Positions 1 to 50,804 of a DNA stretch of 50,804 nucleotides are shown here, in pieces. The notes under the pieces were generated by a model that had not been told where the DNA came from, ran no database searches, and saw nothing but the letters and a program-made list of their open reading frames with translations. Source of the stretch: Candidatus Woesebacteria bacterium GW2011_GWB1_33_38 (GTDB lineage: Bacteria > Patescibacteriota > Microgenomatia > UBA8517); contig LBPF01000005.1 in the NCBI GenBank assembly GCA_000990005.1, positions 1-50,804 of the forward strand. The letters run 5' to 3'. Each line of letters begins with the position of its first letter. Position 1 is the stretch's first letter. The position numbers and the translations under genes are program-made.

Positions 1-99
1 CAGATTGCAGGAGTTTTTGTAGTAAAACTTAAATTTGAGATTTGGGCGTAATTGAGGACATATACAATAATTTTACCAACGCAAATTACTAATTAAGCC
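1..99 (+). repeat. Left copy of a 99-bp perfect inverted terminal repeat
   Basis: Bases 1-99 are the exact reverse complement of bases 50706-50804, and identity stops at base 100. No complete gene lies inside. The inner edge coincides with the point where the truncated hydrolase reading frame begins. Exact identity with a length equal to a common assembler k-mer size (99) suggests that both contig ends run into the same repeat; a true inverted repeat or a fold-back chimera is also possible. Confidence 0.9.
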
Positions 100-230
100 G
101 ATATATTCATGAAAAATTAGATACTGAATATCATGAATTTACAAACAAAGGTCATTTTGGATGGGATACAGGAATGAAGGAATTTCCTGAATTAGTTAAG
201 ATACTCAGTAATAAAATTAGATCACTGTAA
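93..230 (+). pseudogene. C-terminal fragment of an RBBP9/YdeN-like serine hydrolase
   Basis: The frame ending at the TAA at 228-230 encodes about 45 residues including GHFGWDTGMKEFPELVKIL. This matches the C-terminal catalytic-histidine region of the RBBP9/YdeN alpha/beta-hydrolase family, where a GHF motif precedes an FPEL helix. The rest of the protein, including the nucleophile serine, is missing. The frame meets a stop at 90-92 inside the terminal inverted repeat, so the gene is cut at the repeat edge. It converges on the next gene with a 9-bp overlap. The family call rests on this short tail only and is moderate. Whether the truncation is biological or an assembly effect cannot be decided here. 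Confidence 0.6.
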
Positions 231-1043
231 CGGAATTTCAGTAGGGGCAACTGTTGGTTCCATGGTTGGAGTTATGGTTGGTTCAATCGTAGGAGTTTCG
301 GTAGGCTTTGGACTCGGAGTACTTGTTGGTATTGGAATGGGGGTTGTTGATAATACTTCTAGGTCTTGCACATCTTGAATAATTAAAAGTTTTTGTTTTT
401 GTGAGTAGTTACCTGTTGCTAGTATTCTTTTACCTATTAGTTTGTCTAAAGTTATATAGTCAGGAGCTTGGAGTGTTACTGCTTCATCTGAGGAGGTTAA
501 TAGAAAAAATTTAATTGGTACAGATGCTGTTTTCTTTAAAGTTCCTTTAAGTGCAGTTTCCCTCCAGTCTGAAACAGGTGTTGGAGATGTTGTAACTGTG
601 TTGTTGTTTGACTTAATGTTTAAAAATGGAAAAAGTGTTGGAAATACAACTCCACCTAAACCAAAAACTAAAGAAAATAAAGCAACAGATATTGCAATTG
701 CAGTAATTGGTTTGGCTTTAAACTTAAACTCCAATCCTTCATTTGCCATTATTCTTTTCCACCATGCTTTGATATAAACAAGAGGATTAGTAACTTTCAA
801 ATTAACTAAATCAGGTACATCCCCAGTTTTTACTTTTTGATTTTGTGAAGTTGTGAAAGATATTGCAGGAACATCAACTTCTCCTTCTTTGATAAACCTA
901 CCTTCTGAATTTCTTGTTTGTTTCTTTGCAGTTACACTTCTGACTGAAACCACTGCTTCTGAAGTATCTTTGTTAATTACAGGATTTGGTGGTGTAGTTG
1001 CACCAACATTATCATCCGTATTTTGATTGTTTCCATCATTCAT
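222..1043 (-). CDS. Membrane-anchored protein with OB-like domain and Thr/Pro-rich tail, function unknown
   Basis: This 273-aa protein begins with a polar, low-complexity region of about 110 residues and has one hydrophobic segment at about 113-140 (AIAISVALFSLVFGLGGVV). A compact beta-rich domain follows (about 165-232, with GTLKKTASVPIKFFLL and GKRILATGNY, reminiscent of an OB fold). The C-terminal 40 residues are a degenerate TPTxxPT repeat like those of cell-wall or surface-exposed linkers. The predicted topology is N-terminus inside with the beta domain and Thr/Pro tail outside. I do not recognise the family. It is monocistronic, with the palindrome-rich spacer upstream. Assignment as a real gene rests on length and composition; function is open. 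Confidence 0.7.
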   Translation of the reverse strand: MNDGNNQNTDDNVGATTPPNPVINKDTSEAVVSVRSVTAKKQTRNSEGRFIKEGEVDVPAISFTTSQNQKVKTGDVPDLVNLKVTNPLVYIKAWWKRIMANEGLEFKFKAKPITAIAISVALFSLVFGLGGVVFPTLFPFLNIKSNNNTVTTSPTPVSDWRETALKGTLKKTASVPIKFFLLTSSDEAVTLQAPDYITLDKLIGKRILATGNYSQKQKLLIIQDVQDLEVLSTTPIPIPTSTPSPKPTETPTIEPTITPTMEPTVAPTEIPLQ

Positions 1044-1110
1044 GACTATAATTTAATATTAGTACGATAAATTTGTAACTGCAATAGATCCATATGTTTT
1101 GTTGTTTCTT

Positions 1111-1131
1111 CCATCCGCCTAGGGCGGATGG
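1111..1131. repeat. 21-bp palindrome, TCCGCC-N3-GGCGGA family
   Basis: Perfect 9-bp arms CCATCCGCC and GGCGGATGG flank a 3-nt spacer. The same TCCGCC/GGCGGA core recurs at 42047-42061 inside the tRNA-Asp group I intron, which suggests a dispersed palindromic element. It lies upstream of the minus-strand gene at 222-1043 and could form a hairpin in its leader. No T-run makes it a convincing terminator. Confidence 0.75.
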
Positions 1132-1412
1132 ATTCCTCCTGCCCCCAAACTCTCAGGAGTACCTGCCAAAAAGGAGTGAAAAAGCGAAGCAATAAAAACT
1201 AACGCTTTACCACATACTTTTGTCTAGCTTTTTCCGACCCACAAAGCGACGGCTGGAATTTGCTTTTAATTATTAGTGTTTTAGCCGTCGCGCCAATGAT
1301 TTAAAATTAAAGTCACTAGTACAGAAGAAGGGTATAAATTAAGGACGGGGGCAGATAAAAAGGAACACCCCGATTCAGGAGCAACACTTTCTAAACATAA
1401 TTTAGTGATGAG

Positions 1413-1450
1413 CCGAGTGCTGTGCAACAGCACCAATTACTAGCACTCGG
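1413..1450. other. Two mutually exclusive hairpins (switch-like)
   Basis: The segment CCGAGTGCT (1413-1421) can pair with AGCACTCGG (1442-1450). Its 3' part, extended as GTGCTGT (1417-1423), can instead pair with ACAGCAC (1427-1433). The two helices share bases and cannot form together. That geometry is used by attenuators and riboswitches, but no gene lies immediately downstream on either strand, so a regulatory role is speculative. Confidence 0.4.
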
Positions 1451-1754
1451 CGGGGCAGGGACTATGTTAGTTTCTAAACCAGAAACACAACCTGCAAGTT
1501 GCCCCCTAGGGCGACCTTGCGACTGAAATGGGGTCGCCTTCTCCTTCTTTTGGGTGGGTGGGAAAGACACTAAACATATAAATTGTTCAATTTTGTCCCT
1601 ACGGCTAGCCGTTAACCGTCCAGCGGACGGTAACACGGACAAAAGGCCGATATTTCGGCCAGTTAACGGTGTTCATCGACCTTCTTCCTGTATACCGTTA
1701 ACTACCGTCCCGATGTATATCGGGACTACAAATAAACCCCTTTACCTTAAGTTC

Positions 1755-1855
1755 AATTGGGTTAGCGAACCCCACCGCAGTGGGGTGAGCGAGAAGTCCG
1801 AGTATGTTTGTGTTTGCGAAGCTCCGCGAAGCGGAGCTGAGCGGAAGATCCGCCA
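1755..1855 (+). repeat. Two tandem diverged hairpin modules
   Basis: Two units share the layout GCGAA, hairpin, GAGCG, then a short AAGTCCG/AAGATCCG tail. The hairpins differ: ACCCCAC/GTGGGGT (1769-1786) in the first, AGCTCCGC/GCGGAGCT (1820-1838) in the second. Conserved flanks with variable but complementary arms indicate selection or duplication of a structure rather than a sequence. Confidence 0.6.
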
Positions 1856-1958
1856 CATGGCATGTTAAAATATAATTTGCAAAATAACTTAGTTATTTTG
1901 TACCGTGTAATATTTTCGAGCAAGATCGAATACATGGACACTATTATAGGTTATATTC

Positions 1959-2029
1959 GCGGGTATAGTACAATGGTAGTACATGAGATTTCCAATCTTA
2001 TGACGCGAGTCCGATTCTCGCTACCCGCT
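1959..2029 (+). tRNA. tRNA-Gly(TCC)
   Basis: It folds as a 71-nt cloverleaf. Acceptor GCGGGTA pairs with TACCCGC, the anticodon loop TTTCCAA gives anticodon TCC, and the T arm is CGAGT/ATTCTCG-like with a TCCGATT loop. The discriminator is T and CCA is not encoded. It sits 20 nt upstream of tRNA-His in the same orientation, probably co-transcribed. Track ORF 1862-2059 runs through it and is spurious. Confidence 0.93.
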
Positions 2030-2048
2030 CATACTATAGGTCTTATAT

Positions 2049-2127
2049 GGTGGCTGTAGCTCAGTTGGTTCAGAGCGTCTGCTTGTGGAGCAGAAAGTCG
2101 TGGGTTCAAGTCCCATCAGTCACCCCA
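2049..2127 (+). tRNA. tRNA-His(GTG)
   Basis: Acceptor GTGGCTG pairs with CAGTCAC, with the extra G-1 opposite discriminator C that is diagnostic of tRNA-His. The anticodon loop CTTGTGGAG region gives GTG, and CCA is encoded at 2125-2127, unlike the other tRNAs here. The track ORF starting at 2085 overlaps this tRNA, so the downstream protein must start later, at 2133. Confidence 0.95.
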
Positions 2128-2132
2128 AAATT

Positions 2133-2759
2133 ATGCAACTAATAAATTATTTAAAAGAATGGTCTTTTTATTTCTCAATTGAAAAGCAGTTATCTGACAG
2201 TTTTAATTATGTTTATCCATCCATCATAAATAAAGGTATTATTTCTCCCCACTATATAAACGTAGTGTTCTCTTCTTGTACACAAATAGAAAGTATCTTA
2301 AAAGGGCTGGCGGATAATTTAAAAATAGACTACTTATCATCTAAAAAAAGTCGCGATATATGGAAGTTTGATGATCATGGTAAGAAAGTACTAATGAGCT
2401 GTTTAGATAAAAAATCAAATAAAGTTAACATATTTGATCTTCCAAATAGAAAAATCTTATTTTTGGGAAATGATTCAACAAGATGGATGTTTGAACCTTG
2501 GTGTTTTTTAATAGATCCAGAGATTAATGTCCCAGAGTGGTGGAACGGATATAATTCTCTGAAGCATTCTTATGCTAACAACTTTAATAGGGGAACCTTA
2601 GACCTGGCGTTATCGTGTACGGCAGCCTTAGGAAGTATATTAGTTTTTATGGAATACTTGTACAAGGTAGAAAATTCAAGAGGGCCTTATTATTTCCCGA
2701 GTGAGTTATTTATGGTAGAAGGTATTGCAAGGGGAAAAATTGGTGGAAGTGAATTTTAA
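2133..2759 (+). CDS. HEPN-like hypothetical protein
   Basis: This is a 208-aa protein. The track start at 2085 lies inside tRNA-His, so I use the ATG at 2133 (MQLINYLKEW), 5 nt after the tRNA. The C-terminal half has the signature PEWWNGYNSLKHSYANNF followed by a hydrophobic helix, ALSCTAALGSILVFMEYLY. The WW-x-YN-x-(V/L)KH pattern is seen in HEPN-superfamily hypothetical proteins, some of which are RNases in toxin or abortive-infection systems. The classic RxxxxH catalytic motif is not obvious, so nuclease activity should not be assumed. It is read through from the tRNA pair and has no partner antitoxin adjacent. Family assignment is tentative. Confidence 0.6.
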   Translation: MQLINYLKEWSFYFSIEKQLSDSFNYVYPSIINKGIISPHYINVVFSSCTQIESILKGLADNLKIDYLSSKKSRDIWKFDDHGKKVLMSCLDKKSNKVNIFDLPNRKILFLGNDSTRWMFEPWCFLIDPEINVPEWWNGYNSLKHSYANNFNRGTLDLALSCTAALGSILVFMEYLYKVENSRGPYYFPSELFMVEGIARGKIGGSEF

Positions 2760-2824
2760 TATTCTCGTCACGACTATTTTTAAACTGATAGACAAACCTA
2801 TAGTTTATAATAGTTTATTCATGA

Positions 2825-2830
2825 TATAAT
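2825..2830 (+). promoter_or_regulatory. -10 box of obgE, leaderless geometry
   Basis: TATAAT ends 6 nt before the obgE ATG at 2837, so the expected transcription start falls on the start codon and the mRNA would be leaderless. No Shine-Dalgarno sequence fits in the gap. The -35 region is weak. Confidence 0.65.
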
Positions 2831-2836
2831 TCCTTT

Positions 2837-3784
2837 ATGCTTCTAGATAAAGTTAATGTTACTTTTAAAGCTGGTGATGGTGGAAATGGCAAAGTTTCTT
2901 TCAAGAAAATTGGCCGTGGTCCTGATGGTGGTAGTGGTGGTAAGGGTGGAGATTTATATGTTGTTGTTTCTTCTGACTTAACACTTCTTAACCAATTCAG
3001 TAGGCAAGACTTAATAGTTGCTGAACGTGGTATAGATGGTGGAAATAATAATCGACATGGAAGATATGGAGATGACATAGATATAATACTCCCAATAGGC
3101 ACCTCAATTGTTAATTCAGATACTGGTGAAGAAGTAATTGAATTGTCAGTAGTGGGACAAAGAATTAAACTTTTAAAAGGTGGCCATGGAGGTTGGGGAA
3201 ATTTTGAATTTAGGAGTGCTAGAAATACAACCCCTTTAAAAGCACAAGACGGTTTTCCAGGGGAAACCTTAAATGCCATACTTAATTTAAAATTAATTGC
3301 TGATTATGGTTTAATAGGACTTCCCAATTCTGGTAAAAGTAGTCTACTTAATGAATTAACAGGAACAAGTGTTAAAACTGCAAACTATGCCTTTACTACG
3401 CTTTCACCCAATTTAGGAGTATATGGAGATAAAATAATTGCGGACATTCCAGGATTAATTGAAGGAGCATCAGACGGCAAAGGGCTTGGTATTAATTTTC
3501 TAAAACACATCGAAAAAGTTAAGGTGTTAATTCATTGTATAGATGCAACATCAAATGATTACAAAAGGGATTACAAGGTGGTTAGAGATGAATTAAAAAA
3601 ATATAATAAGCAAAGCTTGCCACTTCGTGGTAAAGAAATGCTAAAGAAAAAAGAAATAATCATATTAACTAAATCTGATTTATTAGCCAGAAAGATAATT
3701 CCTACAATTAACAGGAAAAAGGCATTACTTACCTCTATTTACGATTTTGAAAGCATTAAAAACCTCAAAGAATTACTTTCTTGA
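2837..3784 (+). CDS. obgE: GTPase Obg/CgtA, short form
   Basis: Obg is a ribosome-associated GTPase acting in 50S assembly. The glycine-rich Obg fold is at residues about 1-155 (KAGDGGNGKVSFKK, GGSGGKGGDLYV). The G domain follows with P-loop GLPNSGKSS (about 160), G3 DIPGLIEGA (about 205) and G4 TKSDL (about 278). At 315 aa it lacks the C-terminal OCT/TGS-type extension of the 420-430-aa enzymes, as some Obg proteins do. It is monocistronic with a leaderless promoter and converges with a 12-bp overlap on the solute-binding protein gene. Identification is firm. Confidence 0.95.
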   Translation: MLLDKVNVTFKAGDGGNGKVSFKKIGRGPDGGSGGKGGDLYVVVSSDLTLLNQFSRQDLIVAERGIDGGNNNRHGRYGDDIDIILPIGTSIVNSDTGEEVIELSVVGQRIKLLKGGHGGWGNFEFRSARNTTPLKAQDGFPGETLNAILNLKLIADYGLIGLPNSGKSSLLNELTGTSVKTANYAFTTLSPNLGVYGDKIIADIPGLIEGASDGKGLGINFLKHIEKVKVLIHCIDATSNDYKRDYKVVRDELKKYNKQSLPLRGKEMLKKKEIIILTKSDLLARKIIPTINRKKALLTSIYDFESIKNLKELLS

Positions 3785-5065
3785 AACAGTATAAAAGATT
3801 GGATGGTATAGAAAAATTGCGGGGACATCCTCAACTATAAATCTTTGGAAATCTAGATAAATCTTTTTCCTGGTTTCAGTATCCAATTCCGTTCTCCCAT
3901 CCTCAAGAAGTTTATCTATCCTTGCATTTTTATACTTACTGATGTTAGTACCTTCCTGTGTTGAGTGCCATAAACTATATTGATCTGGGTCTTTAGGGGT
4001 ATCAACTGTTGCTAAAAAGACGTCGAAATCTTGCGGAATGTTTGGTGTAACTTCTATTTCTGTGTTTACACCTATTTCTTTCCATTGTCTCGCAACTTTT
4101 TCAGCAGTTCCTAGTAAATTGGGCAAGGTTGAAATCTTGACTGAGATATCTTTTGCATCTTTAGCCTTTTCATTATCTATTAAGTATTTCTTAACTTGTG
4201 GGTTATAGGCCCAAGAATATGGTGATATTGAACTAATAGCTCTCACTTCACTAAAAGTTTCTTTGTCTAACGCATATGAAAGCGCTTGTCTAATGGTTTT
4301 GTCTTTAAACTTTTCACTCTCTGTATTAAAAAATATTGCAACAAAGTTATTGTAACCAATATCTTTATTTATGTGTAATGTTTTCCAGCTAGTAAACTCA
4401 TCAAGATCCTGAAGTCCTTCAATCATATCTACCTCACCCAGTTTTAATGCCAACTTAAGACGTTCTTCAGTAGGATAAAACTTATATATTATTTTATCTT
4501 TTTGCTTATTCTTAATGGTTAATTTTTGAACATTACCACCAACTAAAGATATATTTTGTACTTTATAATCTCCCAATCCCAAAAGCCCTTTCTTAAAAAT
4601 AGGCTTAGAGAGTATTATTGGAAAAGCTGAAAAATTACTTTGTAAATTAAATTTAATTTCTTTTTCATTTAAAACTTGAATTGTTGCATCCGAAAATTCA
4701 TAATTTATATCTTGAGCAATTAGGTCTTTATCATCCTGCCATTTTACATTCGCTCGAAGTTTGAATGTCCAGGTTTTACCACCATCTGAAGTTTCCCATG
4801 ACTGAGCCGTATCAGGAACTACATTACCATCAGCCTCAACTCTAGTTAATCCCCTTGAAATCTTACCTGTTATTTTTTCTGGAAGTGTGTTTGTTGTAAA
4901 CCTACCAACCATACCAATTTTTACTGTTGTTGAATTTATTGCTGGGACAAAAAAGTTAAGTAAAATAAAAAAGGCTATACCAACACCAACACTAACAACA
5001 ATAATGGCCTTAAATTTATTTACAAAGGCTTGAATAAGTCGAAATATGTATCTTACTGATAACAA
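3773..5065 (-). CDS. ABC-type peptide/solute-binding protein, family 5 (SBP_bac_5)
   Basis: This is a 430-aa extracellular substrate-binding protein of the oligopeptide/nickel type. An uncleaved-looking hydrophobic segment at about 19-40 anchors it. Family signatures include GLTRVEADGNVVPDTAQSW and DGGKTWTFKLRANVKWQDD, then a DKETF region typical of domain III (QALSYALDKETF). It is shorter than the usual 500-550 aa. No permease or ATPase genes are adjacent, so the ligand and partners are unknown; in such genomes the protein may work with a distant transporter or as a membrane-tethered binder. It starts 1 nt after the secG stop and is probably co-transcribed with secG. Confidence 0.88.
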   Translation of the reverse strand: MLSVRYIFRLIQAFVNKFKAIIVVSVGVGIAFFILLNFFVPAINSTTVKIGMVGRFTTNTLPEKITGKISRGLTRVEADGNVVPDTAQSWETSDGGKTWTFKLRANVKWQDDKDLIAQDINYEFSDATIQVLNEKEIKFNLQSNFSAFPIILSKPIFKKGLLGLGDYKVQNISLVGGNVQKLTIKNKQKDKIIYKFYPTEERLKLALKLGEVDMIEGLQDLDEFTSWKTLHINKDIGYNNFVAIFFNTESEKFKDKTIRQALSYALDKETFSEVRAISSISPYSWAYNPQVKKYLIDNEKAKDAKDISVKISTLPNLLGTAEKVARQWKEIGVNTEIEVTPNIPQDFDVFLATVDTPKDPDQYSLWHSTQEGTNISKYKNARIDKLLEDGRTELDTETRKKIYLDFQRFIVEDVPAIFLYHPIFYTVSRK

Positions 5066-5066
5066 G

Positions 5067-5273
5067 TTAGGTAAAAAGTAATATAACAGACATAGTTAAA
5101 AATATTGCAGTAACTACAAAAGTTAATTTAAAAACCATTTTTTCTATTCCACGCCTAGTAAACGAAGACGAGTTTGATCCCCTACCAAAACCAGTACCTC
5201 TGACTTGTAGTAAAACAAAGATAATAAGAATAAAGGCAGATAGGCTTTGAATGACTTGGATAACTTCTTTCAT
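5067..5273 (-). CDS. secG: Protein translocase subunit SecG
   Basis: This 68-aa protein has two transmembrane helices (about 8-25 and 48-67) separated by a Gly/Ser-rich polar loop containing RGTGFGRGSNSSSFTRRGIEK, the typical SecG pattern of LLQ-x-G-x-GxxFG. SecG is the auxiliary subunit of the SecYEG channel that assists SecA-driven export. The length matches the family (65-110 aa). A TATAAT 10 nt before the ATG suggests its own promoter. It lies just upstream of the solute-binding protein and downstream of the holin-like membrane protein in the same orientation. Confidence 0.88.
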   Translation of the reverse strand: MKEVIQVIQSLSAFILIIFVLLQVRGTGFGRGSNSSSFTRRGIEKMVFKLTFVVTAIFLTMSVILLFT

Positions 5274-5297
5274 ATCAGAATCTATTATACTTAAAAA

Positions 5298-5699
5298 TTA
5301 CTTGATTAGCCAATATATGAAGGATGAAATAATTGAGTGCAAAAAGGAGAAGGCAACAACTGCCAGAAAGCCCGCAAAAGCTATAACAGGTAAATCAATC
5401 CAGAGGCTGGTGTAGCCTCCAAAGTCAAAGCTAACTATTTTAAAGCCAGGAACGACCATGGTAACTATGTAAAGAACTGCCACTGCAGCTACCCAACGAA
5501 AAAGACCAAAAGTAATTAAATTAACAGGTAAAAGAAGAATATTAATAATTGGTTTAGCGATCAGTGATGCAATTGTTAACCCAAGGCCAGTTAATAAAAG
5601 TGTCTCAATTCCCTTTTCAAAGACCATACCAGAAGCTATAGAAGAAACTAAAAATATTGATACAGAATCAATTACAAAATGCCTTAATATTCGTTTCAT
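5298..5699 (-). CDS. Phage holin family 4 (Phage_holin_4_2-like) membrane protein
   Basis: This 133-aa protein has four predicted membrane helices (about 10-28, 32-50, 55-85 and 98-130). The sequence LIAKPIINILLLPVNLITFGLFRWVAAVAVLYIV matches the conserved central part of the small bacterial PF04020 family, where a PxxxLxLPxNxxTxGLF motif joins helices. The name comes from a weak phage-holin similarity; chromosomal members are ordinary membrane proteins of unknown function and there is no phage context here. It probably heads the short run holin-like/secG/solute-binding protein, 24 bp upstream of secG. Confidence 0.8.
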   Translation of the reverse strand: MKRILRHFVIDSVSIFLVSSIASGMVFEKGIETLLLTGLGLTIASLIAKPIINILLLPVNLITFGLFRWVAAVAVLYIVTMVVPGFKIVSFDFGGYTSLWIDLPVIAFAGFLAVVAFSFLHSIISSFIYWLIK

Positions 5700-5751
5700 T
5701 ATTTAAGTATTAAGTATTTAGGGTAATGTGTCAAGTTTACTGTACCAAACT

Positions 5752-6855
5752 CTAATAAATATACTCGTTTTTTACTTGTTTCCACCCGACACGGTCAGTA
5801 TTTACTAAACTTTTAATTTCATTAGTTTTATCTATACGTCTTAATGCTCGTTTTACTCTCGATTGAAACTTTTTTTCGTACCTGTTTCTAGGTATTTGTG
5901 TTAAATACACAGACATAGCTTCTTGTAATGTCCTTACATCGAGCTCTTTTTCATTAGCTAAAATATCAATTTTGTAGGCTTCAGGCGAAAGTACAGGTTT
6001 ATATTCTCGAACAGACCTTATGAGTGGTGGTCTACCATAAAAAATCATTTTGTTAGTTTCATCAGGCTGCGAGACATACTTAAAGTCAGGAGGACCCTCA
6101 ACTTTTAATGTTGATCTTGCCTCTGCATCATTTTGTCTTTGTATGTAATCTGCAATTCTTTCTGCGTGTTTGGGAGCCCAAATAGCAGTAATTTCTCCTA
6201 TTTTAGACCTCAGGGCTTCTTGCATTAAACCACGGGCAGTCACCAAGTGTCTCCCATCATTAGAATCGTGTCTTTTATATTCTTCAGGGTCAATATTTCC
6301 ATATTCATATTTAAATTCAGCACCTTGACCAGTAAAAGCCCTTCTATTTTCTGCTGATTGATGTTTCGCAATGCTTGCACCAGAAAATAACCAATAAACC
6401 GCCTTGTTTGCCGTATCAGTTGCTATTAGGTTTCGTTGTAATCGACCAGCTGTTTTTGCAATAAAGCCATAGAACGGAGCTATAAACGAATCAGCGTTTT
6501 TAGTTGAACTTTTGTCGTCGTCTGGCATAAGTGTTTCGCTGTTATCACCTCCCAAAAGCGCCTTTGCAAATAATCCGAGAGGTCCGTTAGTATTAAATAA
6601 ATATCTTTCTAAATCTGGCATACAATATTCAGGGGCTATAGGGCCAGTAGTAGCTTCTATCTGAGTCTGTAATTGTTCTCTCCAATTGACAGGTAATTTA
6701 TATTCAGTTCCTGCTTGTTCAGAATCGTGATGGTCAAGTTCCAAAATGTTAATCTGATTTCCATGATAATTTTGTTTATAAGTTACTAGTTTGTGTTCAC
6801 GTCTTTGATCGGGAATATCAAGATTTTGGATTGGTATTGCAACTTCGCCTTCCAT
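5752..6855 (-). CDS. Uncharacterised 367-aa soluble protein
   Basis: I do not recognise this protein. It has no signal peptide or membrane segment and is rich in charged residues. It has conspicuous stretches ILELDHHDSEQAG (about 38), PEYCMPDLERYLFNTNGPLG (about 80), EITAIWAPKHAERIADYI (about 225) and a basic C-terminus (YEKKFQSRVKRALRRIDK). The IWAPKH-AERIADYI stretch loosely resembles the histidine motif of TraB/PrgY-type proteins, but other parts do not fit, so I make no assignment. It stands alone; an insertion sequence landed 58 bp upstream of its start at 6914 and may have altered its promoter region. Confidence 0.65.
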   Translation of the reverse strand: MEGEVAIPIQNLDIPDQRREHKLVTYKQNYHGNQINILELDHHDSEQAGTEYKLPVNWREQLQTQIEATTGPIAPEYCMPDLERYLFNTNGPLGLFAKALLGGDNSETLMPDDDKSSTKNADSFIAPFYGFIAKTAGRLQRNLIATDTANKAVYWLFSGASIAKHQSAENRRAFTGQGAEFKYEYGNIDPEEYKRHDSNDGRHLVTARGLMQEALRSKIGEITAIWAPKHAERIADYIQRQNDAEARSTLKVEGPPDFKYVSQPDETNKMIFYGRPPLIRSVREYKPVLSPEAYKIDILANEKELDVRTLQEAMSVYLTQIPRNRYEKKFQSRVKRALRRIDKTNEIKSLVNTDRVGWKQVKNEYIY

Positions 6856-6913
6856 TAAATAAGTGTATTTTAATTGATGTTAAATGGCAATTATATAAAA
6901 AAAGATGTTTATA

Positions 6914-8214
6914 TGTCACTCCAAAGTAGAAATGTCCTCCCTATAATTATCAAAACTTAAAGTTTCTCCAAGGGTGTTTTTTGGGTGGAATGAAATTTGT
7001 TTTATGTGCTGTTAAAACTAGTGGGTTTATTTTCTGTTTTGGTGGTTTTGTTGTGAGTGTGAAGTAATTTAGATATTTATCTTTGTGTTTAATCTTAATT
7101 TTATTATTTAAGTGTTCTTCAATCTGAACTTCCTGCCTTTGGTATATAGTTACAGGTTGAGTTTTTTCAAGTTGAAATAGTTTACTTTTAAACTTTATGG
7201 TGAAATCATTATGCATAATTCTTATATTTTTAACAGAAAATGTTGATTTTAAATTTAACATCTCTGATCTTGTCAGTTTTCTGTGTAGGTTTTCAGGTTT
7301 ATTTGGAACTACTGAAAACTTTTTATTAAATTTAGGAACAAAAACATCTTTTAAGAAAGTGTTTCCACCTTCTATTGTGTTTATGTTGTTTAGTTTTAAC
7401 TCTTTGGTTAGTCTATCCTGCAGTGTTTGAAACAGCCTCTCAACCCTTCCTTTGGCCTGTGGAGTGTTGGCACTAATCATTTTGATATCTAATATGTTTA
7501 AAGCCTTTTGAAATTGTGTCAAAAGTTCTAGATTATCAACTGCATTTTTAAAATTAACTTTATATGTTGAATATTTATCAAGGTAAATTGATATTGGTTT
7601 ACCAAATTCTTTTATATATTCCTTCCAAAATTTAAACACAGCAAACACACTTTCATTCAGATCAAACTTTAATTTTATAGTTCCTGTTGCATCATCAATT
7701 GAAGCATTTCTCCAAAGTAATCTTTTCTTTGTCTAAATGAAAAGTATTTATGCCTTCTTCTTTTCTTTGGTTTCCAAATTCCTGTTTCAACCATCCAAAG
7801 CCTTAATGTTTCAGGTTTAACTTTAATATTTTCAATTTCAAAAAGTTTCTCAGAAGCAAGTGTTGGTCCAAAGTCAGAATATTTATTTTTGACAAGATCA
7901 ATTGCTAGAAGTTTTTCTGATTTGAAAGAATTATTACTAGTTCTGCCTTTTAGTTTATGTACAACAGCCAGAGAACCCTCTTTTCTAACAGAAGCTTTAA
8001 TCCTTCTTATCTGTCTTGCAGAAACAGAAAGCAACTTTCCTGCAACTGCATTTGTAATAGTCCCTGAAATTGCCCTTTTAATAATTTCAAGCTTATATTT
8101 TTCTTTTTCCTCAAGCATGTCATGGCTAGAGGAGAATAATACCCCAAAAGAAGTAATTTAATCAGAGGACATTTTAACTTTGGCGGATTAGGACATTTCT
8201 ATTTTGGTCTAACA
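6914..8214 (-). mobile_element. Insertion sequence of the DDE/IS481-ISNCY type, 1301 bp
   Basis: Both ends are visible. The left end starts TGTCACTCCAAAGTAG and the right end, read inward, starts TGTTAGACCAAAATAG; 21 of the first 25 bases agree, ending in a shared AGAAATGTCCT. The right end has a second, subterminal CCAAAGTTAAAATGTCCTC copy, probably an extra transposase site. The flanks carry a 14-bp direct duplication, AAAAGATGTTTATA, at 6900-6913 and 8215-8228, so this was a real transposition event. The termini TG...CA and the duplication length suit IS481/ISNCY-like elements. The transposase inside is broken, so the copy is immobile unless complemented. Confidence 0.85.
6950..8118 (-). 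pseudogene. IS481/ISNCY-family transposase with internal deletion
   Basis: Two track ORFs are one gene. The 147-aa N-terminal part holds a helix-turn-helix (GTITNAVAGKLLSVSARQIRRIK) and RLWMVETGIWKPKKRRR. The 232-aa C-terminal part has the integrase core (ISIYLDKYSTYK with the second Asp, and ISANTPQAKGRVERLFQTLQDRL with the Glu). Between them GEMLQ runs straight into a frame reading ASIDDATGTIKLKFDL, skipping the block of about 20 residues that normally begins LDGS and holds the first catalytic Asp. A short repeat GCTTCAATTG probably mediated the deletion, which also shifts frame. The element therefore lacks a DDE residue and is inactive. Confidence 0.85.
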
Positions 8215-8260
8215 AAAAGATGTTTATATTTAAAAATTTTGGTATACAATATAAATTGAT

Positions 8261-8491
8261 ATGGAACAAAATAAAGGAATCCCTGACTCAAAGTATTCTG
8301 AGACTTTTGATAAACTTTCTGGACTATCGATTAAAGCTAATGATATTAACGATTTAAGAATTAAGATAGAACCTTTAATGCATAAAATTGGTATAGAACC
8401 AGGTATGCACGAAGGTAAATCTCTAGATGCAAATTCTAATCTGATGATGATTCCACATATCAATGGTTCTTTGGTCAGATATATAAATTAG
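8261..8491 (+). CDS. Small hypothetical protein, 76 aa
   Basis: This short, soluble, unrecognised reading frame begins MEQNKGIPDSKYSETFDKL. Composition is protein-like, with even use of Asp, Glu, Lys and Ile, and an AT-rich -10-like stretch (TATACAAT/TATAAA) lies just before the ATG. It is immediately downstream of the right target duplication of the insertion sequence and 42 bp upstream of another hypothetical gene in the same orientation, so the two may be co-transcribed. The antisense ORF 8230-8463 is a shadow. There is no functional clue. Confidence 0.5.
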   Translation: MEQNKGIPDSKYSETFDKLSGLSIKANDINDLRIKIEPLMHKIGIEPGMHEGKSLDANSNLMMIPHINGSLVRYIN

Positions 8492-8533
8492 CCTCAGGTC
8501 CAAAAGAAAATAATACATTATGTAGACGCACTC

Positions 8534-9214
8534 ATGGCAAGCACAGATCGTTATCTATCTGATGTTTTTGTTGGTAAGGATATTGGTGCTTTATTTAAGA
8601 AGGTTGAAGAGGATAGAAAAAAGGTAGAGAATGAATTTGATAAGCGTTATCCATCAAATAAAGATTGGTTGGATCCTTTTACTAATCCTCATTCAAAAGT
8701 GTTTGGTAGGGATATTGCCGAGTTTTTAGAAAACAGAGAGGGTTTTGCGGGAAAACAATTAGCTGTGTTGATTCGACCAGAGTTTAGGGATTTAGATGCA
8801 ACTACAGTGGAGGGAGAACTGTTGCCCAAAAAGGATGAAACAGGTTTTGTTGATTTTTATCTAGTATCAAATGGTAACGAATTAAGGCTGAATACCAATG
8901 ATATATTAAGTGTTCGTATTGAAGATACTTCTTTTCCGAAGTATAGAGAGATATTAAACGACTTACGTCGAGATGGTTTTATTAACGTATCGGGTTTGGA
9001 TGCTATTGGTGAAGATGCTGAACTAGCTTATTTATCTCCAGATCTTCAAAAAGGTATCTGGAATTTGGAAAAAGCAAGAAATGAAGAATATACAGATCTG
9101 AGAGGTATTTTTGTTATGGAAGCCAGAGGATCTGGCGATGATTACCGTTGGGAAGTCGACACTTCCTCAGTTGAATCATGCAACCTTTTTGTCAAACCCA
9201 GGATAGTTTATTAA
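8534..9214 (+). CDS. Hypothetical soluble protein, 226 aa
   Basis: I do not recognise the family. The sequence is acidic and soluble, without signal or membrane segments. It has a helical N-terminus (GALFKKVEEDRKKVENEFDKRY), a possible beta-rich centre (GKQLAVLIRPEFRDLDATTVEGELL, GFVDFYLVSNGNELRLNTND) and a second alpha/beta part. It follows the 76-aa frame in the same direction and ends in a 4-bp convergent overlap with uvrC. Codon use looks like that of its neighbours. A real gene is likely from length and composition; the role is unknown. Confidence 0.65.
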   Translation: MASTDRYLSDVFVGKDIGALFKKVEEDRKKVENEFDKRYPSNKDWLDPFTNPHSKVFGRDIAEFLENREGFAGKQLAVLIRPEFRDLDATTVEGELLPKKDETGFVDFYLVSNGNELRLNTNDILSVRIEDTSFPKYREILNDLRRDGFINVSGLDAIGEDAELAYLSPDLQKGIWNLEKARNEEYTDLRGIFVMEARGSGDDYRWEVDTSSVESCNLFVKPRIVY

Positions 9215-10443
9215 TTTAATATATTTTTTAACACTAATTTATGATGGTATCTTCTGGCAAATCTGTGGGCTTCATCTCGAATACGAGAAACTAATTGCAG
9301 GGTCCAACCTTGCAATCTAACTTTTTTGCTGTTTGGAAGAACAAGTCTATCAGGGTTTTTGGCTATACCAACAACGGGGATTTTAAATTGTAAAAATTCT
9401 TTGTCAAAAATTTTTACTTGTCCCAATCCCCCATCAACAATAATTAAATTAGGTTTCCCCCAATCGTCTAAATGCTTGATTCTTCTTTTGGCAATTTCTT
9501 TCATAGAATCATAGTCACTATTTCCTTTTGACTGTTTAATTTTAAAATGTCTGTAATATTCATGTTCCATTTGGCCATCAATTGCAACAACCATTGAAGC
9601 TGTAGCTGAAGAACCTGATAAATGTGCGATATCAAAACACTCTATACGATGCAAGGAAATAGGTAATATGTAATAAGTAATAAGTAATTTTCTTAAGTTT
9701 TTTAGTTCTTCATTTCTTAAGTCTTCTGTAAGATTTGGGTTAGTTAAAAAACTTTTTTCATCAATTCTTTTTTGTGTAATATAGTCTAAAGCTTGTATTT
9801 TGTCTCTAATTATTTTAGCTTCTTCATATTTTTCTAGTTTAGAAAGTGAATTCATTTCCTTTTCAAGTAACTTTCTAACTACATTAAACTTTCTAGACAA
9901 AATAAGTTTTATATTTCTTATGTTTTTTCTATATATCTTTATATCTTTGTCACTTAATATCTTGTTAGGACAAGGATTACAAAGACCTAAATGACTATAT
10001 AGACAAGGTTTTTTAGCTAATTTATGATCTGAAAAAGGAAATACTCTTCTAATTAATTTAAGAATTGTTTTTACATTAGAGCTATTAGGAAATGGTCCAT
10101 AGTTACCATTTTTACGAGAAGTGATAACTCTTGGATATTCTTCATTTGTTATTTCAATATATAAGGCATGTTTATCATCTTTTAATAAAATGTTGTATTT
10201 TGGTTTCCAAATTTTTATTAAATAGGATTCTAATAGAAGCGATTCAAGGTCAGAATTTACTCTAATAAAAGTTATTCTATCTGCTTCCTCAACCATTCTT
10301 CTGGTTTTTATACCTAGATTTACTTGGAAGTAACTTAAAAGTCTGGACTTTAAATTTACCGATTTTCCGATGTAGATTCTGGTTTTGCTTTTCCAGAATG
10401 TATAAACACCCGGAACGCTTGGCCAATTTTTGTTAATTTCCAT
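9211..10443 (-). CDS. uvrC: Excinuclease ABC subunit C, lacking the HhH domain
   Basis: UvrC makes the dual incisions in nucleotide excision repair. Visible parts are the GIY-YIG nuclease at about 10-90 (GVYTFWKSKTRIYIGKS), the cysteine cluster CLYSHLGLCNPCP at about 145-157, the UVR helix hairpin LEKYEEAKIIRDKIQAL at about 203-219, and the RNase H-like nuclease with FDIAHLSGSSATASMVV at about 268 and RIRDEAHRFARRYH near the end. At 410 aa it stops there and lacks the C-terminal helix-hairpin-helix pair of the usual 580-620-aa protein. The peptide LQGWTLQ lies on a 23-bp palindromic element shared with uvrA, and SDKDIK on another shared repeat. It overlaps the preceding transglutaminase-like gene by 88 bp. 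Confidence 0.93.
   Translation of the reverse strand: MEINKNWPSVPGVYTFWKSKTRIYIGKSVNLKSRLLSYFQVNLGIKTRRMVEEADRITFIRVNSDLESLLLESYLIKIWKPKYNILLKDDKHALYIEITNEEYPRVITSRKNGNYGPFPNSSNVKTILKLIRRVFPFSDHKLAKKPCLYSHLGLCNPCPNKILSDKDIKIYRKNIRNIKLILSRKFNVVRKLLEKEMNSLSKLEKYEEAKIIRDKIQALDYITQKRIDEKSFLTNPNLTEDLRNEELKNLRKLLITYYILPISLHRIECFDIAHLSGSSATASMVVAIDGQMEHEYYRHFKIKQSKGNSDYDSMKEIAKRRIKHLDDWGKPNLIIVDGGLGQVKIFDKEFLQFKIPVVGIAKNPDRLVLPNSKKVRLQGWTLQLVSRIRDEAHRFARRYHHKLVLKNILN
9294..9316 (-). repeat. Palindromic element A inside uvrC
   Basis: Arms ATTGCAGGGT and ACCTTGCAAT flank a 3-nt spacer. It matches the element in uvrA (15621-15643) at 20 of 23 positions and is read in the same frame, giving LQG-x-TLQ in both proteins. 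Confidence 0.75.
9933..9958 (-). repeat. Repeat element D inside uvrC
   Basis: On the coding strand AGTGACAAAGATATAAAG gives SDKDIK. Near-identical DNA in the same frame occurs in gatB (34971-35002) and ppsA (23941-23958), and in opposite orientation in the oxidoreductase gene (46312-46346). AT-rich composition makes chance similarity easier than for elements A-C. Confidence 0.5.
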
Positions 10444-12233
10444 TTTTTTAATCTAAATAAAATTGTAACGATAATTGATATAGTAACAATAAAAACGAAC
10501 AACAAATTATAGATCAAAATTTCTTTTTTTGTTGTTTTAATTGTTATCTCCTGATCTTGCACTAAGACTTTAACAGTATCTGGTGTTTTTGTAGCTAAAA
10601 ATGAAAAAGGTATGTCAATTGAAGACTTATAGCTACTAAAAGGGAGCAAATTATTAATTGTTGTATTTGTATTAACCTCTGTTTTGTCAAAATATACCTT
10701 CGGAGTTAAGTTGTAAATTGCAGTTGGACCGTTGTTTATTATTTCAAATTCTAATTTATTAGAGACCAAAGGTATCCAGCCTGACAATTTGGCATTTAAT
10801 AAAAGTTTTGTATTTCGCTCCTTAGGCAATTCACCAAAGGATACAAAGACATCCTTTTGTGGATTAGTTCCCAGTTTGTAGCTTCCTGCTGCATATGGAA
10901 ATTTTGAATTTTGTCCGTGCATTACAAATGAAAAATGCCTTAGATCAAGTTTATTAAAATAATCAACTCCTCCTGTAGTTGAACCCCAGGTTGGATCAAT
11001 TGGAATCCAGGCACTTTTTTCCGAGTCAAAATATTCAGGCCAGGCATGGAGAACATCATTAACCAAAGAAAGTGGTTGAATATCAGGATTTTCAGTATAG
11101 GCAAATCCGTTGACTTCTCTTGCAGGGATTCCTGCGGCACGAGACAAAGCTATAAAAAGGTCGGTAAACTCCATACAAATAGCATTATTTTCATACTGGA
11201 GGGCCTTAAGGGCACCAAATCTTTCTACATTTGGTTGAACTCGTTGAAAATCATATTTTAACTTTGTTGATACAAAATCATAAATTGCCTTGGGGGTTTT
11301 TAATTCTTTGGCCAATTTAATTATTTCAGGGTTATCTGATTGCCAGTACTCATCAGTTTTTAATGAAGCATTTAAAGATTCTTGGGATGGAGTCAAGAAA
11401 GCCCTAAGGGGTGAAAATATTTGAACATTGCCCGAAGCTACAACATCAACTCTCTCACGAGACTTTAGTGTATAAGTTGCAATCCAATTTCCATCTAAAT
11501 CTACTTTTATATCAGTGGGTTTTGGAACTAAATTTGTATAATATACTCTCTGAAATGCAGTATCTGGAGGTAATGTAATTTCAGTTAAAGCCTCATGGGT
11601 TAGAGGGTTTTCAAGATGGTAATTTAGAGTAAATGAAAAGACTTGAAATTCACCAAAACCTGCCGTAATCCCAGTTTTAGTTACATCAGTCTTATTAAAT
11701 TTGTAGTGAACATAGCCATTGTACTTAAATTTTTCGCGAGGTAGAGGTGAAATATAAGCTTCTTGACCTAATTTTTCTGGGATCAGTAAATTTACATAAT
11801 AATTATTAAAGGTTGTATTCTCAGACAATCTAGGGATTGATATTTCCCATACCTCACCCGTTCTAATTGCAAAAGAACTTTCTTCAAAACTGATCCAGAA
11901 ATTTCTTGACTTGTCTTTTCCAACAACTGCATCGTTAAATTTAATAGCAATTATTGTTTTTGATTCATTTGTAGTAGTTTCAACCACCAATGGACCGTTT
12001 GTGTCATAGCCTAAAATATTTTTAGGATTAATAGAATCTAAAATGATTGTGTAAGAAGTTGCATAGAGGTTACTAAAAACATTAGTTAATATTATTTTGT
12101 TTGTAACCTCAGTAATACCTGATTCTTTGACTGAATAAGTTACATCAACATCTGTTGTGAATTCCCCCTCAGCCCTTGCAGGGCAAGTGAATAGTGAAAA
12201 CAATAAAACTAAAACAGCAAAAATCCTTTTCAT
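10356..12233 (-). CDS. Secreted, membrane-anchored transglutaminase-like protein
   Basis: This 625-aa protein has a signal peptide (MKRIFAVLVLLFSLFTCPARAEG), a long beta-rich extracellular region (about 25-290), and a transglutaminase-like core at about 345-430 with the Cys/His/Asp triad in AICMEFTDLFIALSRAAGIPAR, LHAWPEYF and WIPIDPTWG. An Ig-like region and a C-terminal helix (about 578-600) with a basic cytoplasmic tail follow. Such proteins act as cysteine proteases, amidases or cross-linkers at the cell surface; the substrate is unknown. The promoter is leaderless (TACAAT 6 nt before the ATG), divergent from the 128-aa gene at 12276. Its end overlaps the uvrC start by 88 bp. Confidence 0.88.
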   Translation of the reverse strand: MKRIFAVLVLLFSLFTCPARAEGEFTTDVDVTYSVKESGITEVTNKIILTNVFSNLYATSYTIILDSINPKNILGYDTNGPLVVETTTNESKTIIAIKFNDAVVGKDKSRNFWISFEESSFAIRTGEVWEISIPRLSENTTFNNYYVNLLIPEKLGQEAYISPLPREKFKYNGYVHYKFNKTDVTKTGITAGFGEFQVFSFTLNYHLENPLTHEALTEITLPPDTAFQRVYYTNLVPKPTDIKVDLDGNWIATYTLKSRERVDVVASGNVQIFSPLRAFLTPSQESLNASLKTDEYWQSDNPEIIKLAKELKTPKAIYDFVSTKLKYDFQRVQPNVERFGALKALQYENNAICMEFTDLFIALSRAAGIPAREVNGFAYTENPDIQPLSLVNDVLHAWPEYFDSEKSAWIPIDPTWGSTTGGVDYFNKLDLRHFSFVMHGQNSKFPYAAGSYKLGTNPQKDVFVSFGELPKERNTKLLLNAKLSGWIPLVSNKLEFEIINNGPTAIYNLTPKVYFDKTEVNTNTTINNLLPFSSYKSSIDIPFSFLATKTPDTVKVLVQDQEITIKTTKKEILIYNLLFVFIVTISIIVTILFRLKKWKLTKIGQAFRVFIHSGKAKPESTSENR

Positions 12234-12275
12234 TTAACTATTGTAACAAATGCCATGAAGTATTATAACTAACTA

Positions 12276-12662
12276 ATGACTAAAGTTTCTAAACAAACGT
12301 CAATAACCCTAGAGAATTTGATACCTGCGATCAAAGACGCAATTTTACCTGAAATAAATAAAAAATTTGCTGAGATAGACCTTCAATTTTCTAAAGTAAG
12401 TAAACAATTTAAGTCCGTCAGAAGTGATTTAGCAGCAGTAGTACATAAAGTAAATGACTTAAATGAAAAAGTTGATGATATAGCTGAAAGTATAAAATAT
12501 TTACCCACCACCGAGATTTATTTAGCGAGTCAAGACAAACTCATGGGTGAATTGAAAAAATCCGAAGAAGCAGCAACTATAACGACTCAACATTATATAG
12601 ACACTAGCGACAGAATTGATAAAATCGACAATTATTTAAATTTTAATTCGAATATAATGTAA
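12276..12662 (+). CDS. Coiled-coil hypothetical protein, 128 aa
   Basis: This small soluble protein has heptad-like spacing over about 20-75 (INKKFAEIDLQFSKVSKQFKSV, LAAVVHKVNDLNEKVDDIAESIKYL), suggesting a coiled coil. No catalytic motif is visible and I do not recognise a family beyond generic coiled-coil proteins common in these genomes. TATAAC ends 6 nt before the ATG, giving a leaderless promoter divergent from the transglutaminase gene. It ends 10 bp upstream of the start codon of the CA-repeat Tat gene. Confidence 0.65.
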   Translation: MTKVSKQTSITLENLIPAIKDAILPEINKKFAEIDLQFSKVSKQFKSVRSDLAAVVHKVNDLNEKVDDIAESIKYLPTTEIYLASQDKLMGELKKSEEAATITTQHYIDTSDRIDKIDNYLNFNSNIM

Positions 12663-12672
12663 AATATTTACC

Positions 12673-13485
<813 letters not shown>

Positions 13486-13489
<4 letters not shown>

Positions 13490-16263
13490 AGGTATTTTCC
13501 TGTTATGGAATTTAGGTTTTTTTTGATGTCTTTTGGTGTCCCTACTGCAATAAGTTCTCCTCCTTTATCTCCTCCTTCAGGTCCTAAATCAACTATCCAG
13601 TCTGAATTTTTTATAACATCTAAGTTATGTTCAATTACACAAACGGTATTTCCCTTTGCGACTAGGAGTCGCAAAACTTTAAGAAGTTTTTCCACATCTG
13701 CAAAATGAAGTCCTGTTGTAGGTTCATCCAAAATATAAAATGTCTTTCCAGTTGATCTTTTCGAAAGTTCTGTTGCAAGTTTTACTCTTTGTGCTTCTCC
13801 ACCTGAAAGAGTTGTTGCTGGTTGACCTAATTGCATATAACCTAAACCCACATCCTCCAAAGTTTCCAATTTTTCATAAATCTTAGGATGAGATGAAAAG
13901 AAACTTAACGCATCACATACTGTTAAGTCTAAAACTTCTGAAATGTTTTTAGATTTATATGTGATTTCTAATGTTTGTGAATTATAACGTTTGCTATGGC
14001 AAACTTCACAAGATACCCAAATGTCACTCATAAATTGCATCTCAATTTTTGTCTGTCCTTGGCCTTCACAAGCTTCACATCTACCTCCTTTTAAATTAAA
14101 TGAAAATTGGCCTTTTTTAAAGCCTAAGGTTTTTGCTTCGCGAGTTAGGGCAAAGATATCTCTAATTGGATCAAATAATCCAGTGTAAGTTGCAGGGTTA
14201 CTCCTTGGAGTTCTACCTATTGGAGACTGGTCTATTAATATAGCTTTATCTATATTTTCAATGCCTTCAATCCTTTTGTGAGCCCCTACATCATCTTTGA
14301 AAAAAGGATTAAAATGTTGTTGTAGTGCAGGATAAACTGTCTCAACTAAAAGTGTTGACTTTCCTGATCCAGAGACTCCTGTAATACAGATAAACTTACC
14401 CAGGGTAAATTCAACATCAATATTTTTTAAATTAAACTGTTGTGCACCATATACTGTTAATTTAGAATCAGGAATTAATAATTGATTAGAAATTGGAACC
14501 GAAATTTTTCGTCTATGTGAAAGGTACGCTCCAGTTATTGATTTTTTGTTATTCATAATCTCGTGAGGAGTTCCTGAGGCGACCAGTTCCCCTCCATTTT
14601 TACCTGCTCCTGGGCCAAAATCTGCCATGAAGTCAGCTTGTCTCATCATTTCTTCATCGTGTTCAACTACAACTACACTATTTCCCAAATCTCTTAAATG
14701 TTTTAGAGTATCAATTAATTTTTGATTGTCTTTTTGATGGAGACCAATTGTGGGTTCATCTAATACATAAAGAACTCCTGTTAAACCAGATCCAATTTGA
14801 CTTGCAAGGCGTATTCTTTGGGCTTCTCCTCCTGAAAGCGTACCAGCAACCCTATCAAGAGTTAAATAATCAAGGCCTACCGATTGTAAAAATTTAAGTC
14901 TACCTTGAATTTCACTAATTATTAATTTGCCTATCTCTATTTCTTTTGAATTAATTAACTTATTTTGTATCAATGAATCAATCCATTGATACAAGTTTGT
15001 AACTGAGAGATGAGTAATTTCTGATATATTTTTGCTATTAATAGTTATTGCTAAACTTTCTTTTTTAAGTCTTGCACCTTCACAACCTTCACAAATCTGC
15101 TCTCTCATGTATTTCTCGAATTCAAATTTTACGTATTCTGACTCGGTTTTTTTATATCTTGATTCCATTCTCCTAACAACATCTCTTTCTATAATTATTC
15201 TTTTTTCTCGTCCTAAATCCTTAAATGGAGTATGGGTATTTATATTATTTACTTCACATAAATTAATAATTTTTTGTGAATACCATGTTTCTCTTTCAAA
15301 CATTGAGGAAAACGGTAATATTGCCCCTTCCATGATTGATAATTCTTCTGAAAAAACCAAGTTAGGCACAACTTTTAATAGCTTTCCTAAACCAGTACAA
15401 ATGGGGCATGCTCCATGTGGAGAGTTAAAAGAAAAGCTTCTAGGTTCTATCTCTGGCAAAGAAATATTGTCTTTTGGGCAAGAAAATTTTTCTGAATAAA
15501 GGTGGTCAGTAAAATCTGTAGGATATTCAGGGATGGTAAAAGAAGGGTCTTTAACTTCGCAGGTAATTACATATCCATCCGAAAGTTTTAAAGCTTGGCT
15601 AACAGAATCAAAAAGTCGTGATTGCAAGGTCTGACCTTGCAATGTTAGTTTGTCAACAACAACGTCAATTGTATGTTTATTGGTCTTGATAAGTGTGAAA
15701 TCATCATTTAGTTCTTTAAAATGACCATCTATTCTTACCCGTGAATAGCCTTTAGACCTTAGATTTTCAAAAAGTGCAGAGAATTCTCCTTTTTTGTCTT
15801 TAACAACTGGAGACAAAAGGTAAAACTTGCCACGTTTTGACATAATCTGGTTAACCATTTCTTCTAACGATTGTTGAGCTATCTCATCACCACAAACAGG
15901 ACAATGTGGGTGTCCAACCCTAGCAAACAATAGTCTTAAGTAATCATATATTTCAGTCACAGTTCCAACTGTTGAACGAGGGTTTCTAGCAGTTGTTTTT
16001 TGATCAATTGAAATTGCAGGAGAAAGCCCAGTTATTGAATCAACATCTGGCTTATCCATAATACCTAAAAACTGACGGGCATAGGTAGAAAGACTTTCTA
16101 CATATCTCCTTTGACCTTCTGCATATAAAGTATCGAAAGCAAAAGAACTTTTTCCACTACCTGATACACCTGTTAAAACAACAAGTTTATTTTTGGGGAT
16201 ATCAAGGTTTACATTTTTTAAATTGTGTTGTCTTGCCCCTTTGACTGAGATAAAATCATTCAT
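13486..16263 (-). CDS. uvrA: Excinuclease ABC subunit A
   Basis: UvrA is the damage-recognition ATPase of nucleotide excision repair and loads UvrB. The 925-aa protein has two ABC modules with Walker A GVSGSGKSSFAFDTL (about 31) and GVSGSGKSTLLVE (about 635), signatures LSGGEAQRIRLASQ and LSGGEAQRVKLATEL, and zinc-finger cysteines (CPVCGDEI, CPICTGLGK, CEACEGQGQTKIEMQF, CEVCHSKRYN). The peptide LQGQTLQ at about 208 lies on palindromic element A, also present in uvrC. It is divergent from uppP over a palindromic TATAATTATA that can give a -10 box on each strand, and converges with a 4-bp overlap on the Tat gene. Confidence 0.97.
15621..15643 (-). repeat. Palindromic element A inside uvrA
   Basis: Perfect 10-bp arms ATTGCAAGGT and ACCTTGCAAT flank spacer CTG. 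It encodes LQGQTLQ in the variable loop between VVDKL and RLFDSV. The uvrC copy is 20/23 identical and in the same frame. Confidence 0.8.
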
Positions 16264-16268
16264 GGATG

Positions 16269-16274
16269 TATAAT
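16269..16274 (+). promoter_or_regulatory. Shared palindromic -10 region of uppP and uvrA
   Basis: TATAATTATA reads as TATAAT on both strands. It lies 8 nt before the uppP ATG and 9 nt before the uvrA ATG, so both divergent mRNAs would have leaders of 0-3 nt. Simultaneous use by two polymerases would be mutually exclusive. Confidence 0.55.
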
Positions 16275-16282
16275 TATACAGT

Positions 16283-17059
16283 ATGAATCTATTTCAGGCA
16301 CTGCTGTTATCTATAGTCGAAGGTATAACTGAATTTTTACCTATTAGCTCCACTGGACATTTGATTTTAGTTTCAAATCTACTTAAAATTCCTCAAACTG
16401 AATTTGTTAAATCTTTTGAAATTGTAATCCAGCTTGGAGCAATTTTAGCAGTAGTAGCTATTTACTTTAGAAAAATCATAACCAATTTAGATGCTAAATT
16501 GTGGAAAAATATTATAGTTGCCTTTTTACCATCTGCAATATTTGGTCTTATTTTTTACAAATACATCAAGTTGTACTTGATTGGCAATTCTACAGTTGTA
16601 ATTTGGAGTCTATTAATCGGTGGCATAGTAATGCTACTATTTGAGAAATCCCACATCGGGAGTGGATTACTATTGTCACCTCGGGATATTTCGTTTAAAA
16701 AATATTTTTTAATAGGATTATTTCAGATACTATCGATGATTCCAGGGATATCAAGAGCCTTTGCCACAATTTTTGGAGGCATGGCAGTCGGTATGAATCG
16801 AAAAGAAGCCGTAGAATTTTCATTTTTATTAGCAATTCCTACAATGCTTGGTGCTACTGTGCTAGATTTAGCAAAGTCCGATATGTCCGTCTGGTCTGCT
16901 GTAGACGGTAGACTATTAGCTATTGGCTTTGTTGGTAGTTTCATTACAGCCTATATCGTAATTAAATGGCTAATCACCTTCGTTCAAACTCACAATTTTG
17001 TTGTTTTCGGATGGTATAGAATTATATTGGCACTTCTATTTTTCGTATTCGGTCTCTAA
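16283..17059 (+). CDS. uppP: Undecaprenyl-diphosphatase UppP (BacA)
   Basis: This 258-aa polytopic membrane enzyme recycles undecaprenyl pyrophosphate to the monophosphate carrier for peptidoglycan synthesis. Motif 1 GITEFLPISSTGHLILV at about 14-30 is intact. The second motif reads IPGISRAFATIFGG instead of PG(T)SRSGxT, retaining the Ser-Arg pair. About seven membrane helices are predicted. The loop KSHIGSGLLLSPRDIS before motif 2 lies on a repeat resembling element B of gatB and holA. Its 3' end overlaps uvrB by 38 bp. Divergent from uvrA. Confidence 0.93.
   Translation: MNLFQALLLSIVEGITEFLPISSTGHLILVSNLLKIPQTEFVKSFEIVIQLGAILAVVAIYFRKIITNLDAKLWKNIIVAFLPSAIFGLIFYKYIKLYLIGNSTVVIWSLLIGGIVMLLFEKSHIGSGLLLSPRDISFKKYFLIGLFQILSMIPGISRAFATIFGGMAVGMNRKEAVEFSFLLAIPTMLGATVLDLAKSDMSVWSAVDGRLLAIGFVGSFITAYIVIKWLITFVQTHNFVVFGWYRIILALLFFVFGL
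16647..16665 (+). repeat. Element B-like repeat inside uppP
   Basis: AATCCCACATCGGGAGTGG matches the plus-strand sequence of the gatB copy (34703-34721) at 18 of 19 bases. Here it is read on the opposite strand relative to the gene, giving SHIGSG instead of PTPEVG, which argues for a DNA-level repeat rather than protein homology. Confidence 0.65.
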
Positions 17060-19004
17060 TTTCGGCCGCAAGTTCAAAGTTTAGGTCGTGGGCGGCAAGA
17101 ATCATTTCTTTCTTTAAATCTTTAATATATTTATTTTTGTCCATAGGTGTTAAACAATTTGTATCGATTGCTAGGATTGGTGTTACTAATTCCTTATTTC
17201 TCTCTACTAACTTCTCCCTTAATGGTTTTGAAATTGATTTTGGTGTAATTCCATATTTTTTGTTCATAGCAATTTGATATTCTCTTCTTCTTTTTACTTC
17301 TGAAAGAGCTCTTTCCATGCTTCCAGTAATGCGATCGGCATACATTATAACTCTTCCTTTTACATGTCTGGCTGCTCTTCCCATTGTTTGAATAAGTGAG
17401 GTCTGACTTCTTAAAAACCCTTCTTTATCAGCATCAAGTATCGCAACAAGCCCAACCTCAGGTAAATCAAGTCCCTCTCTTAAGAGATTAATACCAACTA
17501 AACAATCATATTTTCCATTTCTTAAATTATCTAAAATATCAGTTCTATCGAGAGTTTTAACATCAGAATGCAGGTATGCAACCTTTAAACCCTGTTCTTC
17601 AAGATATGCTGATAAGTCCTCTGCTGTGCGTTTTGTGAGTGTCGTTACCAAGACTCTTCTTTTTTCTTTTACTTCCTTCTTAATTTCCTCTATAACATCT
17701 GCTACTTGATGAGTTGTGGGTTTAACAGTAACTTCAGGGTCTGGAATTCCTGTTGGTCTTAGAAGTTGTTCAGTAATATTACCCTCTGACATTGATAGTT
17801 CCCATTCATCTGGAGTAGCACTAAGCGAGATGAAATTGGGAATTTTTCGCATGAATTCATCAAATTTTAAAGGCCTGTTATCAAGTGCCGAAGGAAGTCT
17901 AAAACCATAATCTATTAATGTTGTTTTTCTTGAAAAGTCACCTGCAAACATGCCTCTAACCTGTGGGAATGTAATATGACTTTCATCTACAACTACCAAC
18001 CAATCATCTAAGTTTTGTTTTTTAAAATAATCAAGAAGTGAGTAAGGAGCATCTCCGGCATTTCTACCATCAAAGTATCTTGAATAATTTTCAATTCCTT
18101 TGACATATCCTATCTCTTTAATCATTTCTAGATCATAGGTGACACGTTGACTCAGTCTTTGGGCTTCCAAAAGTTTATTTTGTTTTCTTAACTCACTTAC
18201 ACGCTTATCAAGATCTATTTTAATTTGATCAAATGCAGATTTATGAGTCTTAGGGTCAGTAATAAAATGTTTGGCAGGATATAATGTGAACGGTGAACTG
18301 TGAACAGTGATCAGTGAGCCACTAACAGCATGGATAGAGGAAACTTTTTTGATTACACCTTCCGATTCCTCAATCCTAATTCCTATATCTTGATATGCCG
18401 GATAGACATCAATTATTTCTCCCCTTACTCTAAATGTTCCCCTATTAAATCCAAATTCAGACCTTTCATACTGCAAATCCAAAAGTCTATTAATTACTTG
18501 GTCTCTAGTAACTTTCATTCCTGTTACAAATTCAAAGGCAAATTTGCCATATTCATTTGGAGATCCAATGTTATAGATACAAGAAACTGAAGCTACTACA
18601 ATACAATCTTTTCTAGTCAAAAGATTTGTAGTCGCTGCAAGCCTGAGTTTATCTATTAGTTCATTAATTGCAGAATCTTTTTCAATATAAGTATCAGTTG
18701 ATGGAATATAACTTTCTGGTTGATAATAATCATAGTAAGAAACAAAATAACTTACCGCATTTTCAGGAAACAAGTCTCTCATTTCCTGATAAAGTTGCGC
18801 TGCCAAAGTTTTATTATGAGAAATGATTAGTGTTGGTTTTTGCAACTTTTCAATTACATTAGCAACTGTAAAAGTTTTTCCAGATCCAGTTACACCCAAA
18901 AGTGTTTGGTATTTAACTTTCTTTTTAATATTACTAACCAATTTATCAACTGCCTTTTGTTGTTCTGGGATTAGTTTATGTGGGCTGCTTAACTTAAAAT
19001 TCAT
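17022..19004 (-). CDS. uvrB: Excinuclease ABC subunit B
   Basis: UvrB is the helicase-like core of the excision complex. The 660-aa protein has Walker A GVTGSGKTFTVANVI (about 39), the beta-hairpin YYDYYQPESYIPSTDTYIEKD (about 92), DEAD-like VVDESH (about 340), helicase motifs VGINLLREGLDLPEVGLVAILDADKEGFLRS and QTMGRAARH, and the C-terminal UVR motif for UvrC contact (LNFELAAEIRDRIRKIE). Near residues 230-245 the loop GSLITVHSSPFTLYPAKHF lies on a CACTGATCACTGTTCAC-type repeat. TAAAAT ends 6 nt before the ATG (leaderless). It is divergent from lexA. Confidence 0.97.
   Translation of the reverse strand: MNFKLSSPHKLIPEQQKAVDKLVSNIKKKVKYQTLLGVTGSGKTFTVANVIEKLQKPTLIISHNKTLAAQLYQEMRDLFPENAVSYFVSYYDYYQPESYIPSTDTYIEKDSAINELIDKLRLAATTNLLTRKDCIVVASVSCIYNIGSPNEYGKFAFEFVTGMKVTRDQVINRLLDLQYERSEFGFNRGTFRVRGEIIDVYPAYQDIGIRIEESEGVIKKVSSIHAVSGSLITVHSSPFTLYPAKHFITDPKTHKSAFDQIKIDLDKRVSELRKQNKLLEAQRLSQRVTYDLEMIKEIGYVKGIENYSRYFDGRNAGDAPYSLLDYFKKQNLDDWLVVVDESHITFPQVRGMFAGDFSRKTTLIDYGFRLPSALDNRPLKFDEFMRKIPNFISLSATPDEWELSMSEGNITEQLLRPTGIPDPEVTVKPTTHQVADVIEEIKKEVKEKRRVLVTTLTKRTAEDLSAYLEEQGLKVAYLHSDVKTLDRTDILDNLRNGKYDCLVGINLLREGLDLPEVGLVAILDADKEGFLRSQTSLIQTMGRAARHVKGRVIMYADRITGSMERALSEVKRRREYQIAMNKKYGITPKSISKPLREKLVERNKELVTPILAIDTNCLTPMDKNKYIKDLKKEMILAAHDLNFELAAEIRDRIRKIEVPI
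18285..18322 (-). repeat. Repeat element E inside uvrB
   Basis: The coding strand carries CACTGATCACTGTTCAC followed by AGTTCACCGTTCAC, a run of related units. A similar run, CACTAATCACTATTCAC followed by CAATCACTAATCAC, occurs in the oxidoreductase gene at 46064-46097. Both fall in loops of otherwise conserved proteins. Confidence 0.5.
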
Positions 19005-19029
19005 AGACGTATTTTAACATAACATCTGT

Positions 19030-19064
19030 TAGGTTCGGAACCCGAACTTACGGGTTCCGAACCT
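19030..19064. repeat. Palindromic element C between uvrB and lexA
   Basis: AGGTTCGGAACC and its complement GGTTCCGAACCT are separated by 10 nt. The same pair, separated by 7 nt, lies inside gatB (35239-35269). Its position between two SOS genes makes a LexA operator possible: it contains GAAC-N6-GTTC, but the Gram-positive-type box has N4, and the copy inside gatB argues for a dispersed repeat. Confidence 0.65.
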
Positions 19065-19091
19065 GTAAGTACATGAGATAGAAAGATATAG

Positions 19092-19120
19092 TTGACTCAT
19101 TCGGTCTTTATTTGTATATT
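19092..19120 (+). promoter_or_regulatory. lexA promoter, leaderless
   Basis: TTGACT (19092-19097), 17-nt spacer, TATATT (19115-19120), then 6 nt to the ATG at 19127. This near-consensus sigma-70 promoter places the transcription start on the start codon and rules out the track start at 19112, which lies inside the -10 region. Confidence 0.8.
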
Positions 19121-19126
19121 TTAAAT

Positions 19127-19762
19127 ATGGCAGTTTCAAGAACAGCTCCAGTAATTTACAAAAGGCAGGCCCAAATTTTGGACTTTATCAAACAGTCGAT
19201 TGAAAACACTGGTTTTGCCCCAACTTTAAGAGACATCGCAAATGCAATTGGTGTTAATTCTCTAGCTACTGTTCATGAACATATTCAAGGATTAGTTGAG
19301 AAAGGGTTGTTAAAAAGAACTTCAGGCAGACTTAGAAAAATGGAATTAACAACTGACATTAATATTAATAACGAGGGAATAACTGTTCCAATATTAGGCT
19401 ACATTGCAGCAGGATCTCCAATTGAACCCATGATTGACCCTAATGCTCACATGTCAATTCCTCCTAATTTTGCCAGTAAAACCAAAAGAGTTTATGTACT
19501 TCAGGTTAGAGGCCAATCAATGATTGAAGACCACATTGATGATGGTGATTTTGTAATTTGTGAACAAACTGAAACTGCAACAAACGGCGAAATTGTAGTA
19601 GCACTTCTCAAGAATGGCATGGCCACATTAAAAAGATATTTTAAAGAAGCGACACGCATAAGGCTTGAGCCTGCAAATGCTACAATGTCTCCTATCTTTG
19701 CAAAAGAAGTTGTAATTCAAGGAAGAGTTGTTGGACTAATTAGAAAATACAAATCCTTCTAA
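19127..19762 (+). CDS. lexA: LexA repressor
   Basis: LexA represses SOS genes and is inactivated by RecA-stimulated self-cleavage. Using the ATG at 19127 (MAVSRTAPVIYKRQ), fixed by the promoter, it is 211 aa. The winged-helix DNA-binding domain is at about 8-70 (FAPTLRDIANAIGVNSLATVHEHIQGLVEKGLL). The cleavage bond lies in YIAAGSP (Ala-Gly), with catalytic Ser in RGQSMIEDHIDDGD and Lys in MATLKRYF. Divergent from uvrB, with uvrA, uvrC, dinD and ruvC elsewhere in the window as plausible regulon members. Its 3' end overlaps gpmI by 27 bp. Confidence 0.96.
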   Translation: MAVSRTAPVIYKRQAQILDFIKQSIENTGFAPTLRDIANAIGVNSLATVHEHIQGLVEKGLLKRTSGRLRKMELTTDININNEGITVPILGYIAAGSPIEPMIDPNAHMSIPPNFASKTKRVYVLQVRGQSMIEDHIDDGDFVICEQTETATNGEIVVALLKNGMATLKRYFKEATRIRLEPANATMSPIFAKEVVIQGRVVGLIRKYKSF

Positions 19763-21400
19763 TAAATTTCTACCTGACATTTGTGAGGGAATAGGTATTT
19801 TTAACAAATTTAAAACAGTAGGTGCAACATCAGCTAAAATCCCAGAGGGAAGAGTTTCACCTCTGCCAGTAAAATCTTTTGCTATTATTATAAGTGGAAC
19901 AGGATTAGTTGAATGTTCAGTCTCAATCTGTCCTGATTGAGAATTAATCATTTCTTCTACATTGCCATGATCTGCTGTTATAACTAAAGCTCCATCGTAA
20001 GCTAGTACAAAATTTGCAAGTCTTGCTACACACTCATCAGTAACCTGGCAAGCCTTAACAGCAGAACCAATGTTACCAGTGTGACCGACCATGTCTGGGT
20101 TTGCATAATTTATCAAAATAAATTTATAATCCAGATTTGTTTTTAATCTTTCTAAAACTGAGTCAGTTAATTCAATTGCACTCATTTCGGGCTTTAAATC
20201 ATAGGTTGCTACTTTTGGCGATGGCACAATCAAGTGTTCCTCAAGTTCAAAAGGCATTTCTTGTTGGCCATTAAAATAAAAGGTTACAAATTTTTCTTTC
20301 TCACTTTCTGAAGCTCTTAGCTGTCTTAATCCATTATCAGAAATTGCTCGTCCAATCGGCGTATCTACACTTTCTGGCGGGAAAGCAACCTTTGCACCCT
20401 CATTAACTAATATTTTTTCATATTCCGTCATAGTGGCAAAATATAAATTATTAAGTCTGACTGGTCGTTTAAAGGGAGAGACTTGAACCATTGAATTTTG
20501 ACTATCAATATGCTTTTTTAAATATTTAACTCTAAACGGATCGAATGAAGAGCGATTTGTGGCCTTAGAAAAATCGTTAAACACAAAAGACCTTGATAGT
20601 TGTCTTGGTCTATCAACTCTAAAATTAAAAAATATAACCGAGTCATTATCAGCTATAAGTTTTACAGGTTTACCGTCCCTACCCATAATTAAGGCAGGAT
20701 CTATAAATTCATCCGTTTTACCATTATCATAAGAGGCTTCAATTGCTTCTTCTGGAGTTTTAACCAAATTACCTTCACCTTTAGTTAAGGCGTTATATGC
20801 TTTTTCAGTTCTATCCCATCTAAAATCTCTATCCATGGCCCAATAACGACCCATTAAAGTTGCTATTTGACCAACTCCTTCTCTATTAATAACTTCTTTT
20901 ATTTTATTAAGATAAATTTTAGCGGCAGTTGGCGGAGAATCCCTACCATCAGTAAAAAGGTGTAAATATACTCTGTTAAATTTATTTCTGCTACATAATT
21001 GTAAAAGAGCAAATAAATGTTCTAAATTTGAATGTACCCCACCTGCTCCAATTAGACCCATTATGTGAAGATTTGATTTAAATTTATTAGCATGTTCAAG
21101 TGCTCCTAACAATGCCTTATTATCAAAAAATGTTCCCTCAGCAATGGACATATTAATTCTCATTAAATCCTGATAAATGATTCTTCCAGCTCCAAGATTT
21201 AAATGTCCTGTTTCAGTATTGCCTGCTTCACCGCGTGGTAAACCAACGGATTCTCCTGAAGCTTGTAACTCGGTATGAGGATAGCCAACTGTATATCTAT
21301 TCATGTTAATACAATTTGCAATTGAAATTGCATTACCTGCAGAAGGCGCAGAAATTCCCCAACCATCTAAAACTGTCAATATTACAAATTTTGGAGTCAT
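19736..21400 (-). CDS. gpmI: 2,3-bisphosphoglycerate-independent phosphoglycerate mutase
   Basis: GpmI interconverts 3- and 2-phosphoglycerate using two manganese ions and a covalent phospho-enzyme. The 554-aa protein begins FVILTVLDGWGIS with the first metal Asp, and ends with ITADHGNVEEMI and TEHSTNPVPLI metal ligands. The nucleophile motif, normally GNSEVGH, reads GNTETGHLNLGAGR, so the catalytic Ser is replaced by Thr; alkaline-phosphatase-superfamily enzymes can use Thr, so activity is plausible. It overlaps eno by 4 bp (ATGA type), placing it in one transcript with eno and ppsA, three consecutive steps of lower glycolysis. Confidence 0.95.
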   Translation of the reverse strand: MTPKFVILTVLDGWGISAPSAGNAISIANCINMNRYTVGYPHTELQASGESVGLPRGEAGNTETGHLNLGAGRIIYQDLMRINMSIAEGTFFDNKALLGALEHANKFKSNLHIMGLIGAGGVHSNLEHLFALLQLCSRNKFNRVYLHLFTDGRDSPPTAAKIYLNKIKEVINREGVGQIATLMGRYWAMDRDFRWDRTEKAYNALTKGEGNLVKTPEEAIEASYDNGKTDEFIDPALIMGRDGKPVKLIADNDSVIFFNFRVDRPRQLSRSFVFNDFSKATNRSSFDPFRVKYLKKHIDSQNSMVQVSPFKRPVRLNNLYFATMTEYEKILVNEGAKVAFPPESVDTPIGRAISDNGLRQLRASESEKEKFVTFYFNGQQEMPFELEEHLIVPSPKVATYDLKPEMSAIELTDSVLERLKTNLDYKFILINYANPDMVGHTGNIGSAVKACQVTDECVARLANFVLAYDGALVITADHGNVEEMINSQSGQIETEHSTNPVPLIIIAKDFTGRGETLPSGILADVAPTVLNLLKIPIPSQMSGRNLLEGFVFSN

Positions 21401-22656
21401 TCAAGTTCTAATTCAATTGCAGACAGTCTATTGTATTTTGCAACTCTCTCGCCTCGTGCCGGAGCACCAAATTTGGCATAATCAGAAGCGATTCCAACTG
21501 CAAAATCAGCAATAAAACTATCATTTGTTTCTCCTGACCTGTGGGAAGTAATTATTTTCCAATTTGCATCTTTGGTCATTTTAACAACCTGCAATGTCTC
21601 AGTAACAGTACCAATCTGATTAGGTTTTATTACGGCACCGTTACAGGCTTTTTCAGCAATTGCTTTCTGAACTCTTTTTGGGTTTGTGACCAAAAGATCA
21701 TCTCCAACAACTATGACTGACCCTGAAAGTTCAGAGGTTAATTTTTTCCAGCTATCCCAAGCATCTTCCTGAAAGGCATCCTCCAAAATAGCTAATCTAT
21801 AATTATTAATAAGTTCTTTGTAATAATCCAACAATTGGTTATCAGAAAGTGAACTTGACCTATCTCTGATAGTATAATCACCACTTTTATAAAAACTGTT
21901 AGCGGCCACATCTAAACCTAGAAAGACGTCCCTACCAAGTGAATAATTTGTTTCTCTTACAGATTCCACAAAGACTTCAAAGGCATCAGCATTGGTGAAT
22001 AAATTAGGGGCATATCCTCCTTCATGACCCACTGAATGAATGGCACCACGACGAGCTAAGTTTTGTCCGATTGTTTGATATATTTCAACACCCATTTGTA
22101 AACCTTCCGAGAATTTTTTATTAGTGGCAGGAATCATCCAAAATTCCTGAAAATCTAAGTTGCCTGCTCCATGAAGACCACCATTAATCATGTTTAATAG
22201 TGGTGTTGGTATTTTGATACCCTTTTTCATTCCCCGCTCAACTGTTAAGTCATTAATCCAAGTATAAAGAGCTTTGTTTTCAGAAATGGCAGCAATTTTA
22301 CAAACTACTTGAGAAATGGCTAAGATTGCATTTCCTCCATATTTTGTTTTATTCTCAGTTCCATCAAGAGATATTAATTTTTGATCTATCTCAGTTTGTT
22401 TTGTCGGGTCCATTCCAACTAACGCTGGTCCGAGAACAGAATTTATATTTTCTACAGCTTTTAAAACACCATCACCATGATACCTTGTTGCATCTTTGTC
22501 TCTTAATTCAAGAGCTTCGTGACTACCTGTTGATGTGCCAGCTGGTACGGAGGCTGTGGCAAAACGTCCATCATCTAATTGGCTATAACATTCAACTGTA
22601 GGAATACCACGACTATCAAGTATTTCCCGAGACCAAATACGTTTAATCATACTCAT
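21397..22656 (-). CDS. eno: Enolase
   Basis: Enolase converts 2-phosphoglycerate to phosphoenolpyruvate. The 419-aa protein has the N-terminal capping motif SREILDSRGIPTVE, GGNAILAISQVVCK (usually GANAILAVS), HEGGYAPNL, the metal Asp in LGLDVAANSFY and VGDDLLVTN, catalytic Lys in AVIKPNQIGTVTET and the SHRSGETNDSFIADFAVG signature. Length is normal. Four-base overlaps with ppsA upstream and gpmI downstream mark translational coupling. Its product is the substrate or product of PpsA next door, so the trio probably runs glycolysis or gluconeogenesis as a unit. Confidence 0.97.
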   Translation of the reverse strand: MSMIKRIWSREILDSRGIPTVECYSQLDDGRFATASVPAGTSTGSHEALELRDKDATRYHGDGVLKAVENINSVLGPALVGMDPTKQTEIDQKLISLDGTENKTKYGGNAILAISQVVCKIAAISENKALYTWINDLTVERGMKKGIKIPTPLLNMINGGLHGAGNLDFQEFWMIPATNKKFSEGLQMGVEIYQTIGQNLARRGAIHSVGHEGGYAPNLFTNADAFEVFVESVRETNYSLGRDVFLGLDVAANSFYKSGDYTIRDRSSSLSDNQLLDYYKELINNYRLAILEDAFQEDAWDSWKKLTSELSGSVIVVGDDLLVTNPKRVQKAIAEKACNGAVIKPNQIGTVTETLQVVKMTKDANWKIITSHRSGETNDSFIADFAVGIASDYAKFGAPARGERVAKYNRLSAIELELE

Positions 22657-24935
22657 ATATTTTTTTCTGTTTCAGAGATCATTTTTCTAACTCTATTAAT
22701 AGCATCAGGGTTAACTGAAACGCTTGTAACTCCAGCTTTAACCAAAATTTCAATCATTTCATCGTAAGTACTTGCGGCTTGGCCACAAATCGATGAAGTT
22801 ATTCCATACTTATGACATATTTTAATTATTCTTTTCAAGGCCCAAATTACTTCAGGTTGCATTTCATTAAATTCAGTTGCAACAGTTGAATTGTCTCTAT
22901 CTGTACCCTGAAGTAGCATTGTTAAATCATTACTACCAATTGATATTCCATCAATACCAACTTTAATAAATTCTTCAAGTAAAATAACATTAACAGGTAT
23001 CTCAACCATCATCCAAAATTTAAATGTTGGGTCATCAAAAAGTCCAGCAGCGTTAACAAGTCTTCTGACTCTTCTTAATTCGTCGGGTGAGCGGACAAAC
23101 GGAATCATAATGTGAAGATTATTGTATTTTTCTCTGACTCTTTTTAATGCTGTAAGTTCTAGATTAAATACTTCAGGATCTGAAATGTATCGAAATGCAC
23201 CCCTGAAACCTAACATAGGATTAGGTTCTTTAGGTTCCCAATGAATACCACCCTCTAAACTTCTATATTCGTTTGTCTTAAAATCAGTAGCTCTATAAAC
23301 TACCTGTCTGGGGTAAAACGAGTCAGCAAAAGTAGTTAAACTTTTAATTAGTTTCTCAATAAAAACATCTTGTGTTTTTCGCTTTATTGCTTCTTTGGGA
23401 TGGATTCCAATATCAGCAATTATAAATTCAGCACGAAGTAACCCAACACCGTCAACATTCATCTTGGAAACCTCTCTGGCTCTATCAGGTTCAGCCAGAT
23501 TAACATAAACTTTGGTGGCAGTCTTTAATTCAGTTAATGGCTTAGAGTCTACTGTCAACTGTAGGCTATCAGCTGTAGACAATTTTTGTCCTCCTTCGAA
23601 CACTTCCCCTGTTTTCCCATTTACTGTCACAATTTGTCCTTCTTTTAATATTTTAGTGGCCATTTTTGTTCCTACTACACACGGGGTACCCATTTCACGA
23701 CTAACAATTGCGGCGTGAGAAGTCATCCCTCCTTCATTTGTAATAATGGCAGAAGCCTTTTTCATTGCAGGAACATAATCAGGAGAGGTCATTGGAGCTA
23801 CCAGTACATCTCCTTTTTCTATTCTATCAATCTCTTTTGGAGATCGTAAAATTTTAACAACACCTGTTCCAATTCCAGGTGAAGCAGGTATGCCTTTTAA
23901 AACAGGTGATAAGTTATTAGATATAGAGTTATTAGTGCCCTTTATATCCTTATCACTTTTGGACTTTATATCTTGTATCGTGGTAACTGGTCTTGTTTGA
24001 ACAATATACAATTTATTCTTTTCTCTAGCCCATTCAACGTCTTGAGGATAGTAATAATGCTCTTGAAGTTTTTGGGCAAGTTTAGCAAGTGAAATAATTT
24101 CTTCATCAGATAATTTAATTTTCTCTACAAGTTTTTTATTAACCGCAATTTCCTCAGTTATATTATTCTTTTTGGTCAAAAGTTTTTCTTGGGTATTTAC
24201 TTCTTTGGAAAGAATTGCAAAAGTATCTTTTTGGACCACATAGTGATCAGGAACGTAACTTCCCTGAACTATCATTTCTCCCAACCCCCAAACAGCATCA
24301 ATTACAATCCTATCTTTCAAGTTGGTGACAGGATCAATTGAAAACATAATTCCAGACACTTCAGATTGAATCATTTTTTGAACAATCACAGAAATACCGA
24401 CCTTTTCGTGTTTTATCTTATTTTGTACTCTGTAATAGATTGATCTGGGTGTAAAAAGCGAGGCCCAACACTCCCTAATTGCAATTTGAAGATTTGCTTC
24501 ACCTTTAATATTTAAAAGTGATGTTTGCTGGCCAGCAAAACTCGTTCCTGGCCTGTCTTCTGCTGTTGCTGACGATCTAACAGCTACCAAAGCATGGGAA
24601 AATCTTCCTGATAATTTTCTGTATGCAATATTTACTTCTTTAAACACACTTTCAGGGAATTTACTGCTATTAATTATCTTTTGTATTTTTTTAGAGGCAC
24701 TCTCAAGCTGGGCTGGATCATTAACATCAGTTACTGCCAAGATATCATATATTTTAGAAGATATATCATTTTCAGATAAAAATAAATCATAGGCCGGCAC
24801 AGTAACCGCAAAACCATCAGGAACAGGAAAACCAGCTTTGGTCATCTCACCTAAATTTGCGCCTTTTCCACCAACCAAAGAAAGATCTTCTTTATCAATA
24901 TCTTTAAATTTAACAACTAAAGGCAGTGAAGTCAT
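22653..24935 (-). CDS. ppsA: Phosphoenolpyruvate synthase
   Basis: It catalyses ATP-dependent conversion of pyruvate to PEP (reversible in some anaerobes). The 760-aa protein has the ATP-grasp domain (about 1-330; VGGKGANLGEMTKAGFPVPDGF, VRSSATAEDRPGTSFAGQQ), the swivelling His domain with GGMTSHAAIVSREMGTPCVVG (phospho-His, about 412) and the TIM barrel with SIGSNDLTML and CGQAAS. The two interdomain linkers carry odd sequence: KSKSDKDIKGTNNSISNN (repeat D) and STADSLQLTVDSKPL, a CTACAGT-rich stretch. First gene of the ppsA-eno-gpmI run; a TATAGT lies 7 nt before its ATG. 17 bp after the isomerase gene. Confidence 0.96.
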   Translation of the reverse strand: MTSLPLVVKFKDIDKEDLSLVGGKGANLGEMTKAGFPVPDGFAVTVPAYDLFLSENDISSKIYDILAVTDVNDPAQLESASKKIQKIINSSKFPESVFKEVNIAYRKLSGRFSHALVAVRSSATAEDRPGTSFAGQQTSLLNIKGEANLQIAIRECWASLFTPRSIYYRVQNKIKHEKVGISVIVQKMIQSEVSGIMFSIDPVTNLKDRIVIDAVWGLGEMIVQGSYVPDHYVVQKDTFAILSKEVNTQEKLLTKKNNITEEIAVNKKLVEKIKLSDEEIISLAKLAQKLQEHYYYPQDVEWAREKNKLYIVQTRPVTTIQDIKSKSDKDIKGTNNSISNNLSPVLKGIPASPGIGTGVVKILRSPKEIDRIEKGDVLVAPMTSPDYVPAMKKASAIITNEGGMTSHAAIVSREMGTPCVVGTKMATKILKEGQIVTVNGKTGEVFEGGQKLSTADSLQLTVDSKPLTELKTATKVYVNLAEPDRAREVSKMNVDGVGLLRAEFIIADIGIHPKEAIKRKTQDVFIEKLIKSLTTFADSFYPRQVVYRATDFKTNEYRSLEGGIHWEPKEPNPMLGFRGAFRYISDPEVFNLELTALKRVREKYNNLHIMIPFVRSPDELRRVRRLVNAAGLFDDPTFKFWMMVEIPVNVILLEEFIKVGIDGISIGSNDLTMLLQGTDRDNSTVATEFNEMQPEVIWALKRIIKICHKYGITSSICGQAASTYDEMIEILVKAGVTSVSVNPDAINRVRKMISETEKNI
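23941..23958 (-). repeat. Repeat element D inside ppsA linker
   Basis: Coding-strand AGTGATAAGGATATAAA encodes SDKDIK in the linker between the ATP-grasp and His domains, matching the uvrC and gatB copies in frame. Confidence 0.45.
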
Positions 24936-24952
24936 ATTATTAACTATATCAT

Positions 24953-25984
24953 CTAATGGACCGGTTGGGAAAGAGATTCTTTTAATTTAATAATCCAGGG
25001 CTCGGGTCCGGGGTCATCATTCCTTAATAATGATAAATGTAAGCCTAACCAAGCACAGTAATGCGCTAGTTCCAGTGCTTGAACCAGCTTAGTAGACCCC
25101 TTAAGTGAATAGGTTAGGTAGTTATTTCCTTGTTCATCAAAAATCTTCTTGGTTATTTTAAACCTTTCTTTGACTCTTGGGTGTACAAAATCACTTTCAA
25201 AAAATAGATATTTAAATTTATCTTTAATATAACTAGGTTGTTGGGTGGCCTCAATTAAAACGTGATTCACTTCTGGAAAATCATAAAATTGGGTAAATGT
25301 CCTACCTATTTCACACATTGCATTTCTGCCTGCGTTTAATGCTCCTAAGAAAGGTCTTCCAGATAACAGTATCGGCAAAAAGTCACTTAATTTTTTTGCC
25401 ATTTCTAATACATTCCAGACTTCTCTAATTTTAGTTAGTTCCCCAAGTCCGGCAAAAAGCTCATCCTTGCTCAATTTTAGAATCCCCAAATTAGCTAAAG
25501 TGCCAGAAAGAGCTCCAAAAGATATTCCCAATCCAACCTTGGGATAATCTGAAGGATTAACAGACTTACTTTCAACATAAACACCTTCAATTTCCTTATT
25601 AATAATCATGTCTTTTAATTTTCCATTTGTCGTTACTGCAATCATTTTTGCTCCAACTTTTTTGGCGTCATTAAAAGCAGAAAGAGTTTCCTCAGTATTT
25701 CCTGAATATGAATTTAATATAACAAGTGTGTCTTTATTCACCCAAATCGGAAGATCATAATCATTATGGATATCAATATCGTAAGGCACCTTAAAATCTT
25801 CTTCATATAAACCTTCAAGAATTTTGGCCGCATTCGATGAGCCCCCCATCCCGCTTATTACGATAGCTTTGGGAGTAAATTTTGTTAAATTGAATCTCAT
25901 AGCTTCCTCGAACGTTTTTTTAATCTGTTCAGGGAATAAATTAAGCGAATCCTCAATCCCTAACGAATCAAGTGTGTTTGTCAT
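24953..25984 (-). CDS. Bifunctional phosphoglucose/phosphomannose isomerase (SIS family)
   Basis: This 343-aa SIS-domain protein interconverts glucose-6-P or mannose-6-P with fructose-6-P, supplying glycolysis and sugar-nucleotide synthesis. Sugar-binding motifs include SGMGGSSNAAKILEGL (about 45), LNSYSGNTEETLSAF (about 90) and NHVLIEATQ (about 240), and the C-terminal His helix is in LELAHYCAWLGLHLSLLRN. This is the archaeal/bacterial PGI/PMI type, not classical Pgi. It lies 2 bp after the phosphomannomutase gene, so the pair forms a hexose-phosphate unit upstream of ppsA-eno-gpmI. Confidence 0.9.
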   Translation of the reverse strand: MTNTLDSLGIEDSLNLFPEQIKKTFEEAMRFNLTKFTPKAIVISGMGGSSNAAKILEGLYEEDFKVPYDIDIHNDYDLPIWVNKDTLVILNSYSGNTEETLSAFNDAKKVGAKMIAVTTNGKLKDMIINKEIEGVYVESKSVNPSDYPKVGLGISFGALSGTLANLGILKLSKDELFAGLGELTKIREVWNVLEMAKKLSDFLPILLSGRPFLGALNAGRNAMCEIGRTFTQFYDFPEVNHVLIEATQQPSYIKDKFKYLFFESDFVHPRVKERFKITKKIFDEQGNNYLTYSLKGSTKLVQALELAHYCAWLGLHLSLLRNDDPGPEPWIIKLKESLSQPVH

Positions 25985-25986
25985 AT

Positions 25987-27351
25987 TTATATTTTTTCTT
26001 TACCACCCAGAGACTCAATTGTTGTCACTAATTCTTTTATTTTTTCCTCCAAAAGTTTGTCATTATCAGCTTCAACATTCAATCGCAGTAAAGGTTCAGT
26101 GTTTGAAGGTCGAACATTAAACCACCAATCACTAAACCACACACTTACACCATCAAGCCAATCAACAGATTTAGAAATTTCTCTATATTTTTCTTCAATT
26201 TTTTTCATAACATCCTGTTTATCTTCTACTATAAAATTAATTTCACCCGAATCACGATATTTATTATATTCATTATACAATTCTGATAATTTCTTATTCT
26301 TGATAGACATAAGCTCACTAACCAATAACGCGGCTATTATTGCTGAGTCAGCAAAAAAATTTTCTTTAAAAAAGTAATGTCCAGAATGCTCACCGCAGAA
26401 ATCGGCATCATTTTCTCTCATCGCAGTTTTAATAAGTGTATAGCCTACTCGAACACGAACAGGTTTGCCACCATTTTTTTGTACTATTTCTGGTACCACA
26501 CGTCCAACGATGGCGTTGTATAAAATTGTTGCCCCTGGATGGTTTTTTAAAATATTTTCTGCAATAATTGCAGTCATTATCGTTCCAGATAAAGTTCTAC
26601 CTTTTTCATCAATCATAAAAACCCTGTCAGCGTCTCCGTCAAAAATCAAACCAAAATCAGCTTTTATTTCCTTTACTTTATTTGTACAATCTAATCGATT
26701 TTTTTCTTCTATTGGACTGGGAACGTGATTAGGAAAAGTGCCATCTAGCTCATAAAATAATCTAGTTACCTTCCATGGTAATATTTCTTCTAATTTGGGT
26801 AAATAATAGCCAGCCATCCCATTGCCTGTATCTGAAACCACAATATACGATTTCATTTTGGATAAATCTATAAATTTTAATAAATGATCAATCCATCTCT
26901 GTAAAACATCTCTCTTTTCCAGAGTTCCCTTTTTATCTGAGTTAATCATTAAATTTTCATCAGACAAAGCTATTTCCCTAATTTTTAATATTTCATTCAC
27001 AGGGAGTGAACCCTTCTTTGCCATTTTAATACCGTTATATTCAGAAGGATTATGTGAAGCACTAATAGTAATTGAGAGATCTTCATCGTATACACCAGCA
27101 GCATAAAAAAGCATATCTGTCGAAAGGTAGCCCAAATCAAATACATCTACACCCGAGTTTATAAAAGTCTCCATAAACAATTGATGAAATTTAGGAGAGG
27201 TCACTCTCATATCATGTCCTATTTGGACTCTTTTAGGATTGAATAATTTTATTATTGCCTGAGCAATTCTCACTAAACCTTCTTCATCTAATTGCTTACC
27301 AGCTACTGCTCTAATATCGTAATCCCTAAAAATTGAAGGGTCAATTATCAT
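25987..27351 (-). CDS. manB: Phosphomannomutase/phosphoglucomutase
   Basis: This alpha-D-phosphohexomutase moves phosphate between C6 and C1 of mannose or glucose. The 454-aa protein has the phosphoserine loop TISASHNPSEYNGIKMAKKG (about 98), metal-binding DGDADRVF (about 235), sugar-recognition GEHSGHYFFKE (about 325) and phosphate-binding RPSNTEPLLRLNVEA near the C-terminus. Length is typical of AlgC/ManB-type enzymes. Coupled to the SIS isomerase by a 2-bp gap; together they connect fructose-6-P to sugar-1-phosphates for envelope glycans. The exact sugar preference cannot be read from sequence. Confidence 0.93.
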   Translation of the reverse strand: MIIDPSIFRDYDIRAVAGKQLDEEGLVRIAQAIIKLFNPKRVQIGHDMRVTSPKFHQLFMETFINSGVDVFDLGYLSTDMLFYAAGVYDEDLSITISASHNPSEYNGIKMAKKGSLPVNEILKIREIALSDENLMINSDKKGTLEKRDVLQRWIDHLLKFIDLSKMKSYIVVSDTGNGMAGYYLPKLEEILPWKVTRLFYELDGTFPNHVPSPIEEKNRLDCTNKVKEIKADFGLIFDGDADRVFMIDEKGRTLSGTIMTAIIAENILKNHPGATILYNAIVGRVVPEIVQKNGGKPVRVRVGYTLIKTAMRENDADFCGEHSGHYFFKENFFADSAIIAALLVSELMSIKNKKLSELYNEYNKYRDSGEINFIVEDKQDVMKKIEEKYREISKSVDWLDGVSVWFSDWWFNVRPSNTEPLLRLNVEADNDKLLEEKIKELVTTIESLGGKEKI

Positions 27352-27366
27352 AGATTTTAATGTTAC

Positions 27367-27912
27367 TTAGCTTAAACGTTTTAGTATAAATAAGTCAAGA
27401 GCTAGCTTTAAATCAACCTTACTCGTTTTTGACTTAACATCAATTTCTGCAAGTTCTGAAATTAATAATCCCACCCCTGGGGTGGGATTTGTTTGGTATC
27501 TTTTCTTAAGTTTCCAAGCAATCATGGCAAATATATATTCTACTGCGTTAGTTTTTAATAGCTCATGGAAACCTTTAATTGTCATATTATCCAAAAATTT
27601 CCACAGAAGAATCGGTAGTTCATACTTTTCTGTTTTATCAGGATTTAACATCTTTAATGCACTTGCAGGGTGAGAACCTGCTATGTAAACAACCAGAGTT
27701 CCTGGAAGTTTTTTGATTAGATTAAGTTCCTTCTTACCTATTAGTTTGTAATCCCTAATTATAATTAACTTTTCCGTACCAAAAAGTGACGGTGTGTCTT
27801 CAATTTTGTCATTAACTATCTCCCAACCTCTTTTTTTGGCTACTGTAATAAATTTAGTAAGCCTTGCGTAACTTTTCTCCGTATCTGTTCCATGTAAAAC
27901 TATTATTTTCAT
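27367..27912 (-). CDS. DNA polymerase III delta-subunit-like protein (HolA-like, short)
   Basis: Starting at MKIIVLHGTDTEKSYARL (the track begins five codons earlier), this 181-aa protein resembles the N-terminal and collar parts of HolA: a Rossmann-like start where a P-loop would lie, LFGTEKLIIIRDYKLI, and LVVYIAGSHPASALKM. Full HolA proteins are 320-340 aa, so this is a reduced clamp-loader delta as seen in streamlined genomes, or a HolA-like protein of different role. The stretch NPTPGVGL is encoded by a perfect palindrome (element B). It follows the metallopeptidase gene closely and lies 3 kb from ruvC and dnaE. Confidence 0.65.
   Translation of the reverse strand: MKIIVLHGTDTEKSYARLTKFITVAKKRGWEIVNDKIEDTPSLFGTEKLIIIRDYKLIGKKELNLIKKLPGTLVVYIAGSHPASALKMLNPDKTEKYELPILLWKFLDNMTIKGFHELLKTNAVEYIFAMIAWKLKKRYQTNPTPGVGLLISELAEIDVKSKTSKVDLKLALDLFILKRLS
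27467..27489 (-). repeat. Palindromic element B inside the holA-like gene
   Basis: Perfect 11-bp arms AATCCCACCCC and GGGGTGGGATT flank one base. It encodes PTPGVGL. The gatB copy at 34703-34725 is in the same frame and encodes PTPEVGL. Confidence 0.8.
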
Positions 27913-27930
27913 ACTTGTAAGGTTCAACCT

Positions 27931-28377
27931 TTAAAGGTTGTCTAATTTGACAATCATTTGTTTAAGTTTATCTTTAAAATTATTATGCCCTCTTCTCGTA
28001 TGTGGTGTTAATGCTCCTGAAAAATTTTTGGGGATGTGGGAAAGTTCATGCAAAAGTACTTCATCCTGTTTTCTTTTATCAAGTTTATCAAAATACTCTG
28101 AAATAACTTCAACGATGTAAGCAGGCTCTACATTTAAAGTTGTTTGCCAAAGTCTCGGCAAACCCCAAGTTCTAGCATAAGCTCTGGCCTTACTGCCATG
28201 TGATCTATAGAAAAATATTCTGCCATAACTAAGCCACTCCAAATCCAAATCTGTTATTAGCTTTTTAACTCTTGCTTGAATTTCAGAGTCAAGATCCCAC
28301 TTAACCCCGGAAGATCTCTGACCCCTCTTTAATTTGTTCATCAAATTTAATAGCAACAGTTTCACCCTTTGGGGCAA
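27931..28377 (-). CDS. Putative metallopeptidase (phage metallopeptidase-like, PF18894 type)
   Basis: The 148-aa frame has a zincin motif LLHELSHIPKNFSGALTPHTRRGHNNF: HELSH with a downstream PHxRRGH that resembles the putative phage metallopeptidase family. No signal peptide is present, so action is likely intracellular. The track start (MPQRV...) lies inside the upstream EF-like gene; MNKLKRGQRSS at 28341 is an alternative that shortens the overlap from 77 to 41 bp. The substrate is unknown; the family is often found on chromosomes without a prophage, as here. The end carries a small AACCTTTAAAGGTT palindrome. Confidence 0.7.
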   Translation of the reverse strand: MPQRVKLLLLNLMNKLKRGQRSSGVKWDLDSEIQARVKKLITDLDLEWLSYGRIFFYRSHGSKARAYARTWGLPRLWQTTLNVEPAYIVEVISEYFDKLDKRKQDEVLLHELSHIPKNFSGALTPHTRRGHNNFKDKLKQMIVKLDNL

Positions 28378-28546
28378 AACTTACTTTTTTAAAACCAATT
28401 TGAATATACTCTATTTTTGGTTGAATTGAATCTTTAAGCCTGTCCATGACACGAATACTATCATTGATTGAGAGATCAGAAATCAAGGTAACAATCGAAA
28501 CACCAGTTTTTTCATAATATTTTGAAACTGTACCTATTTTAAACAT
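28301..28546 (-). CDS. Translation elongation factor-like single-domain protein
   Basis: This 81-aa protein resembles domain II of EF-Tu-type factors: IGTVSKYYEKTGVSIVTLISDLSINDSIRV, then IEYIQIGFKKVSFAPKGETVAIKF. Stand-alone proteins of this kind, annotated as translation elongation factor-like, occur in archaea and small-genome bacteria; the role is not established. It lies between ruvC (8-bp overlap) and the metallopeptidase gene (overlapping), so it is translated as part of that run. Confidence 0.7.
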   Translation of the reverse strand: MFKIGTVSKYYEKTGVSIVTLISDLSINDSIRVMDRLKDSIQPKIEYIQIGFKKVSFAPKGETVAIKFDEQIKEGSEIFRG

Positions 28547-29057
28547 CTTTAGAAAATACTTTCATGGCGTGAGTCATAGCAATTGCAAGCGCGTCTGCAG
28601 CATTATCAAAGTGAGTTTTTTTCTTGTTTTCACTTTTAACTTTATTGCCCAAAATCTTTCTTACATGAGCTTGAACTTCTTTTTTCTTGGCTCTCCCTGA
28701 TCCTGTTATTAATTTCTTTATAGTTCCGGGGGCATATTCAGCTACAAAGATATTTAATTTTCTAGCAGCCAGGAGCATTACTCCTTGAGCTTGACCAACT
28801 GCAATTACTGTTTTGGCATTTGTGGCAAAGAATACTTTTTCAAAAACAAAAACATCAGGCTTAAACTTTTCAATAAGTTTTAAGGTTTTCTCAAAAATTA
28901 TTTCAAGTCTTTCTTCCTTTAGAAGTGATTTGTCTGTTTCAATTAATCCCCATTCAATAACCTCAAGGCCTTTGCCTGTAATTGCTGATACGTCAGTTAC
29001 GTTTATACAACCAAAACCTGTAGTGGCTGTCCCTGGATCAATACCTAGAATTTTCAT
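28539..29057 (-). CDS. ruvC: Holliday junction resolvase RuvC
   Basis: RuvC cleaves Holliday junctions in recombinational repair. I start at MKILGIDPG (29057) rather than the track's MISMKI. The 172-aa protein shows the catalytic acids in GIDPGTATTGFG (about 6), VFVFEKVFF (about 70) and HFDNAADALAIAMTHA (about 150), and the K-rich TGSGRAKKKEVQAHV region. RuvA and RuvB are not in the window. Downstream of rplS with a 24-bp gap and overlapping the EF-like gene. Length agrees with the family. Confidence 0.95.
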   Translation of the reverse strand: MKILGIDPGTATTGFGCINVTDVSAITGKGLEVIEWGLIETDKSLLKEERLEIIFEKTLKLIEKFKPDVFVFEKVFFATNAKTVIAVGQAQGVMLLAARKLNIFVAEYAPGTIKKLITGSGRAKKKEVQAHVRKILGNKVKSENKKKTHFDNAADALAIAMTHAMKVFSKDV

Positions 29058-29080
29058 ACTTATCAAGTATATATGAAGTC

Positions 29081-29497
29081 TTACTTTTTTGCTTTTGAAG
29101 TTTTGGTCTTTTTGACTTTTTTGGACGTTTTTACTTCTTTTTGTAATTTTGATTTTTCTCTAGCATTACTCCTCCAGTAAATTTTATCAATCTCCTTAGG
29201 TGCTTTGTTTCTGGTGTAGTAAAGTTTTGCTCTTTTTACTCCTTTTGTACCCTTTTTGATAACTTCAATCTTTTCAATTGTAGGAAGATCAACTGGAAAA
29301 ATTCTCTCAATTCCAATTGCAGCTTCACCAATTCTTCTAACTGTAAACATCTTACGGCCAGTTTCACCTTTAATAGCAAGTACCATACCATCAAAGAAAG
29401 CTACTCTAGTTTTGTCACCTTCTTTAATTCTTTGGAAAACTTTAATTCTGTCCCCAATTCCAAACTCAACTTCCTTGTGTTTAATTTTTAATGCCAT
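29081..29497 (-). CDS. rplS: 50S ribosomal protein L19
   Basis: L19 sits at the 30S-50S interface. The 138-aa protein matches the family through FGIGDRIKVFQRIKEGDKTRVAFFDGMVLAIKG, FTVRRIGEAAIGIERIFPVDLPTIEKIEVIKKG and RAKLYYTRN. A Lys/Thr/Ser-rich tail of about 25 residues (SKKVKKTKTSKAKK) extends it past the usual 115 aa. TATAAT lies 7 nt before the ATG, so it probably heads the transcript rplS-ruvC-EF-like-metallopeptidase-holA. Confidence 0.96.
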   Translation of the reverse strand: MALKIKHKEVEFGIGDRIKVFQRIKEGDKTRVAFFDGMVLAIKGETGRKMFTVRRIGEAAIGIERIFPVDLPTIEKIEVIKKGTKGVKRAKLYYTRNKAPKEIDKIYWRSNAREKSKLQKEVKTSKKVKKTKTSKAKK

Positions 29498-29510
29498 GAG
29501 AAGTATTATA

Positions 29511-29885
29511 CTATTTATTTTTGAGCCCGCCTAGTACCATTGGTAAACTTAGAAGCTGTCTTCTGATTGGATCAAGAATAAGACCCATTGATTCAAGCGT
29601 TACGGCACCTAATAAGTTACTATCACCTTTTTCTCCAAAAATAACTGGAGCATGGCCTTTTTCCTCGCCGTATGAATATAAAGCTCCACCCATTTTTCTA
29701 GTGATTAAATCTCCATTAGCAAGAGAAAACTCTTTTTCAGACATTGGTTTTATGCCAAGTTTTTTTAAAATTTCGGCATCAACCACAGAATAAACTGCCC
29801 CAGAATCAACCATGAAGTAGACACTCTCAAAAACATTAGGTTTTAGTGGATTTGCAATCTTTACTCTCAAATTTGTTATTCCCAT
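29511..29885 (-). CDS. Retropepsin-like aspartic protease family protein
   Basis: This 124-aa protein has the single catalytic motif MVDSGAVYSVVDAEILKKLG (D-S-G, about 27), the second hydrophobic-glycine motif NLLGAVTLESMGLILDP (about 92) and no signal peptide. It would function as a dimer in the cytoplasm like other bacterial one-domain retropepsin-like proteins (clan AA). Similar small genes occur widely without known substrates. A TATAAT lies 8 nt before the ATG. It lies between dnaE and rplS, with no retroelement context. Confidence 0.8.
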   Translation of the reverse strand: MGITNLRVKIANPLKPNVFESVYFMVDSGAVYSVVDAEILKKLGIKPMSEKEFSLANGDLITRKMGGALYSYGEEKGHAPVIFGEKGDSNLLGAVTLESMGLILDPIRRQLLSLPMVLGGLKNK

Positions 29886-29901
29886 ATGTATCTATTATAC
29901 A

Positions 29902-32900
29902 TCACTCTTTCAAAACAATTTCTACTTGTTTTTCAAAACTTTTACTCCAAGCAATTTTTTGTTTTGGGGTGACTTTTTTACTGGATTCCTCGAAAAACAA
30001 TACAATTTCATCTTCTCCTACATTCTCCTCAAATAGATTTTTAAGTTCCAAGAGTTTTTCTTTGGAAGTATTAGCAGGAATATTAATTAAATGATTATTT
30101 TCAACTTTATATTCCTCTAATTTTTCAGCTATGAATGATATCTCTTCTTCTCTTGATTCAACTTTGCCTATAATTAAAACTACTTTTCCGTCCGTTAGTA
30201 AATTTTTACAATCTTGATATAGTTTGGGGAATACTACCATATCAATAATTCCAGTTGTGTCTTCGGCTTTAACAAAGGCCATTTCAGCGTTACTCCTTTT
30301 TGTTGTAATTACTCTTACCTCTCTAATAACTGCCCCAATTTTAACCTCTTCCCCTTTTTGCTCAACTGGGTCTAATTCTGAAATTTTACAATTAATTTCA
30401 TTTTCAAGAGGATCTAGGAGTTCATTTAAAGGTTTTGCAGAGATAGAAAAACCCAAGAGATTTCTCTCAAAATTTTCTCTTTCTTCATCATCATAATCAT
30501 CAACTGAATTGTCAATAATAGAAGTATCAGATACAAAGGCAGAGATTTTTTCTTCATCCTCTACTGAAAATAATCCTGATTGGCCATTATTTTCTTTAGG
30601 TTTAGAAAGCTTACTTTTAATTACATCCATAGCAGATAAAAGAGCAGTTCTTTTGCCAAAACTATCCATTGCTCCAACTTTAATTAAACTCTCTAATACT
30701 TTTTTATTTACTTTTCTAGCATCAACCCTATTTATAAAATCAGAAAAAGATTTGAATACTCCTGCTTTTCTAGCTTCAAGAATTATTTCTATAGCAACAC
30801 TACCAACATTTTTGATTGCTGACAATCCAAATCTTATGTCTTTGCTGTCTATAATTGAAAAATCAACTCCACTTTCATTGATATCAGGAGGTAAAATATT
30901 AATATTCATTTTCCTACATTCATGCACAGCCTGACTTACCTTCTCACTATCATTACTTTCTGCCGAGAGTAGTGCATTCATGTATTCAACTGGATAATTT
31001 GCTTTCATATAGGCTGTGTAGTAAGCCACCATGCCATAGCTGGCTGCATGAGCTTTGTTAAATCCATAAGCCTGAAAAGGCTCAAAAAGTTTCCATAGTT
31101 CTTCAGCAAATTTTTCTGTTTGTCCATTTGTAATAATTCCCTTAACAAATTTATCTTTTTGGGCTGCCATTTCCTCAGGAATTTTCTTTCCCACCGCTTT
31201 TCTAAATTTATCAGCTTCTTCCCAGGTATAACCAGCTAAATCAAGCGCACAAAATAAAAGATCGTCTTGATAAACAATTAGTCCATATGATTTTTGTAAA
31301 AACTTTTCCATTCGAGGATCTAAATATTTAACCAACTTAGGATTGTTTTTTCGATTGATATATTCAGGTATAACAGCAATTGGACCAGGTCTATATAACG
31401 CTACCATGGCCATAATATCCTCAATTCTAGTTGGCTTTAGTTCTTTTAAAAACTTGGTCATACCTGAACCGTTTAATTGAAAGGTCCCCATAGTTTCACC
31501 ACGGGAAAGCATTTCGAATGTTTTGGCATCGTCTATTGGAATTTTATAAAGATTTATATCAATGCTACGCGTATCCTTAACAATTTTTATGGAATTACCT
31601 AAGATTGAAAGATTTCTAATCCCCAGAACATCAAATTTAATTAGACCGACATCTTCACAGGCATGCATTTCATATTGAGTAATAACCTTTTGACCCTTAG
31701 GTTCAAGCTGAATTGGCGCAAAGTCAGTAAGTTTAGTTGGAGCCACAACTACTCCTGCAGCATGAACTGAAAGGTGTCTAGCATTCCCTTCAACGGCTTT
31801 TGCAAGATCAATAATTATTTTAGTATCTGCATCATTTTCATAAAGTGCTTTTAAATCTGGAGTGTCACTAACTGCTCTTTCCATAGTCATCGGAAAACCC
31901 TGAGAGCCAAGAGGAATTAATTTTGCAATTTTGTCTCCTATTGCATACGGATATCCCAAAACTCTAGCAATGTCGCGGACAGCAGCTTTAGCCAGCATTC
32001 TTCCAAAAGTACAAACCTGAGCCGTTTTTTCTACACCATAAGTATCTGTTATATATTTAATAACATCCTCCCTCCTGTTATCTGAAATATCAAAATCAAT
32101 ATCAGGAGGTGATGGTCTGTAGGGATTTAAAAATCTTTCAAACGGTAAACCATAGGTTAATGGATTTACGGTTGTAATTCCTAAAACATATGAAACAAGA
32201 CTTCCTGCAGCGGAGCCTCTTGTGTTGGTAACAATTCCATTATCACTACACCAATTAACCATATCCATAACAATTAAAAAATAAGGAGCATAACCTTTGG
32301 CATTTATGATAGAAAGCTCATATTTAAGCCTCTCTTTTACTTCTACTGTTATTTTATCTATCTTTCTGGGTAATTTTTCCCAAGAAAGTTCTTCTATATA
32401 TTCTTTGTCAGTTTTCCCTTGGGGAAGATTAAATTTAGGAAAAAACCAGCTACCAATTGGAATCTCAAGTTCGCACTTGTCAGCAATTTTGACAGTATTT
32501 TCAATCGCGTCAGGTAAGTCCTTAAAAATATCAACCATTTCATCAGGACTTTTTACATAAAAATCGGGATTATCTATATAACGCAAGCGTTTTATGTCGG
32601 AGACGTTTTTACCGGTTGCGATACAAACTAAAGCATCCTGTGCTGGAGCATCTTCCTTTTTAATGTAATGGGCATCATTAGTTGCAACTAAGGCAATTCC
32701 CAGATCTCGGCTGAGTTTAACTGCACCTTCTTCATACTTTTTGCCCTCATCGGCCATTTTTTGTAAAACATTTCGAAGTTCTAAATTGGGAATATCAGTT
32801 AAAATCTTTTCATATCCATGTCTTTGGATTTCTATATAAAAGTCATCTTTAAAAGTATTTGCATACCACTGAGTTAACTTTCTGGCCTCCTCATAATTAC

Positions 32901-33333
32901 CATCAATTATAAACTGAGGTATCTCAGCAGCTGGACAACCAGAAGTACAAATAAGGCCATCTTTATGTTTTTCTAATATTTCTTTTGTAAATCTGGGTCG
33001 ATAATAAAAACCTTCCATGTGAGCAATTGAAGTTAATTGCATTAAATTTTTGTAGCCAGTGTAATTTTTGGCAAGTAAAGTTATATGAAAATTATCCTTT
33101 ACCTTTTCGGTCATATCGCGAGTTACATAACCTTCAAGACCAATAATTGGCTTAACTTCTTGTTTTTTACCTTCTTTAAAAAATTCAATAGCTCCATACA
33201 TTGCCCCATGATCTGTCATGGCAATTGCATCCATCCCATTTTCTTTAACAAAGGTCATCAATTTCTTTATCTTTGAAAGTCCATCAAGAAGTGAATATTC
33301 AGTGTGATTGTGAAGGTGAACAAATTTAGCCAT
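29902..33333 (-). CDS. dnaE: DNA polymerase III alpha subunit
   Basis: This is the replicative polymerase. The 1143-aa protein has the PHP domain (FVHLHNHTEYSLLDGLSKI, MTDHGAMYGAIEFF), palm with catalytic aspartates in PPDIDFDISDNRREDVI (about 410) and a third in the KFDVLGIRNL region, the fingers (LVSYVLGITTVNPL), the (HhH)2 region, and the C-terminal OB fold (GAVIREVRVITTKRSNAEMAFVKAEDTTG). It is the DnaE1 type, complete in length. It follows the MFS gene by 9 bp. TAAAAT 5 nt before the ATG suggests its own leaderless-like promoter. Confidence 0.97.
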   Translation of the reverse strand: MAKFVHLHNHTEYSLLDGLSKIKKLMTFVKENGMDAIAMTDHGAMYGAIEFFKEGKKQEVKPIIGLEGYVTRDMTEKVKDNFHITLLAKNYTGYKNLMQLTSIAHMEGFYYRPRFTKEILEKHKDGLICTSGCPAAEIPQFIIDGNYEEARKLTQWYANTFKDDFYIEIQRHGYEKILTDIPNLELRNVLQKMADEGKKYEEGAVKLSRDLGIALVATNDAHYIKKEDAPAQDALVCIATGKNVSDIKRLRYIDNPDFYVKSPDEMVDIFKDLPDAIENTVKIADKCELEIPIGSWFFPKFNLPQGKTDKEYIEELSWEKLPRKIDKITVEVKERLKYELSIINAKGYAPYFLIVMDMVNWCSDNGIVTNTRGSAAGSLVSYVLGITTVNPLTYGLPFERFLNPYRPSPPDIDFDISDNRREDVIKYITDTYGVEKTAQVCTFGRMLAKAAVRDIARVLGYPYAIGDKIAKLIPLGSQGFPMTMERAVSDTPDLKALYENDADTKIIIDLAKAVEGNARHLSVHAAGVVVAPTKLTDFAPIQLEPKGQKVITQYEMHACEDVGLIKFDVLGIRNLSILGNSIKIVKDTRSIDINLYKIPIDDAKTFEMLSRGETMGTFQLNGSGMTKFLKELKPTRIEDIMAMVALYRPGPIAVIPEYINRKNNPKLVKYLDPRMEKFLQKSYGLIVYQDDLLFCALDLAGYTWEEADKFRKAVGKKIPEEMAAQKDKFVKGIITNGQTEKFAEELWKLFEPFQAYGFNKAHAASYGMVAYYTAYMKANYPVEYMNALLSAESNDSEKVSQAVHECRKMNINILPPDINESGVDFSIIDSKDIRFGLSAIKNVGSVAIEIILEARKAGVFKSFSDFINRVDARKVNKKVLESLIKVGAMDSFGKRTALLSAMDVIKSKLSKPKENNGQSGLFSVEDEEKISAFVSDTSIIDNSVDDYDDEERENFERNLLGFSISAKPLNELLDPLENEINCKISELDPVEQKGEEVKIGAVIREVRVITTKRSNAEMAFVKAEDTTGIIDMVVFPKLYQDCKNLLTDGKVVLIIGKVESREEEISFIAEKLEEYKVENNHLINIPANTSKEKLLELKNLFEENVGEDEIVLFFEESSKKVTPKQKIAWSKSFEKQVEIVLKE

Positions 33334-33341
33334 TTAATATT

Positions 33342-34556
33342 TTAATTAAAATTCTCCTCAATTAATTTTTGACCGTTTTTTAGTGAATACATTAAAATTA
33401 GGATAACACCAAGTGAAAGAATTGTTAAGAGGGTTTTGACACCAAAAAACTCGGAGATTACACCTGAAAACATAACTGGAAAAATTGTGGCAATTGTAAT
33501 TAAAAACCACAAATTTCCAAAAACTCTACCGCGTAACCATTCTGGCGTATTTTCTTGCAAAAAAGTAAGTGTGGGAATGTTTACACCAACAAATCCAATT
33601 CCAACCAATACAACAAGAATTGGAGTTGAGGCTAATTTCCCAAATACTAATCCTAGAACTGACAAGCCTAAAATTGCTAAGGATAAATCAATAATTTTTT
33701 TCTTTCTCCAGCCGATTTTTAATAATTTGGAAAGGAATAATGAACCAATTACTGCACCAATCCCCGCAGGAACTACCACCAGAAGTCCCACATAACTTGT
33801 TGATACATTTAAAATCTCACTGGCAATACTGGGAAGGTTTGCAGTTATTATGGCTAAACCAACTTGAATAGAAAACAGTAGAACAATTGGATAAAGAATA
33901 GTTTTTTTATTTTTGATAAATTTATATCCATCTATCAAGTGATCAAAAAAGATTTTTATCAGATCCTCCCAATTTTGCGGAAGTTCTTTCTTTGGTTGCA
34001 TTTTAGGAAGCAGATAAACAGCTAAAAACGCAATAAAAAGTAAGCTTGATGCTAAAATTAAACTTCCTTCAAAGCCTATCAGCTTCTCAATTATTCCTGC
34101 AAAACCAAAACCAATAACCAGTGCTAGTTGCTGAGTCAAAAAGAAAAGACTGTTGGCTTTAGTTAGTTTTTCCTTGGAAACAAGTGAAGGTAAACTTGCA
34201 TTTTCTGCAGGAACATAAAATTGATTTAAAAATGAATAGGCAAGTACAACAGCAAAAAGTAAAAATACAGAATAATTATGACCAAAAATGTATAAAAATA
34301 TAACCACGGCTTGTAAAAAATTTGTAATTATTAAAGTTTTCCTGCGACTTACCAAGTCAACCACTCCTGCCCCAATTGGACCAAAGAATATAGCAGGGAG
34401 AGCATAACTAACCCAAAGGAGTGAAGTTGCAATCGATGAACCTGTTGCATTAAAAAGTTTAGCCAAAAGAAGAAAATTCATCATATTTACAGTAACTTGT
34501 GACAAAATTTGTGAAACCCACAAACGGTAAAAATTAATTCCCATGTAGTTTTCCAA
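33342..34556 (-). CDS. MFS transporter
   Basis: This 404-aa protein has about 12 transmembrane helices and the loop-2/3 signature GAGVVDLVSRRKTLIITNFLQ of the major facilitator superfamily. Cytosolic central loop around NWEDLIKIFFDHLIDGYKFIKNKKTI. It looks like the MFS_3/enterobactin-exporter-like group (AENASLPSLVSKEKLTKANSLFFLTQQLALVIG). Substrate is not predictable; efflux of small molecules is the usual guess. It overlaps the end of gatB by 23 bp, and may be read from the gat transcript. Confidence 0.88.
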   Translation of the reverse strand: MENYMGINFYRLWVSQILSQVTVNMMNFLLLAKLFNATGSSIATSLLWVSYALPAIFFGPIGAGVVDLVSRRKTLIITNFLQAVVIFLYIFGHNYSVFLLFAVVLAYSFLNQFYVPAENASLPSLVSKEKLTKANSLFFLTQQLALVIGFGFAGIIEKLIGFEGSLILASSLLFIAFLAVYLLPKMQPKKELPQNWEDLIKIFFDHLIDGYKFIKNKKTILYPIVLLFSIQVGLAIITANLPSIASEILNVSTSYVGLLVVVPAGIGAVIGSLFLSKLLKIGWRKKKIIDLSLAILGLSVLGLVFGKLASTPILVVLVGIGFVGVNIPTLTFLQENTPEWLRGRVFGNLWFLITIATIFPVMFSGVISEFFGVKTLLTILSLGVILILMYSLKNGQKLIEENFN

Positions 34557-35871
34557 GAAGTATTGTATTTATTTGTTTCGGATCTCCTTTGCCATTTAAT
34601 ATTTTTTGTACTTGGCCAATTAGAAATCCTACTACTTGACCTTTACCGTTTTGATAAGATTTAACTACCTCAGGATTTTCAACTAGTACACTTTTGATAG
34701 CCAATCCCACTTCGGGAGTGGGACTAAAATCAGTTTTTGTAAGTTCTACTAATTTTTTAACTAACCCTGCGGGTTCAGGATATGATTTATCTAAATTTTG
34801 ATTAATCATTGCATTAGCTATGGTTTTAGCCATATCTGGGGATAATTTTGAAGCTTCCTCAAAATAGTTTGCTTTTGTCAAATCTGAAACTAAAATTTCT
34901 ATATATTCTTTTGATAAATTGTATTGTTCTAAAAACCGTTCTCGTTTTGTTTGTGGCAATTCCGGCACTTTATCACTTAATATCTTTATATCTTTATCAC
35001 TTACCTCTATTGGAGGAATATCTGGTTCAGGGAAGTATCTATAATCCATAGCTTCCTCTTTGATTCTCTGACTAACAGTTGCTGACCTTGCCTCATTCCA
35101 GCCTCTTGTCTCTTGAACAATTTTTTTGTTGTTTGAAAGTAAGTCTTTTTGTCTTTCAATTTCATAAAGCATTGCCTTTTTCAAAAACCTAAAAGAGTTA
35201 ATATTTTTAAGTTCCACTTTGTAATTTGGCAACGTTACAGGTTCGGAACCTGTATTAGGTTCCGAACCTAATAGAAGTAACGAGATGTTTGCTTCCAGCC
35301 TCATACTCCCTTTTTCCATATCAGCAGTAGAAATTCCCAAGTACCTTATTATTTTTTGAAGTTCCTGTAAAAATAAAATAACTTCATCTACATCAGAAAA
35401 ATCTGGTTCTGTCACAAGTTCAACAAGAGGTACGCCTGATCTATTAAAGTCAATCAATGAAACTTTCTTTCTATTAACCTCAGTATGTTGTAGTTTTGCG
35501 GTATCTTCTTCCATGTGAACTCTGCGAATCCGAATATCTTCAAATTTTCCTTCGTAGCAAAACGGGTCGTCATACTGACTTATCTGGTATCCCTTTGGAA
35601 GATCTGGATAGAAATAATGTTTTCTGTCAAAAGTAGAATATTTATTTATTTTGCAGCCCAAAGCAAGACCTAACATAATGCACCAATCAATTGCTTTTTT
35701 GTTAGGAACTGGTAATGCTCCGGGCAATCCTAAACAAACGGGGCAGGTTTGTGTATTTGGTTTTTTGCCAAAATGATCAGCAGGACAACCACAAAACATT
35801 TTGGAATTTGTTGCAAGTTCAATATGTACTTCAAGACCTATAACTGGTTTATATGTTTGGTTTAATTTCAT
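34534..35871 (-). CDS. gatB: Asp-tRNA(Asn)/Glu-tRNA(Gln) amidotransferase subunit B
   Basis: GatB binds the misacylated tRNA and activates it for amidation by GatA-derived ammonia. The 445-aa protein has VIGLEVHIELATNSKMFCGCPADHFG (zinc-site cysteines), TCPVCLGLPGALPVPN, KHYFYPDLPKGYQISQYDDPF, MEEDTAKL and the helical/YqeY tail. Three places carry repeat-derived peptides: GSEPNTGSEP (element C), SDKDIKILSDK (element D) and PTPEVGL (element B), all in variable loops, so conserved motifs are intact. Slightly shorter than the usual 475-480 aa. It overlaps gatA by 23 bp. Confidence 0.96.
   Translation of the reverse strand: MKLNQTYKPVIGLEVHIELATNSKMFCGCPADHFGKKPNTQTCPVCLGLPGALPVPNKKAIDWCIMLGLALGCKINKYSTFDRKHYFYPDLPKGYQISQYDDPFCYEGKFEDIRIRRVHMEEDTAKLQHTEVNRKKVSLIDFNRSGVPLVELVTEPDFSDVDEVILFLQELQKIIRYLGISTADMEKGSMRLEANISLLLLGSEPNTGSEPVTLPNYKVELKNINSFRFLKKAMLYEIERQKDLLSNNKKIVQETRGWNEARSATVSQRIKEEAMDYRYFPEPDIPPIEVSDKDIKILSDKVPELPQTKRERFLEQYNLSKEYIEILVSDLTKANYFEEASKLSPDMAKTIANAMINQNLDKSYPEPAGLVKKLVELTKTDFSPTPEVGLAIKSVLVENPEVVKSYQNGKGQVVGFLIGQVQKILNGKGDPKQINTILLGKLHGN
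34703..34725 (-). repeat. Palindromic element B inside gatB
   Basis: Arms TCCCACT and AGTGGGA flank TCGGG. It encodes PTPEVGL in frame like the holA-like copy, and its plus strand matches uppP 16647-16665 at 18 of 19 bases. Confidence 0.75.
34971..35002 (-). repeat. Repeat element D inside gatB
   Basis: Coding strand reads AGTGATAAAGATATAAAG then ATATTAAGTGATAAAG, that is one full 24-nt unit plus the start of the next, encoding SDKDIKIL-SDK. The uvrC copy reads KIL-SDKDIKI. Confidence 0.55.
35237..35270 (-). repeat. Palindromic element C inside gatB
   Basis: Two adjacent palindromes, ACAGGTTCGGAACCTGT and TAGGTTCCGAACCTA, share the core GGTTCSGAACC. They encode GSEPNTGSEP within a loop where other GatB proteins have a shorter sequence. 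A related element lies between uvrB and lexA. Confidence 0.8.
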
Positions 35872-37261
35872 GATATTTTGTTACCAACTGAAACTGGTGT
35901 CCAATATTTAGTAATTTGTCTTCTGAAAAGTGAGGTCCAACTATCTGCATACCAATAGGAAGATTATTTTTTGAAAATCCTGTTGGGATTGCTAAGGATG
36001 GAACTCCAGCTGGATTTTGAGTAACTGTGTAAATATCTGCTAAATAATTTTTAATAGGATCATTAATTAATTCTCCAATTTTAATCGGTAGTGTAGGTGA
36101 GACGGGTGAAATTATTGCGTCACAACTTTTAAAAATATTGTTATATGTTTCAATTAAAACAGTTCTAGCTTTTTGAGCTTGATTATAATATTCGTCGTAA
36201 TAACCAGAAGAAAGAGAATATGTTCCTATTAATATTCTCCTTTTTGTCTCTTCTGTAAATTTGTCTCTCCCGTTACCATATCTTATACCATCATATCTAC
36301 CTAAATTGGAGCTGGTCTCACTTGGGGCAATAATATAATAAAGTGCTACACCAAAATCAAAAAGGGGGAAAGATACTTCTTTAATTTTACAACCTAATTT
36401 TTTAAGTTCCTTAACCGCATTTTGAATTGAAGTCTCGACCTCTTTATCAAGTCCTTTAACAAAAAACTCTTTAGGCACACCGATTGTGTAATCTAATTTA
36501 TTATTAATTATTTCTGAATATTTTGGAACTTCTATGTTTGATGTATTACCATCATATGGATCATAACCTGCAATATTTTCTAAAATATATGCACAATCTT
36601 CGGCGGTTTTTGCCATAGGTCCAACAGTGTCAAAGGATGACGCGTAAGCAATAGCACCATATCTACTAACACGTCCATAAGTAACTTTTAATCCAGTTAT
36701 TCCACACCATGAGGATGGATTTCTTATAGATCCTCCTGTATCTTCTCCTATTGAATAGGGTACACATCGTGTTGCTACACTAACTGCTGGACCACCACTT
36801 GACCCACCTGCTGAAAGTTCTAAATTGTATGGATTTTTCACAGGACCTATATCATTATTTTCTGAACTTCCACCATGACCCCAAGCATCTAAGTTGTTTT
36901 TGCCAAGTAAAATTCCCCCAGCGTCTTTTACCTTTTTATAAACAGTTGAGTCGTATTGTGATTGATAATCAATTAAGACATTTGAACCAGAGGTTGTTCT
37001 TGTACCCTTAGCTTGATAAATATCCTTCATGGTAAATGGTAAACCATAAAGTGGGTTATCGACATTTTTTATATTCTTATCTTTTTCTTTTGCACTGTTT
37101 AAAACTAGCTCATTTGAAACTGTAGAGATAAAAGAGTTTGTCTTGGTCTTTATCTCATTAATTCTTGCAATACTTTCAGAAACAAGATCGACAGATGAAA
37201 AGTCACCATTTCTTAAGCCCACTGCTAATTCTTTAATACTTTTATCAATTAATTGCTTCAT
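35849..37261 (-). CDS. gatA: Glutamyl-tRNA(Gln) amidotransferase subunit A
   Basis: GatA is the amidase that releases ammonia from glutamine. The 470-aa protein has the Ser-cisSer-Lys triad: Lys in PFTMKDIYQAKGTRTTSGS (about 77), cis-Ser in LSAGGSSGGPAVSVATR (about 155) and the nucleophile Ser in SIGEDTGGSIRNPSSWCGITGLK (about 177). Length is normal. Coupled by a 4-bp overlap to gatC upstream and 23 bp to gatB downstream, giving the order gatC-gatA-gatB. Confidence 0.97.
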   Translation of the reverse strand: MKQLIDKSIKELAVGLRNGDFSSVDLVSESIARINEIKTKTNSFISTVSNELVLNSAKEKDKNIKNVDNPLYGLPFTMKDIYQAKGTRTTSGSNVLIDYQSQYDSTVYKKVKDAGGILLGKNNLDAWGHGGSSENNDIGPVKNPYNLELSAGGSSGGPAVSVATRCVPYSIGEDTGGSIRNPSSWCGITGLKVTYGRVSRYGAIAYASSFDTVGPMAKTAEDCAYILENIAGYDPYDGNTSNIEVPKYSEIINNKLDYTIGVPKEFFVKGLDKEVETSIQNAVKELKKLGCKIKEVSFPLFDFGVALYYIIAPSETSSNLGRYDGIRYGNGRDKFTEETKRRILIGTYSLSSGYYDEYYNQAQKARTVLIETYNNIFKSCDAIISPVSPTLPIKIGELINDPIKNYLADIYTVTQNPAGVPSLAIPTGFSKNNLPIGMQIVGPHFSEDKLLNIGHQFQLVTKYHEIKPNI

Positions 37262-37539
37262 TCTAGTATTGCATCTACAACAAAATAACCATTATGAACT
37301 CTCTTCGCATTTTTCAAGGCATCTTCTTGACTCAAAATCCTGTTAGTATCAATTGCATCTTCTCTTGTTACATTTTTTAAATTTGTAGAGTTTGAAGTTC
37401 CTTTTATGTCTTTCAAATTTAATTCTTGGATTTTAGAAACAAGTTTGACAATCGAGTCAAATTCATCTGAAAATTTTTTTAAATGCTTAGGTAATATCTC
37501 AATCTTGGCTAATTTTGCAATTTTTTTCACATCAGTCAT
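37258..37539 (-). CDS. gatC: Asp/Glu-tRNA amidotransferase subunit C
   Basis: GatC is a 93-aa assembly factor for GatAB. The start VKKIAKLAKIEILPKHLKKFSDEFDSIVKLVSKIQEL is the helical belt of the family, and the C-terminal RVHNGYFVVDAILE wraps GatA. The middle, LKDIKGTSNSTNLKNVTREDAIDTN, corresponds to the variable P-x-R-xD region. Four-base overlaps with dinD upstream and gatA downstream indicate coupling. Confidence 0.93.
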   Translation of the reverse strand: MTDVKKIAKLAKIEILPKHLKKFSDEFDSIVKLVSKIQELNLKDIKGTSNSTNLKNVTREDAIDTNRILSQEDALKNAKRVHNGYFVVDAILE

Positions 37540-38333
37540 TTGAGTAATTTTTTCCTTTCAATTTTAATCTTTTTAATATCTCCCTCAATTGGCAAATCTT
37601 CAGGCATTGTACCACCGATTTCTTGAATTGTTTTTCTCACTTTTTGACCTACAACCATATGTGCAAATGTCGCATGCCCTTCACCTTTTATTTTTTCATT
37701 TCTGATTTTATCATCAGCTTGAGTAATCCTAAATAAATTTGCGGCAAGTTCAGTTGCACCTGCTCTATCCAAAACATCGTCTTTTCCAATTCCTTTTTTC
37801 TTTTGCAATGTTTTTTTGTGCATTCCATACAGGCCTAAATAGCCGGCATCGTGGAATTTTCCAAAATTTTTAACACCAGCACTTTGCGCGGTTGAATTTA
37901 ATTCTTTGTTATGAACTTTGATCTTTCCACGGAGAAACAATCTTTGTTCCGTTTCTTTTAATCCTTGGAATATCTCTTGTTTTCTGGTTTGTATTGCAAA
38001 ATAAGTTTGAGCAGAAGCTATGATTTTTTTAGAAGAATCTCCGTTTTGAGTTATTAAATAACATGCGTATCTAGACAATCGATAATCTTTTACTTCTCGT
38101 TTTGCGCCTGACCCAACAATAACCATATTATTGACATCAATAAAATGGTATTGGATCGTCTGATTGCTCTTTTTACATGCAATTTTTGCTTTTTCAATCA
38201 CTTTTTCAAAATTTTGCCAGTTTGAATAATCTATTAGACTCATCAATTCACGAGCGAGCCAATATTCAACACCATTTTCGTCAATTTTCTTGATTTCTTC
38301 AAAGTGTTTACTTGGAGATTTGAACTGGATCAT
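37536..38333 (-). CDS. dinD: DNA damage-inducible protein D (DinD-like)
   Basis: DinD in E. coli is an SOS-induced protein that inhibits RecA filament activity. This 265-aa protein matches in the Bro-N-like half (EYWLARELMSLIDYSNWQNFEKVIEKAKIAC, DYRLSRYACYLITQNGDSSKKIIASAQTYFAIQTRKQE) and the C-terminal DinD half (AGYLGLYGMHKKTLQKKKGIGKDDVLDRAGATELAANLFRITQ). It overlaps gatC by 4 bp, so DNA-damage and translation genes share a transcript. TATTAT lies 6 nt before the ATG, giving a leaderless promoter in an 18-bp gap; no obvious LexA box there. Confidence 0.92.
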   Translation of the reverse strand: MIQFKSPSKHFEEIKKIDENGVEYWLARELMSLIDYSNWQNFEKVIEKAKIACKKSNQTIQYHFIDVNNMVIVGSGAKREVKDYRLSRYACYLITQNGDSSKKIIASAQTYFAIQTRKQEIFQGLKETEQRLFLRGKIKVHNKELNSTAQSAGVKNFGKFHDAGYLGLYGMHKKTLQKKKGIGKDDVLDRAGATELAANLFRITQADDKIRNEKIKGEGHATFAHMVVGQKVRKTIQEIGGTMPEDLPIEGDIKKIKIERKKLLK

Positions 38334-38339
38334 TACTTA

Positions 38340-38345
38340 ATAATA
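38340..38345 (-). promoter_or_regulatory. -10 box of dinD, leaderless geometry
   Basis: TATTAT on the minus strand ends 6 nt before the dinD ATG within the 18-bp gap behind the protease gene. It would let dinD and gatCAB be transcribed independently. Confidence 0.5.
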
Positions 38346-38351
38346 CTTCAA

Positions 38352-39284
38352 CTAACTCATTTTTTGTAGTATGGCAATTCTTTCTGAAATTGGAGGATGG
38401 GTATTAAAAAGATTTGCAAATCGGCCCACATTACCTTTAATTCCCATTTTAAAGGGGCTAACTATATAAAGATGGGCTGTAGCTTTATTTGCAGCCTCAA
38501 GTGGTTCTTGATCACTTGAGATTTTCTCTAAAGCAGTAATTAATCCTTGCGGTTGTCTTGTAATTGCAACACTACCAGCATCTGCCATAAATTCTCTTCT
38601 CCTTGAAATTGCAAGTTGTATAAGCTGGGAAATAATAGGAGAAAGAATTGCAAACAGTATTCCTAAAACCAAAACTACAGCACCAAGACCACTTTTTTCA
38701 TTACTATTTGAAGATCTTCTCCCATGAAAACTACTACGAAGGAAAAAATCTCCAAGAAGCGCAATTAAGCCAACCATTACGGAAACAATTGACATTAAAC
38801 GGACATCATAATTTTTAATATGAGTTAGTTCATGTGCAATAACACCTTCAAGTTCAGTTCTTGTGAGTTTCTCAATTAAACCAGTTGTAACACAGACAAC
38901 TGCATGATCATAATCTCTGCCTGTAGCAAAGGCATTAGGAGCTGAATCTTCGATTATATATAATTTTGGGAGTGGAAGCCCTGCTCCAATGCAAACATTT
39001 TCAGCAACTGAGGTAAATAAATTGTCTTCCTGCTTAGTTGCAGGTCTTGCACCTGAAATACCAAGAACTATTTTATCTGAATAGTAGTAACTTATAAAAG
39101 TAGATATACCTGAAATTATTAAGGCAATACCCGCAAACCCCAGTCCACTTGCTTCATAACCATTATAAATTCCAATGGCTGAAGTTATAAAATAAGTAGA
39201 AATAGCCACGAACACAAAAAACAAAACAGCAATTATTGCCGACTTTATCTTGTTTGCCGACTGCACCTCATATATATTCTTCAT
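38352..39284 (-). CDS. htpX: HtpX-like M48 membrane metalloprotease
   Basis: HtpX-type proteases degrade misfolded membrane proteins. The 310-aa protein has two N-terminal membrane helices (about 14-35 and 43-62), the zinc motif VIAHELTHIKNYDVRL (about 143), two further helices (about 160-178, 200-222) and the third ligand Glu in SRRREFMADAGSVAITRQP. C-terminal FNTHPPISERIAIL is diagnostic. It lies 1 bp from the hicA frame upstream and 18 bp from dinD downstream. Confidence 0.94.
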   Translation of the reverse strand: MKNIYEVQSANKIKSAIIAVLFFVFVAISTYFITSAIGIYNGYEASGLGFAGIALIISGISTFISYYYSDKIVLGISGARPATKQEDNLFTSVAENVCIGAGLPLPKLYIIEDSAPNAFATGRDYDHAVVCVTTGLIEKLTRTELEGVIAHELTHIKNYDVRLMSIVSVMVGLIALLGDFFLRSSFHGRRSSNSNEKSGLGAVVLVLGILFAILSPIISQLIQLAISRRREFMADAGSVAITRQPQGLITALEKISSDQEPLEAANKATAHLYIVSPFKMGIKGNVGRFANLFNTHPPISERIAILQKMS

Positions 39285-39285
39285 A

Positions 39286-39510
39286 TTACTTTATGAATTG
39301 CTCAAATTCAGATTTACTCATCCCTGATTGGCTTAAAATACTTTGAAAAGTACCAAAGGCAATTTGTTTGTGTATTGGAATAATTACTGTTTGTAATTTA
39401 CCATTCCAAAATCCACGCATCTTTAAATGGCTTCCTTTTTGTGATATCTGACTAAAATTAGCTCGTCTAAAAGCATTTACTGTTTCTCTTGAAGTATATA
39501 ATTTAGGCAT
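39286..39510 (-). CDS. hicA: HicA-family toxin (mRNA interferase)
   Basis: Using the ATG at 39510 (MPKLYTSRETVNAFRR) the protein is 74 aa. It has the double-stranded RNA-binding-like fold signature with the catalytic His in SQKGSHLKMRGFWNG and IPIHKQIAFGTFQSILSQSGMSKSEFEQFI. HicA cleaves mRNA and is neutralised by HicB. The partner upstream is only 39 aa because of an internal deletion, and overlaps hicA by 8 bp. Whether the truncated antitoxin still binds, or hicA is silent or mutated, is unknown. Confidence 0.85.
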   Translation of the reverse strand: MPKLYTSRETVNAFRRANFSQISQKGSHLKMRGFWNGKLQTVIIPIHKQIAFGTFQSILSQSGMSKSEFEQFIK

Positions 39511-39622
39511 ATATAGCAGATATCTCAGGTTCTGTTGGTACAAAATAATTTGGAATTTTTACATCTTCATCTTCAAGCAATAATTCTTGCCACACAATCG
39601 CCTTCAAGTCTGTTTTTGACAT
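39503..39622 (-). pseudogene. hicB: HicB antitoxin with internal deletion
   Basis: This 39-aa frame is too short for the track. It starts MSKTDLKAIVWQE, the first strand of HicB, and jumps directly to LLLEDEDVKIPNYF, the sequence that in HicB follows the helix LQEALELYLEDED. The central 30 or so residues that make the RNase H-like fold are missing in frame; CAAGAA would be present at both borders, fitting a short-repeat deletion. The TAA overlaps the hicA ATG, the normal arrangement. Confidence 0.65.
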
Positions 39623-39641
39623 AAAGATATTATATCATTTC

Positions 39642-40202
39642 TTAAAGATTTACTTTTATAGATTTCATTTCATCAGAACTAACTTTCAAGAAATCTCCAC
39701 TTTCTGGTGTTTCTAGACCTTTTAGTTCTTCAAATTTAAATAGATTGGCTACTAAATTTGTAGGAACCGTTGCTCTTTTAACATTGTAGTCAGCAGTTAA
39801 GTCGATCAAAAGTCTTCTTGAATACATAACTTTATCTGATGTATCTCGAAGTTCTCCCATTAAGTTTTCTACAACCGTATTTGCTTTAAGCTCTGGATTG
39901 CTTTCAACTACGATCTTTAAACCAGATAATACTTCTGATATTTGTTTCGTTGCGTCTTGACCTTTAGAAACTAATTTGCGAGCGCTAGATAACATTTCAA
40001 GAATTCCTTTTTCGTGTGTTAAATAACCTTTAACCGAGGCTTCAAGGTTTGGAATTAAATCAGCCTGTCTTTTAAGTTGATTTCCAATTTCTTGAATTGA
40101 TGCTTTAATTCTAGTTTTACTGGATACAAAAAAATTGTATGTACTAACTATCCAAAAAACTACTAATACAAGTAATCCTAATAATATGTAAATAAAATTC
40201 AT
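39642..40202 (-). CDS. lemA: LemA family protein
   Basis: This 186-aa protein has one N-terminal membrane helix (about 2-22) followed by a long helical bundle outside or at the membrane. Matches to LemA include YNFFVSSKTRIKASIQEIGNQLKRQADLIPNLEASVKGY and VMYSRRLLIDLTADYNVKRATVPTNLVANLFKFEEL. The function of LemA is poorly known; it is often encoded beside HtpX-like proteases, and htpX lies 0.4 kb downstream here with hicAB between them, suggesting the TA pair was inserted into a lemA-htpX unit. It lies 1 bp after polX. Confidence 0.93.
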   Translation of the reverse strand: MNFIYILLGLLVLVVFWIVSTYNFFVSSKTRIKASIQEIGNQLKRQADLIPNLEASVKGYLTHEKGILEMLSSARKLVSKGQDATKQISEVLSGLKIVVESNPELKANTVVENLMGELRDTSDKVMYSRRLLIDLTADYNVKRATVPTNLVANLFKFEELKGLETPESGDFLKVSSDEMKSIKVNL

Positions 40203-41861
40203 TTAAATATTCACCTCCTTTTTGAAATCTTCTAACGATAAACAGTTTATCACATCTTTTTTAGTAGCCCAACCCCGTCTGGCTACATTTACACCATATT
40301 TCATATTATCCATCATTGTAATCTCATGAGTATCTGTACCGAGAGTCATTTTTATTCCTAGTTTTACAGCATCTCTGACCAAAGTATCAGGCAGATCCAA
40401 ACGCATAGGATCAGCGTTAATTTCAAGCCATTTATTATTTTTTAAACAGAAGTCAAAAATTTTCTCCCAATCAAGTTCAATTCCTTCTCTCTCGTTTATT
40501 TTTCTTGCAGTAGGGTGGGCAAAAATTTTCACTTTAGGGTAGGAGAGTGCAGTCAAAACTCTTTTAGTCATCTCATCTCTTGAGAGATCAAAAACCGAAT
40601 GGATTGATATTAAGGCAAAATCTAAGGTTTCAAGCCCTTTAAGAGATACAGGCAAACTACCATCTTTATTAATATCAATCTCAAGAGAGTTGAATACTTT
40701 AAGTCCCCAATCATTTTCACGAACATATTCCTCTTTCTGTTTGAGTAAATCAGTTACTCTTTCAAGGCTATGTCCACTTTTGCTGGGATTATGTTCTGTG
40801 AAAGCTATATATTCGTACCCTAATTCCTTACTCCTCTTTACTAATTCCTCAGCAGTAGATACTCCTAAATCATGACTCGTTTCAATATCGAAGTCTGAAT
40901 GTATTTGTAAATCACCCTTAATATCTTCTTGTTTTATCAAAAGCGGTAGACTATTAGCTATTGACGCCTGTATTTCCCCTGTATCCTCTCTAAGTTCTGG
41001 TTCAATGTAGTCTAGTCCTAAAAAGTTATATAACTCTTCTTCTGTTTTAAACTTTTTGTCTGGCTTTATTCCATATTCTGATAACGAATATCCAAGTTTC
41101 AAAGCATGTTCTCTTAAGGCTATATTATGATGTTTGCTACCTGTAAAATGTTGTAATGCTGAACCATACTGTTCTGGAGTTGTGACAAGTAAATCTACTT
41201 GCACATCTCCGGGAAGTAAAATTGAAGCCGTATGTTCACCCTGTTCAATAACTTTCTGAGTTTTTGGATATTTTGTAAAATATTCAGTTATTTTTGCATT
41301 TTGATTTTTAAATTTTGATTTTACTAATATATCAATATCCCCTACTGTTGCAACTTTACGTCGTAGTGACCCTAAAGTATCAATCTTAATAACATTAGAG
41401 CCTTCTTTTAGCCATTCCATGACCTCAGATGCAATATTTTCGGCATATGGAAGTAGATGTCTTTTAGTTTTGTTTATTATTTTATCTGATTCTTTTAACT
41501 TTTCATCAATTTCCTTTTTTGAAAGTTCTTGAAGCATTTTCATGGCGGTTTTAAGACCGACTTTTGGAAGAGCCATGAGTCTAAATGCTTCATCAGGTAT
41601 CCCTTTCATGACTTCTTCAAAATGTTTAGATTTACCATTTTTAAAAATTTCATCAAGATGGGAAGCAATTGAGGGTCCAATTGATGGAACTTGATCTAAC
41701 TTTCCATCATCCCAGAGATCTTTAAGTTCTGAAGTTGAATGTTCTACTGCATCTGCAGCACGATTGTAGGCAATAATTTGAAATTTGTATTTTTGCTCGT
41801 TTTTGTATTGGTAACTAGAAGCAACATTTCTTAAAAGTTCAGCAATTTGGAGATTGGTCAT
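40203..41861 (-). CDS. polX: Family X DNA polymerase with PHP domain (PolX)
   Basis: Bacterial PolX fills short gaps in base excision repair and its PHP domain has 3'-5' exonuclease/AP-endonuclease activity. The 552-aa protein has HhH motifs (DQVPSIGPSIASHLDEI, LPKVGLKTAMKML), the nucleotidyltransferase site GSLRRKVATVGDIDILV (about 185) and a later catalytic Asp in VQVDLLVTT. The PHP motifs are LQIHSDFD, FTEHNPS, IFAHPTARK and TLGTDTHE. Length equals the family. A TATAAT lies 8 nt before the ATG. Confidence 0.95.
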   Translation of the reverse strand: MTNLQIAELLRNVASSYQYKNEQKYKFQIIAYNRAADAVEHSTSELKDLWDDGKLDQVPSIGPSIASHLDEIFKNGKSKHFEEVMKGIPDEAFRLMALPKVGLKTAMKMLQELSKKEIDEKLKESDKIINKTKRHLLPYAENIASEVMEWLKEGSNVIKIDTLGSLRRKVATVGDIDILVKSKFKNQNAKITEYFTKYPKTQKVIEQGEHTASILLPGDVQVDLLVTTPEQYGSALQHFTGSKHHNIALREHALKLGYSLSEYGIKPDKKFKTEEELYNFLGLDYIEPELREDTGEIQASIANSLPLLIKQEDIKGDLQIHSDFDIETSHDLGVSTAEELVKRSKELGYEYIAFTEHNPSKSGHSLERVTDLLKQKEEYVRENDWGLKVFNSLEIDINKDGSLPVSLKGLETLDFALISIHSVFDLSRDEMTKRVLTALSYPKVKIFAHPTARKINEREGIELDWEKIFDFCLKNNKWLEINADPMRLDLPDTLVRDAVKLGIKMTLGTDTHEITMMDNMKYGVNVARRGWATKKDVINCLSLEDFKKEVNI

Positions 41862-42006
41862 TAAAAATAATTATACCAGAATAGGTTTATACTATTTTAT
41901 CTGCAAAACCTACCGAGCAGGAAGAAGAAAAATAATGGACATTTTAGCTTCAATATAAAAGTTCTGGGCGGGATCGACGAGACTCGAACTCGCAACCTCT
42001 TCCGTG

Positions 42007-42190
42007 CAAAAATCTTTCTGTTTCCAAAAAGCTTGGACTATCTCATTCCGCCAGTGGCGGACCAGGTATATAGTCTCTACACGTTTACGATACGAATGGT
42101 ATCGATTTAGCTCGGGATTATCATTTTAAAGATTTCCCCGAATTAGCCAGGTTTACATCTAACTATTGCTAGAAAGAGCTGCCACTAAAG
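42007..42190 (-). other. Self-splicing group I intron (IC3-like) in the tRNA-Asp anticodon
   Basis: The 5' site follows U35 of the anticodon; exon CTGT plus the next base can pair with intron GGCAG with a U-G at the cut, and the intron ends in G before CACGGAAG. Core elements are visible: P/Q pairing (AATTCGGGGAAA and AATCCCGAGC), R (GTGTAGAGACTATA) and S (GAGATAGTCC) giving P7. It encodes no endonuclease. A TCCGCC/GGCGGA palindrome forms the helix between R and S (P8). Confidence 0.85.
42047..42061. repeat. TCCGCC-N3-GGCGGA palindrome in intron P8
   Basis: Six-bp arms TCCGCC and GGCGGA with AGT between, sharing its core with the palindrome at 1111-1131. It lies at the tip of the P8 helix, a position tolerant of insertions. 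Confidence 0.6.
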
Positions 42191-42300
42191 ACAGGGAAGC
42201 GCTCTAACCAATTGAGCTACGACCCCGCCAAGAACTTTACTTATCAATTTTACTATAAAAAGCACTCAATCTCTACCAATAATAATTTTTGGCAAAAATT

Positions 42301-42411
42301 ACCTAAATCGGCAAAGTGGCAAAGATTCTGGGAGTCTCTATCAAAACCCTTCAACGATGGGATAAAAAGGGAAAATTTATATCTTTACGTCTAGGCAGTG
42401 GTAGATTTTGA
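42301..42411 (+). pseudogene. Remnant of a MerR-like HTH protein (IS607 resolvase or excisionase type)
   Basis: In the frame from 42307, IGKVAKILGVSIKTLQRWDKKGKF is a MerR/IS607-type helix-turn-helix start, followed by ISLRLGSGRF and a TGA. The frame is closed upstream by TAA and has no start codon. Only about 34 codons survive. The track ORF 42212-42394 is another frame. The remnant lies 80 bp from tRNA-Asp, a typical place for leftover mobile DNA. Confidence 0.6.
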
Positions 42412-42552
42412 TGGAGCAGTAGAGTTAATATGAAAAATGTCAATAATTCCTCAGTCATTGAAAGCCTTAAAATTCTAAATTTTATACCTCTTGACTTCAA
42501 GTAGCTTCTAGTTTAAATTGCTACTATTAACTTCTGCCCTGAAGAAATAGGG

Positions 42553-43086
42553 GTGATTTATATTAAAAATATAGATATCAAAAAAATCTTAAAAACTATT
42601 AAGCTTAACGAATCTACAATTTCAATGATTTTGGGTGCTTTAGTTATAGTAATTGTAGGAAGCTTAGTTATTAAATATATAAAAAATGCAAAAGGAACTA
42701 TACCTCAGGAATTATTAGGTCAACCAAATTCTATAGAATTAACTCAAAAAACTCACACGGTAGCAAAGGGTGAAAATTTATGGGATTTGTCTGTGAAATA
42801 TTATGGTGATGGATTTAAATGGGTAGACATTGCAACTGAAAATAAACTAGCTGACGCCTCAATCATTGAAGAGGGACAAAAATTAGTTATTCCAGAACTT
42901 GAAACAAAAGAGACTGAAGCAATAACATCAACAACATATGAAGTAGTTGAAGGAGATACTCTTTGGAACATTGCGGTTAGAGCCTATGGAGATGGATATA
43001 GTTGGGTGAAAATTGCCAGTGAAAACAAGTTGGTTAACCCAAATATCATACATGTCGGGAATATGTTGGTACTACCTAGAGGATGA
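42553..43086 (+). CDS. Membrane-anchored protein with two LysM domains
   Basis: This 177-aa protein (GTG start) has one membrane helix at about 23-42 (MILGALVIVIVGSLVIKYI) and two LysM repeats: KTHTVAKGENLWDLSVKYYGDGFKWVDIATENKL at about 72-115 and TYEVVEGDTLWNIAVRAYGDGYSWVKIASENKL at about 128-172. LysM binds N-acetylglucosamine polymers, so the protein likely sits on the outer face contacting peptidoglycan. No catalytic domain is attached. Upstream is the tRNA-Asp/HTH remnant, downstream tRNA-Gly(CCC). Confidence 0.88.
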   Translation: MIYIKNIDIKKILKTIKLNESTISMILGALVIVIVGSLVIKYIKNAKGTIPQELLGQPNSIELTQKTHTVAKGENLWDLSVKYYGDGFKWVDIATENKLADASIIEEGQKLVIPELETKETEAITSTTYEVVEGDTLWNIAVRAYGDGYSWVKIASENKLVNPNIIHVGNMLVLPRG

Positions 43087-43116
43087 TATAATTAGTCTCG
43101 TAAGTATTAATAAATT

Positions 43117-43187
43117 GCGGGATTAGTTAAACAGCCTAACGCTACCTTCCCAAGGTAGAGAAACGAGTGCGACCCTCGTATCCCGCT
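43117..43187 (+). tRNA. tRNA-Gly(CCC)
   Basis: 71-nt cloverleaf: acceptor GCGGGAT/ATCCCGC, anticodon stem CTACC/GGTAG with loop TTCCCAA (anticodon CCC), T arm ACGAG/CTCGT, discriminator T, no encoded CCA. A TATAAT-like TGATATAAT lies about 30 nt upstream. Together with tRNA-Gly(TCC) it reads GGG/GGA codons. Confidence 0.92.
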
Positions 43188-43194
43188 CAATTGG

Positions 43195-43882
43195 TTATTT
43201 ATCCCGTGTTTTAGGCATTTTATGACTTAGAAGTTTCTTTACTTCACGATCAAAATCTGAGATATAGTTTTTGTATTTATCTTTTCTATATTTTTTATAT
43301 TCTTTGTACTGCAAAGTGCATTTTATTTTGAACAGTAGCAAAAAACTTATGTGTTAACTCTGTATCAACTTTATAATCAATACTAGTAGCATAGATATCA
43401 GTAACTTTTTGGTAAAACATTCGTTCACTACTTCTAATGTCTCTGACTCTTTGTAAGAGTTCCTGAAAGTATCTTGCACGGCCACCGCCCTGTTTAAGTC
43501 GTTCATCATCCATAGTAAAACCTTTTATCAAGTATTCTCTAAGTCTTTCTGTTGCCCGTTTACGAAATTGGGTTCCCTGTTCAGACCGAACCCGATAACC
43601 AACAGCTAAAATAGCCTCTAAATTATAATGTTTTATACTTCGTGAAACTGATCGTTCTTTTTCCATGCGAAGTATCCGGAAATTCCGGATAGTTGATTTT
43701 GTATCTAATTCCTTTTCGATAAATACGTTGATTAAATGCTCGTTAATTGTACGAATGTCAACTTGATATAACTCAGAAATTTGTTTTTGTGTTAACCAAA
43801 CATTTTCATTTTCAATTCGAACATAGATTTTCTGATTATTATCAATACTTTTGTAAATTGCTATTTTATTATTCATTTTCAT
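43195..43882 (-). pseudogene. rhuM: RhuM-family protein with internal deletion
   Basis: The 195-aa frame matches the RhuM family: VWLTQKQISELYQVDIRTINEHLINVFIEKELD, SIKHYNLEAILAVGYRVRSEQGTQFRKRATERLREYLIKGF and KFFATVQNKMHFAV. Instead of continuing HGHTAAE it changes to QRI and stops. In the next frame the DNA continues EYKKYRKDKYKNYISDFDREVKKLLSHKMPK to a TAA at 43195, which looks like the C-terminal end of the same family. So about 100-130 residues are missing, probably through a GCAGTACA direct repeat. RhuM function is unclear; it is accessory and often found in islands. Confidence 0.75.
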
Positions 43883-44876
43883 TTTTTAATTCCAAGGATT
43901 TTATTTCTGGCAAGGCTCTGCCTGTTACACCCTGAAGGTCTCCATACATTCCATGAGTGTGGTCAATTACTTTTCTAATTTCTTTTTCCTGTCTCGCCCA
44001 TTTACTACTAAACCACCTTTTTTCGCGTTCAATATCATCTTGCAAAATACTAAAACTTTCCACAATTCCTTCAACACGAAGTTTAAATTCATTGCCTGTT
44101 AAATATTCATAAAGAACCTTCATTTTTTCGTCTACATTTACACCATTTTGTTTTTCATGGTAGATATTCACAAGATTAAAGCGAAGTGACATAGCAAGTA
44201 AAATAAAGTTTGATGGATTACAAATCCATACTCCATTTTTAAAACCCATGCCTTTCTGTTTTAAATCTTCAGAAAGATTAACTGAAACCAATACAGCCAG
44301 GTCAGCTTTGGCCTGCCTTTGATCTTCTTTAAGTTTAGAGATCCAAATATCTGACCATTTGGCATTTTTACTTTCCCAAATAATTGTTCCACAATTTCTA
44401 TTTAATTTATCAACAACTTCTTGCAGTAAATCAGCACCTTTAACCCCTTTTTTAACTTCAGATATTGTGTCTTGAGGAAATTCCTTTTTTAGCTCTTCTT
44501 CAAGAGTTAATTCCAAACTTTCCCCTTGTGTTTGCTGTGAACCCTGTTCTAACTTTCTTTTTAATTCTTCATTTGCCTTTAAAACATCTTGCATTTTTTT
44601 GAAATTTTCCAAATCTTTAAGTTTATGTTCATCCTCAATTCTTTGCCTTTCTTCTTCTTTTATTTTTTCCCTATCTTCCAAAAGTTTTTTCTTCATTTCA
44701 ATCTCTCTGGTTTCATCTTTTTCTCTTAAAGCTTTTATCTCATCAAGATATTTATCAATTTCCACTCGTGCTTTTCTTCTTTCCTCCAAACCCACAGACT
44801 CTTTAATATCATGAGCAAGTTCTTCAGCAACATCAATAACTGTCCCACAGTTTTTACATTTGATTGTATTTGCCAT
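43869..44876 (-). CDS. DUF2130 protein
   Basis: This 335-aa protein begins with a zinc-ribbon-like IKCKNCGTVIDV, then about 110 residues of charged coiled coil (REKDETREIEMKKKLLEDREKIKEEERQRIEDEHKLKDLENFKK), then the DUF2130 nuclease-like domain with GTIIWESKNAKWSDIWISKLKEDQRQAKADLAVLVSV. The pattern of IxxExKx with D/E suggests a restriction-endonuclease-like fold, but activity has not been established. Its end overlaps the rhuM remnant by 14 bp. Length matches the shorter family members. Confidence 0.85.
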   Translation of the reverse strand: MANTIKCKNCGTVIDVAEELAHDIKESVGLEERRKARVEIDKYLDEIKALREKDETREIEMKKKLLEDREKIKEEERQRIEDEHKLKDLENFKKMQDVLKANEELKRKLEQGSQQTQGESLELTLEEELKKEFPQDTISEVKKGVKGADLLQEVVDKLNRNCGTIIWESKNAKWSDIWISKLKEDQRQAKADLAVLVSVNLSEDLKQKGMGFKNGVWICNPSNFILLAMSLRFNLVNIYHEKQNGVNVDEKMKVLYEYLTGNEFKLRVEGIVESFSILQDDIEREKRWFSSKWARQEKEIRKVIDHTHGMYGDLQGVTGRALPEIKSLELKNENE

Positions 44877-44893
44877 ATGTTATAATTTATTTA

Positions 44894-45097
44894 ATGAAAT
44901 TTAGTATAAGACTATTATATCTTTATTTATTTGCTTTCATAGGTTTACTTGTGTCAGTTATCGGTTCCATCCAACTTGTAGATTTAGGCATAAACATTAG
45001 ACAACGCCAAACTTCAACAGCTCTTGCTATGTTAATTGTGGGTCTTCCACTTTATAAATACCACTGGAAACTTATTTCTCACCGAACTGAGTCTTAG
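44894..45097 (+). CDS. Small two-helix membrane protein (DUF5671-like)
   Basis: From the ATG at 44894 (MKFSIRLLYLYLFAFIGLLVSVIGSIQLVDLGINI) the protein is 67 aa. The first half is one long membrane helix; the second half ends MLIVGLPLYKYHWKLI, a LPLYxYHW motif seen in small membrane proteins related to DUF5671, where it forms the end of a second helix. Function unknown. Divergent from DUF2130 and convergent with the MCYNCGC mini-protein, with which it overlaps by 26 bp. Confidence 0.7.
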   Translation: MKFSIRLLYLYLFAFIGLLVSVIGSIQLVDLGINIRQRQTSTALAMLIVGLPLYKYHWKLISHRTES

Positions 45098-45248
45098 GAA
45101 GTTTGTAAGTGTTTTTCTTGGCTTCTTCAACTGTCATATCCCAAGCCTTGGCCAATTCTTCAAAAGATTTGTTTGTCAAAGAGGATCCTGTAGCATCAGG
45201 TTTACCCATATTGTCATCGGGAATATCACATCCACAGTTATAACACAT
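45072..45248 (-). CDS. Zinc-binding-like mini-protein, MCYNCGC family
   Basis: This 58-aa frame is below the track cutoff. It starts MCYNCGCDIPDDNMGK, with three cysteines in six residues, and continues with an acidic helix, SFEELAKAWDMTVEEAKKNTYKLPK. Similar small proteins recur in Patescibacteria as hypotheticals. Cysteine spacing suggests a single metal site, perhaps as a dimer. The start codon has no competing upstream ATG in frame. Confidence 0.7.
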   Translation of the reverse strand: MCYNCGCDIPDDNMGKPDATGSSLTNKSFEELAKAWDMTVEEAKKNTYKLPKTQFGEK

Positions 45249-45331
45249 ATTTATAAATTCTTCGGAATTTAATTATCAAATTCCAATTACCAATTTATCA
45301 AACAATAAATAAAAATGAAAGCATTAAAACT

Positions 45332-45718
45332 CTAAATTTTGTTTTTACTTATTATTGCTGTAAATATTTTAATTAGCTGCATCGACTCATCAATTATCCA
45401 ATTCTGGATATCTTTTAAACTTAAATCGTCACCAATGTCGCATAACCTAGCCCACAATCTACTTTCTTTGGCTTCTTTTCTTGATATTTTAATTCTATGA
45501 TAGAAATCTTTTTTACTTATTGATTCATTTGCTTCGATATAATTTGCTGATACAGAACCAGAAGATCTAGCAAGTTGTTTTCCGTATTCAATATTTGTAA
45601 TACTTCGTGATAATTTCTTAATAAAATCCCTACAAGTTTTTGAATATTCAAATGTTCTCTCCTCTAAATCATAATGTTTAGTATTTTTGTCATTATTATT
45701 TTGATATTGTTTGTTCAT
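45332..45718 (-). CDS. Four-helix-bundle protein (23S rRNA-intervening-sequence type)
   Basis: This 128-aa protein matches the S23/IVP-like family: ERTFEYSKTCRDFIKKL, YGKQLARSSGSVSANYIEANESISKKDFYHRIKISRKEAKESRLWARL. The family forms homopentamers of four-helix bundles and is abundant in CPR genomes; it was named from rRNA insertions but most copies, as here, are free-standing. Function unknown. Divergent from the oxidoreductase gene. Confidence 0.9.
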   Translation of the reverse strand: MNKQYQNNNDKNTKHYDLEERTFEYSKTCRDFIKKLSRSITNIEYGKQLARSSGSVSANYIEANESISKKDFYHRIKISRKEAKESRLWARLCDIGDDLSLKDIQNWIIDESMQLIKIFTAIISKNKI

Positions 45719-45763
45719 TGATGCTTGGTTATTGGAATTTATATTTATGTTATCATAATTCTA

Positions 45764-46459
45764 ATGAAATTAACTTTAGTCAAGAAGATAGAAGAAGCTA
45801 AAAATACAAAATCGTTCTATTTCAAATCAGATGAAAAAATATCTTGGATTCCAGGACAATATATTTATATAACTCTTTCTACACTTAATTATCCAGACGA
45901 AAGAGGAGCAACACGTCATTTTACAATTTCATCTTCCCCCACTGAAGGAGATTTGATTCAAGTAACAACGAGAATACGAGAAGCGTCAGGCTACAAAAAA
46001 ACACTTGATGAATTATCTGTTGGTTCTGTTGTTGAAGCTCGTGGTCCAATGGGTAGCTTTGTTCTCACTAATCACTATTCACCAATCACTAATCACTTGT
46101 TCTTGGCTGGTGGAATTGGCATTACCCCCTTTCGTTCAATGATTAAATATAATATTGACAAAGGACTAAATATACCTATGTATTTAATCTATTCTAATTC
46201 CGACTCTGACTTCACATTCAAAAAAGAATTGGATGAGTGGCAAAAAGAGAATAAAAATATTAAAGTTACTTATTTTAATTCCTCTGTTTCTGGCCATCTT
46301 GACGCCCAAAAACTTAATATCTTAATATCTGATCACTTTATATCTTCTGTTTTTTGGGTTGTCGGTCCCAACATCTTCATCGATGCCATGGAAGAAATCT
46401 TAGAAGAACTCAAAATCTCAAATGATCAAATCAAAACTGAGAAATTCACAGGATATTAA
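45764..46459 (+). CDS. FAD/NAD(P)-dependent oxidoreductase (ferredoxin reductase-like)
   Basis: I start at MKLTLVKKIEEAKNTKSFYF (45764); the track's 13 extra residues overlap the promoter. The 231-aa protein has the FAD domain motif ATRHFTISSSPTEGD (about 46) and GSVVEARGPMGSFVL, then the NAD(P) domain LFLAGGIGITPFRSMIKYN (about 110) and C-terminal VVGPNIFIDAMEEILEEL. No iron-sulfur domain is attached, so it needs a separate partner. Two loops carry repeat DNA (elements E and D). Stand-alone gene. Confidence 0.9.
   Translation: MKLTLVKKIEEAKNTKSFYFKSDEKISWIPGQYIYITLSTLNYPDERGATRHFTISSSPTEGDLIQVTTRIREASGYKKTLDELSVGSVVEARGPMGSFVLTNHYSPITNHLFLAGGIGITPFRSMIKYNIDKGLNIPMYLIYSNSDSDFTFKKELDEWQKENKNIKVTYFNSSVSGHLDAQKLNILISDHFISSVFWVVGPNIFIDAMEEILEELKISNDQIKTEKFTGY
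46064..46097 (+). repeat. Repeat element E inside the oxidoreductase gene
   Basis: CACTAATCACTATTCAC then CAATCACTAATCAC, encoding LTNHYSPITNHL between the FAD and NAD domains. It has the same rhythm as the uvrB repeat at 18285-18322. Confidence 0.5.
46312..46346 (+). repeat. Repeat element D, opposite orientation, inside the oxidoreductase gene
   Basis: CTTAATATCTTAATATCTG then ATCACTTTATATCTT resembles the non-coding strand of the gatB copy (TATCACTTAATATCTTTATATC). Here the gene uses the other strand, giving LNILISDHFISS. Confidence 0.4.
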
Positions 46460-46460
46460 T

Positions 46461-46658
46461 TCATTCCTCAACTATTATCTTTTTGCTTTTCAATTTGTAA
46501 TCAGCATATATCTTAGCAATTTTAAATAAAGATTGTGTAATAGTGCCTTCTGGTTTAGGCAATAGTCCAAGATAATTGTAAATATTAGTGTCACTTTGTT
46601 TTAATTCTTCTTCTGTTAGGCCCGATTCAATTACTACTTTTTCTTTGTTTTTACACAT
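46461..46658 (-). CDS. Small hypothetical protein, 65 aa
   Basis: This soluble, Lys/Glu-rich frame begins MCKNKEKVVIESGLTEEELKQSDTNIYNYLGLLPKPEG. Protein-like composition and a clean start make it plausible. It converges on the oxidoreductase with a 1-bp gap and is divergent from the winged-helix gene at 46730. No recognised family and no motif. Confidence 0.5.
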   Translation of the reverse strand: MCKNKEKVVIESGLTEEELKQSDTNIYNYLGLLPKPEGTITQSLFKIAKIYADYKLKSKKIIVEE

Positions 46659-46694
46659 ATATGGCGATATATTAATACTTTATTGATTTGTTTC

Positions 46695-46723
46695 TTGATT
46701 TATATCTGATTTTTTGATATACT
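46695..46723 (+). promoter_or_regulatory. Promoter of the winged-helix/methyltransferase-like gene
   Basis: TTGATT (46695-46700), 17-nt spacer, TATACT (46718-46723), then 6 nt to the ATG at 46730. Same leaderless geometry as lexA. Confidence 0.7.
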
Positions 46724-46729
46724 ATAGGC

Positions 46730-47629
46730 ATGAATAATTTAGTCCTAACTAAATCAGAGCAAAAGACATTCGATTTACTGCTTCAAAAATCAGATTTGGT
46801 AGTTAATCGTGATGAAATAGCTCAGGCTGTGTGGGGTGAAAATTGGCTTTCTAAGTATTCAGATTGGCAAATTGATAGACTTATATATCTACTTAGAAAT
46901 AAATTGCCTTCTAATTATAAAATTAAAACCTTGAGAAATAGTGGATACATACTTTCTAACTCAGATGTGATCATTCCGCAAACAAAGATAAATATAGTTG
47001 AAGGTACTCTTCCAACCCACGAATATCTTGAATATATGAATAACACAAAAAACAAACGTAAAGTATTAAAAGATTTGTTTAAAAGCATTAAATTAAACCG
47101 ACAATACAAAAATGTGTTAGTTATTAATTCATATTCGTTTGATAATGTTGCTAGTGTAAATAAAAACTTACCCAAAACTTCGGTTTTTTTTTCTAACTTT
47201 GACAGTAGGGCATTAAAGCTACATCAGAATGAAATTGAAAAACTAAAATTAAATAAATTCTCAACAGTTTTGGATGATATTAGAGATTCTGTCTTTAAAG
47301 ATAAATTATTTGATTTAGTAATTAACGACTTTAGGTTGAATTTTAATACCAGCAATGATCAAAACGTTAAAACTATGCAAAACATATTTAGAATTATAAA
47401 AAATAATGGTCAAGTCATAATCTCAGTTGTTATTGACCCAAGAAATAAATCAACTAGAAGTGCGCCATGGAAATTTAGGGCAGAAGAAAACTTAACTAGA
47501 CTTTGCTACACACCACGATACTATGGAAATTTGTTTAAGAAAACAGGTTTTAAAATATTAAAAGAATTTGATCAGAAAAATGGAAGTAAATGGAACCTTC
47601 CATACAAAAGGTATCTTCTGACGAAATGA
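46730..47629 (+). CDS. Winged-helix DNA-binding domain fused to a methyltransferase-like domain
   Basis: This 299-aa protein starts with an OmpR/PhoB-type winged helix at about 1-75 (LTKSEQKTFDLLLQKSDLVVNRDEIAQAVWGENWLSKYSDWQIDRLIYLLRNKL, IKTLRNSGYIL) but has no receiver domain. After a linker, residues about 120-299 look like a class I SAM methyltransferase: a strand-loop NVLVINSYSF in place of motif I, LFDLVINDFRLNF as motif IV, IIKNNGQVIISVV as the strand after the post-IV helix, and YYGNLFKKTGFKILKEF as the typical end. The glycine motif is degenerate, so SAM binding is uncertain. Monocistronic with its own promoter. Confidence 0.7.
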   Translation: MNNLVLTKSEQKTFDLLLQKSDLVVNRDEIAQAVWGENWLSKYSDWQIDRLIYLLRNKLPSNYKIKTLRNSGYILSNSDVIIPQTKINIVEGTLPTHEYLEYMNNTKNKRKVLKDLFKSIKLNRQYKNVLVINSYSFDNVASVNKNLPKTSVFFSNFDSRALKLHQNEIEKLKLNKFSTVLDDIRDSVFKDKLFDLVINDFRLNFNTSNDQNVKTMQNIFRIIKNNGQVIISVVIDPRNKSTRSAPWKFRAEENLTRLCYTPRYYGNLFKKTGFKILKEFDQKNGSKWNLPYKRYLLTK

Positions 47630-47644
47630 TATAATTACCCTTAC

Positions 47645-47715
47645 GCTGGTGTAGCTCAACGGTAGAGCAGTGGTATCGTAAACCATCGATGGCAGTTCAA
47701 TTCTTCCCACCAGCT
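47645..47715 (+). tRNA. tRNA-Thr(CGT)
   Basis: 71-nt cloverleaf: acceptor GCTGGTG/CACCAGC, anticodon stem GTGGT/ACCAT, loop ATCGTAA with CGT, T arm GGCAG/CTTCC with one C-U mismatch, discriminator T, no CCA. Its last base overlaps the stop codon of the histidine kinase on the other strand. Confidence 0.88.
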
Positions 47716-49085
47716 CACTTCACTCGTTGATAGATTGGTAATATTACTTTCACAGTAGTTCCTTTATTTAATAGGCTTTCAATCTTTATCTCTCCACCTT
47801 GGGTCTTTATAATTCCTTGGGTTATAGCTAAACCTAATCCCGAACCTAGTATTTTAGCTGTTTTTAAGCCTCTGTAAGCTGAGCTTGAAGGGGCTCTGCC
47901 CCTATAAAATCTTTCAAAAACATGAGATAAATCTTTTTTAGAAATACCTACACCTTCATCAGTAATCAATATGACAGCATTTTTATTCAATTGTTTTAAT
48001 CTTATTAAAACGGATTTGTGACTAGGGGTGTATTTAATTGCATTATCAATTAAATTTAAAACTGCTCGACTAATTTTGCTTTCGTCACCATATATTTTTA
48101 TATTTTTGCTAACATCAACTTTTACATCAACTTCTTTTTGTAAACCAAGTTTAAAAGCTATTTCTGAAAGTTCACTAATTGTATCTGACAAATCAAACCT
48201 TTTGTTATTAATCGTATTTTTAGACATGCTGATCCAGGCAAGATCGAGAAGATTACTAACTAGCTTTGAAATCCTATCTGTATCTATTAACGTTTCTTTT
48301 AACGTGCTTTTATACTCCAATTTTGATCTATCTTTAGATAAAGAAATTTCTATTCCACTTTTTAATGTCGCAATCGGTGTTTTAAGTTCATGTGCGATGT
48401 CTTCGATAAATTGCCTCTCTCTTTTAAAAGACTGGTGTAATCTATCTAACAAATTATTAAAAGTTAATGAAAGTTTTTCTATTTCATCTCCTGATTTGGG
48501 ATTAGATAACCTGATGTCAAGATTTTCTGTTGTGATATCATCCATTTTATTAATTATCAATGAAATTGGTTTAATAATCCGCTGAGTAAATAATATTGCA
48601 CCAAAAATTATAGGTAATATAAAGATAACAAAGATAATAATTAAAGTAGACATTAATGAATTTAAAGATTTTTGTATTGCTTCGATTGGATGAGCAACCA
48701 AAAGTACCTCAATTAATTTATTGTCAACCCATGTAGGCTTTATTAAAAATCTCATAGGTGTAGTGCCCATGTTTTGATTAATAAAAGTAATCGATCTATT
48801 TTTTTGCGCTATTTTAAACAAATTATTATAAACAATAGATGAAGCATTCAAATCGATTGAACTCTTGGTTACATTTCCATTCTGATCAAGAAGTATTGTT
48901 ACCATACCAGAGACATCATTAAACTGATCTAAGTTATGGGTGTGAAGCGATAAGTTTTTGTCTACTTCTTGGTAAATAATTTTATCCGTTACGGTATAAA
49001 AACTTGCAAAAATAACGCTTATTGCAACAATTAAAATTGAACTAAAAAGAATAATTATTTTAAAGCGGATACTCTTTGTATTCAT
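47715..49085 (-). CDS. Sensor histidine kinase
   Basis: This 456-aa kinase has two membrane helices (about 8-28 and 145-168) around a periplasmic/extracellular sensor of about 115 residues, HAMP (RIIKPISLIINKMDDIT), H-box FIEDIAHELKTPIATLKSG with phospho-His, N-box ISRAVLNLIDNAIKYTP, G1 ITDEGVGISKKDLSHVFERFYRG and G2 GSGLGLAITQGI. Between G1 and G2 the lid GRAPSSSAYRGLKTAKIL is about seven residues longer than usual and includes an AGGGGC/GCCCCT palindrome (47889-47903). Overlaps the response regulator by 4 bp. Signal unknown; neighbours suggest metal or envelope stress. Confidence 0.94.
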   Translation of the reverse strand: MNTKSIRFKIIILFSSILIVAISVIFASFYTVTDKIIYQEVDKNLSLHTHNLDQFNDVSGMVTILLDQNGNVTKSSIDLNASSIVYNNLFKIAQKNRSITFINQNMGTTPMRFLIKPTWVDNKLIEVLLVAHPIEAIQKSLNSLMSTLIIIFVIFILPIIFGAILFTQRIIKPISLIINKMDDITTENLDIRLSNPKSGDEIEKLSLTFNNLLDRLHQSFKRERQFIEDIAHELKTPIATLKSGIEISLSKDRSKLEYKSTLKETLIDTDRISKLVSNLLDLAWISMSKNTINNKRFDLSDTISELSEIAFKLGLQKEVDVKVDVSKNIKIYGDESKISRAVLNLIDNAIKYTPSHKSVLIRLKQLNKNAVILITDEGVGISKKDLSHVFERFYRGRAPSSSAYRGLKTAKILGSGLGLAITQGIIKTQGGEIKIESLLNKGTTVKVILPIYQRVK

Positions 49086-49744
49086 ATGATATATCCAACT
49101 CCGTGAACAGTTTTAATTAATTTATTTTCATATCCGCTATTTATCTTTTTTCGCAGTGTTACAACCAACACATCGACAATGTTACTCATTACATCAAAAT
49201 TATAATCCCAAACGTGCTCAATTATTTTGGTTCTTGTTGTAACCTCTCCCTCACTTCTCATTAAAAGTTCCAAAATTGCAAATTCTTTAGGTGTTAATTT
49301 AATTTGTTTTTTCTCCCTAGTTACAACATGACTGAGTGGATTTAAAATCAAGCCTTGAACCTTTAACACAGGAGATGGATTTTGATGGCTTCTTCTTATT
49401 AGCGCATGTACTCTAGATTTAAGTTCTACAAATGAAAATGGCTTGGTTATGTAATCATCAGCTCCGCTATCCAAACCTGTTATTTTATCCTCTGTAGTAG
49501 ATTTTGCTGTAAGAATTATTATTGGAGTTTTGTTTCCTTTTTTTCTTAAATTCTTGCATATCTCAATACCATTAATTTTGGGTAACATTAAATCGAGAAT
49601 TATTAAGTCATAGCTTTCACTGCCTGCTAAATATTGACCTTCTTCACCGTCATACGCCTGATCAACAGCAAAACCACCCTCAACTAATCCTTTTTTAATA
49701 ATATCGTTTAGTCTTATCTCATCCTCAATAATTAATAATCTCAT
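49082..49744 (-). CDS. OmpR-family response regulator
   Basis: I start at MRLLIIEDEIRLNDII (49744), because TATACT ends 6 nt before it; the track's upstream nine residues overlap the promoter. The 220-aa protein has the receiver with acidic pair EDE, phospho-Asp in LIILDLMLPKINGIEI, conserved Thr/Lys (ILTAKS, ITKPFSFVEL), and the winged-helix output (LTPKEFAILELLMRSEGEVTTRTKIIEHVW, VVTLRKKINSGYENKLIKTVHGVGYII). It is the partner of the kinase (4-bp overlap). CusR/CopR-like architecture. Confidence 0.95.
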   Translation of the reverse strand: MRLLIIEDEIRLNDIIKKGLVEGGFAVDQAYDGEEGQYLAGSESYDLIILDLMLPKINGIEICKNLRKKGNKTPIIILTAKSTTEDKITGLDSGADDYITKPFSFVELKSRVHALIRRSHQNPSPVLKVQGLILNPLSHVVTREKKQIKLTPKEFAILELLMRSEGEVTTRTKIIEHVWDYNFDVMSNIVDVLVVTLRKKINSGYENKLIKTVHGVGYII

Positions 49745-49850
49745 AAGTGAAGTATACTTACTACCATCCATTTAATATACGGTCATAAACACGATATGGC
49801 TTTGGTCCAACTAATCCTTTTTTGAAGAGAATAAATACCCTATCCTTCGT

Positions 49851-50234
49851 CTATTTACTTTTATCAACAATCTCTCTAATTATTGTATCAATTTCAGTAG
49901 GAAGATTACCAAGATTTGCTTGAGGGAAGAATCGGGAAAGGATAACAGGACGCATACCTGAAATATACATTATTCCATCCTTCTGATAGACGTTTATTTT
50001 ACAGGGTAAACAAAGACCTATTTTGATATCAGCCTGAAGCACAGCGTAGGCACTTTTGGCATTGCAGATTTCGATAATTTTAAAGGGTTCAATCTCAAAG
50101 TCCTTCTCTTTCAAGGTGGTTGTGACATTATGTATGTAAAGAACACGAAATCCGGCATTCTTTGTTTCCTGTTCAACCGCTTTTACGGCTTCATCAAATA
50201 ATTTCTTTGTTATAACTGTGTAATCAAAATTCAT
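49851..50234 (-). CDS. DUF302 protein
   Basis: This 127-aa cytosolic protein is a DUF302 single domain: NFDYTVITKKLFDEAVKAVEQETKNAGFRVLYIHNV, FKIIEICNAKSAYAVLQADIKIGLCLPCKINVYQKDG and MYISGMRPVILSRFF. The LPCKINVY motif is the family hallmark. DUF302 proteins often lie near metal or redox genes; function is not known. It follows the YtkA-like and CxxC membrane frames and precedes the two-component system in the same orientation. Confidence 0.9.
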   Translation of the reverse strand: MNFDYTVITKKLFDEAVKAVEQETKNAGFRVLYIHNVTTTLKEKDFEIEPFKIIEICNAKSAYAVLQADIKIGLCLPCKINVYQKDGIMYISGMRPVILSRFFPQANLGNLPTEIDTIIREIVDKSK

Positions 50235-50299
50235 AAATATTCTTTTTTAAAACGAAGATATTGTAGCATAATTATATCGCCATATTTTCTGCAACAAAT

Positions 50300-50527
50300 T
50301 TATGTTGTCATATTTATATCAAAAGATACAGTAGCATCACTTTCTAATTTTCCTGCTTTATCTTTAACGGTTATTATAAATGTAGCAGGTCCAATTGTTA
50401 GAGGATTTGGGCTAGTAGAAATAGTGATGCCACCGCCAGTAGAACTTGAAGCGGAATTAATTTTGTAACCCAAAATTGCAATCATTCCAACTAAAATTGA
50501 TATCGCTATTATTAATATTTTATTCAT
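50300..50527 (-). pseudogene. Truncated YtkA/FixH-like membrane-anchored protein
   Basis: This 75-aa frame has an N-terminal anchor (KILIIAISILVGMIAILGYKI) then the start of a YtkA-like domain: ISTSPNPLTIGPATFIITVKDKAGKLESDATVSFDINMTT and TAA. Related domains continue past the methionine-rich MTTMNM motif for another 60-80 residues, so half the domain is missing. Starts directly after the stop of the upstream membrane frame, showing an operon. Could be a real short variant, but truncation is more likely. Confidence 0.6.
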
Positions 50528-50734
50528 TTAGTTTTTAACTATCTTGCACTCGTTTTTATTGTTAGCTTTAATTAAGTGATAAAGCGAAAACAAAAGTAAC
50601 ATTACAGCTAAGTATGACAATTCCATACCACGAAATGGCAAATAGGCAATACTTCCACTTAAACCTAAAAGTGCAAGTATAGGTAAACCACAAGATGCAC
50701 ATCCAGGCTTAATTAGTAATTTGCGTTGGTAAAA
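50528..50734 (-). pseudogene. 5'-truncated membrane protein with PGCASCG motif
   Basis: The frame reads FYQRKLLIKPGCASCGLPILALLGLSGSIAYLPFRGMELSYLAVMLLLFSLYHL and ends in TAA at 50528, directly before the YtkA-like ATG. No start codon precedes the CxxC motif, and a stop lies at 50735-50737 inside the terminal inverted repeat. The protein would have two membrane helices with a vicinal CASCG site at the start of the first, as in small metal or redox-related membrane proteins. Its N-terminal part is lost at the repeat. Confidence 0.6.
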
Positions 50735-50804
50735 TTATTGTATATGTCCTCAATTACGCCCAAATCTCAAATTTAAGTTTTACTACAAAAACTCCTGCAA
50801 TCTG
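50706..50804 (-). repeat. Right copy of the 99-bp perfect inverted terminal repeat
   Basis: Exact reverse complement of bases 1-99. The inner 25-30 bases seem to belong to the reading frame of the CxxC membrane protein (QRKLLIKPG), so this copy may be the native location and the left one the displaced copy. Confidence 0.9.

Follow-up and report, generated by a model that had tools for sequence, protein, structure and literature searches.

The gene at 46730..47629 (forward strand) of the window, by which we mean the whole 50,804-nucleotide stretch of DNA analysed here, is a single open reading frame with an ATG start, and encodes a 299-residue protein wherein an OmpR/PhoB-type winged helix (wHTH) is joined to a class I methyltransferase-like domain. 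We consider it probable that this protein is a one-component autoregulator in which the methyltransferase-like half has replaced an ATPase, with its pocket rebuilt for a ligand not bound in the style of SAM, and that it serves as an autorepressor. This reading draws on the fusion and its fold, on a pocket that is both replaced and conserved, on purifying selection, and on a conserved operator that is common to the ATPase-wHTH family, all of which were obtained by computation. The regulator comes from a candidate phyla radiation bacterium with a tiny genome, and the source genome of the window is nearly complete (845 kb).

A winged helix and a methyltransferase-like domain form one protein

A preliminary description of this DNA had proposed an OmpR-type winged helix fused to a methyltransferase-like domain and lacking a receiver, and each of these points is borne out. 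Residues 4-75 (46739..46954, forward strand) match the Pfam profile Trans_reg_C (PF00486) with E=5.1e-11 and 42.9 bits against a curated cut-off of 26.2, and the structural model gives this region its helices and wing hairpin. The recognition helix spans residues 45-58 (46862-46903, forward strand) and the wing residues 62-76 (46913-46957, forward strand), assignments that rest on the model and on conserved residues in both elements. In Pfam, the wHTH is matched by Trans_reg_C alone, with no match to the ArsR/HTH_5 profile. No receiver domain is matched by Pfam anywhere in the 299-residue protein, and merely three residues precede the wHTH match. With the wHTH at residues 4-75 of 299, an ATPase-like part is also absent from the window protein.

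The second half of the protein, residues 97-299 (47018..47626, forward strand), adopts a Rossmann-type fold according to structure prediction and fold searching. Several Pfam Methyltransf profiles match residues ~140-278 with E=8e-5 to 8e-4, slightly under their cut-offs, and a sequence search of the PDB returned response-regulator helices only and no methyltransferase. An AlphaFold model built with an alignment of eight family members (pLDDT 82.6) has the strand and helix order of class I enzymes, and Foldseek matched it to hundreds of SAM methyltransferases with TM scores of about 0.6-0.7 by target length and E-values down to 2.4e-10 against the PDB. Model and Foldseek together place the domain in the seven-stranded Rossmann-like fold of class I methyltransferases, and profile-profile comparison with canonical methyltransferases from related genomes is in agreement (P=96.9, E=1.4e-10). 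A second fold search, conducted with the longer family member L051, was likewise dominated by methyltransferases and was uninformative on the N-terminal relic of that protein, which is described below. The winged helix and the methyltransferase-like half are one genuine fusion protein.

A small family under purifying selection

The same architecture is found elsewhere, and in none of the relatives are the two halves encoded by separate genes. Among eight distinct family members, all from Microgenomates relatives, the wHTH precedes the methyltransferase-like part in every case. Methyltransf_25 is matched in all eight (best 5e-9) and Trans_reg_C in seven (best 7e-17), the eighth member, L053 (= L037), being truncated within the wHTH by a contig edge. 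The relatives that could be named are Shapiro-, Roizman- and Beckwithbacteria and another Microgenomates genome.

In a sample of the class, 4 of 374 genomes carry the fusion gene, and the genomes with the gene in this search belong to the same class as the window. The nearest genome is without it, and a full-length copy with 59% identity is present in a genome of another family within the class. A scan of 84,980 genomes with the single protein gave no match, and a four-member profile run against 84,980 species genomes recovered seven loci, some of which are in genomes already found earlier, such that the distinct total is the eight members given above. The search of viral contigs found no relatives, and thus there is no sign of a phage gene.

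The two Shapirobacteria copies differ with dN of 0.14-0.15 and dS of 1.6-2.7, and dN is low in both halves of the protein. The resulting dN/dS values of 0.05 (NG86) and 0.09 (YN00) are approximate because dS is close to saturation. The family is under purifying selection.

A tandem repeat overlaps the predicted leaderless promoter

Upstream of the gene is a sigma-70-type promoter (46695..46723, forward strand) that consists of TTGATT (46695-46700) and TATACT (46718-46723) separated by 17 bp. The -10 element and the start codon at 46730 are separated by 6 bp, and the message would therefore be leaderless or nearly so. The promoter had initially been called strong. Judged by consensus alone it does not stand out, since 6 such sites were found where 7.1 were expected. 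It is nevertheless very probably real, because every one of the seven copies for which upstream DNA is available has kept it.

What had been missed is a conserved tandem operator within this promoter. The proposed site, TTGAT-N6-CTGAT (46695..46710, forward strand), is made of two YTGAY words 11 bp apart, overlaps the -35 element, and is conserved in 7/7 copies; both words end in T in the window and mostly in C elsewhere. Additional YTGAY words at 46683 and 46714 (forward strand) flank it. In every copy with upstream DNA (7/7) the layout is CTTGAY-N4-ATCTGAY, then the -10 element, then an ATG within about 5-10 bp, and the predicted operator TTGAYNNNNATCTGAY is present at all seven of these own promoters. 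The first word is the -35 hexamer itself and the second is not accounted for by sigma. Because of this coincidence, only the second word counts as free evidence within so small a family.

The effector domains of OmpR and PhoB bind head to tail to direct repeats (PMC3960148), and the 11-bp repeats conserved in all of the promoters, which are sites predicted from sequence, fit this tandem-repeat habit. The protein is like the OmpR/PhoB response regulators in the type of its DNA-binding domain and in its predicted operator of head-to-tail repeats one turn apart, but is unlike them in having no receiver and in carrying its wHTH at the N terminus, where theirs is C-terminal.

When the exact operator pattern was sought across the whole of genome G000, the single match was at the promoter of the regulator itself. 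In the other genomes that carry the gene, its promoter was matched every time, and all remaining exact matches were within open reading frames. In each genome, then, the exact site occurs in non-coding DNA at the regulator's own promoter only. A looser pattern that included the -10 element gave three other intergenic matches among eight genomes (L107 in G735, before a 261-aa open reading frame; L121; and L124), none of which is conserved. A regulon derived from the operator pattern, with or without the -10 element, was rejected for these eight genomes, as nearly all matches other than the self-promoter are inside open reading frames and are attributable to chance. With one exact site per genome, no regulon was found, a point that weighs against the autoregulator reading.

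On the far (left) side of the operator, each copy has a divergent open reading frame that starts roughly 25-40 bp away. In the window this frame encodes 65 aa (46461..46658, reverse strand), faces the regulator, and is a possible second gene under a shared promoter region. Elsewhere the divergent products are of 771 and then 675, 1025, 199, 305 and 111 aa, and the divergent frame of L048 looks broken. The corresponding loci are L049 (3444-7899), L052 (484-3561), L050 (1464-2063), L051 (6606-7523) and L090. We rejected these frames as a conserved partner, because they have no Pfam families and are non-homologous save for the 675-aa product of L049 and the 1025-aa product of L052, which are 29% identical over 500 aa. 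For the same reason, any pairing of regulator and target is uncertain. Two Shapirobacteria whose promoters are nearly identical still have unrelated divergent products. The operator may also control a second, divergent promoter, but this is uncertain.

The winged helix groups with those of ATPase-wHTH regulators

The likening of the DNA-binding half to a response-regulator output domain was correct as to its type but not as to its origin, which the tree places in a phylum-wide family of ATPase-wHTH proteins. Outside the family, the wHTH is best matched by a kind of protein common in the phylum, in which an ATPase-like N-terminal part precedes a C-terminal wHTH, and not by response regulators; the label “ATPase” rests on P-loop-like motifs read in these sequences, of which Pfam names only the wHTH. 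By sequence and by tree, these Patescibacteria regulators (L002, L007 and L009 among them, with L002 being a paralogue in the window's own genome) have the closest winged helices. In a tree of 58 winged helices, the regulator family is on the ATPase-wHTH side of a 97/93 split from the response-regulator side, and with 79 columns of wHTH only, this tree is insufficient to resolve whether the family is monophyletic. The adjacent response regulator of the window (49082-49771) was considered as the source of the winged helix and rejected, as it lies on the opposite side of the 97/93 branch and lacks a YTGAY array in its promoter.

Two members (L050 and L051) are longer at the N terminus by ~130 residues, and this extension matches the segment that comes ahead of the wHTH in ATPase-wHTH proteins (hhalign P=95.9, E=5.5e-9), which are also the top matches outside the family. 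The extension thus appears to be the relic of an ATPase-wHTH protein. ATPase-wHTH regulators have an ATPase-like part followed by a C-terminal wHTH, whereas the present family has no ATPase and a methyltransferase-like domain after the wHTH. A likely history is one wherein an ATPase-wHTH regulator lost its ATPase and gained the C-terminal methyltransferase-like domain within Microgenomates.

The operator is common to both groups. Upstream of ATPase-wHTH genes, YTGAY-N6-YTGAY with the exact 11-bp spacing is present in 11 of 43 cases, compared with a mean of 0.33 and a maximum of 3 in shuffles, and YTGAY spacings peak at 11, 22 and 33 bp. An unbiased scan for repeated 4-mers upstream of the same 43 genes ranked CTGA/TGAC at 11 and 22 bp first. 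At least two YTGAC words were found for 21/43 genes versus 1/43 on the opposite strand. Phased YTGAY arrays are located upstream of L055, L013, L019, L012, L010, L063, L026, L073, L068, L067 and L066. Given the OmpR/PhoB precedent, these 11-bp repeats suggest that the whole group, comprising the methyltransferase-like and the ATPase-wHTH regulators, most likely controls its own genes via YTGAY. The ATPase-wHTH proteins look like an undescribed autoregulated family that is widespread across Patescibacteria and has a readable operator, and its occurrence at many of their genes may make the whole regulator family predictable.

Two loci of one genome, L003 (688-1695) and L005 (1498-2571), encode proteins in which an OmpR-type wHTH comes last, after an unrelated N-terminal domain with no Pfam match. 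These are possibly further sensor swaps.

The SAM motif is replaced and the pocket is conserved

The methyltransferase-like half had been described as having a degenerate motif I. It does depart from the canonical form, but what stands in its place, NSxSxDN, is conserved and does not reflect random decay. In the profile alignment, VLVINSYSFDN is set on VLDAGCGPGVD and VFFSNFD on VIGVELS, such that NSYSFDN (residues 133-139; 47126..47146, forward strand) stands where GxGxG is expected. All eight members have [VI][VI]NSxSxDN in place of GxGxG and its preceding acid, with the three glycines and the acid replaced in each, and the ribose-binding acid that follows beta2 is N or H (position 156) in all eight. 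The domain is therefore like the class I SAM methyltransferases (Methyltransf_25/31/11) in fold, strand order and the motif III aspartate (D183), but unlike them in all three of these SAM-binding features.

Other positions are as strictly kept. N133, S134, S136, D138 and N139 are fixed in 8/8 members, as are D158, R160, D182-D183 and I198-N206, the last being the invariant INDFRLNFN block (residues 198-206; 47321..47347, forward strand) at the end of beta4, adjoining the expected ligand pocket. In the class I fold, the ligand sits at the C-terminal ends of strands 1-4. At these ends, with positions assigned by alignment and not from coordinates, 19/28 positions are invariant versus 34/188 elsewhere (p=2e-7), and 10/19 are invariant when the beta4 block is left out (p=0.0015). 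This indicates a kept ligand or substrate, which is probably bound in another way than SAM usually is. A rebuilt sensor pocket is more likely than a standard methyltransferase. Two points weigh against this reading: some active methyltransferases also have an atypical motif I, and the motif III aspartate D183 is retained.

One candidate for a canonical intermediate, L041 (1366-2043 of G149; motif SPGISTGG), was rejected, as it is in fact a rare separate methyltransferase. It has an unusual motif I, is similar to the regulator family by profile, and has just one other copy in 281 genomes.

Known regulators and alternative roles

Regulators that combine a wHTH with a methyltransferase are already known (ArsRM, SahR). 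What appears to be new, as judged from the sequences, is the OmpR-type helix, the ATPase-wHTH ancestry, an operator of tandem repeats and a SAM motif whose replacement is fixed. Our literature search found no paper on this regulator family or on such transcription factors in uncultured reduced-genome bacteria.

SAM had been suggested as the effector, and it is unlikely, if not negligibly so, that the protein still binds SAM or SAH by means of an unorthodox motif I and, like SahR with SAH, signals the cell's methylation state. The retained class I fold and D183 would suit such a role, and SahR and SamR have a methyltransferase-like C-terminal part. These two are ArsR-family regulators of the SAM cycle, with SahR responding to SAH (PMC4239095), and are one-component and autoregulating, as is predicted here. 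However, they use an ArsR-type wHTH and a 20-bp palindrome to control a regulon of ahcY, metK and metH, whereas no such targets were found here. The suggestion is weakened by the replacement of the motif I glycines and acid and of the acid after beta2 in every member, and among the genes closest to the regulator, in the window as in the relatives, we recognised none of the methionine or SAM cycle.

Nearly as well placed, and still improbable, is a pure scaffold, wherein a ligand-free methyltransferase-like domain dimerises the wHTH and protein concentration alone provides regulation by negative autoregulation. The degenerate SAM pocket and the one self-promoter site per genome fit this proposal, but the pocket residues are polar and the most conserved in the domain, which a scaffold would not need.

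We are more doubtful that the protein is a bifunctional enzyme and regulator, namely an active methyltransferase of small molecules, DNA, RNA or protein that binds its own promoter. The precedent is ArsRM of Brevundimonas sp. M20, an ArsR-methyltransferase fusion that binds its own promoter and methylates arsenite (PMC10190100), and its existence makes the initial claim of novelty too strong. Both proteins have an N-terminal winged helix and a C-terminal class I methyltransferase domain of ~200 aa in one chain, and the near-invariant residues around the pocket are enzyme-like. ArsRM, however, has an ArsR-type helix and a palindromic site in contrast to the OmpR-type helix and predicted tandem repeats here, and it retains the glycine-rich SAM motif and arsenite methylation where the SAM motif is replaced here. 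Moreover, no substrate pathway is recognisable nearby, and nothing positive favours the DNA-targeted methyltransferase that had also been proposed.

An ordinary enzyme whose winged helix serves solely for dimerisation, as in the O-methyltransferases DnrK, MfnG and Rv2258c, is very improbable, since although Foldseek aligned both halves to such enzymes (7ux8, 2r3s, 5f8e), its full-length alignments are at rmsd 17-19 A, the wHTH is OmpR-type with its recognition-helix and wing positions retained, and it comes from a regulator family and has a matching tandem predicted operator that is conserved.

A model for the autoregulator

In the autoregulator model that we favour, the N-terminal OmpR-type winged helix would bind two or more YTGAY words arranged head to tail at intervals of one helical turn. 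Autorepression is probable because the operator overlaps the -35 element; the predicted site lies between the regulator gene and the divergent frame, and binding there would most likely repress. The class I methyltransferase fold would be the sensing half, the dimerising half, or both. Its rebuilt pocket (NSxSxDN for GxGxG, N/H for the ribose acid, and INDFRLNFN) most likely holds a small-molecule ligand, whose binding would alter DNA binding. We thus infer that the protein binds DNA, represses rather than activates, senses a ligand and has lost methyl transfer.

A broader proposal, which we hold more tentatively, is that a transcription factor took over a methyltransferase fold to sense a non-SAM ligand through a strictly kept rebuilt pocket, and that this factor is part of an undescribed phylum-wide superfamily with phased YTGAY arrays at its own promoters and exchangeable sensors (ATPase, methyltransferase-like and others). 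The pocket is a concrete case of a catalytic fold possibly turning into a sensor. The predicted operator is exact, short and conserved, and DNA binding is hence testable with one protein and one oligonucleotide.

Genomic neighbourhood

A defence island around the regulator was considered and rejected, as the neighbourhood consists of housekeeping genes plus a BRO-N and a RhuM protein. The BRO-N protein (37536-38333) and the RhuM protein (43295-43882), which lie among these housekeeping genes, match the PADLOC candidate-defence models PDC-S13 and PDC-S05, respectively. A tRNA-Thr (CGT) gene at 47645-47716 of the window is on the same strand as the regulator and begins 15 bp past its stop codon.
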